Shown piece after piece: positions 1 to 38,052 of a stretch of DNA of 38,052 nucleotides. A model generated the notes under the pieces. That model was not told where the DNA came from. It made no database searches and saw only the letters and a list, made by a program, of their open reading frames with translations. This DNA comes from Sphingomonadales bacterium (GTDB lineage: Bacteria; Pseudomonadota; Alphaproteobacteria; Sphingomonadales; Sphingomonadaceae), in contig JAGXTB010000215.1 in NCBI GenBank assembly GCA_018334165.1, positions 1 through 38,052 of the forward strand, in the 5' to 3' direction. The stretch's first letter is position 1. Each line of letters starts with the position of its first letter. A program made the translations under genes and the position numbers.

Positions 1-2
1 TG

Positions 3-68
3 CAAAGCGGCTCGGGCGGGCGTGATAAAAAGCGCTGGTGGCAGCGCAAGAGCCCGGCCCCCGCCTGA
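3..68 (+). CDS. C-terminal tail of an upstream CDS (partial, product unknown)
   Basis: Open frame from the window edge reading QSGSGGRDKKRWWQRKSPAPA* ending at TGA 66-68; basic/aromatic tail looks coding but is very short. Confidence 0.3.
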   Translation, partial: QSGSGGRDKKRWWQRKSPAPA

Positions 69-183
69 GCGCGCAGTCCATGCAGTTCACCGAGGTGCTA
101 TTGACATTTCGGTAAGTTGAGCGGGATAAGTCTCTCCAAGCAACGTATCCATTCAGCGGATGCCGAAGCGGGAGAGATTCACG

Positions 184-1518
184 ATGGCTACCCAGGCAGC
201 AAGCCCCGAACAGTTCAAGTACCGTACCTCGCCCACAGTGACCGAGGCGTTCGAGAACTGGCTCAAGGATCACGCGCCCGAGCTTCCCAAGCATACCCAG
301 GAATGGGACGTTGCCCGCAGCGACATCTATGCCGAAGACCGCTGGCAGCCGATTTTTGCCGAGATGCGCGCCAAGGCCCCGGTCAACAAGATCACCGGAT
401 CGCCCTATGGTGACTATTGGAACGTCACCACGGTCAAGACGATCCAGCACGTCGAATCGCTGCCCGAACTCTATTCTTCATCGTGGGACAAAGGCGGGAT
501 CACGATTGCCGATCCGCCGGCCGATATCGACCCTGAGCGCCTGGCCGAACGCCGCCTGCCGATGTTCATCGCGATGGATCGGCCCGAACACACTGGCCAG
601 CGCCGCACCGTGGCCCCGGCCTTCACGCCCGGCGAAATCGAAAAGATGGCCACCGAAGTGCGGATGCGCACCGCCGCCGTGCTCGATAGCTTGCCAATCG
701 GTGAGCAGTTTGACTGGGTCGACAAGGTCTCGATCGAGCTGACCACCGGCATGCTTGCAATCCTGTTCGGCTTTCCCTGGGAAGACCGCCGCCTGCTGAC
801 TTTCTGGTCCGACTGGGCCGGCGGGGGCGAACTGACTTTTGCGCGCGAACTGCACGACACCCGCTGGGAAATCTTCCAGGAGATGGCGCACTATTTCAAG
901 ACGCTGTGGATCGACCGGATGGGCAAGCCGCCCAGCCGAGACCTGATCTCGATGATGATCCATTCGGACGCGATGAAGGACATGAGCCCGCAGACATTCA
1001 TGGGCAATCTGATCCTGCTGATCGTCGGCGGCAACGACACCACCCGCAACACCATGTCGAGCATCGTCCACGCGCTCGACAAGTTCCCCGATCAGCGTGC
1101 GCTGTTCGAACGCGATCCCTCGGTGATCCCCAACGGGGTGCAGGAATGCATCCGCTATGCGACCCCGCTGGCGCATATGCGCCGCACCGCGACCGAAGAT
1201 GCCGACCTGTTCGGCAATCAGGTCAAGAAGGGTGACAAGCTGGCCTTGTGGTACATCTCGGCCAACCACGACGAAGAAGTCTTCGCCGAACCCGAAAAGC
1301 TGATCCTGACCCGCGAGAATGCCCGGCGGCACGTTGCCTTCGGTTACGGCATCCACCGCTGCGTCGGCGCGCGGCTGGCCGAATTGCAGCTCAAGGTGCT
1401 GATGGAAGAAATGCACAAGCGGCGGATGCGGGTGCATGTGACGGGCGCGGTTGACCGGGTGAAGGCCAATTTCGTCCACGGGTTCCGCAAGCTGGAAACC
1501 ACCATCGAGAAATTCTGA
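184..1518 (+). CDS. Cytochrome P450, CYP153-type (alkane/terminal hydroxylase family)
   Basis: Heme-binding FGYGIHRCVGARLAE; I-helix GGNDTTRN; CYP153-like overall sequence. Start at 184 preferred over 160 because GGGAGA precedes ATG 184. Confidence 0.9.
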   Translation: MATQAASPEQFKYRTSPTVTEAFENWLKDHAPELPKHTQEWDVARSDIYAEDRWQPIFAEMRAKAPVNKITGSPYGDYWNVTTVKTIQHVESLPELYSSSWDKGGITIADPPADIDPERLAERRLPMFIAMDRPEHTGQRRTVAPAFTPGEIEKMATEVRMRTAAVLDSLPIGEQFDWVDKVSIELTTGMLAILFGFPWEDRRLLTFWSDWAGGGELTFARELHDTRWEIFQEMAHYFKTLWIDRMGKPPSRDLISMMIHSDAMKDMSPQTFMGNLILLIVGGNDTTRNTMSSIVHALDKFPDQRALFERDPSVIPNGVQECIRYATPLAHMRRTATEDADLFGNQVKKGDKLALWYISANHDEEVFAEPEKLILTRENARRHVAFGYGIHRCVGARLAELQLKVLMEEMHKRRMRVHVTGAVDRVKANFVHGFRKLETTIEKF

Positions 1519-1590
1519 TCGCGGCGGTGTAACCAGCGCTCTGGTTTGACCGAACCGGGGGATCACGAACCCCTGCAACAGGATGTGCCA

Positions 1591-2079
1591 ATGACCCAGC
1601 TACCGCGCCGTTCGCTGCTCGGCTGGCTTGGAGCCGGAGCGGCTGGCACTGCGCTGGCGGCTTGCGGAAGCGGCCCCGCTGAGGCCAAGAGCTTTGCTAT
1701 CCAGTACAGCGATGCCGAATGGAAAAAGCGGCTGAACCGCGAACAGTACTATATCCTGCGCAAGAAGGGCACCGAAACGCCGGGCTCCTCGCCGCTGCTC
1801 AAGGAGCACCGCAAGGGCACCTTTGTCTGCGCCGGCTGCGCCCAGCCACTGTTTTCCAGCAGCACCAAGTACGACAGCCATACCGGCTGGCCCAGCTTCT
1901 GGCAGGCTTTGCCGCGCGCGATTGGCACTTCGACCGACTGGGACGTCGGCTATGCCCGCACTGAAGTGCATTGCAGTCGCTGCGGCGGCCATCAGGGCCA
2001 CGTGTTCAACGATGGCCCCCGGCCGACCGGCAAACGGTACTGCATCAACGGCGACGCGCTGCTGTTCAAGCCCGGTTAG
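1591..2079 (+). CDS. msrB: Peptide-methionine (R)-S-oxide reductase MsrB with export signal (Tat-like / lipobox)
   Basis: CxxC zinc pairs (CAGC, CSRCGGHQGHVFNDGP) and RYCINGDALLF active site; N-terminus PRRSLLGWLGAGAAGTALAAC. Confidence 0.9.
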   Translation: MTQLPRRSLLGWLGAGAAGTALAACGSGPAEAKSFAIQYSDAEWKKRLNREQYYILRKKGTETPGSSPLLKEHRKGTFVCAGCAQPLFSSSTKYDSHTGWPSFWQALPRAIGTSTDWDVGYARTEVHCSRCGGHQGHVFNDGPRPTGKRYCINGDALLFKPG

Positions 2080-3830
2080 GGGCGGACTTTCCAGACTTTG
2101 AGCGTGCCGGCACTGGCAGGAAGCGGCACGGGTTCCAGCCAGGCCGGGGCCTGTCCGGCGAGCAGACGGGCCATCAGCCCCTTGGGCTCCATCGCGGCAT
2201 AGTTGCGCGCTTCGACCAGGTCACCGCAGGCGATCAGATAAGCGGCTTTGTGCTGGCGGACATACTCTTCGGCCTTGGCCGGATCGCTGGTGTAGGCGCG
2301 GATCACATCGCCCATCTGCACGGCGGCGCGGTGGTGGTTGGTGGCGATCACGCTGTGACGGGTATGGCGCAGCAGCGCAGGGCCGATCTCGAACGGAGCG
2401 AAAATCTTCGCTGGCGGCAAGGCCTGCAGCGCGGGCAGCGATTCAGGCAGGCTGCACCCGCGGCCCAGCACCGGAGCCTCGCCATGTGGGTCGGCCGCGG
2501 GTGGGGCGAAGTGGCTTTTCAGTTTGCCCGCGGCAAAGCCCGGGACCAGCACCAGCATGATCAGCGGCAAGACCAGCAGCCGCGCGGCCAGCTTCATCTC
2601 GCTCGCGCGGCGCAGCCATTCGGAAATCGCATAGCCCAGCGGCACCGTCGCGACGGCTGCCGCCACCGCGCTGAAGCGCGCGACCAGCAGCGCAATCACC
2701 AGCGATCCGGCCAACACCAGCGCGAAGTCCCTCAGACGTTCGCGGCGGCCATTGCTAGCGCCCAGAAAGCACAGCCCGGCGACCACCAGCGCGGCCAAAG
2801 GCGGCACCACCATCTGCACCATGTTGGGCCAGTCCTGGCGGGTCACCGGCAGGCCTTCGAGCACATTGTTGTACCAGACCTGGCGGACCAAGGGATCGAG
2901 CGCGGCGAAGGGACCGGCCATGCAGGTGGGGGTCAGTGCAAGGTAAGCAGCCCCGGTCAGCGCGGCAGCGCCGCCCAGCAGTGCAGCGATGACCAGCGGT
3001 GAGGCTTTCTCAATTCGGGCGATCATGCCGACCAGCAGCGCCGCCAAGGTAAAGCCGATCAGGTAAGTCGGGGTCACCGTGTCGCAATGCGTGTCGAACA
3101 CAGGCCCACGCGTCAGGGCAAACGTGGCGATAGACGTCAGCGCCAGGCTGGCGAGCATCTGCACCAGCCAGCCGCGCTGCGCGGGATCGCGCAGCCATTT
3201 GAGGCTGAGAACGGCGGCAAACAGCGCCGCGAAGGGCAGCAGCTCCAGACTGATCGACAGCCCGAGCGCAAGCGCAATGCCGATCACTCGCCCGCCGCGT
3301 TTAGCGCTGGACGAGAGCAGGCCATTGATCGCGGCCAGTTCGGCGACGATCTGCCAACCGTGGTGGTCGATCCGCATCGGCTGGAGCTGGGTCAGCGCCG
3401 CCAGGGCCATGATCCAGACCAGGCAGGTGGCATAGGCGGCGCGTGTCCCAAACAGCTTGAGAGCAATCCGCGCGGTCAGCAGCATGGCACACAGCAGGGT
3501 CAGCAGCGGCACGATCACCGCTGCGGCCAGCTCGGCCATGGCTTGCCCGATGAACGGCTTCAGCAGCAGGATCACCAAGGCCAGCGGCGCATCGACCAGC
3601 CGCGACCAATGGGTCGCAACCCCGGCCGGTGCATCGATCCGGTATTGGTGCAGGTCGAACCAATGTTGCCCAGCCAGCAGGTCGCGAACCTGGACCAGCC
3701 GCAGCACATCGTCGGGATCGGCCAGCTGAAAGCTGGTGATTTGCGCCCAGTTGCGCACAACCAGCATCGCAGCCACGCCCAGCCAGGCGAGCACAATCCG
3801 CTGCCAGAAAAACCTTGGTGTCTGGGTCAT
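2076..3830 (-). CDS. Multi-TM protein resembling GT-C/oligosaccharyltransferase-type membrane glycosyltransferase
   Basis: 584 aa, many hydrophobic helices, early DPDDVLRL acidic motif in the first periplasmic loop position; adjacent GtrA gene. Confidence 0.6.
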   Translation of the reverse strand: MTQTPRFFWQRIVLAWLGVAAMLVVRNWAQITSFQLADPDDVLRLVQVRDLLAGQHWFDLHQYRIDAPAGVATHWSRLVDAPLALVILLLKPFIGQAMAELAAAVIVPLLTLLCAMLLTARIALKLFGTRAAYATCLVWIMALAALTQLQPMRIDHHGWQIVAELAAINGLLSSSAKRGGRVIGIALALGLSISLELLPFAALFAAVLSLKWLRDPAQRGWLVQMLASLALTSIATFALTRGPVFDTHCDTVTPTYLIGFTLAALLVGMIARIEKASPLVIAALLGGAAALTGAAYLALTPTCMAGPFAALDPLVRQVWYNNVLEGLPVTRQDWPNMVQMVVPPLAALVVAGLCFLGASNGRRERLRDFALVLAGSLVIALLVARFSAVAAAVATVPLGYAISEWLRRASEMKLAARLLVLPLIMLVLVPGFAAGKLKSHFAPPAADPHGEAPVLGRGCSLPESLPALQALPPAKIFAPFEIGPALLRHTRHSVIATNHHRAAVQMGDVIRAYTSDPAKAEEYVRQHKAAYLIACGDLVEARNYAAMEPKGLMARLLAGQAPAWLEPVPLPASAGTLKVWKVRP

Positions 3831-4243
3831 GCAGCAGCGTCCCGGCGGAACACGACAACATCGCGCAGCAGCCAGGTGACAGTGAAGCTGGCACCGACCG
3901 CGACCAGCTTGGCAAGGCGCGGATCAAGCCCCAGCATTGTGCCGCCCGCGACGATCGCGGTGGTAACGCCCAGCCCGATCAGCGCGGAAACCACGAACAG
4001 CGCCTTCTGGCGGGTGCGGGCCGCGCCGCCAGCGGCGACGCTATCGGTAAAGACCTTGCGGCTGGAAACCAGCCAGTGGACCACGATCCCGACACAGTAC
4101 CCCAGCGCGGCGGCAAGGCCGGGCATCGCATTCAGTTCGAGCAGCGCCAGGAAGCTCGCCATATCGCAGCCCAGCGCGATCACGCTGGCCCCGAGGTAGC
4201 GCAGCAGCACCACCCGGCGCAGTTGCTGGAGATAGGCCAGCAT
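3827..4243 (-). CDS. GtrA family membrane protein
   Basis: 138 aa, four predicted TM segments, GtrA-like pattern (FLRYLGAS...ALCD.../VHWLVSSRKVF); 4-nt overlap with downstream gene. Confidence 0.75.
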   Translation of the reverse strand: MLAYLQQLRRVVLLRYLGASVIALGCDMASFLALLELNAMPGLAAALGYCVGIVVHWLVSSRKVFTDSVAAGGAARTRQKALFVVSALIGLGVTTAIVAGGTMLGLDPRLAKLVAVGASFTVTWLLRDVVVFRRDAAA

Positions 4244-4254
4244 CGCCTCGTTCC

Positions 4255-5877
4255 TCAGGCCGCGTCGCGGCGCTTGGCGGGAGCGATGCGTTCGGGCACT
4301 TCGCGCACCGAGGCAAGCGCGGCGGCCTGATCTTCGCTCACTTCGCGGCGGGTCTCGGGCAGTTTCACTTGTTTGCCCTCGTCACCGGCTTCGTGATACT
4401 CGGCGTCCTCGTTGACGCACCAGGTGTCATAGACCCGCGACCCGGCAATGATGTTCTCCACCGTGAGCATCGCGGTCATCATCGCGTGGTCCTGGTTGTT
4501 GTAACGGTGCATGCCGTTGCGGCCGACCAGGTGCAGCGTGGGATGGCGCTCTTCCAGCTCCATGCGCATCGCGGCGACGTGGGAAGCGTAGTCTTCGTCA
4601 TAGACCGGATAGGCCTTTTCCTGACGGACAACCGCGCCGCCGATCACTTGTTCGGCCGAAACCAGGCCGAGCTGGGCCAGCTCGCGGGTGGCGAGTTCGA
4701 TCAGGTCCGCATCGCTCGACGACCACAGCCCGTCGCCTTCGAAGCAGAAGTATTCGAGCCCGACACAGGCCACGCTTTCATCGGGTACCATTTCGGGCGA
4801 CCACGAGCGGAAATTCTGGATCCGGCCGACCTTCACCTTGCTGTCGTGGATATAGATCCAGTTGTCGGGGAACAGGTCGTCGGACTTGATCTTGAGCGCC
4901 ACGGTCAGGAAGTCGCGGTAGCGCAGCTGCTTGGCGTTGAGCGTGGTCGCGGGCAGCGGGTGCAGCCGCGCGGCAAGTTCGCGCATCGGCGCCGAGCTGA
5001 TGGCGTGCCTGGCCTTGATCGTGACTTCGCCGCCATCATGCGTGGCGGTCATGCGCCAGCCGCCCTGGCCATCGCCAAAGGACATTGGGGCAAGCTGCTT
5101 GAGCGCGTGGCCCATCAGCACTTCGCCCTTGCCGGTGGCCTGCATCTTGGCGCGCGCGGCGTCCCACATCATGCCGGGGCCCTGGCGCGGGTAGCGGAAG
5201 GTTTCGAGCAGGGTTTTGACTTCCTGCCCGTCGTTGGGCCGCTTGTTGAGGCCCAGGCTGCGCTTCAGCCCATCGACCACTGCGCCCCACAGCGACAGGC
5301 CCTTGATCCGCTGCGCGGCCCAGTCGGCGCTCATTTCGTCGCAGGGCATGCCCCAGACCTTCTCGGTATAGGTCTTGAAGAAGATCGAATAGAGCTTCCA
5401 GCCGAACTGGTTCACGGTCCAGTCCTCGAAGCTTTTGACCGCCTTGTTCGGAAATAGCTGCGCTTTGGCGAAGCTCAGCATGCACAGCGTCGAACGGATA
5501 ATGCCCAGGTTCCACAGCGCCTCGAAAGCGCGCAGCGGGTAGCTGTAGAATTTGCCCTCGTAATAGATCCGGCTCATCCGCGGGCGCTGGATGAAATCGT
5601 CGGGCAGAATCTCGTTCCACAGATCGACGACTTGTTGGCTCTTCGAAAAGAACCGGTGCCCGCCGATATCGAAGCGGTAGCCTTCGTGTTCCACGGTGCG
5701 GCTGATCCCGCCAACATAGGTCGGATCTTTCTCGATCACCGCGACCGTGAGGCCAGCCTTGGTCAAAAGGTAACCGGCGGTCAGGCCCGCAGGCCCCGCG
5801 CCGATAATCGCCACATCGACCACTTTTCCGCGGGATTTGGCGCGCTTTGACGCCCCAGTGAAGCCAGCAACAGACAT
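4255..5877 (-). CDS. NAD(P)/FAD-dependent oxidoreductase (amine oxidase / UDP-galactopyranose mutase-like)
   Basis: VDVAIIGAGPAGLTAGYLLTKAGLTVAVIEKD Rossmann motif; GGHRFFSK; start at MSVAGFTGASK (5877). Confidence 0.85.
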   Translation of the reverse strand: MSVAGFTGASKRAKSRGKVVDVAIIGAGPAGLTAGYLLTKAGLTVAVIEKDPTYVGGISRTVEHEGYRFDIGGHRFFSKSQQVVDLWNEILPDDFIQRPRMSRIYYEGKFYSYPLRAFEALWNLGIIRSTLCMLSFAKAQLFPNKAVKSFEDWTVNQFGWKLYSIFFKTYTEKVWGMPCDEMSADWAAQRIKGLSLWGAVVDGLKRSLGLNKRPNDGQEVKTLLETFRYPRQGPGMMWDAARAKMQATGKGEVLMGHALKQLAPMSFGDGQGGWRMTATHDGGEVTIKARHAISSAPMRELAARLHPLPATTLNAKQLRYRDFLTVALKIKSDDLFPDNWIYIHDSKVKVGRIQNFRSWSPEMVPDESVACVGLEYFCFEGDGLWSSSDADLIELATRELAQLGLVSAEQVIGGAVVRQEKAYPVYDEDYASHVAAMRMELEERHPTLHLVGRNGMHRYNNQDHAMMTAMLTVENIIAGSRVYDTWCVNEDAEYHEAGDEGKQVKLPETRREVSEDQAAALASVREVPERIAPAKRRDAA

Positions 5878-5921
5878 TTTGCCCCCAATTGGAATGTGCC
5901 GGCAGGAGTGAAGGAAAATGC

Positions 5922-6575
5922 CTAATCGTTGGTTAACGCGCGCTCGGATTTTGGCGCAATTGTGCTGACTTCGCGCGGCTCTTGCAGGCGCCAGGCCAGC
6001 TCTGCCAGTTCGTCGAGCCGGAAGCCCTGCTGGAACACCAGACCATGCATCCCGCCACGCCGCCAGCGCACCCGGGCATGAAGCTCGGGGAGCTGGGGCG
6101 CATTGATCCGCACCTGGGCGTGGATCGGCAGCCGCCGCTCGATCGCGACCGCACCGCCGTGCTGCGAAATGTCGCACAGCACTCCAGCCTCGCTCAGGCC
6201 ATCGGCAGTGACCAGCAGCGGCAGAGGCGGATCCAGCCGCAGCCGCAAATGGCGCTTGGGGAAGGGGCCGCTTTCATCGATCAGGGTGTGAATGTCGATC
6301 GGGGCCTGGATGAAGCGAAAGCCGGCCTGTTCGCCTTGCTGCCAGGCACGCTCGATGGCCAGGCGTTCGCCATTGCCCAGTTCCAGCTCGCAAGTGGGAT
6401 CGATTGCGAGCGGATGGAACAACCGGACCTTGAGCCCGCGGTCCGAAACATCGCGGACCAGGCACAAGAACTCCCCCGCCTCCAGCATCAGTTTCCCCGC
6501 GCGCAGCAGCAGCGTATAGCGCCTGCCGCTGCGCTGATCGCCCGTCGTTGCTGTTTTGCTGCGCCGTTCAGCCAT
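5922..6575 (-). CDS. PilZ domain-containing protein
   Basis: Two PilZ-like modules (R..RY...L; VRDVSDRGLKV; CDISQHGGAV); start MAERRSK at 6575. Confidence 0.65.
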   Translation of the reverse strand: MAERRSKTATTGDQRSGRRYTLLLRAGKLMLEAGEFLCLVRDVSDRGLKVRLFHPLAIDPTCELELGNGERLAIERAWQQGEQAGFRFIQAPIDIHTLIDESGPFPKRHLRLRLDPPLPLLVTADGLSEAGVLCDISQHGGAVAIERRLPIHAQVRINAPQLPELHARVRWRRGGMHGLVFQQGFRLDELAELAWRLQEPREVSTIAPKSERALTND

Positions 6576-6691
6576 GGGGTCCTCCGCGCGGGGCCTGCTT
6601 TTGTGCCTGCGCTTGGGGACCCTGCTAGCCATTCGTGGCGAAGGTCGGTTGAATGGGTGGCTAGGGGAGTCTGCGTGGTTTGGGCTGGTGG

Positions 6692-6773
6692 TGCGGACGG
6701 TGGGACTCGAACCCACACGAGCAAGGCTCAGGGGATTTTAAGTCCCCGGCGTCTACCATTCCGCCACGTCCGC
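6692..6773 (-). tRNA. tRNA-Leu (anticodon UAA)
   Basis: Minus strand GCGGACG...GGGGA-CTTAAAA-TCCCC...GTGGGTTCGAGTCCCAC...CGTCCGCA: acceptor stem, anticodon loop CTTAAAA, variable arm and T-arm present. Confidence 0.93.
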
Positions 6774-6793
6774 CCGGAGGCCGGCGTATTTCT

Positions 6794-6929
6794 GCCCATG
6801 CCGGGCTGCAAATGGCACTGTTCTGCGCTTCCAGTTCCACCTTCCGACAACCCTGAGCTTGTCGAAGGGTGCGCGCTGGTTCTCGAACAGCACCATTTTC
6901 GCCTCGGCCTGAGCAGAACTACACCGACC
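6794..6929 (+). repeat. Dispersed intergenic repeat, copy 1
   Basis: Shares blocks CCATGCCGGGCTGC, TTCTGCGCTTCC, GCGCGCYGGTTCTC, CGGCCTGAGC with 28426-28550; contains a CCTGAGCTTGTCGAAGGG hairpin. Confidence 0.8.
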
Positions 6930-6996
6930 TCCGTCGGTCAGATAGGCGAAGGCTTGGGAAATTGCGAGTCAGTGAGAGCGCGGCTGTGGCCGGATT

Positions 6997-7278
6997 CTAA
7001 TCCCCGTTCAAACGCGCGCGCATTTCCTTGCCGGGCTTGAAGTAGGGAACCTTCTTGCCGGGCACGCTGACGCTTTCGCCGGTGCGCGGGTTGCGGCCTT
7101 TGCGGGCGTCACGTTCGCGGGTGGAAAAGGCGCCGAAGCCGCGCAGTTCAACCCGGCCGCCCGAGGCCAGCCGCGCGGCGATCTCATCAAAGAAAGTGCC
7201 GACGATTTTTTCGATTTCTTCCGTGCGGAGCCCGGGATTCTCTTGGGCCAGCACTTGCAGCAGTTCAGAACGGATCAT
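6997..7278 (-). CDS. ihfB: Integration host factor subunit beta
   Basis: [17 protein letters not shown]...[50 protein letters not shown]; classic HU/IHF family. Confidence 0.93.
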
Positions 7279-7428
7279 TTCACGCCTTTCAGCGGACAGC
7301 CCGCGGGCGGTCCGTACCTCGATTGGTAAAAAGCGCGGCGCAGCTTCCGACCCGGAACAAGCAGCACTGCACAAAGCGGATACTGCCAAATGCAGCCCGC
7401 ACACGCAATCGAAGAATATGGTAAAAAA

Positions 7429-7770
7429 TTACAATTTTTCGGCGAGCAGGTCCGCAGGGGCGATCCCCAGCCGTTCGATCCGCCGGGCAATGACCGGCCA
7501 TTCGCGCGAAAGGAACAACTCGCGCTCGCTGCTGCGCAATTTCTCTGCCGCGCCGCGCGCGACATACATGCCGACCCCGCGCTGTACCTCAACCAGTCCG
7601 TCGAGCTGGAACTGCTGGTAAGCCTTGGCCACGGTCAGCGGATTGGCGCCTTGATCGGCGGCAAAGGCCCGGACCGAGGGCAGCATAGTGCCCTCACCAT
7701 AAGTGCCATCGATGATCGCCGCGGCAATAATGTCGCGCAGTTTGAGGTAGACGGGCTTGGAATCGCTCAT
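7429..7770 (-). CDS. GntR family transcriptional regulator (short YtrA-like form)
   Basis: 113 aa; wHTH YLKLRDIIAAAIIDGTYGEGTMLPSVRAFAADQGANPLTVAKAYQQFQLDGLVEVQRGVGMYV. Confidence 0.85.
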   Translation of the reverse strand: MSDSKPVYLKLRDIIAAAIIDGTYGEGTMLPSVRAFAADQGANPLTVAKAYQQFQLDGLVEVQRGVGMYVARGAAEKLRSSERELFLSREWPVIARRIERLGIAPADLLAEKL

Positions 7771-7951
7771 GGTGCATCAGTGCCATAATACAGCGGGTCA
7801 GGCAAGCCAAATGCGCTGATGTCATCAATACGCAACAAAGCAACACGCGCAGCGAATTTCGCTTCACTCTGGCGAAATCGCGGCTAGTCTCCCACGCCAT
7901 GCAAGCGGCCGCACAGACGGGCCGCCGTTCGGACTATTCGGGGAGTTTCTC

Positions 7952-9520
7952 ATGAAAGATATGGCCTTGTGGAACGAGGGCGATTGGGTCGCGGCTATCG
8001 CGGCAATCATCTTGGCGATGTTTCTCGCCGTCGGAATTGCGATTGCGGGTAGTCGCAAGCCCGAAGTGTTCGGCCATCCCAAGGGCTTGTTCATGTTGTT
8101 CTTCGCTGAAATGTGGGAACGGTTCAGCTTCTACGGGATGCGCGGCATTCTAGTGTTCTATCTGGTGCAGCACTGGCTATTTTCCGAAGGTGAAAGCAGT
8201 CTGATGCTCGGCGCCTATGGCTCGCTCGTCTATATTACCCCGCTGTTCGGCGGGTGGTTGGCTGACCGCTATCTGGGACAACGCAAGGCGGTGCTATTTG
8301 GCGGTGTGCTGTTGGCGGCAGGCCACCTGTTCATGGTGTTTGAGGGTGTTGGCGGACAGAATGATCCGACGATCAACGTGTTCTGGCTGGCGCTTGCGCT
8401 GATCATTGTAGGTTCGGGCTTTCTCAAGGCCAACATTTCGGTGCTGGTCGGCCAGCTCTACAAGCGGACCGATACCCGGCGAGACGCCGCCTACACCATT
8501 TTCTACATGGGTATCAATTTGGGCGCAGCGGCGGGCGGCATTCTGGTTGGCTATCTGGGGCAGACCATCGGCTGGGCCTATGGCTTCGGCCTGTCGGGCA
8601 TTGGCATGGTGGTGGGGCTTGCCGTGTTTGTCCTTGGCAAGTCGGCCCTGCGCGGCGCAGGCGAGGCTGTGGGCGCGCTAACCCGGCAGAAGGAAATGCT
8701 GATTTACGTCGGCGGGATCGCTGCGGTGGTGGTGATGTGGTTGCTGATTCAGTACCGCGACGCGATCCAGATCCTGCTGATCGTGAGCGGGCTCGGCCTG
8801 CTAGGCTATGTCCTTTATGAGGCTTTCAAACTGCCGAAGGAACCGCGCGAGCGAATCTTTGCGATCCTGTTCCTGATCGCTCTCAATCCGCTGTTTTGGG
8901 GCCTGTTCGACCAAGCACCGGGCAGCCTTAACCTCTACACTGACAAGTTTGTCGAGACGGGCAATATTCCAGCATCTGTGTTCCAGTCGATCAATCCGAT
9001 CTATATCATCTTGCTCGCTCCGCTGTTCGCGGCGTTGTGGCAGTGGCTGGGCAAGCGTGGTTTGGAGCCATCAGCCCCGGCCAAGTTCGCGTTGGCGCTA
9101 TTCCAGGTTGGCGCGGGCTTCTTGGTGTTTGCATGGGGTGCGCAGGCCGCTGGGATCGGGGCGATTACTCCGGTGATCTTCGTGTTCCTGCTTTACTTGC
9201 TACACACCACTGGTGAGCTGTGCCTCAGCCCGGTCGGCCTGTCGGCGATGAACCGACTTGCACCGACCTTTATGGCCAGTCTGATCATGGGCGCGTGGTT
9301 CTACATGACTGCGGTGGGCAGCTTCCTGGCGGGCAAGATCGGCGAGGCAACCGGGGGAGAAAGCGGCGAGCTGACACAGGAACTCGTACTCACCATCTAC
9401 AACCAGATCGGCTGGATCGCGATTGGAGTAGGCGTGGTTGTCCTGCTGCTTTCGCCAATCGTCAAACGCTGGATGCACCTCGATACGCTCGAGGATGCGC
9501 CTGAGGCCAAGGCGGAGTAG
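7952..9520 (+). CDS. POT/PTR family peptide MFS transporter
   Basis: FFAEMWERFSFYGMRGILVFYL signature; 12+ TM helices; 522 aa. Confidence 0.92.
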   Translation: MKDMALWNEGDWVAAIAAIILAMFLAVGIAIAGSRKPEVFGHPKGLFMLFFAEMWERFSFYGMRGILVFYLVQHWLFSEGESSLMLGAYGSLVYITPLFGGWLADRYLGQRKAVLFGGVLLAAGHLFMVFEGVGGQNDPTINVFWLALALIIVGSGFLKANISVLVGQLYKRTDTRRDAAYTIFYMGINLGAAAGGILVGYLGQTIGWAYGFGLSGIGMVVGLAVFVLGKSALRGAGEAVGALTRQKEMLIYVGGIAAVVVMWLLIQYRDAIQILLIVSGLGLLGYVLYEAFKLPKEPRERIFAILFLIALNPLFWGLFDQAPGSLNLYTDKFVETGNIPASVFQSINPIYIILLAPLFAALWQWLGKRGLEPSAPAKFALALFQVGAGFLVFAWGAQAAGIGAITPVIFVFLLYLLHTTGELCLSPVGLSAMNRLAPTFMASLIMGAWFYMTAVGSFLAGKIGEATGGESGELTQELVLTIYNQIGWIAIGVGVVVLLLSPIVKRWMHLDTLEDAPEAKAE

Positions 9521-9525
9521 CAGCA

Positions 9526-10941
9526 ATGAAAAGCCCGCGCCTTGCCCTCCTGACCGCTGCCGCAATGGCTCTGGTGCTGACAAGCACCAGCGCCTGGGCG
9601 GCCAAGGAGGACAAGAAGAAGGAAAGCCCCGCGGTCAAAGCGGCGCGGGACTTCAACAAGGACCCTTATCCCTCCACCTACAAGCCCTATCCGGGGCGGG
9701 TGACCGTGATCACCGGGGCAACCGTGTTCGACGGTACCGGCAAGCGGATCGAAAAAGGCGTGGTCATGGTCAAGGATGGCAAGGTCGCCGCAGTCGCGGG
9801 CAGCCTGGCCGATCTTGATATTCCCGCCGATGCGGTGCGGATCGATGGCACGGGCAAGTACGTCACCCCCGGGATCATTGATGCCCACAGCCACCTGGGC
9901 AACTATCCCAGCCCCGGCGTCGAAGCCCATTCGGACGGCAACGAGCTGACCGATCCGACCACGCCCAACGTCTGGGCCGAACATTCGGTCTGGCCGCAGG
10001 ATCCGGGCTTCAGCCGGGCGATGGCCAATGGCGGAATTACCGCGCTGATGGTGCTGCCGGGCAGCGGCAACCTGATGGGCGGGCGCGGGGTCGTGCTCAA
10101 GAATGTACCGGACCGCACCGTGCAGGGGATGAAGTTCCCCGCCGCGCCCTATAGCCTCAAGATGGCCTGCGGGGAAAATCCCAAGCGGGTCTATGGTTCC
10201 AAGGGGCGCACACCCTCAACCCGGATGGGCAATTTCGCGGTCAACCGCGAAACCTGGATCAAGGCCAAGGAATACCGCGCCAAACGCGACGCGGGCAAGC
10301 TTGAGAGCCGCGATCTGGCGATGGAAACGCTGGTCGGCGTGCTCGACGGCGAAGTGCTGATCCAGAACCACTGCTACCGCGCCGACGAAATGGCGCTGGT
10401 GCTCGATATGGCCAAGGAGTTCGGCTACAAGGTTGCGACCTTCCACCACGCGGTCGAGAGCTACAAGATTGGCGACTTGCTGAAAGAAGCCGACACCTGC
10501 AGCGCGATCTGGGCTGACTGGTGGGGTTTCAAGATGGAAAGCTATGACGGCATTCCGGAGAACGCCGGGCTGCTCTACAAGGCCGGGGCCTGTGTGGTGA
10601 TCCATTCGGACGATGCCAACGGGATCCAGCGCTTGCCGCAGGAAGCCGCCAAGGCGCAGGGCGATGCCCGCCGGATCGGGATCGACGTGCCCGATGCCGA
10701 AGTGATCCGCTGGCTGACGCTCAACCCGGCCAAGGCGATCGGGGTCGACAAGCTGACCGGCAGTCTGGAGCCTGGCAAGGCGGCTGACCTGGTGCTGTGG
10801 AACGGCAACCCGCTGTCGGTCTATTCACGGCCCGAAAAGGTCTGGATCGATGGCGCGCTGCTGTTCGATTCCAATGATCGCAAACGCCGCGCGGTAAGCG
10901 ACTTCGAGCTTGGCCAGCCCGGCGAAGGAGACGTGAAATGA
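9526..10941 (+). CDS. Exported amidohydrolase (intact metal-binding motifs)
   Basis: Signal peptide; GIIDAHSHLGN (HxH), NHCYRADE, TFHHAVE, IHSDDANGIQRL; C-terminal GSLEPGKAADLVLWNGNPL. Confidence 0.88.
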   Translation: MKSPRLALLTAAAMALVLTSTSAWAAKEDKKKESPAVKAARDFNKDPYPSTYKPYPGRVTVITGATVFDGTGKRIEKGVVMVKDGKVAAVAGSLADLDIPADAVRIDGTGKYVTPGIIDAHSHLGNYPSPGVEAHSDGNELTDPTTPNVWAEHSVWPQDPGFSRAMANGGITALMVLPGSGNLMGGRGVVLKNVPDRTVQGMKFPAAPYSLKMACGENPKRVYGSKGRTPSTRMGNFAVNRETWIKAKEYRAKRDAGKLESRDLAMETLVGVLDGEVLIQNHCYRADEMALVLDMAKEFGYKVATFHHAVESYKIGDLLKEADTCSAIWADWWGFKMESYDGIPENAGLLYKAGACVVIHSDDANGIQRLPQEAAKAQGDARRIGIDVPDAEVIRWLTLNPAKAIGVDKLTGSLEPGKAADLVLWNGNPLSVYSRPEKVWIDGALLFDSNDRKRRAVSDFELGQPGEGDVK

Positions 10942-12233
10942 GCGCGCGCACAATCACGCTCGCCCTGGCCGCGCTACTCGCTTCGGCGGCGGCACCCGCT
11001 TTTGCGCAAACCGTCGCCATTACCGGCGGCAAGGTGGTGATCGGCGATGGCAGCGATCCGATCGAAGGCGGCACGGTGCTGGTTCAGGACGGCAAGGTCG
11101 TTGCTGCGGGCAAGGGCATTGCAGTGCCCGCCGGGGTCAAGACCATCGATGCCAGTGGCAAATGGGTCACCCCCGGGCTGGTCGTCGCGGTGACCGACCT
11201 TGGCCTGTTCGATGTCGATGCGGTCGATGACAGCAACGACGGCGATGCCAGCAATAGCCCGTTCAGCGCCGCGCTCGATCTGTCGGCCGCGATCAATCCC
11301 GATGGCCAGCATGTCAAGGTCAGCCGGGCGGGCGGGGTCACCCGCGCTGCGGTGGCGCCGCTGGGGACCGGATCGATCTTTGGCGGGCAAGGCGCAGTGA
11401 TCGATCTTGGCGCCGATCCGCAAGCCGTGACTACGCCGCGTGCATTCCAGTATGTCGATCTGGGTGAAGCCGGTGCACGCCGCGCCGGAGGGAGCCGGGT
11501 GGCCAGCTATGTCATGCTGCACAACGCGCTGGGTGAGGCCAAGGAACTGGCCGCCGCTCCCGCAGGAGCGCGGCGTGACGACGTGCTGCTCACGCGCCGC
11601 GATGCCCAGGCGCTGGGCGCTGTGGTAACCGGCAAGCAGCCGCTCTATGTCCGGGTCGAGCGCGCCGCCGACATCCGCATGGTCCTGGGTCTGCGGGCCG
11701 AATATCCGGCGCTGCGGCTGGTGATCGTGGGCGCCAGTGAAGGCTGGATGGTGGCGGGCGAACTGGCTCGGGCCGGGGTGCCGGTGCTGGCAACGCCGCT
11801 CAACGATCTTCCTGATACATTTGAGCAGCTGGGCTCGACCCAGTCGAATGTCGGGCGGATGAAAGCGGCCGGGGTCAAGGTTTCGCTCGGCGCGTTCTTC
11901 GATCAGCCGCGCTATGCCCCGCAATATGCCGGAAACCTGGTTGCCCTGACCCGGGTGCCGGGGGCGAGCGGGCTGAGCTGGGGCCAGGCCTTTGCTGCGA
12001 TCAGTTCGGGCCCCGCCGAAGCGATCGGGATGGGCGACAAGTTTGGCAGCCTGCGCGCTGGGCGCGCCGGTGACTTAGTGATCTGGGACGGCGATCCGTT
12101 GGAGGTCACCTCAGGGGTGGTCAAGGTGTACATCGATGGCGTTGAACAGCCGCTCGACAATCACCAGACCCGCCTGCGCGATCGCTACAACACGCCGAAC
12201 CAGGGCAGCCTGCCAAAGGCCTACGACTGGTAA
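10938..12233 (+). CDS. Exported amidohydrolase-fold paralogue lacking metal ligands
   Basis: Signal peptide; GKWVTPGLVVAVTDLGLFD and GSLRAGRAGDLVIWDGDPLEV; overlaps previous gene by 4 nt; no HxH. Confidence 0.85.
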   Translation: MSARTITLALAALLASAAAPAFAQTVAITGGKVVIGDGSDPIEGGTVLVQDGKVVAAGKGIAVPAGVKTIDASGKWVTPGLVVAVTDLGLFDVDAVDDSNDGDASNSPFSAALDLSAAINPDGQHVKVSRAGGVTRAAVAPLGTGSIFGGQGAVIDLGADPQAVTTPRAFQYVDLGEAGARRAGGSRVASYVMLHNALGEAKELAAAPAGARRDDVLLTRRDAQALGAVVTGKQPLYVRVERAADIRMVLGLRAEYPALRLVIVGASEGWMVAGELARAGVPVLATPLNDLPDTFEQLGSTQSNVGRMKAAGVKVSLGAFFDQPRYAPQYAGNLVALTRVPGASGLSWGQAFAAISSGPAEAIGMGDKFGSLRAGRAGDLVIWDGDPLEVTSGVVKVYIDGVEQPLDNHQTRLRDRYNTPNQGSLPKAYDW

Positions 12234-12259
12234 CAGGCGGGGCAACACAGAGGGGCAAG

Positions 12260-12943
12260 ATGGACGAGCAATTCGCAGAGCTGGTGGCCGCGTCGCTGGC
12301 CTTTGTCGGTACCCATTTCGCGTTGTCGCATCCCTTCCGGGCGGGGCTGGTCAAGCGGCTGGGCGAGGGCGGCTTCCTGGGGCTCTACTCGCTAGTCGCG
12401 CTGGCGACATTTGCCTGGATGGCGCTGGCGTTCCGGGGGCTGCCGATGGCCGAAGTGCCGCTGTGGAACGGCAACAGCGATGCGGCCTGGGCGCTGGCCT
12501 CTGTGCTGATGCTGATCGCTTCGGTGCTGTTTGCCGGATCGCACCGGGGCAATCCGGCGATGCCCGGACCGCATGGCAAGGATCTGGCCCGCAAGACCCC
12601 GCACGGCGTGTTCAAGGTCACCCGCCACCCGATGATGTGGAGCTTTGCCTTGTGGAGCGCGGCGCACATTCTGGTCAGCCCGACCCCGCGGGTGCTGGTG
12701 CTGGCCGGCGCGATTGCCTTCCTCGCGCTGGCGGGTTCCTTCCTGCAGGACCGCAAGAAATATGTGATGCTGGGTGCGGCCTGGGAGACATGGCACCGCC
12801 ACACCACTTTCGTGCCGCGGCTGACCGCACTGGCCAGTGTTGGCCTGGTCCCGTGGCTGGCAGGTCTGGCGCTGTGGCTGGGCGCCAGCTGGCTGCATTT
12901 GTGGCTGGTGGGAATTCCCGCCGGGATCTTCCGCTGGATCTGA
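12260..12943 (+). CDS. NnrU family membrane protein
   Basis: FVGTHFALSHPFRAGLVKRLGEGGFLGLYSLVAL...RHPMMWSFALWSAAH; multi-TM. Confidence 0.85.
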   Translation: MDEQFAELVAASLAFVGTHFALSHPFRAGLVKRLGEGGFLGLYSLVALATFAWMALAFRGLPMAEVPLWNGNSDAAWALASVLMLIASVLFAGSHRGNPAMPGPHGKDLARKTPHGVFKVTRHPMMWSFALWSAAHILVSPTPRVLVLAGAIAFLALAGSFLQDRKKYVMLGAAWETWHRHTTFVPRLTALASVGLVPWLAGLALWLGASWLHLWLVGIPAGIFRWI

Positions 12944-12947
12944 GTTC

Positions 12948-13139
12948 CTACTTCTCCCGCACGTGCTCGCCGGGATTGTCGCGCAGGTATTCATAGGCTG
13001 CCGAATAGCGATGGTTACCGGCTTCGAAGGCCGAGCGGCTGGTCGAGGCGACACCGCCATCGCGTTCCAGCTGGGCGGCAAAGCTGCGTTCATAGAAACG
13101 GCGGGCGGGATCGTCGCTTGGGGCGGGTTGGCTGGTCAT
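12948..13139 (-). CDS. Small hypothetical protein
   Basis: 63-aa ORF MTSQPAPSDDPARRFYERSFAAQLERDGG... with plausible soluble composition, converging with NnrU gene. Confidence 0.5.
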   Translation of the reverse strand: MTSQPAPSDDPARRFYERSFAAQLERDGGVASTSRSAFEAGNHRYSAAYEYLRDNPGEHVREK

Positions 13140-13207
13140 GATTTGAAGTGCTTAGCGAAGCTTTGGAGCGCCGCCAATGGACCTTCGCCTTGCCGCTGTG
13201 TAGGGCC

Positions 13208-14371
13208 ATGATCATGGCAACTCATGCTCCCGGACAGACCCTGGCAGGCAAGCGGATCGGGCTGGTTTCGGCCTGGGCCTCGCGGCTGGGCGGCGGGGTG
13301 TTCGAAGCCGTGGTTGCGCAGGCCCGGCTGATCGAAGCGCAAGGCGGCGAGGCGCTCGTCTTTGCGCTGGAGGACCAGCACAGTACCGAGGATGCCGCGC
13401 GATTTGGTGCGGCGCAGGTTCAGGTCTTCCCGGTCAAGGGCCCGGTGCAGATCGGCTATGCCCCGGCGCTGCTGCCTGCCTTGCTGAGGGCCAAGCTCGA
13501 CTGCCTGCATTTGCACGGGATCTGGATGTACCCCTCGCTCGCCGCCAGCCGCTGGGCGCAGGCGAGCGGGCGGGGCTATGTCGCCTCGCCGCACGGCATG
13601 CTCGACCCCTGGATCACCGCACGCGGGCGCTGGAAAAAGGCGCTGGCCCGCGCTGGATACGAACGGACCAGCTGGCGGCGGGCGAGCTTTCTCCATGCCC
13701 TGACCCAGCGCGAGGCGGCGGATATCGAACGCGAGAGCGGGCGCGGCGACAGCGTGGTGATCGCCAATGCCGGGCCCGATGCCAGCCCCGTCCCCAGCGT
13801 GCCGCGCGCGCCGCATGTGCTGTTCATCGGCCGGATCCACGCCAAGAAGAACCTCATCGCGCTGGTCGAGGCCTGGCAGCGGGCTGAGCGACCTGCCGAT
13901 GCGCGGCTGACCCTGGCTGGCTGGGGCGAGGAAGCCGATGTGACCCAGCTTCGCGCGGCAGTGGCTGCGGCAGGGCCCTCGGTAGAATTCGTCGGTCCGG
14001 TCTATGGCGCGGCCAAGCAGGCGCTGCTGGACACGGCACGGTTCACCGTGCTGCCTTCGCATAGCGAGGGACTGCCGATGGCCATGCTTGAAGGCTGGGC
14101 GGCCGGCACGCCCGCGATTCTGACCGGGGAGTGCAACCTGCCCGAGGGTCTGGTAGCGGGCGCAGCGCTCGAATGCGGCTACGATGCCAAGAGCATCATG
14201 CCCGCGCTCGAAGCTGCCTTGCGGATCGACCAGGCGGATTGGCTCGCCATGGCCCGCGCCGCGCATGGTCTTGCCATGGGGCCGTTTGCAGCCGAGACAA
14301 TTGCCACACGCTGGAGCGAGGCCTACCTTCGCGCGATCGCCCTGGGGGAGGACAATGACCACGCCGCTTGA
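13208..14371 (+). CDS. Glycosyltransferase family 4
   Basis: LHGIWMYPSLAASRWA, VLFIGRIHAKKNLIALVEAW, VLPSHSEGLPMAMLEGWAAGTPAI. Confidence 0.88.
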   Translation: MIMATHAPGQTLAGKRIGLVSAWASRLGGGVFEAVVAQARLIEAQGGEALVFALEDQHSTEDAARFGAAQVQVFPVKGPVQIGYAPALLPALLRAKLDCLHLHGIWMYPSLAASRWAQASGRGYVASPHGMLDPWITARGRWKKALARAGYERTSWRRASFLHALTQREAADIERESGRGDSVVIANAGPDASPVPSVPRAPHVLFIGRIHAKKNLIALVEAWQRAERPADARLTLAGWGEEADVTQLRAAVAAAGPSVEFVGPVYGAAKQALLDTARFTVLPSHSEGLPMAMLEGWAAGTPAILTGECNLPEGLVAGAALECGYDAKSIMPALEAALRIDQADWLAMARAAHGLAMGPFAAETIATRWSEAYLRAIALGEDNDHAA

Positions 14372-14921
14372 TGCCCGCGAGACCAGGCCGCTGGAAGGCG
14401 GGGCCAGCTTTTCGCTGGGCAACCGACTGACGCGGGTGGTGTGGATGCTGGCCTGGCTGGTGCTGTGCCGCTTCACTCCGCCGCCGCTCCATGGCTGGCG
14501 GCGGCTGGTCTTGAGGGCGTTTGGCGCGAAAGTCGCGCGCGGGGCGCGGGTCCATGCCAGCGTTGCGGTCTGGCTGCCGGCCAATCTGGAGCTGGGCGAA
14601 CATGCATTGATCGGACCCGGCGTCAGGCTCTACAACCAGGGCCGGATCGTGATTGGTGCGCGGACCGTAGTGTCGCAGCGCGCGCATATCTGCGCCTCAA
14701 CCCACGATGTGCGCGATCCCTTGTTCCAATTGGTGCTGCGCCCGGTGACCATCGGCGAACAGTGCTGGATCGCGGCCGAGGCCTTTGTCGGCCCCGGGGT
14801 GTCGATGCACGATCGCTCGGTGCTGGGCGCGCGCGGTGCGCTGTTTGAAGATGCCAAGGCGGACGGGGTCTATTCCGGCAATCCGGCCAAGTTCGTCAAG
14901 GACCGGCAGTTTCGATCCTGA
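14355..14921 (+). CDS. WcaF-like hexapeptide-repeat acetyltransferase
   Basis: Left-handed beta-helix hexapeptides (GARVHASVAVWLPANLELGEHALIGPGVRLYNQGRIVIGARTVVSQRAHICASTHD); start MTTPLDARE. Confidence 0.82.
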   Translation: MTTPLDARETRPLEGGASFSLGNRLTRVVWMLAWLVLCRFTPPPLHGWRRLVLRAFGAKVARGARVHASVAVWLPANLELGEHALIGPGVRLYNQGRIVIGARTVVSQRAHICASTHDVRDPLFQLVLRPVTIGEQCWIAAEAFVGPGVSMHDRSVLGARGALFEDAKADGVYSGNPAKFVKDRQFRS

Positions 14922-16068
14922 CGTCTTCCAGCCACAGATCGCTGCCATCCGGGCCAACCCCAAACAGCAGCAGTTGCGCAGCGCAGGTCCCGTCCGCTGC
15001 AACCACAGCCCGCCAGCGCCCCTTCGCCTGATCCGGCTGCGGAACCAGCCATTGCGGTACCTTGCCCTGACACACCAGCGCGGGCTGCAGCGCCTTGCTT
15101 GGCCGGTCCTGGCTATCGCCGCTGCGCCAGGTCACGGTATAGCGGCCCGGCCGCAGCGCCAGCAATTGCGATAGCACCGGCCGGGTGCTGGGTGCTGAGC
15201 CTTGCACCGTCACGCGTTGGCCCGGTCCGGCGGTCGAAAGTTCAAGGCCCAAGGTCAAGCCGTCGCTGCCCAGCAATTCCCAGGCGAAAGCACTGGTCTT
15301 CTCGCCCAAGGTGGCCATCGAAAACCGGCCGTCGCCGACCAGGCCGCTGCCCGCGGCCGGGCAATGCGCCTGCCACAGGTCCGATCCCTCGCGGAACAGG
15401 CCCAGCACCGCCAGCCGGTTGACGCTGGGGGATATCGCGGGGCAGCCCAGGACCAGGCCCTTGCTTGCGGCCTCGCTCAGCACCGGCACGCGCTGCAGCA
15501 TCACGTCGGCGGGCAGATCGTGGACATCGCCGGCATAGCTGGTCAGCCAGACCGGGCCCGCGGCCATCCGTTCGACCAGCGCGCTGCGTCCGGCCGGATT
15601 GCGCTCCAGCGGATCGAGCAACTGGCGCTGGCGGTGCAGCAAGGGTTGCTGGCGCAGCAGCGCATCAAGCCGCATCGCCGCGATCCGGTAGTCGCCAGCA
15701 CCCAGCGCGCGGTCCATCCAGTAGCTTTGCGTGATCGGCACCCGCCAGCCGAGTTTTCCGGCCAGGCGGAAGGCCACTTCCGCCCCGCCGCGATCCCCGC
15801 TGGCCAGTCGCCCGGCGCCCAGCAGTGCAGAGCTTTGGGGATCGGTCGGGGCATCGGCGATCGCCGCCTGGCCCAGCGCGAGGGCGGTCTGGCCCTGGCC
15901 TGCGGCAAGGGCCTGTCCTCCGCGAACCCGCAGTGCTTCAGAGGCAAAGAAGGCGGGCACATGCTCCGCCACACCGGGCGACTTCTCGCTGATCCGGTCC
16001 AGCCCGCTGCCCAGCGCCAGGGCCGAATAGCCGAGGCAAGCAAGGACCAGGCCGATGCGAGCCAGCAT
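14896..16068 (-). CDS. Hypothetical EPS-associated protein with N-terminal signal/TM and TPR-like region
   Basis: 390 aa; overlaps BY-kinase gene stop by 1 nt; Ala-rich repeats (GQTALALGQAAIADAPTDPQSSALLGAGRLASGD). Confidence 0.65.
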   Translation of the reverse strand: MLARIGLVLACLGYSALALGSGLDRISEKSPGVAEHVPAFFASEALRVRGGQALAAGQGQTALALGQAAIADAPTDPQSSALLGAGRLASGDRGGAEVAFRLAGKLGWRVPITQSYWMDRALGAGDYRIAAMRLDALLRQQPLLHRQRQLLDPLERNPAGRSALVERMAAGPVWLTSYAGDVHDLPADVMLQRVPVLSEAASKGLVLGCPAISPSVNRLAVLGLFREGSDLWQAHCPAAGSGLVGDGRFSMATLGEKTSAFAWELLGSDGLTLGLELSTAGPGQRVTVQGSAPSTRPVLSQLLALRPGRYTVTWRSGDSQDRPSKALQPALVCQGKVPQWLVPQPDQAKGRWRAVVAADGTCAAQLLLFGVGPDGSDLWLEDVRIETAGP

Positions 16069-18290
16069 CAGTCCTTATCCTTGCTTTCGTACTGGTAGTA
16101 ATCGTAGCCGTAGTATTCGCTGTAGCGGTTACCGGCTTTGAGCGGATCGAACTTGGTCAGCACCGCACCCAGCAGGATCGGGCGCATCGCGCGCAAGCGG
16201 CGCAGCGCGGCCTTGAGCGAGCCGCGGCGGCTGCGGTCGGCTTCGACCACGAAGATCACCCCATCGACCAGCGCAGCCATCAGCGGCGAATCGGCCAGCC
16301 CCAGGATCGGCGGGCTGTCGACCATCACCACGTCAAATTGCCCGGCAGCTTCTTGCAGGATTTCCTCGATCCGCACGGTCGACAGCAGCTCGGTCGGGCT
16401 GGGCGGGATCGGCCCGGCGACCAGCAGGCTGAGATAGTCCTGGCTTGACTTTGCCACAGCGCTGGCCAGCGGGTCGTGCGAGGTCAGCAGGGTGGAAAGC
16501 CCGCGCTCGTTTGGCAGGTCCATCCGCTTGTGTAGCGACGGGCGGCGCATGTCCCCATCGATCAGCAGCACTTTCTTGCCCATCCGGGCAAAGCCCGAAG
16601 CGATCGCGTGGCTGCTGGTGGTCTTGCCTTCAGATGCTTGCGCGCTGGTAATCAGCATAATCTGGGGCAGGCCCTCGGCAGTCGAATAGAGCAGCGAGCC
16701 GCGCAGCGAATTGTAAGCTTCGGAGATCGGGGACTTGGGATCGAGCAGAGCTTCCTGCGGATCGCCCCCTTGCGATTGCGGAACCACCCCCAACAAGGCC
16801 AGCTGCAGCTTGGCCTCGATATCTTCGGGCACGCGGATCGCATCATCGAACTGGTCCTTGAAGAACACCATCAGCGCGGCCAGGCCAACGCCCATGATCA
16901 GCCCGACCAGCAGGTTCTTGAACAGATTGGGCGAGCTGGGTGCCTTGGGTACTTCGGCCTTGTCGATCACCGAGACGTTGGACAGGCTGACCCCGGCGAC
17001 CGCGTTAAGGGTCTTGTAGCGTTCGAGCAGCCCTTCGTAGAGCTGGCGATTGGTATCGGCCTCGCGCGCGAGCAGGTTGTATTGCACCGCACGGTCCTGT
17101 TCGGACATCGTCTCGTTCTTGAGCCGGGTGACCTGGCCCTGAAGCGCGCGTTCGGTGCCGAGTGCGGCCTGGTAATCGCTGCGGACCGAATTGCGGACAT
17201 TGATGGCGACGCTGTTCAACTGCTGGTTGATCGCAGCAAGTTGGGCAACCTTGGCCCTGACCGAAGGATAGTCCTCAAGATGGCGGGCGCGGTCCTGGCT
17301 GAGTTCGGCTTCAACCCGGGCACGGTCTGTCAACAGAGTGACCACGGTCGAATTCTGCAGCACCAGCGGCGAAGACAGCAGCGGGCCCGACGAGACCGCA
17401 CGCCAGCGCCCCTCGGCTTCGATCCGCCGCGCGGTTGCTTCATTGGTGGCAGTATTGATCTGGGCCAGGCTGGAGCCGGTAACGGAAGAACCGCGATCGA
17501 CCGTGCTCTTGCCGCCCTGGCTTTCGACCTGCCCTTCGCCGGTGCGGATGATCCCGGCATTGCGGGCATAGGTGTTGAGCGCGCGTTCGGATCCCTCAAG
17601 CTTGGCCTTGGCTTCGGTCAGCTGGCCTTCAAGATAACCGCGAGCATAGGACGAGCTGTCAAACCGGCGGTCGAGGTTCGCCTGGATGAACTCTTCGGCA
17701 TAGGCATTGGCGATCCTGGCCGAAAGCTCAGGATTGTTCGAGACGTAGCTGACCGTCACAATCCGCGAATCGCGCGGCAGCCGCACCGCAAGGTTGCCGA
17801 CCAGCAGATTGACCGCCTGCTCGCGCAAGGCATCGGGCGCGGTGCCTGCTGTGGGCGCGGGCAAGCCTTGGGCTTCATAGAATTGGGGGCTGCCGATCAG
17901 CTTGAGGTCTTGCGCAACGCGCAGCGCCAGTCCTCGGCTTTGAATGATATCGGTCTGGGTCTTGAGGAACCGGTCGACATCGTAGCTGGTGTTTTCCTGA
18001 TCGCTCGACGGCTCATCCTGTCCTCCCAGGATCCGGCCGCTGCTATCGTTGATCTGGATTGTCGAGCTGGCAGCGTAGCGCTTGGTCTGGAGCATGGTCG
18101 CGACCAGCGCGAATGCCAGGGCGGCAGCAATGATTGCGCCGATCAGCCACAGATTGGCGCGGATCGCCGCGGCGATGTAGCGGAAATCGAAGGCCGAACG
18201 CGACGAGCCGAAATGCTCGGCCTCGTCGGTGGCATCGAAAGTGCCGTGGCCATGGAAATGCGGATCGGCGGCGGGAGCTGGACTGGGCAA
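16068..18290 (-). CDS. Polysaccharide biosynthesis tyrosine autokinase (Wzz domain + BY-kinase)
   Basis: Wzz TM domains; Walker A SAQASEGKTTSSHAIA; Walker A' LLIDGDMRRP; Tyr-rich tail YSEYYGYDYYQYESKDKD. Confidence 0.92.
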   Translation of the reverse strand: MPSPAPAADPHFHGHGTFDATDEAEHFGSSRSAFDFRYIAAAIRANLWLIGAIIAAALAFALVATMLQTKRYAASSTIQINDSSGRILGGQDEPSSDQENTSYDVDRFLKTQTDIIQSRGLALRVAQDLKLIGSPQFYEAQGLPAPTAGTAPDALREQAVNLLVGNLAVRLPRDSRIVTVSYVSNNPELSARIANAYAEEFIQANLDRRFDSSSYARGYLEGQLTEAKAKLEGSERALNTYARNAGIIRTGEGQVESQGGKSTVDRGSSVTGSSLAQINTATNEATARRIEAEGRWRAVSSGPLLSSPLVLQNSTVVTLLTDRARVEAELSQDRARHLEDYPSVRAKVAQLAAINQQLNSVAINVRNSVRSDYQAALGTERALQGQVTRLKNETMSEQDRAVQYNLLAREADTNRQLYEGLLERYKTLNAVAGVSLSNVSVIDKAEVPKAPSSPNLFKNLLVGLIMGVGLAALMVFFKDQFDDAIRVPEDIEAKLQLALLGVVPQSQGGDPQEALLDPKSPISEAYNSLRGSLLYSTAEGLPQIMLITSAQASEGKTTSSHAIASGFARMGKKVLLIDGDMRRPSLHKRMDLPNERGLSTLLTSHDPLASAVAKSSQDYLSLLVAGPIPPSPTELLSTVRIEEILQEAAGQFDVVMVDSPPILGLADSPLMAALVDGVIFVVEADRSRRGSLKAALRRLRAMRPILLGAVLTKFDPLKAGNRYSEYYGYDYYQYESKDKD

Positions 18291-18299
18291 GAGGCTTTC

Positions 18300-18956
18300 C
18301 TAGCGGAAAATGTAGAACAGGTTGAAGGCGGGAGCCGCCTGAAGGAACTGCTTCCAGGCCGACTTCAGACCCGAACGTCCGACGACGACAGTATCGCCAG
18401 GCAGGATTTGCGGATCGGCAGCCAGGCCCTTGCGGATGTCATCCACATTAAACCGCGCGCCCATCCGCTGGCCGCCCACGACCCGGAAGATCATCACTTC
18501 GTCCAGCGAGGCGGTATCGGTCGGGCTTTTGGCCTGGGCAATTGCGGTGAGCAGCGAGGTGCCGGGCATGGCTTCGAACACGCCCGGTTCGCGCACATCG
18601 CCCTCGACTGCAAAAGTGGTGCGGCGGCGTTCGGTGACAATCACCGCGACTTGTGGATCGCGGATGAAGCGTTCGCCCAGACGCTTGACCAGTTCTTCGC
18701 GCAATTGGGCAGAGGTGCGCCCGGCAGCCGGGACTGACCCCGCCAAGGGGACCTGCACGCTGCCGCTGGCATCGACCACATAGGCATCCGAAGTCAGTTC
18801 GGGCTCGCCCAGCACCCGGATCGACAGCTGATCGCCTGGACGCAGTGTGTCTTCGTCAGGCCAGGCCTCGGTGTTGGGAAACACGGCATAGGCCTGTGGT
18901 CCGGCAGGCAACGGGTTTGGCTTGCCGGCGCAGCCCGCCAACGACAACGCCAGCAC
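18300..18956 (-). CDS. Polysaccharide export lipoprotein (Wza/GumB-like); 5' end uncertain
   Basis: LAGC lipobox; LRPGDQLSIRVLGEPELTSDAYVVDASGSVQVPLAGSVPAAG; SLBB-like VEGDVREPGVFEAMPGTSLLTAIAQA. Confidence 0.87.
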   Translation of the reverse strand: MLALSLAGCAGKPNPLPAGPQAYAVFPNTEAWPDEDTLRPGDQLSIRVLGEPELTSDAYVVDASGSVQVPLAGSVPAAGRTSAQLREELVKRLGERFIRDPQVAVIVTERRRTTFAVEGDVREPGVFEAMPGTSLLTAIAQAKSPTDTASLDEVMIFRVVGGQRMGARFNVDDIRKGLAADPQILPGDTVVVGRSGLKSAWKQFLQAAPAFNLFYIFR

Positions 18957-19108
18957 CGCGGCTGCAACCAGGGCAGGTAGTCAAGACTTTTGGCATGACT
19001 TCGTTTAGATTAGCCAGCCCCCGCGGTGCCAGCACCGGTAGGACAGGTTTTCAGCGCAACAAATTAAGGAAACAGATGGCAAATTGACGTCTCGCCAAAT
19101 CCGTGAAC

Positions 19109-19699
19109 TTATAGGATCAGCAGTCCTTCATCGGATATATCAGCGAAATATCGAGAAATTGCGTCGGCCGCACGATCTGTCAAAGTCATAAATGCGCGTC
19201 GCTTGTCGAGCGAATCCTCAGTACGTATGAGCAAACCGGATTCTATCATTTGACCGATCCAGCGGAGCGCTGTTGTTGGTGGGACTCCAGAGGCAATGCA
19301 GAGCGAAGTAACGCTCACTCTCGTATGCTCTTCTCTTGCAGCCGCAAGATCGAGCAACATATCCCAAGCAGGATCAGCGAATAAATTGGCGTCGAAATAT
19401 CTAAGTCGCCTCTGTCGCAGTTTAATGACTTTCCTGATCAGTCGAGAATCAGGCATTGGCGGACGAGATTCTCGTCGCTCAGTAGAAAAAATGAAATTTT
19501 GATTGGCGCAAGTTTGATCTTCAACATACCCAACATCAAATTTGAAGGCGCTTTCGCTTTCTTGCCTGCTTGATGTTTTTGAAACAAAAACTTCGTGCAG
19601 ATCACTAGTCAAATCCGTCAATGCTTTTTTTAACTCCGATAGGCGCTTCGAAAGGCGGTATTCGATCTCTATCGGTCCTCCAGTCACGATAGGGCCCAA
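19109..19699 (-). CDS. MarR-like winged-helix transcriptional regulator
   Basis: RLRYFDANLFADPAWDMLLDLAAAREEHTRVSVTSLCIASGVPPTTALRWIGQMIESGLLIRTEDSLDKRRAFMTLTDRA. Confidence 0.75.
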   Translation of the reverse strand: MGPIVTGGPIEIEYRLSKRLSELKKALTDLTSDLHEVFVSKTSSRQESESAFKFDVGYVEDQTCANQNFIFSTERRESRPPMPDSRLIRKVIKLRQRRLRYFDANLFADPAWDMLLDLAAAREEHTRVSVTSLCIASGVPPTTALRWIGQMIESGLLIRTEDSLDKRRAFMTLTDRAADAISRYFADISDEGLLIL

Positions 19700-19718
19700 A
19701 TCATTTCAGGGCGAGTAT

Positions 19719-20162
19719 TTAATTGATTCGCCAGTCCGGATAGAAATGAGGTTCTTTCTGACGAATAATGTAACGTCGTATGCCTAGAATCAACAAAAAA
19801 TATTGGAAGTATGTTGGTGCGGTTGTCATCATCCAGTAAACGCCCGCCAACCCGTTGATAGCAACTAATTTTGCAAGGTGAGTCGAAACAACCAAAATTT
19901 GCAGAGATGATACCCATATTGGCCACCAACGGTTTGCGCGGATAGCAACTGTCAAAATCGCCACAAGAACTACAACTTCAATGAGAAGTTGTGGGTAATC
20001 AAGAGTGGCAAAATGCGCTGGTCCACGAATCAATCGTAAGGCAATACCAAACGCAAATGCGACGGCAAATATAGTAGATGTATACTTTTCCGGCTCTCCG
20101 CCACGCCGGTGCGCAAAGAATAGCAGAAGTACAATCAACGCAATAGTAGCGGAGAGCCTCAT
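19719..20162 (-). CDS. Hypothetical multi-TM membrane protein
   Basis: 147 aa with four hydrophobic helices. Confidence 0.65.
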   Translation of the reverse strand: MRLSATIALIVLLLFFAHRRGGEPEKYTSTIFAVAFAFGIALRLIRGPAHFATLDYPQLLIEVVVLVAILTVAIRANRWWPIWVSSLQILVVSTHLAKLVAINGLAGVYWMMTTAPTYFQYFLLILGIRRYIIRQKEPHFYPDWRIN

Positions 20163-20203
20163 TTCATATTCGCATCTCTACATTTGCTCTTTCGCATCTT
20201 TGA

Positions 20204-20533
20204 TTAGGCTGCGTCGGCGATGTTCAATTGGCCAGTCTGGCGCCAGTCGTCGGGGCAATCCTCTGCAGTCCCACCCATTTCTTTGCCGATGTCCAACATT
20301 CGCCCGTGCACTCTCGCCAAATCATTGCCTGCAGTCAGGAGGGATTGCTGAGATTTCATGAGGCGCATCAAGGCGTCTTGCCCAGAAAGAAGATCGGGAG
20401 AAACCAGATTGCGCGCTGAGACCAGGGTACTCATGAGTTCCGCTTGTTGCAATAGTGCTTCATTCAGTGCTTTTTCAGCAGATTTGATGTTGCGGGAAAT
20501 GCGGATGGCTGCGCTTTCAACGGTCAATGTCAT
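20204..20533 (-). CDS. Hypothetical 109-aa helical protein
   Basis: MTLTVESAAIRISRNIKSAEKALNEALLQQAELMSTLVSARN...; amphipathic; between co-oriented genes. Confidence 0.6.
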   Translation of the reverse strand: MTLTVESAAIRISRNIKSAEKALNEALLQQAELMSTLVSARNLVSPDLLSGQDALMRLMKSQQSLLTAGNDLARVHGRMLDIGKEMGGTAEDCPDDWRQTGQLNIADAA

Positions 20534-20573
20534 AATTTTCCCCTGTGGTTAGAATGCGAATCGTGCACTGTGA

Positions 20574-21095
20574 CTACAGCCGAATCGACGTTAGAGTATC
20601 AACTTGTGCAAATATCGTAACAATTGCCAAAATGACGAAAATCATTAATACAGAAATTACGACAATAAGCATAAGTCTAAACAATGTGCCGGATGTTCCT
20701 TCAAGCTGTAGAGGGACAATTCGATTTTGCGGCTTGTCATCAATCAAGTAGGAGCTTCGGGTTCCATCAAGATTTGCAAACATCACCGGATCATCGTTTT
20801 CTCCCTCAGAGGACTGTTGCGCGGAAGCCAGCGGCTTTGCCATATGGAATTCTTCATATGTCAATCGATCGCATAAGCGCTGGTGCCTCAAATATGCCTG
20901 GATAAGCTCTCTGCGGGTTGTCACCCCTAGGCGGCGCTTCGCAGTTTCGATTCGCTGGTAAACAGTATGCGGAGAGATACCTAAGACCTTCGATATCTCT
21001 TTGGAAGTAGCGTGTTTTATTAACAGCTCGAGCACATCAATTTGCTTCTGAGTGAGCAAATTCAATAAATCAAAAGTGGCTTCGTTTTCAATCAC
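20574..21095 (-). CDS. LuxR-type HTH protein with C-terminal transmembrane helix
   Basis: LLTQKQIDVLELLIKHATSKEISKVLGISPHTVYQRIETAKRRLGVTTRREL (GerE/LuxR HTH) plus LFRLMLIVVISVLMIFVILAIVTIFA TM; GTG start. Confidence 0.8.
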   Translation of the reverse strand: MIENEATFDLLNLLTQKQIDVLELLIKHATSKEISKVLGISPHTVYQRIETAKRRLGVTTRRELIQAYLRHQRLCDRLTYEEFHMAKPLASAQQSSEGENDDPVMFANLDGTRSSYLIDDKPQNRIVPLQLEGTSGTLFRLMLIVVISVLMIFVILAIVTIFAQVDTLTSIRL

Positions 21096-21223
21096 TTGTT
21101 CCGAACACCTTCACACGAACCGCGACCCCTCAATCTTCCCATATATGCCCTCCGCCAGTAGTTGAAAGACATGGTTAAAATGGCCTTAGAATGAGACTGT
21201 GATTCCTGCATCCTTCCTGATGC

Positions 21224-21242
21224 CCTGTAACTCGATTACAGG
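21224..21242. promoter_or_regulatory. Lux-box-like inverted repeat
   Basis: CCTGTAA-CTCGA-TTACAGG, 7-bp perfect arms, 129 bp upstream of the LuxR-HTH start codon. Confidence 0.4.
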
Positions 21243-21322
21243 TTTATATGAGGCACTTGACCGATGAAGATCGCAGCATCGCGGACCAAGTCTAAGCGCG
21301 CCGACGCTGATGAGCGAAGAAG

Positions 21323-22687
21323 CTAACGCCTAATCACAAGCCTCAGCCAGCCATCGAGGTACTCCAGATCGGATTCGAGCCGCCGGGCCAGATCTTCCTC
21401 GTGTTCGGTCGCGCCGCGGTGACCCCTGATCTGGGCCAGGCCGGTCAGTCCGGGCTTGAGCGCGTGGCGTTCCCAATAGCGGTCATCAATTTCCCAGAAC
21501 AGCTTCTCCCCGGCCTGCGATCCCAGCGCGTGCGGGCGCGGGCCGACCAACGACATTTCGCCGCGCAGCACGTTGAACAGCTGCGGCAGCTCGTCGATGC
21601 TGGTGCGGCGGATCAGGCGGCCGACGCGGGTGATCCGGTCGTCATCGCGGCGGGTTGAAAGCTCACCCGCGCCGTCGCTGTCGGCACTGCGCATCGAGCG
21701 GAATTTGAGCATGTTGAAGAAGCGGTTGCCGCGTCCGACCCGGCGCTGAACAAACAGCACCGGACTGCCGTCTTCCAGCAGGATCGCGATCGTGACCAGC
21801 AGCAACAGCGGCGAGAGCAGGATCAGCCCGCCGCCCGCCAGGACCAGGTCGAACAGCCGCTTGGCCGCGCGCGCGCGCAATCCCAATGGCCCGATCGAGA
21901 CCCGCAGAAAGCCTTGTCCGTCAGCCACTCTGGCACCGTGTGCGCCCAGCGCGGCAACACCGGGATCAAGCACTTCGCCGTCAATATTCGCGCCTTTCAG
22001 GATCGATGCCCAGGCTGCCCGGCGTTCGGGCGGGCAAGTCACCACCACCCGGTCGATCGCGTGCAGCAGTGCGCCAATCCGGTTAAGCTGCGCCGGACTG
22101 TCCAGCGCCGGAACCAGCCGCAATGCCTTGGCATCGACCCGGTAAGCTCCTGGCAGGGCAACCTGCGGGCCGCCATCGTCGATCAGCAGTTCGTTGATCA
22201 GTCGTTCCCCGCAGCGCCAGCGCACGAAGCTGCGCATCTGCAGGCGGGTCCAGACCAGGACCAGGCCTGACAATAGCCCCCCGACGGTAAACAGCACGCG
22301 TGAGAACTCGACACTGGATTTGGTGTAAAAGGTGATGAACACCACCACCGCCGCTGAAATCGCAAGCGCGCCCAAGCCGCGCAGGATGCCGGTGCGGGCC
22401 TGACGCAAAGTCGAAAGCGCATAGGCGCCGTTGTAAAGCGCGACAGTCAGAAAGACCGGCAACAGCAGCTGCGCCAGAATTCCGGCCTGCTCCAGCCCCT
22501 GGCGCCCCAGATAGAGATAGCCAGAGAACCCAAACCCGGCAAAGATCGCGAAGATATCACCCACCATCTGCGCCAGGTATGCCTGCAAGCGGCGGCGCTC
22601 GAGCGGCTGAGCGGGAGTCAGATGTTCGAGCGGCGCAGGCACGGGCGTGCTCAATCGGTCGGCGCTAATGGCAGCTAACTCGTTCAT
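21323..22687 (-). CDS. Exopolysaccharide polyprenyl glycosylphosphotransferase (GumD/WcaJ-like)
   Basis: KRLFDLVLAGGGLILLSPLLLLVTIAILLEDGSPVLFVQRRVGRGNRFFNMLKFRSMR...SIDELPQLFNVLRGEMSLVGPRP. Confidence 0.92.
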   Translation of the reverse strand: MNELAAISADRLSTPVPAPLEHLTPAQPLERRRLQAYLAQMVGDIFAIFAGFGFSGYLYLGRQGLEQAGILAQLLLPVFLTVALYNGAYALSTLRQARTGILRGLGALAISAAVVVFITFYTKSSVEFSRVLFTVGGLLSGLVLVWTRLQMRSFVRWRCGERLINELLIDDGGPQVALPGAYRVDAKALRLVPALDSPAQLNRIGALLHAIDRVVVTCPPERRAAWASILKGANIDGEVLDPGVAALGAHGARVADGQGFLRVSIGPLGLRARAAKRLFDLVLAGGGLILLSPLLLLVTIAILLEDGSPVLFVQRRVGRGNRFFNMLKFRSMRSADSDGAGELSTRRDDDRITRVGRLIRRTSIDELPQLFNVLRGEMSLVGPRPHALGSQAGEKLFWEIDDRYWERHALKPGLTGLAQIRGHRGATEHEEDLARRLESDLEYLDGWLRLVIRR

Positions 22688-22781
22688 CGATGGCAACCCG
22701 TTGGTCCTGCGTCTGCGATGCGCCACTCCCTCTCATGCAAGAGAATGGTGCCACCTTCAAGTCTTCGTGAGGGGCTTTGCC

Positions 22782-23813
22782 CTATGTCCGGGGCGCTGCG
22801 GCGCGGGCGATCTCGGCCAGGCCCTGGGCCAGCAGCAGTTCGGCGTTCTGGCTGTTGGCCAGCAGCTGGCGGTGCAGTTCGATCAGGCGGTCCACCAGCC
22901 GCGCCAGTTTGCGCCCGCGCCAGGCAGTCAACTGCTGGATCAGATCGCGGCTGTCCTTCCAGAACACCCGCTTGGCACTCGATTCGGCCTCGATGAACTG
23001 GCGGACATTGCCGCGCGGACCCATCCGTGCGGCGAGCTGCGCCAGCTGGGTCGCACGGCGCTCGAACGCCAGCAGCAGGCCGACGGGGTTGAGCCCCAGC
23101 TCGTGCATCCGCTTGAGCTCGCCGCTGAGCTTGGCCACCTCGCCGCCCAGCACCACGTTGACCAGCGACATGAACCCATCGTCCTCGGTCCGCGCGCCGA
23201 TTGCCTCCAGCGCATCGGCATCGGCCTTGCGCGGAGCCTGCGGGCTGGCATCGAGATAGAGCGCGAGCTTGGTCACTTCGCTTTGCGCCAGGCGCGTATC
23301 GAGCGCGGCGGCCTTGGCAATCCGTTCGGCCAGGTCCCCGCTTAGCGTCACCCCGGCGGCATCGGCCATGTCGCGCACGGCGCCGGTCACGCTGCGCAGG
23401 TCCGGTGGATAGAACATCGCGACCAGCGCATCGCCGCGCCCGGCCAGCAGCTTTGCCGTGCGCGACTTGTCAGTCGCGCCGCTGGCCACCACCAGCACCG
23501 GCCAGCCGGGGGTATCGTCAGCCACCAGGTTTTCCAGCGCGTCGTGGGCCTCGTCGCCCGTGGCGCGGATCCAGATGTGGCGGCTGTCGCCGAACAGCGA
23601 ACTGGAGCGCGCCTCGTCGCTCAGCCGCACCGGATCGCGCTTGATGTCGGCGCCGGAGAATTCGACCCGCTCACCCGGATCGGGCAGCAGCGAGAGCACG
23701 TGATGCGCTGCATCGTGCGCTCCGGCCTCGTCGGGGCCGCAGAAGAAGAACACCCGCGCTTCCTTGGCAGCGCGCGGAGCCTGGGCCTTGAAGTCCTTCT
23801 GGGTCGCCTTCAC
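22782..23813 (-). CDS. holA: DNA polymerase III subunit delta
   Basis: 343 aa; RVFFFCGPDEAGAHDAAHHV..., delta-like layout, upstream lptE/leuS synteny typical of alphaproteobacteria. Confidence 0.88.
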   Translation of the reverse strand: MKATQKDFKAQAPRAAKEARVFFFCGPDEAGAHDAAHHVLSLLPDPGERVEFSGADIKRDPVRLSDEARSSSLFGDSRHIWIRATGDEAHDALENLVADDTPGWPVLVVASGATDKSRTAKLLAGRGDALVAMFYPPDLRSVTGAVRDMADAAGVTLSGDLAERIAKAAALDTRLAQSEVTKLALYLDASPQAPRKADADALEAIGARTEDDGFMSLVNVVLGGEVAKLSGELKRMHELGLNPVGLLLAFERRATQLAQLAARMGPRGNVRQFIEAESSAKRVFWKDSRDLIQQLTAWRGRKLARLVDRLIELHRQLLANSQNAELLLAQGLAEIARAAAPRT

Positions 23814-24316
23814 GGCACGGTGGGGGCCGCGCCCCTGAGCTTGAGCGCGACGCGGGTGACGATCCGGTCGGCCACTTCCTTGGCGAGGTTTTCCAGCGCG
23901 GTCTGTTCGGCCGCGATGGTCGCATATTCGCTGCTGGTGACATCAATCCCGGCGTCCGACCCGGCGGTCGCATCGAGCACGATCTGTCCGGTTTCAAGAT
24001 CGACCAACTGATAGCGCGCCCGCAAGGTCCGGCGCTCGCGCGCGACAGTATCGTCGGTCAGTAGCCCCAGGCCTTCCAGCTTGTCATCAAGCCGCACGTC
24101 CAGCCGGTAGCGCTTGGGACCCGCTCCGCCTGCACCCAGCCGGTCAGTCAGCGCATTGCGCACCAGCCAGCCGGCCTTGCCCTCAATCGGGGCGACCTCG
24201 ATCGAGGACAGGCCTTGCACCACGGTTCCGCTGGCCCCGCCCGCATACATTGGCTTGAGGCCGCAGGCGCTGAGCGGCAGTGCGAGAGCGAGGGCGAGCG
24301 CGATCCGCTTCATCAC
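23810..24316 (-). CDS. lptE: LPS assembly lipoprotein LptE
   Basis: [30 protein letters not shown] lipoprotein; between leuS and holA. Confidence 0.87.
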
Positions 24317-26859
24317 GCCACCAAATTGACCAGCCGGTCGGGCACCACGATCACTTTCTTGACTGCCTTGCCATCAAGCGCACGCTGGACCTTGTCGCTC
24401 GCGAGGGCAAGCGCTTCGATCTCTTCACGCGGCAGGCCTTTGGCCACGGTGATGGTGTCGCGCAGCTTGCCCAGCACCTGGATCGCGATGGTCACTTCGT
24501 CATCGACCAGCATTGCCGGGTCGAACGCGGGCCAGGCCTCGTCGGCGACCAGACCAGCATTCGGCCAGCGCTGGTGCAGCGATTCTTCGGCCAGGTGCGG
24601 CATCATTGGCGCGACCATCAGCCGCAATTTGCGGATCGCGTCGCTGCGGCTGGCGGACAGCTCGGCCTTGTCGATCGCATTGGCCAGCTCGTAAATCCGG
24701 GCGACCGCCTTGTTGAAGGCCAGTGCCTCGATATCGGCAGCGACCGCAGCGACGGTCTGGTGGGTCTTGCGTTCCAGCGCCATGTCGGTGTTCGCATCCG
24801 CACCCGCGCCGCCAGCGCCTTCCTGGCCGAACAGGCGCCACAACCGCTGGACGAACCGCGCGCAGCCTTCGATCCCGGCTTCGGACCAAGGCAAGTCGCG
24901 TTCGGGCGGGCTGTCGCTGAGCATGAACCAGCGCACTGCGTCTGCGCCGAAGGTCTTGATGATGTCATCGGGATCGACGACATTCTTCTTCGACTTCGAC
25001 ATCTTGATGACCCGGCCGACTTCGACGGCCTGGCCATCGGCCTTGAGCGTCGCACCTTCGCCGCTACGCTCGATCTCTTCAGGGCTGAAATAGATCGGCG
25101 CGCCGTTGCCGGGATCGACCCGCGAATAGGTCTCGTGCGTCACCATGCCTTGCGTGAACAGGCTGGCGAACGGCTCCTTCACATCGATCATGCCGATGTG
25201 GCTGAGCGCGCGGGTCCAGAAGCGGGCGTAGAGCAGGTGCAGGATCGCATGTTCGATCCCGCCGATGTACTGCTCGACCGGCAGCCATTGCTTGATCACT
25301 TCGGGATCGAACGGGCGGCCATCCGGCTGGCTGGCGAAGCGCAGGAAATACCACGAGCTGTCGACGAAAGTGTCGAGCGTATCGGTCTCGCGCACGGCGG
25401 CCTTGCCGCACTTGGGGCAATCGACATGCTTCCAGCTGGGATGGCGCAGCAGCGGGTTGCCGGGGGTCTGGAAATCGACATCCTCGGGCAGCACCACCGG
25501 CAGCTGGTCCTTGGGCACCGGCACCACACCGCAGCTCTCGCAGTGGATGAACGGGATCGGCGTGCCCCAATAGCGCTGGCGCGAAACGCCCCAGTCGCGC
25601 AGCCGCCAGACGGTGGTGCCGTGGCCCCATTGGCCTGCTTCTGCGCGCCTGATCACTTCGGCCTTGGCCGCTTCTACATCGAGCCCGTCGAGGAAGCGCG
25701 AGTTTACCAGCGCGCCGGGGCCAGTGTAAGCCTCACTCCCTTCGAACACCGGATCGACCTTGTCACCATCGGCGACCACGCGGGTTACCGGCAGGCCATA
25801 TTTGCGGGCAAAGTCGATATCGCGCTGATCATGCGCCGGGCAGCCGAACACCGCGCCGGTGCCGTAGTCCATCAGCACGAAATTGGCGATATAGAGCGGC
25901 AGTTCGATGGCATCGTCGAACGGGTGTTTCAGCCGGATCCCGGTATCGTAACCCAGCTTCTCCTGCGTCTCGATCTCGGCGGCGGTGGTCCCGCCCTTGC
26001 GGCACTCTTCGATGAAGGCGGCGACGGCGGGGTCACCCGCGGCCAGCCCTTGCGCAATCGGATGGTCGGCGGCGATCGCAACGAAGCAGGCACCGAAGAT
26101 CGTGTCGGGCCGGGTGGTGAAGACTTCGACTTCGGTGCTGCGGTCTGCATTCCAGAACTTGAACTGCAGGCCCTGCGACTTGCCGATCCAGTTTTCCTGC
26201 ATCAGCCGGACCTTTTCGGGCCAGTCCTTGAGATCGCCCAGACCGTCCAGCAGCTCGTCGGCGAACTGGGTGATCTTCAGGAACCACTGGCTGAGCTTGC
26301 GCTTCTCAACCAGCGCGCCGCTGCGCCAGCCGCGTCCGTCGATCACCTGTTCGTTGGCCAGCACGGTCATGTCGACCGGGTCCCAGTTGACCGCGCTCTC
26401 CTTGCGGTAGACCAGTCCCGCTGCGTAAAGGTCGAGGAACAGCGCCTGTTCGTGGCCGTAATAGTCCGGCTCGCAAGTGGAAAGCTCGCGGCTCCAATCG
26501 AACGAGAAGCCCAGGCGTTTGAGCTGCGCGGTCATCGCCGCGATATTGGCGCGGGTCCAGCCGCCGGGGTGGACGCCCTTTTCCATCGCGGCGTTTTCGG
26601 CCGGCATCCCGAACGAATCCCAGCCCATCGGGTGCAGCACTTCGAAACCCTGCATCCGCTTGTAGCGCGCCAGCACGTCGCCCATCGTGTAGTTGCGCAC
26701 GTGGCCGATGTGGATCCGGCCCGACGGGTAGGGAAACATCTCCAGCACATAGCTGCGCGGCTTGGGCGACGCGTCGTCCGCCTTGAAAGTCTGCGCCGCA
26801 TCCCATGCGGCCTGCCAGCGCGCATCGGCGTTGCTGGGATCGAAACGTTCGCTTGTCAT
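24313..26859 (-). CDS. leuS: Leucyl-tRNA synthetase
   Basis: [21 protein letters not shown] (HIGH), [13 protein letters not shown] (KMSKS), 848 aa. Confidence 0.97.
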
Positions 26860-26883
26860 GGAAGTCCCTCTAACGGCTCGACG

Positions 26884-26899
26884 TCCCGGCGCAAGCCGG
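26884..26899. repeat. REP-like palindrome
   Basis: CCCGGC-GCAA-GCCGGG between leuS and the DUF3576 gene. Confidence 0.5.
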
Positions 26900-26924
26900 G
26901 AAGGCGGCGGCGGGACTTACGCTG

Positions 26925-27395
26925 TTACTTGCCCGCCGAAGCCTGACGGCGCAGGTCGCGGGCGCGGGTAAGGATCACGTCTTCCAGCTTCTGCACGGTC
27001 GCGGCCTGGACGGGAACTTCGGCCCAGACGCCGTTCTGCATCACCTGGCGGCTGGCGGCGACGCGCAGCGCATCGGCGCGCAGGTCCTGATCAAGGATCG
27101 CCACCGAAACCTTCATTCGCTCGTTGGGGTTGTTGGGGTTGGCGTACCAGTCGGTCACGATAACCCCGCCGTTGCTGTCGGTCTGGAGCAAAGGCATGAA
27201 GCTCAGTGCTTCAAGGCTGGCGCGCCACAGGTAGCTGTTGACCCCGATCGTGGTGATCTTCGATGCGGCCAGATCGGCCTTGGGGCGCTTGTTGCCGCCG
27301 CCGCAGGCCGCCAGCGAGACCGTGGCGAGCGCAAGGAGCCCGGCGCGCGCCGCAAGACGAAGGGTGCCGGGGCGGGTGGAAGTGCTGCCAATCAT
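26925..27395 (-). CDS. DUF3576 lipoprotein
   Basis: Lipobox SLAACGGG; IGVNSYLWRASLEALSFMPLLQTDSNGGVIVTDWYANP. Confidence 0.85.
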   Translation of the reverse strand: MIGSTSTRPGTLRLAARAGLLALATVSLAACGGGNKRPKADLAASKITTIGVNSYLWRASLEALSFMPLLQTDSNGGVIVTDWYANPNNPNERMKVSVAILDQDLRADALRVAASRQVMQNGVWAEVPVQAATVQKLEDVILTRARDLRRQASAGK

Positions 27396-27645
27396 TGCGT
27401 GCCTGGTTCCTGTAATCGTGTTTGCCAGCCTGCTTGCTGGACGCGCTGCCTCTATAGCCGAGGCGGCACTGGCGGCAAGCCCGCTTTGCCGCGCTAGTAC
27501 CGGCTCGGGCGGTGAACGCGTCCTGAATAGGCCAGGCAGAGGCGCGGTTCAGCGCGAATTCATCGCGCCGGGACCATTCCGCGCTTGGAAATTCAGCCAT
27601 TTTGCGCGATTATCTGCGCTTCACGATTGGGAACAGGGCACGGCA

Positions 27646-28410
27646 ATGAGCGAGACGGCAGCCAAAATCAGCAGGAAAGTCGGGGCAAGCACCTCGGCCA
27701 TGCTGCTGTGCGGCGCGGTCAGCGTGCTGGCGCTGCCCAGCGCGGTGCTGGCTTTCGCTGGCGGATTCGCGCCCAAGTTTGAAGTGCTTGCCGCCAATTC
27801 GGCCGACGGGGCCTTTGTGCCTTCGCAGGTCGATCCCCGGCTCTCGCGCTCGATCACGGTGCGCGCACTGTCCAAGGGCAAGCTGTTCCGCTTTACCCCT
27901 GCCGCCACCCCCAGCCGTCCGAACGATTCGGTGGTGACGGTCGCGGTGCGGATGGGCAGCCACTTGCCCGCGCTGGCGATGCGCCGCACGGCCCATGCCG
28001 ACGTTGCGACCTCGGCCAGCGGGGTTGCGATCGCGCCGACCGCTTACAGCCTGGGCTCGGCCCGCGGCTATCGCGGCTTTGCCCAAAGCACGCCGCCGAC
28101 CCAGGCCACCTTCCGGCAGATGGATGTGCCGGACCTCGCCAGCTACAAGCCCAAGCCGGGCGTCGCGCCAGACAATTCGCGGTTTGAGCCGCGGATCGCG
28201 CTCGACGAGCGGGAGAAGACCGGCCGCAGCCCCCGCACTTTCGAGCAGAGCGACCAGCAGGTCGATCTGGGCGGCGCCTACCGCGTCACCCGCAACCTCG
28301 ATGTCACCGCCGGGGTCCGCGTGACGTCCGACCGTGACCGGCTGCGCCCGACCACCGATGGCCGGCAGGATAGCCAGGCGGTCTATGTCGGAACCCAGTT
28401 CCGCTTCTAG
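27646..28410 (+). CDS. Hypothetical exported protein with C-terminal beta-barrel-like strands
   Basis: Signal peptide; C-terminal YRVTRNLDVTAGVRVTSDRD...AVYVGTQFRF ending in Phe. Confidence 0.65.
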   Translation: MSETAAKISRKVGASTSAMLLCGAVSVLALPSAVLAFAGGFAPKFEVLAANSADGAFVPSQVDPRLSRSITVRALSKGKLFRFTPAATPSRPNDSVVTVAVRMGSHLPALAMRRTAHADVATSASGVAIAPTAYSLGSARGYRGFAQSTPPTQATFRQMDVPDLASYKPKPGVAPDNSRFEPRIALDEREKTGRSPRTFEQSDQQVDLGGAYRVTRNLDVTAGVRVTSDRDRLRPTTDGRQDSQAVYVGTQFRF

Positions 28411-28425
28411 GGTTCGCGAGCATTT

Positions 28426-28550
28426 GCCCCATGCCGGGCTGCGAACGGCCGCTTTCTGCGCTTCCGGTGCTCACGACCCCAAAAGGTCGCTGCGCGCCGG
28501 TTCTCAAAATCAGCCATTCTCGCTCCGGCCTGAGCCAAATTCTCACCAAC
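28426..28550 (+). repeat. Dispersed intergenic repeat, copy 2
   Basis: See copy 1; fills the convergent intergenic gap between 28410 and 28552. Confidence 0.8.
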
Positions 28551-28551
28551 C

Positions 28552-28776
28552 CTAGTTCGCGCTCTTGCTCGCTGCCGGGCTGGCCTGCGCCGCCGGGGCA
28601 TTGGTCATCGGCGTCGTGGGCAGGTCGACCGGCACTGCCGGCTCGGTCGGATTTTCCTGAACCCATTCGCTCGACGGTGCGGTCGGCTCGTCAGCAACCT
28701 GGCCCTGATCGGCCTGTTTTCCGCAAGCAGCCAGCGCCAGCAAGGCGGCCAGCGGCAGGATCGAAATTCGCTTCAT
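28552..28776 (-). CDS. Small hypothetical lipoprotein
   Basis: MKRISILPLAALLALAACGKQ lipobox, low-complexity tail. Confidence 0.7.
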   Translation of the reverse strand: MKRISILPLAALLALAACGKQADQGQVADEPTAPSSEWVQENPTEPAVPVDLPTTPMTNAPAAQASPAASKSAN

Positions 28777-28869
28777 CGCAAGTGCTCCTTTTGCATCCCA
28801 AACGCCCCCACTTGCGGCTAGCCGCTTTGCCGAGCGCCCGGAATGACCTGGATCAACTGGCGATAGAGC

Positions 28870-29157
28870 CTAAAGCCCCTGGGTGATGAACACCCGGTAG
28901 TCGGCCCCGGCAAAGCGGTGCGCGCGGGCCGCCTGATAGGCGTCGGACTGGTACCAGGCGCGTGCTGCCTCCATGTCGGGAAACTCGATGATCACGCTGC
29001 CTTGCGCTTCGGGCCCTTCCAGCGTTTCGATCGCGCCATAGTAGGCCAGCGGCTTTGCGCTGTGCCCGCCCAGCGATGGGCCAGCGGCGGTCGCATAGGT
29101 CGCCATCGCTCCGGCATCGTGCTCGCGTTCCTTGATGAAGACGATGTAGGCGGGCAT
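28870..29157 (-). CDS. DUF1330 domain protein
   Basis: MPAYIVFIKERE...YYGAIETLEG...SVIIEFPDMEAARAWYQSDAYQAARAHR. Confidence 0.88.
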   Translation of the reverse strand: MPAYIVFIKEREHDAGAMATYATAAGPSLGGHSAKPLAYYGAIETLEGPEAQGSVIIEFPDMEAARAWYQSDAYQAARAHRFAGADYRVFITQGL

Positions 29158-29294
29158 GGGCTGGGCTCCTGTGATGGCTTGCGTGGGTCTAAGCTTACGA
29201 TGAGGCACGGCGGCCCGGCTGGCAATGGCGCTTGGCAAGGCATTGTGGCTTCCCGCTCGTGACAAGCACGGGCGCAAGGGGCATGCTGCGCGCC

Positions 29295-29693
29295 ATGGCA
29301 AAGGTTCGATCCGTGCTGCTGGCCGCCGCGGTCTATTGGGCCGTGGTCTTTGCCTTTGCCTTCGTGCTGGGGATTGTCCGCACGCTGTGGCTGGCCCCGC
29401 GGCTGGGCGAGCTGGCGGCGACCCTGTGCGAGTTGCCGCTGGTGCTGACGGTCAGCTGGCTGACGGCGAAGCGCGTTACTCGCGGCTTTGGCGTGAACGC
29501 GCCGGGGGAGGCGCTGGCCACGGGGCTGATTGCCTTCACGCTGCTGATGCTGGCCGAACTGGCGCTGGCGCGGGTGCTGGCCGGGCAATCGGTGGGCCAA
29601 TGGGCGGCGGGGCTGACGACCCCTGCCGGCATGCTGGGGCTGGCGGGGCAAGTGGGCTTTGCGTTGATGCCGTGGTGGGTACGGGAGCGTTAG
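29295..29693 (+). CDS. Hypothetical four-TM membrane protein
   Basis: MAKVRSVLLAAAVYWAVVFAFAFVLGIVRTLWLAPRLGELAATL...; hydrophobic helices. Confidence 0.7.
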   Translation: MAKVRSVLLAAAVYWAVVFAFAFVLGIVRTLWLAPRLGELAATLCELPLVLTVSWLTAKRVTRGFGVNAPGEALATGLIAFTLLMLAELALARVLAGQSVGQWAAGLTTPAGMLGLAGQVGFALMPWWVRER

Positions 29694-29728
29694 TTACCAA
29701 CCATACTTCACCACCTCTCCTGACCGTC

Positions 29729-29749
29729 ATCCCGGACTTGATCCGGGAT
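29729..29749. repeat. REP-like palindrome
   Basis: ATCCCGGA-CTTGA-TCCGGGAT, perfect 8-bp arms. Confidence 0.75.
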
Positions 29750-29767
29750 CCCGCTTTTCTTTTTGGT

Positions 29768-29962
29768 TCACGCAAAGACGCCAAGACGCCAAGTGACCGC
29801 GCGCGGGACGGGGGTGGGGTGCCGTTCGGATGGAGCGCGCAAGGGCGAGGTCAAAAGCAGAGGCGGCTGCGCCGCAGGCTGTCATTGCCTGCCTTCACTG
29901 CTGGCGCTGGGGTCGAGTCACGGCGGCGCGATCAAGCGCGGCATCTTGGCGTCTTTGGGTGA
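29768..29962. mobile_element. MITE-like element with ~18-bp terminal inverted repeats
   Basis: Left TCACGCAAAGACGCCAAG (29768-29785), right CTTGGCGTCTTTGGGTGA (29945-29962); inverted match 17/18. Confidence 0.55.
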
Positions 29963-30023
29963 TGCTCTTAGGGGGTGCGGATTGGGGTTGTTGCAACTGT
30001 CACTGTCGCTCGACTCCATAATC

Positions 30024-30434
30024 CTACGATCCTGGCGAGATTATCTCCAAATCTGGAAAGTAAGTGGAAACCTTCTTTGTGTCTCGAGTGATCAGTGGTT
30101 TCTTTTCGGTTTCGGCAAGCGCCCCGATGAAAAAATCTGGTAGGACCCCTTCCTTTGGACCCTTGTTCTCTTCTTTGTACTTACGGAACGCCTTTGCAGC
30201 CCTAAAAAGTGCAGCGTCCGTGTAGCCGCAGCGGGCAAGAGCGAGAGCTGAGATTGCCTCATCGACTTCCGCTACGCTTTTCATTCCATATGATAGCTCA
30301 CTGTAAGCGGCATCAGACACAAAAACTGGGCCAAGCGCTTTGGCCTTTGCGATATGATCGCGGCACCATTGATGATCTTTAGCATCAGTCTCGAGCAATT
30401 CGAACAAAACGCTTGTATCGACAAATGACGTCAT
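30024..30434 (-). CDS. PIN domain (VapC-like) ribonuclease
   Basis: MTSFVDTSVLFE, SELSYG, LPDFFIGALAE, LITRDTKKVSTYFPDLEII: all PIN acidic positions. Confidence 0.88.
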   Translation of the reverse strand: MTSFVDTSVLFELLETDAKDHQWCRDHIAKAKALGPVFVSDAAYSELSYGMKSVAEVDEAISALALARCGYTDAALFRAAKAFRKYKEENKGPKEGVLPDFFIGALAETEKKPLITRDTKKVSTYFPDLEIISPGS

Positions 30435-31516
30435 TCGCCCCTCGTCATCGCTAATATGTCCTCAGCGGACATATCTGGTGAAATTCCTCGATCCTTTAGT
30501 TCCTGAATAGCATTTGCGACTCTGCTTTTGACGAAACTTGTAACGTCGAATGAGTCTAGTTCATCAACTTCAAATGTAACAAATCCAGCGATATAAGTCG
30601 CGAGCATGGCGCATGCGCGAGGAATCGCTTTGCGCGCAGTCGCGTCTTCAGGATGAAATGCGCCAACAGGATTTGGATCGTTCGCAAAGTGGTTCAACTG
30701 CGGCAGCTGAACCGCCTGGCGCTCGCGAGTAGCATCTTCGTTCAGTCGGTTAACCCCACCACACGCCGAATAGAGCGCGCAAAAGTTTGTCGCCGCAAGA
30801 TCTTTCTGCAGACTTCGCGCTCCGCTAATTGATGGGTAGCCCGACTTACTAAGAAGCCCAAGAAGTGAATTTCCGTCACTAACTTGATCCGCCATGCCAA
30901 CGGAAAGTAGATATCTGTCCAATGCGAGGAACAATCCGTTGAGCCACCATTGTTCAGGTTTTGTCGATTCGAAATCTCGAACTCGCCCTAGTTTATATAG
31001 ATAGCTTAGATTTGTTGCGAGTTTTCGACTGGTCTTCGCTCTATATCTGGAATCATTGGAAACAAAAGTTTCAATATCGTTCGCAGAAATAGATCTTGTG
31101 TTCCAAGCTAACTGACTCCCGACCCGATCTGCCAGATAATGGAAAGCCCACAGCGCAGGTCGAGATTGATAAGGTGCCGCCCTCTTCCAGTGCCCGACCC
31201 TGCTTAAATGGAACGCTACGAGAGCGAGCCTGTCAAAATGCGCAGAGTGCTTAAAATTTATTGCTTGAAAAACTAGCTCATCGACGCAGACAAAATCGAT
31301 ACCATTTCGAATCTGATTGAATAAAAAAAAGTTTAGCGGGATGTAATCAGGCCTATCAATAGAGATAATGCGCTTTCGGAATTCGCTGCGTGTGACATCC
31401 CGAAGTTGGCCCTCGAACCCAATTCTTATTACTCGATGCAATTCAGCAAAACCGCGAGTTTCCGGCCCCCAGCTAAAGTTCTTAGTGAAACTTCCAGGAT
31501 GCCACTCATCTAGCAT
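30431..31516 (-). CDS. Uncharacterised 361-aa protein of MT-A70/PIN cassette
   Basis: Long ORF overlapping the PIN start by 4 nt and starting 2 nt after the MT-A70 stop. Confidence 0.8.
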   Translation of the reverse strand: MLDEWHPGSFTKNFSWGPETRGFAELHRVIRIGFEGQLRDVTRSEFRKRIISIDRPDYIPLNFFLFNQIRNGIDFVCVDELVFQAINFKHSAHFDRLALVAFHLSRVGHWKRAAPYQSRPALWAFHYLADRVGSQLAWNTRSISANDIETFVSNDSRYRAKTSRKLATNLSYLYKLGRVRDFESTKPEQWWLNGLFLALDRYLLSVGMADQVSDGNSLLGLLSKSGYPSISGARSLQKDLAATNFCALYSACGGVNRLNEDATRERQAVQLPQLNHFANDPNPVGAFHPEDATARKAIPRACAMLATYIAGFVTFEVDELDSFDVTSFVKSRVANAIQELKDRGISPDMSAEDILAMTRGE

Positions 31517-31518
31517 TG

Positions 31519-32160
31519 CTAGCCCACTACCTTCTTCAATTTAGACTGACTGTGATTTGAATAAGTGCGCCAGTCAATCTCATAGACTTCTGCTTGGTTG
31601 CCCCAAGCGTCCCAGCCAGGCCGCTTGCCTCGAGCGAACAGTTCGACTTGTGGTCCGGGGCTACAGGACTCTATGATCTTATATAGCTCGTCTGGCTTGC
31701 GACTGTGTTCACGCTTTTGTGTTGCCAGGAAATTGACCTGAGAACGTCCAGGTTGAAGCGTACGGGCACCCTTTCCGCGAACACCAAACAGAATGACCTC
31801 TGTCACATTGCGAAAATAGAATCCCACACCCCTGCCATCCGGCCCCCCGTCCTTGCGGACTTTGTGCCAAATTATGTTAGTCTTGTAGGTGAATCCCCAT
31901 GCTTCCATGACTTCCATGCCCTCTGCGAGGAGTGCGTTTGGAACCCAAAGATACAGGTGCGCAGGTTCGTCTGCGATTAGGCTGACAGGAAGTGCTTTAA
32001 TGTCCTCCAGATTCATTGTCCCATACCTGTTGAGACGCCTGTGCTCGGGAGCCATCTTGCCTGTGCGGTTCGCGAATCGCCAAGGGGGATCCGCCAAAAT
32101 AGTTCGGAACTTCTTCCCCTCAAAATAGGTCGCAAAGTCTTTGACTGCTGAGAGTGTCAT
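31519..32160 (-). CDS. MT-A70 family adenine methyltransferase
   Basis: ADPPWRFANRTGKMAPEHRRLNRYGTMNLEDIKALPV...HLYLWVPNALLAEGMEVMEAWGFTYKTNIIWHK; DPPW catalytic motif. Confidence 0.92.
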   Translation of the reverse strand: MTLSAVKDFATYFEGKKFRTILADPPWRFANRTGKMAPEHRRLNRYGTMNLEDIKALPVSLIADEPAHLYLWVPNALLAEGMEVMEAWGFTYKTNIIWHKVRKDGGPDGRGVGFYFRNVTEVILFGVRGKGARTLQPGRSQVNFLATQKREHSRKPDELYKIIESCSPGPQVELFARGKRPGWDAWGNQAEVYEIDWRTYSNHSQSKLKKVVG

Positions 32161-32164
32161 GGAG

Positions 32165-33232
32165 TCACTCCGCCGCTACACCGGAGCTACCAAACATATC
32201 CGGCTCACTCCCGGCCTCAACCTCCAGGTCGTTCGCCCCGGCAATGTCGCTCTTAGCCTTGCGGCGTGAGTCAAAGCTCGACCACACGTCGTTCCAGTTC
32301 CCGCGGGTCGCGGCTTTCGAATACTCGGTTGCGCGGGTTTCGAAGAAGTTGGCGTGTTCTACGCCGTTGAGCAGCGGGGCGAGCCAGGGGAGGGGGTGGT
32401 CTTCGATCATGTAGATCGCGGGCAGGCCCAGCTGGCTAAGCCGCCAGTCGGCGATGTAGCGGATGTAGCGTTTGATTTCCTTGGGGCTCATGCCGGGGAC
32501 CGGGCCGAGCTCAAACGCGAGGTCGATGAAGTTGTCTTCCAGCCGCACGGTCTTCTGGCAGCAGTCGATGATGTCTTCCTTGACCGACTTGGTCAGGCAC
32601 TGACGCTCGGCGCAGAAGGCGTGGAACAGCTTGATGATGCCTTCGCAGTGGAGGCTTTCGTCGCGCACCGACCAGGATACGATCTGGCCCATGCCCTTCA
32701 TCTTGTTGAAGCGCGGGAAGTTCATCAGCATGGCGAAGCTGGCGAACAGCTGCATGCCTTCGGTGAAGCCGCCGAACATGGCGAGCGTGCGGGCGATATC
32801 CTCGTCGCTATCGACCCCGAAAGTGTGCATGTAGCTGCACTTTTCGGCCATTTCGCTGTATTCGAGGAAGGCGCTGTATTCGCTTTCGGGCATGCCGATG
32901 GTGTCAAGCAGGTGCGAATAGGCGGCGATGTGGACCGTCTCCATGTTGCTGAACGCGGCCAGCATCATCTTGACTTCGGTCGGCTTGAACACCCGGCCGT
33001 ACTGCTCGTGATAGCAGTTCTGCACCTCGATATCGGCCTGGGTGAAGAAGCGGAAGATCTGCGTGAGCAGGTTCTTCTCATGCTCGGACAGCTTCTGCGC
33101 CCAGTCGCGGCAATCTTCGCCCAAAGGAACTTCCTCTGGCATCCAGTGGACCTGCTGCTGGCGCTTCCAGAACTCGTAAGCCCAGGGGTATTCGAACGGC
33201 TTGTAGCTTTTGCGGGCTTCGAGCAGGGGCAT
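32165..33232 (-). CDS. nrdB: Ribonucleotide reductase subunit beta
   Basis: EKNLLTQIFRFFTQADIEVQNCYHEQY...NMETVHIAAYSHLLDTIG...SWSVRDESLHCEGI. Confidence 0.96.
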   Translation of the reverse strand: MPLLEARKSYKPFEYPWAYEFWKRQQQVHWMPEEVPLGEDCRDWAQKLSEHEKNLLTQIFRFFTQADIEVQNCYHEQYGRVFKPTEVKMMLAAFSNMETVHIAAYSHLLDTIGMPESEYSAFLEYSEMAEKCSYMHTFGVDSDEDIARTLAMFGGFTEGMQLFASFAMLMNFPRFNKMKGMGQIVSWSVRDESLHCEGIIKLFHAFCAERQCLTKSVKEDIIDCCQKTVRLEDNFIDLAFELGPVPGMSPKEIKRYIRYIADWRLSQLGLPAIYMIEDHPLPWLAPLLNGVEHANFFETRATEYSKAATRGNWNDVWSSFDSRRKAKSDIAGANDLEVEAGSEPDMFGSSGVAAE

Positions 33233-33334
33233 CTTACGACTCCGGAATTGAACGGTTGCAAGGGGTAGCGCAGATCACCGCGCGGCGCGATTGCGGCGGG
33301 GGCGATTGGCTGGGGATAGGGTGGGGATAGGCGC

Positions 33335-33712
33335 TCAGTTCCAGAACCAGCCCGGTTTCTGCGCGCGGGCCTTTCGGCCCCGTAACATCGAAATGTAGAG
33401 CCACAGGCCTGAGAAGCTGAAGAACACCAGCGCCAGCCCCGCCGCGATCGAAATCCCCACGCCGGTTGGCCCAAATTCCTCGCCGCCGTGCAGGTGACGC
33501 AGGAAGCTGACCCAGGCGCGCGCGCCGTTGGGGTCGGGCTTGGGGCGGCAGATCATGCTTTCGGGACAGACGAAGCCCGCGGGCGCTGCGGCCACCGGCT
33601 GCGGCTCGCGGTCCGCGACGATCGCGGCGAACTGGCTCATCACGCCGGTCACCGCGATCCACAGCAGGATCACGCCGAAAATCACCGACAACCAGCGGTG
33701 CCACTTGCGCAT
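33335..33712 (-). CDS. PepSY-TM-like membrane protein
   Basis: MRKWHRWLSVIFGVILLWIAVTGVMSQF...HLHGGEEFGPTGVGISIAAGLALVFFSFSGLWLYISM. Confidence 0.7.
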   Translation of the reverse strand: MRKWHRWLSVIFGVILLWIAVTGVMSQFAAIVADREPQPVAAAPAGFVCPESMICRPKPDPNGARAWVSFLRHLHGGEEFGPTGVGISIAAGLALVFFSFSGLWLYISMLRGRKARAQKPGWFWN

Positions 33713-33754
33713 CAAACGAGACTCCAAAGAAGGAAAAGGCGATCGCCGCGCGTG

Positions 33755-34027
33755 TCACAGCTCGATCGTCCGGATGCCCTGAACCGGACCAAGCAGTCCA
33801 AATGTCAATGCCGCGGCGAACACCAGCATGATGACAGCGCCAATCATCATCAGGCGGCCAAAGCGATTGAGCTGTGCCAATGTCGTGGGCTGGCTCTTGA
33901 TCGGCTGGCCTGGCGGCTCGCGCCCCGCCCCAGGATGCGTATCCATTCGGGCAAACCGCAAACCGCTCGCAAAAACGCCCGCGCAGATCGCGGCGCTGAT
34001 ACCAAGGAAGACCCAGCCGTCAGTCAT
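33755..34027 (-). CDS. Small hypothetical two-TM protein
   Basis: 90 aa, N- and C-terminal hydrophobic helices. Confidence 0.55.
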   Translation of the reverse strand: MTDGWVFLGISAAICAGVFASGLRFARMDTHPGAGREPPGQPIKSQPTTLAQLNRFGRLMMIGAVIMLVFAAALTFGLLGPVQGIRTIEL

Positions 34028-34037
34028 CGGCCATGCC

Positions 34038-34460
34038 TCACTGATCGAGCCGCTTGGCTTCGGTCACCGGCAGCCCGGCTTCGGTGGGGACATAGATCAT
34101 CTGCGCTTTGGATTCTTCAAGCGCCTGGATCTGCAGATAGCGCAAATAGCCTTCGGGCCCGCCCAGCGAATCCTGCAGGATCTTGTTGGCCTTGGCTGCA
34201 CCCTCGGCGCGGATCACTTCGGCCTCAGCCAGGCTGACCGCGCTTTCCTTCTTGGCGCGGGCCTCAAGGATCGCGACCTGGCGTGAGCTTTGCGCTTCGG
34301 CCAGCGCGGCTTCGCCGGCCAGCCGCTGCTGATAGACGCGGTACTGCGGCCAGCCGATCAGCAGGCCGACCAGGACGAGCGCGCCGATCACCAGCGCGGC
34401 GAGCGAACATCCGCTTTTCGATTCCATCATGCTCTCCAGCGAGGGCTTCAGCTTGCTCAT
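34038..34460 (-). CDS. Short protein with TM anchor and SPFH/band-7-type C-terminal helix
   Basis: EARAKKESAVSLAEAEVIRAEGAAKANKILQDSLGGPEGYLRYLQIQALEE resembles SPFH C-terminal region. Confidence 0.65.
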   Translation of the reverse strand: MSKLKPSLESMMESKSGCSLAALVIGALVLVGLLIGWPQYRVYQQRLAGEAALAEAQSSRQVAILEARAKKESAVSLAEAEVIRAEGAAKANKILQDSLGGPEGYLRYLQIQALEESKAQMIYVPTEAGLPVTEAKRLDQ

Positions 34461-34481
34461 CCTACTGGCAGCTCAGGCACT
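34461..34481. repeat. 21-bp direct repeat, copy A (nrdA 3'-end duplicate)
   Basis: CCTACTGGCAGCTCAGGCACT identical to 34874-34894. Confidence 0.95.
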
Positions 34482-34840
34482 TAGCGTCCCGTAGATTGGG
34501 TCAAGGCAGACCCTGCGACAGACTTGAACTCGGCGACAGTGAGTGAGCCAGGGTGCGATAGTTCTTTGGAAGCCAAAGAGGCTACTCTTCGAGACGTACT
34601 TTCAGCCAAGGCATTCGAAACAGTAGAAAATGGCAAGGGGCTGGGCTTCCAATCACGTGCTTGCGTCAGCGCCGACGCCGCTACTGCGCGGCGTTCGCTC
34701 AGGCTCAACTGGGCCGGGTCCGTCAAGCCGAGCGAAGCAAGTCGCGCAACTCGCTGCGACGTTGTTTCGAAATTTTGCCTAGGGAATCCCAATCCAAATA
34801 GCCCTGAACGGCTTGGATATCCCGGTGGGAGCATGGCCAT
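34481..34840 (-). CDS. Small protein with two internal ~34-aa repeats
   Basis: AGGAGG SD upstream of ATG 34840; SQRVARLASLGLTDPAQLSLSERRAVAASALTQA vs SRRVASLASKELSHPGSLTVAEFKSVAGSALTQS. Confidence 0.75.
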   Translation of the reverse strand: MAMLPPGYPSRSGLFGLGFPRQNFETTSQRVARLASLGLTDPAQLSLSERRAVAASALTQARDWKPSPLPFSTVSNALAESTSRRVASLASKELSHPGSLTVAEFKSVAGSALTQSTGR

Positions 34841-34873
34841 CTCTTGTACCTCCTGGGTCAATTTCGAGAACTG

Positions 34874-34894
34874 CCTACTGGCAGCTCAGGCACT
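34874..34894. repeat. 21-bp direct repeat, copy B (native nrdA 3' end)
   Basis: Encodes the CLSCQ-stop terminus of NrdA. Confidence 0.95.
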
Positions 34895-36920
34895 CGTCGT
34901 AATCGGTGGTGGGCAGCTCGTAAGTGGCGGGCTCGGTGGTATTGTCCGCCTCGACCCCGCCGGCGAACCCAGCGCGCTGGACCGACTTCGAGCGCAGGTA
35001 GTAGAGGCTCTTGATCCCCTTCTCCCAGGCCTGGAAGTGCAGCATGGCCAGATCCCACTTGTCGACATCGGCGGGGATGTAGAGGTTCAGCGACTGCGCC
35101 TGGTCGATATAGGGCGTGCGGTCGGCCGCGAATTCGAGCAGCCAGCGCTGGTCGATTTCGAAGCTGGTCTTGTAGACCGCCTTTTCCTCTGGCGAGAGGA
35201 AGTCGAGGTGCTGGACCGAGCCGCCGTGCTCAAGGATCGAGTTCCACACTGCGGTCGAATCCTTGCTCTTGGTTTGCAGCAAGGCCTCAAGGTAGGGGTT
35301 CTTGACCACGAAGCTGCCCGACAGCGTCTTGTGGGTATAGATGTTGGCCGGGATCGGCTCGATGCAGGCGCTGGTGCCGCCGCAGATGATCGAGATCGAC
35401 GCGGTCGGCGCGATTGCCATCTTGCAGCTGAAGCGCTGCATCACGCCCATGTCGGCCGCATCGGGGCAGGCGCCGCGTTCTTGCGCGAGCATCAGGCTGG
35501 CCTCATCGGCCTTGGCGGCGATGTGGCGGAACATCTTCAGGTTCCAGGCCTTGGCCATCGCGGTTTCGAAACCGATACCCTTCTTCTGCAGGAACGAGTG
35601 GAAACCCATCACGCCCATGCCGACCGAGCGTTCGCGCATGGCCGAATACTTGGCCCTGGCCATTTCGTCCGGCGCGCGGTCGATATAGTCCTGCAGCACG
35701 TTGTCGAGGAAGCGCAGCACGTCTTCGACGAACAGGTCTTCGCCCTGCCATTCGTCCCAGGTTTCCAGGTTGAGACTGGACAGGCAGCAGACCGCGGTGC
35801 GATCGTTGCCAAGGTGGTCCTTGCCGGTGGGGAGCGTGATTTCCGAGCACAAGTTCGAGGTCGAGACCTTCAGCCCCAGATCGCGGTGATGCTTGGGCAT
35901 CATCCGGTTCACGGTGTCAGAGAAGACGATGTAGGGTTCGCCCGTGGCGAGCCGGGTTTCGACCAGCTTCTGGAACAGGCTCCGCGCATCGACCGTGGCG
36001 CGGATCGACTGGTCCTTGGGCGAACGCAGGTGGAATTCGGCGCCGTCGCGCACGGCTTCCATGAATTCGTCGGTCAGCAGCACGCCGTGGTGCAGGTTGA
36101 GCGCCTTGCGGTTGAAATCGCCCGAAGGCTTGCGGATCTCGAGGAACTCCTCGATCTCGGGGTGCGAGACGTCGAGATAGCAGGCGGCCGAACCGCGCCG
36201 CAGCGAGCCTTGCGAAATGGCGAGCGTCAGGCTGTCCATCACCCGCACGAACGGAATGATGCCAGAGGTCTTACCGTTGAGGCCAACCGGCTCGCCGATC
36301 CCGCGAACATTGCCCCAATAGGTCCCGATCCCGCCGCCGCGGCTGGCCAGCCAGACGTTCTCGTTCCAGGTCCCGACGATGCCTTCCAGACTGTCCGAAA
36401 CCGAATTGAGGTAGCAGCTGATTGGCAGGCCGCGGTTGGTGCCGCCGTTCGACAGCACTGGCGTCGCCGGCATGAACCACAGGCGGCTGATGTAATCATA
36501 GAGCCGCTGGGCATGGGCCTCGTCATCGGCATAGGCCGCGGCGACGCGCGCGAAGAGGTCCTGATAGCGTTCGCCCGGGAGCAGGTAGCGATCGTCGAGC
36601 GTGTCCTTGCCGAAATCGGTCAGCAACGCATCGCGCGCGTGATCGACCTCGATCGCGAAGCGGCGGTCGTGGATCGCCTTGGAATCGTCTGCGTCTTTTT
36701 GCCCCATGCCCGCCCCAGCTGCGGCGGCAGTGATCGCACCGGCCAGCGCTTCGGCACCCAGCTTTGCCACCAGTGCGTCACTACCCTGATCGCTTTTCTC
36801 GGTCATTGCCACGGCGGGTTCCGCCTCCTTGCTCTTGCGAACCTTGGTCTTCACGTCGCCCGACGCGAGCGCTGCTTCCACTTCGGCCATGCCTGGCTCG
36901 TCTCCGTTCCTGAATTCCAC
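34875..36920 (-). CDS. nrdA: Ribonucleotide reductase subunit alpha
   Basis: SNLCSEITLP, PTASISIICGGTSACIEPIPANIYTHKTLSGSF, C-terminal CLSCQ redox pair. Confidence 0.96.
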   Translation of the reverse strand: MEFRNGDEPGMAEVEAALASGDVKTKVRKSKEAEPAVAMTEKSDQGSDALVAKLGAEALAGAITAAAAGAGMGQKDADDSKAIHDRRFAIEVDHARDALLTDFGKDTLDDRYLLPGERYQDLFARVAAAYADDEAHAQRLYDYISRLWFMPATPVLSNGGTNRGLPISCYLNSVSDSLEGIVGTWNENVWLASRGGGIGTYWGNVRGIGEPVGLNGKTSGIIPFVRVMDSLTLAISQGSLRRGSAACYLDVSHPEIEEFLEIRKPSGDFNRKALNLHHGVLLTDEFMEAVRDGAEFHLRSPKDQSIRATVDARSLFQKLVETRLATGEPYIVFSDTVNRMMPKHHRDLGLKVSTSNLCSEITLPTGKDHLGNDRTAVCCLSSLNLETWDEWQGEDLFVEDVLRFLDNVLQDYIDRAPDEMARAKYSAMRERSVGMGVMGFHSFLQKKGIGFETAMAKAWNLKMFRHIAAKADEASLMLAQERGACPDAADMGVMQRFSCKMAIAPTASISIICGGTSACIEPIPANIYTHKTLSGSFVVKNPYLEALLQTKSKDSTAVWNSILEHGGSVQHLDFLSPEEKAVYKTSFEIDQRWLLEFAADRTPYIDQAQSLNLYIPADVDKWDLAMLHFQAWEKGIKSLYYLRSKSVQRAGFAGGVEADNTTEPATYELPTTDYDECLSCQ

Positions 36921-37159
36921 GCCTTCGCCCCCAAAATCCCGATGCCGCCTAGGCGACTGTCAATGTTCCACATTCGTTCGAATCAGCGAGCGACCGCCGA
37001 TCCTACCAGACCAGGAGAACGAAACGAGAAAAAGTTATCCCGATTTCATCCCCAGTCCTGGCCCTTCAAGGTCCCTTCCCAGGCCAGACTCGCCCCCGAT
37101 GCGCGAATCGCGCCCAAGTGACTGAATCTAGGTCTAGTGGGTCCCCCCGGTTGCCGGAC

Positions 37160-37173
37160 CACTATCCATAGTG
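37160..37173. promoter_or_regulatory. Putative NrdR box upstream of nrdA
   Basis: Perfect palindrome CACTAT-CC-ATAGTG; weaker related site ATCTAGGTCTAGTG at 37126-37139. Confidence 0.5.
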
Positions 37174-37494
37174 CCAAAAGGCCCAACGGGCGCAAGAGGG
37201 TAAATGTGTTGTTCACCGTCGCGAGGGGCTCCGGACTCGCCCCGGACTCATGCCGCGTTGCAGCGACGCGCGGGAAAAGCGTCACTGGTGCGGCGCGCAA
37301 GAGTCAAAATTAAAAATGAAAATATTTTTCTCCACGCCAAACCGCTCCGGCGCGTTGACACAGATAGAATCGAGCGGCGCAATCTTGTTGCTTTTCGAGG
37401 CCAGTTCCGGACATGCAGTGCACCCGGCTATCGGACTTGAAATCGCAGCATGGTGTATTAGAATGACAAAACACCAACGCGGAGTATCCCTGAC

Positions 37495-37746
37495 ATGTTC
37501 AACCTGATCGGTGCCGTCTTTTCCGGCCTGTTCATCGGCGCGCTGGCGCGGTTCTTCTATCCCGGCGCGGTCGATATGGGCTGGGGCATGACGATCCTGC
37601 TGGGGATCGGCGGATCGCTGCTGGCGGGGTTCGTCGGCAACGGCTTCAGTTTTGGCGAAGGCTTCAACCGCGCAGGGTGCTTCTCCTCGGTGCTGGGCGC
37701 GGCGCTGCTGATCTTTATCGGCCGGCAGATGGGCTGGCATTTCTAG
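37495..37746 (+). CDS. GlsB/YeaQ/YmgE-like small membrane protein
   Basis: 83 aa: LIGAVFSGLFIGALARFFYPG...GMTILLGIGGSLLAGFVG...LGAALLIFIGR. Confidence 0.75.
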   Translation: MFNLIGAVFSGLFIGALARFFYPGAVDMGWGMTILLGIGGSLLAGFVGNGFSFGEGFNRAGCFSSVLGAALLIFIGRQMGWHF

Positions 37747-37749
37747 AGA

Positions 37750-38052
37750 ATGACCGACCAGCCGCCCAGGACCACGATTTTCGAGTACATGTCGGGCCTG
37801 GCACGCCAACTGGGCGCGATCAACCTGGGGCAGGGCTTTCCCGAAATGGAAGAGCCGGGCGAATTGATCGGCGCCGCCCAGCGCGCCCTGGGCACCCGCT
37901 CCAACCAGTATCCGCCGATGCGCGGCCTGCCCGAACTGCGGGGCGCAGTGCGGGATTACTATTCCCGCACCCAGGGCCTCGAACTGGCAGACGAAAGCGT
38001 GGTGGTCACCTCGGGCGGGACCGAAGCCCTGGCCGCCAGCCTGCTCGCGCTG
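37750..38052 (+). CDS. Class I/II pyridoxal-phosphate aminotransferase (partial, runs off the window)
   Basis: MTDQPPRTTIFEYMSGLARQLGAINLGQGFPEMEEP...NQYPPMRGLPELRGAVRDYY...VVVTSGGTEALAASLLAL. Confidence 0.9.
   Translation, partial: MTDQPPRTTIFEYMSGLARQLGAINLGQGFPEMEEPGELIGAAQRALGTRSNQYPPMRGLPELRGAVRDYYSRTQGLELADESVVVTSGGTEALAASLLAL

Follow-up and report, generated by a model that had tools for sequence, protein, structure and literature searches.

Three adjacent genes in the 38,052-nucleotide stretch of DNA that was analysed (the window) encode an MT-A70 methyltransferase, a 361-aa protein (U361) and a PIN nuclease. Do these genes form one system and, if so, how would a methyltransferase be connected with a nuclease? 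A sequence-only reading had proposed a modification-gated toxin or a restriction system at the RNA or DNA level. Below, the cassette is described, its relatives are compared, and the possible functions are weighed.

The cassette and its three proteins

The ORF coordinates (Table 1) confirmed the three co-directional genes, with their 2-nt spacing and 4-nt overlap, all on the minus strand. The gap between the nrdB stop and the MT-A70 start is only 4 nt, a point that the sequence-only reading had missed. By this position, the cassette is an extension of the ribonucleotide reductase gene cluster. The arrangement of the three genes is not due to chance, since it is conserved in 24 further loci. 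The described A/T-richness was also found: GC contents were 52% (MT-A70), 47% (U361) and 49% (PIN), compared with 62.4% over the whole window and 59.8% in nrdB, and the third-codon GC was 43-56% in the cassette genes versus 85% in nrdB. The idea that the low GC marks only U361-PIN as foreign was ruled out because endonuclease-linked methyltransferase genes are just as GC-poor. Just downstream of PIN (window:29768-29962) are the two 23-nt arms of an imperfect inverted repeat, spaced 149 nt apart.

Table 1. Positions of the cassette genes, their key residues and neighboring genes (window coordinates unless a locus is named)
Feature	Position	Strand	Remarks
PIN	30024..30434	-	136 aa; 4-nt ATGA overlap with U361
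PIN acidic triad	D6 30417-30419; E46 30297-30299; D100 30135-30137	-	invariant in 20/20
U361 (361-aa ORF)	30431..31516	-	starts 2 nt past the MT-A70 stop
U361 C-terminal tail (residues 343-361)	30434..30490	-	proposed PIN active-site plug
MT-A70	31519..32160 (32160 -> 31519)	-	213 aa
DPPW motif (MT-A70 residues 24-27)	32080-32091	-	
nrdB	32165..33232	-	class Ia ribonucleotide reductase small subunit; PF00268, E=1e-74; host gene marking the slot
nrdA-like gene	34875-36920		ribonucleotide reductase cluster
RHH-like genes	L012:3742-3978; L013 about 5010-5230; L026:5055-5309; L029:5066-5314		

The methyltransferase matched PF05063 in Pfam (E=6e-32) and the Type II methyltransferase models of PADLOC (E=9e-91). 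The nearest PDB chains were the MT-A70 proteins 7f4r/7f4l and METTL3. It was 59-80% identical to the MT-A70 proteins of other loci, many of which are paired with BglII-type endonucleases. It is probably a DNA-specific adenine methyltransferase. The earlier alternative of DNA- or RNA-level modification was narrowed, very probably to DNA, since the same MT-A70 subfamily is elsewhere partnered with BglII/BstYI dsDNA endonucleases, the place of which is here taken by U361-PIN. Two more MT-A70 genes with equal scores, distinct from that of the cassette, were found in the genome of the window (G000:C69:5990-6493 and G000:C211:67-570).

The PIN protein matched PF01850 (E=3e-13, Pfam). Its AF2 model had a pLDDT of 93.6, and the Foldseek matches were VapC toxins, with E-values down to 7e-6. 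The VapC model of NCBIfam gave a weak match (24.5 bits; cut-off 80). By sequence and predicted structure, PIN is a VapC-like nuclease with intact active-site residues.

U361 had no match in Pfam, PADLOC-DB, PHROGs, NCBIfam or the PDB sequences; the statement that the cassette does not correspond to a named defence system was therefore upheld against the first four of these libraries. The AF2 model (pLDDT 85, pTM 0.87) had a C-terminal tail of low confidence in the monomer. In Foldseek searches against the PDB and viral models, nothing was obtained at E<1, and the weak winged helix-turn-helix-like matches over 65-77 columns (4esf and 4hw0) were not significant. No RHH, AbrB or HTH DNA-binding domain of the small antitoxin kind was detected in U361 by Pfam or Foldseek. 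A DUF4007-like nature, considered for a motif resemblance, was ruled out by an hhalign profile-profile probability below 1%. Separately, in the genome of the window a DUF4007 gene neighbors one for a cysteine-desulfurase-like protein (G000:C245:33478-34329, L089), as in phosphorothioation-related systems.

The 24 intact homologues were 38-55% identical to the U361 of the window. The N-terminal two thirds are strongly conserved and contain many invariant polar residues. The tail is also conserved (P-x-M-S-A-E-E-L-M-K-L-T-R), a short helix ending in Arg. This residue, Arg359 (30440-30442), was the same in each of the 22 sequences aligned, 1-3 residues before the stop. In the Shigella VapBC complex, Arg64 of VapB binds Glu42 and Asp98 of VapC (PMC3384007). 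For VapBC11, the contacts of the conserved Arg62 are with Asp5, Glu44 and Asp116 (PMC6265470). From the likeness of the Arg359 tail to these VapB tails, we infer that U361 would be an antitoxin-like inhibitor of PIN, and its large body may be a sensor. When near-copies were left out, the distance correlations were r 0.42 for U361 and PIN, 0.47 for U361 and the methyltransferase, and 0.09 for PIN and the methyltransferase. These values are weakly consistent with U361 as a bridge between the other two proteins.

Distribution of U361 loci and apparent exchange with the endonuclease

U361 was found in three of 301 genomes of the family, one of them a fragment, and in none of the 384 other genomes sampled from the class. 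In the phylum sample of 399 genomes, it occurred only in the window's own. Searches of plasmids, genome contigs and viral contigs gave 24 further distinct intact loci, so that 25 were available including the window. The hosts, where named, were all alphaproteobacterial (Sphingomonadales, Rhizobiales, Rhodobacterales, Reyranella, Parvibaculum and Ponticaulis), and the loci were carried by conjugative plasmids, by chromosomes and by prophage-like contigs, the last with a tail-hub or integrase gene next to them. Three further records (L003, L007 and the phage record MT837752, positions 2643-3050) matched only residues about 175-316 of U361 and are probably remnants.

PIN was directly 3' of U361 in all 25 intact loci, the PIN of L013 being truncated by the contig end. 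An intact MT-A70 of one subfamily adjoined U361-PIN in 22 loci; in two more it was elsewhere in the genome, and in one the copy was dead. An intact cognate MT-A70 was therefore present at the locus or in the genome for 24 of 25. The co-occurrence of the three genes across diverse alphaproteobacterial orders, the neighborhood check that the sequence-only reading had suggested, favors a single system. MT-A70-U361-PIN is a real, recurrent and previously unannotated module; our literature searches (MT-A70 with PIN, BstYI/BglII with MT-A70, Type II R-M with VapC) found no description of the unit.

Three architectures were distinguished. Architecture A (MT-A70 > U361 > PIN, without endonuclease) comprised 12 loci (the window, L008, L009, L010, L011, L012, L013, L015, L025, L026, L028 and L029). 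Architecture B, in which a BglII/BstYI endonuclease (PF09195) is added, comprised 11 (L004, L005, L006/L045, L014, L016-L020, L024 and L027), and the common arrangement on plasmids was U361>PIN>REase<MT. Architecture C was U361-PIN alone (L021 and L022); in both of these genomes the same MT-A70 subfamily was encoded beside a BglII-type endonuclease on a different contig. PF09195 was detected anywhere in the genome in none of eight architecture-A genomes, versus all five B and C genomes tested; several of the endonuclease-free loci are from MAGs. No such endonuclease was found in the window or the rest of its draft genome.

Some neighboring genes were also recorded. In four loci without endonuclease, MT-A70 is immediately preceded by a small RHH-like gene, a possible regulator (Table 1). 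Genes with DndB/DGQHR domains adjoined the module in two distant loci (L004:2072-3253 and L012:2322-3515). In L021, U361-PIN was in a defence-island-like stretch with integrase, GmrSD-type and NaeI-type genes (L021:4707-11540). In Sphingopyxis panaciterrae, a gene for an HNH_2 protein, possibly unrelated, was about 0.5 kb downstream of PIN (L009:7975-8850).

Of 372 genomes of the class, only 18 had the MT-A70 subfamily itself; in the family, the figure was 14 of 121. From the 14 family genomes, 11 MT-A70 loci were examined for their neighbors, the window and G103 being set aside. A BglII/BstYI endonuclease adjoined MT-A70 in all 11, and nrdB flanked the pair in seven (L048, L049, L050, L051, L053, L054 and L056). 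At nrdB, the pair was mostly 3' of the gene and co-directional with it; the window has its cassette in exactly this slot. A pair beside nrdB was also present in L103, from a class member of a different family. In the class sample, the endonuclease was next to MT-A70 in 13 of 17 loci. A general rule that this MT-A70 never occurs without an effector was rejected: it was true in the family, but four of the 17 class loci had no endonuclease within 1.5 kb.

The phylogenetic trees of MT-A70 and U361 were in conflict. The MT-A70 tree placed L008, L009 and the window with the endonuclease-linked L046 and L047 of the family (100/98). Forcing the three together with L011 and L015 was rejected (p-AU 0.001), as was a single clade of all architecture-A MT-A70 proteins (p-AU 0.02). 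The U361 tree united the same three loci with L011 and L015, at a support of only 86/88. As judged from these trees, the MT-A70 of the window is from an endonuclease-linked lineage and its U361 is closer to the rhizobial MT-U361-PIN cassettes. The simplest account of this conflict is a replacement of the endonuclease by U361-PIN next to a methyltransferase that was already in place. Thus, U361-PIN appears to have been swapped in. The apparent swap is the strongest sign that U361-PIN does the job of the endonuclease or a job that makes it dispensable. U361-PIN is likely to be a pair of effectors coupled to this MT-A70 and interchangeable with the endonuclease.

Proposed mechanism and alternatives

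We propose, with a probability of about one half, that the cassette is a mobile R-M-like defence module in which a U361-restrained PIN replaces the BglII/BstYI endonuclease and MT-A70 gates PIN. MT-A70 would place m6A on host DNA at the site that the related endonucleases would cut, and U361 would use its C-terminal tail to hold the VapC-like PIN in an inactive state while sensing the state of these sites. PIN would be freed when unmodified DNA comes in or when the methyltransferase is lost. The freed nuclease would then cleave RNA (tRNA or rRNA, by analogy with VapC), and growth and phage production would stop. Where the endonuclease is also present, U361-PIN might serve as a second line. The supporting observations are the linkage, the endonuclease exchange, the intact PIN active site, the antitoxin-like gene order and the VapB-like C-terminal Arg. 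Beside the ribonucleotide reductase gene, relatives have the methyltransferase plus a DNA-cutting restriction enzyme; the VapC-like nuclease and its partner in the place of this enzyme point to a novel type of anti-virus module that depends on DNA marking. Against the proposal, U361 has no recognisable DNA-binding domain, and the region upstream of U361 contained no shared RGATCY, GATC-type or other palindrome. A scan of 295 kb of the genome for site avoidance was uninformative, as hexamers with GATC were somewhat low but many CG-rich palindromes were lower still.

One locus is not easily accounted for by strict modification gating. The MT-A70 homologue of L028 (L028:5391-5924) has RPPW for DPPW and has lost further conserved stretches, but the frame is open; at this locus only, a dead MT-A70 adjoins intact U361 and PIN. 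Either the host has a second active MT-A70, or the methyltransferase protein is itself part of the complex. The L028 protein resembles a METTL14-type pseudo-enzyme. Tentatively, the cassette may be an analogue of Type II R-M that lacks a DNase: DNA adenine methylation may gate a VapC-like RNase via U361, a large new sensor-antitoxin family, so that lost self-marking, not DNA cleavage, would arrest growth; in some lineages the MT-A70 protein, even dead, may be an inhibitory subunit.

Among the other explanations, the main rivals are DNA cutting by U361-PIN itself and a simple toxin-antitoxin pair. In true restriction, U361 would recognise an unmethylated site and PIN would cut the DNA, as a two-subunit Type II-like endonuclease with MT-A70 as the protective methylase. 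U361-PIN holds the position of the endonuclease beside the same MT-A70 and persists in genomes without the BglII enzyme, the conserved N-terminal two thirds of U361 with their invariant polar residues fit an active or recognition surface, and some PIN-fold enzymes, such as FEN-1, do cut DNA. However, every close structural match of PIN was a VapC-type RNase, a BglII-type endonuclease kept in 11 loci would be redundant, and L028 would be open to self-restriction unless its host has another methyltransferase; we consider DNA cutting by PIN unlikely. It is similarly doubtful that U361-PIN is a plain VapBC-like addiction pair with an unusually large antitoxin, which stabilises R-M loci or carrier elements without gating by MT-A70. 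The antitoxin-first order with a coupled start, the VapC-like toxin, the VapB-like terminal Arg and the frequent carriage by plasmids agree with it, and associations between R-M systems and toxin-like genes have been described (PMC3506569). Addiction alone leaves the MT-A70 subfamily in every sampled genome, even when non-adjacent, unaccounted for, and explains neither the endonuclease exchange nor the conserved 340-aa body of U361.

A decayed R-M system, in which the endonuclease was lost, MT-A70 became an orphan regulator and U361-PIN hitchhikes, is very unlikely. Orphan-looking MT-A70 genes of the subfamily do occur in the class (L099 and L110), and MT-A70 lies just 4 nt behind nrdB. In contrast, the 12 endonuclease-free loci are deeply diverged, yet all three frames are open and the catalytic residues intact; the exceptions are the dead MT-A70 in L028 and those PIN genes that are truncated by contig ends. 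Moreover, MT>U361>PIN differs from the common plasmid order, and endonuclease loss alone does not yield it. The MT-A70 family includes RNA m6A enzymes (METTL3), and PIN is an RNase fold; a system in which MT-A70 methylates an RNA and PIN cleaves the unmethylated form is nevertheless extremely improbable, as the same subfamily is partnered with dsDNA endonucleases in most genomes.

Comparison with known systems

If the gated-toxin reading is true, a toxin-antitoxin-like RNase pair can stand in for the cutting half of a Type II R-M system with the marking half retained, and one gene swap would link restriction-modification with abortive infection. It would also give a function to a conserved protein family, U361, that had no annotation in the libraries searched. 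Since the closest loci are in named strains (Sphingopyxis panaciterrae and Sandaracinobacteroides hominis), the idea is directly testable.

With the BglII/BstYI Type II R-M systems (PF09195 plus MT-A70), the cassette shares the MT-A70 subfamily, the nrdB-adjacent slot in the family and the carriage by mobile elements. It differs in that the window has no endonuclease, none being detected in the draft genome, and has U361-PIN instead. With the VapBC/FitAB type II toxin-antitoxin systems, it shares the PIN fold, the acidic triad, an upstream partner with an overlapping start and the invariant Arg in the C-terminal tail of the partner. However, the antitoxin of those systems is a small RHH/AbrB protein, whereas U361 has about 360 aa and no recognised fold, and U361-PIN is nearly always accompanied by one MT-A70 subfamily. 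DS-5, found with DefensePredictor, is a two-protein defence system made up of a PIN ribonuclease and a DUF5830/AcrIF4-like partner, which is required (PMC13092281), and is alike in this pairing; the passage on DS-5 describes no methyltransferase, and U361 matches no DUF.

The nearest precedent is PrrC-EcoprrI, in which a ribonuclease toxin is genetically linked to a DNA modification system. A type I R-M enzyme keeps the PrrC RNase silent, and unmodified DNA or an anti-restriction peptide activates it (PMC3506569). Encoded in the hsd operon, the ABC-HEPN protein PrrC is held by the Hsd complex. In contrast, the cassette combines a VapC-like PIN with MT-A70, has neither hsd genes nor an ABC protein, and persists without an endonuclease. 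MT-A70-U361-PIN belongs among the R-M-linked toxins, as a new form.
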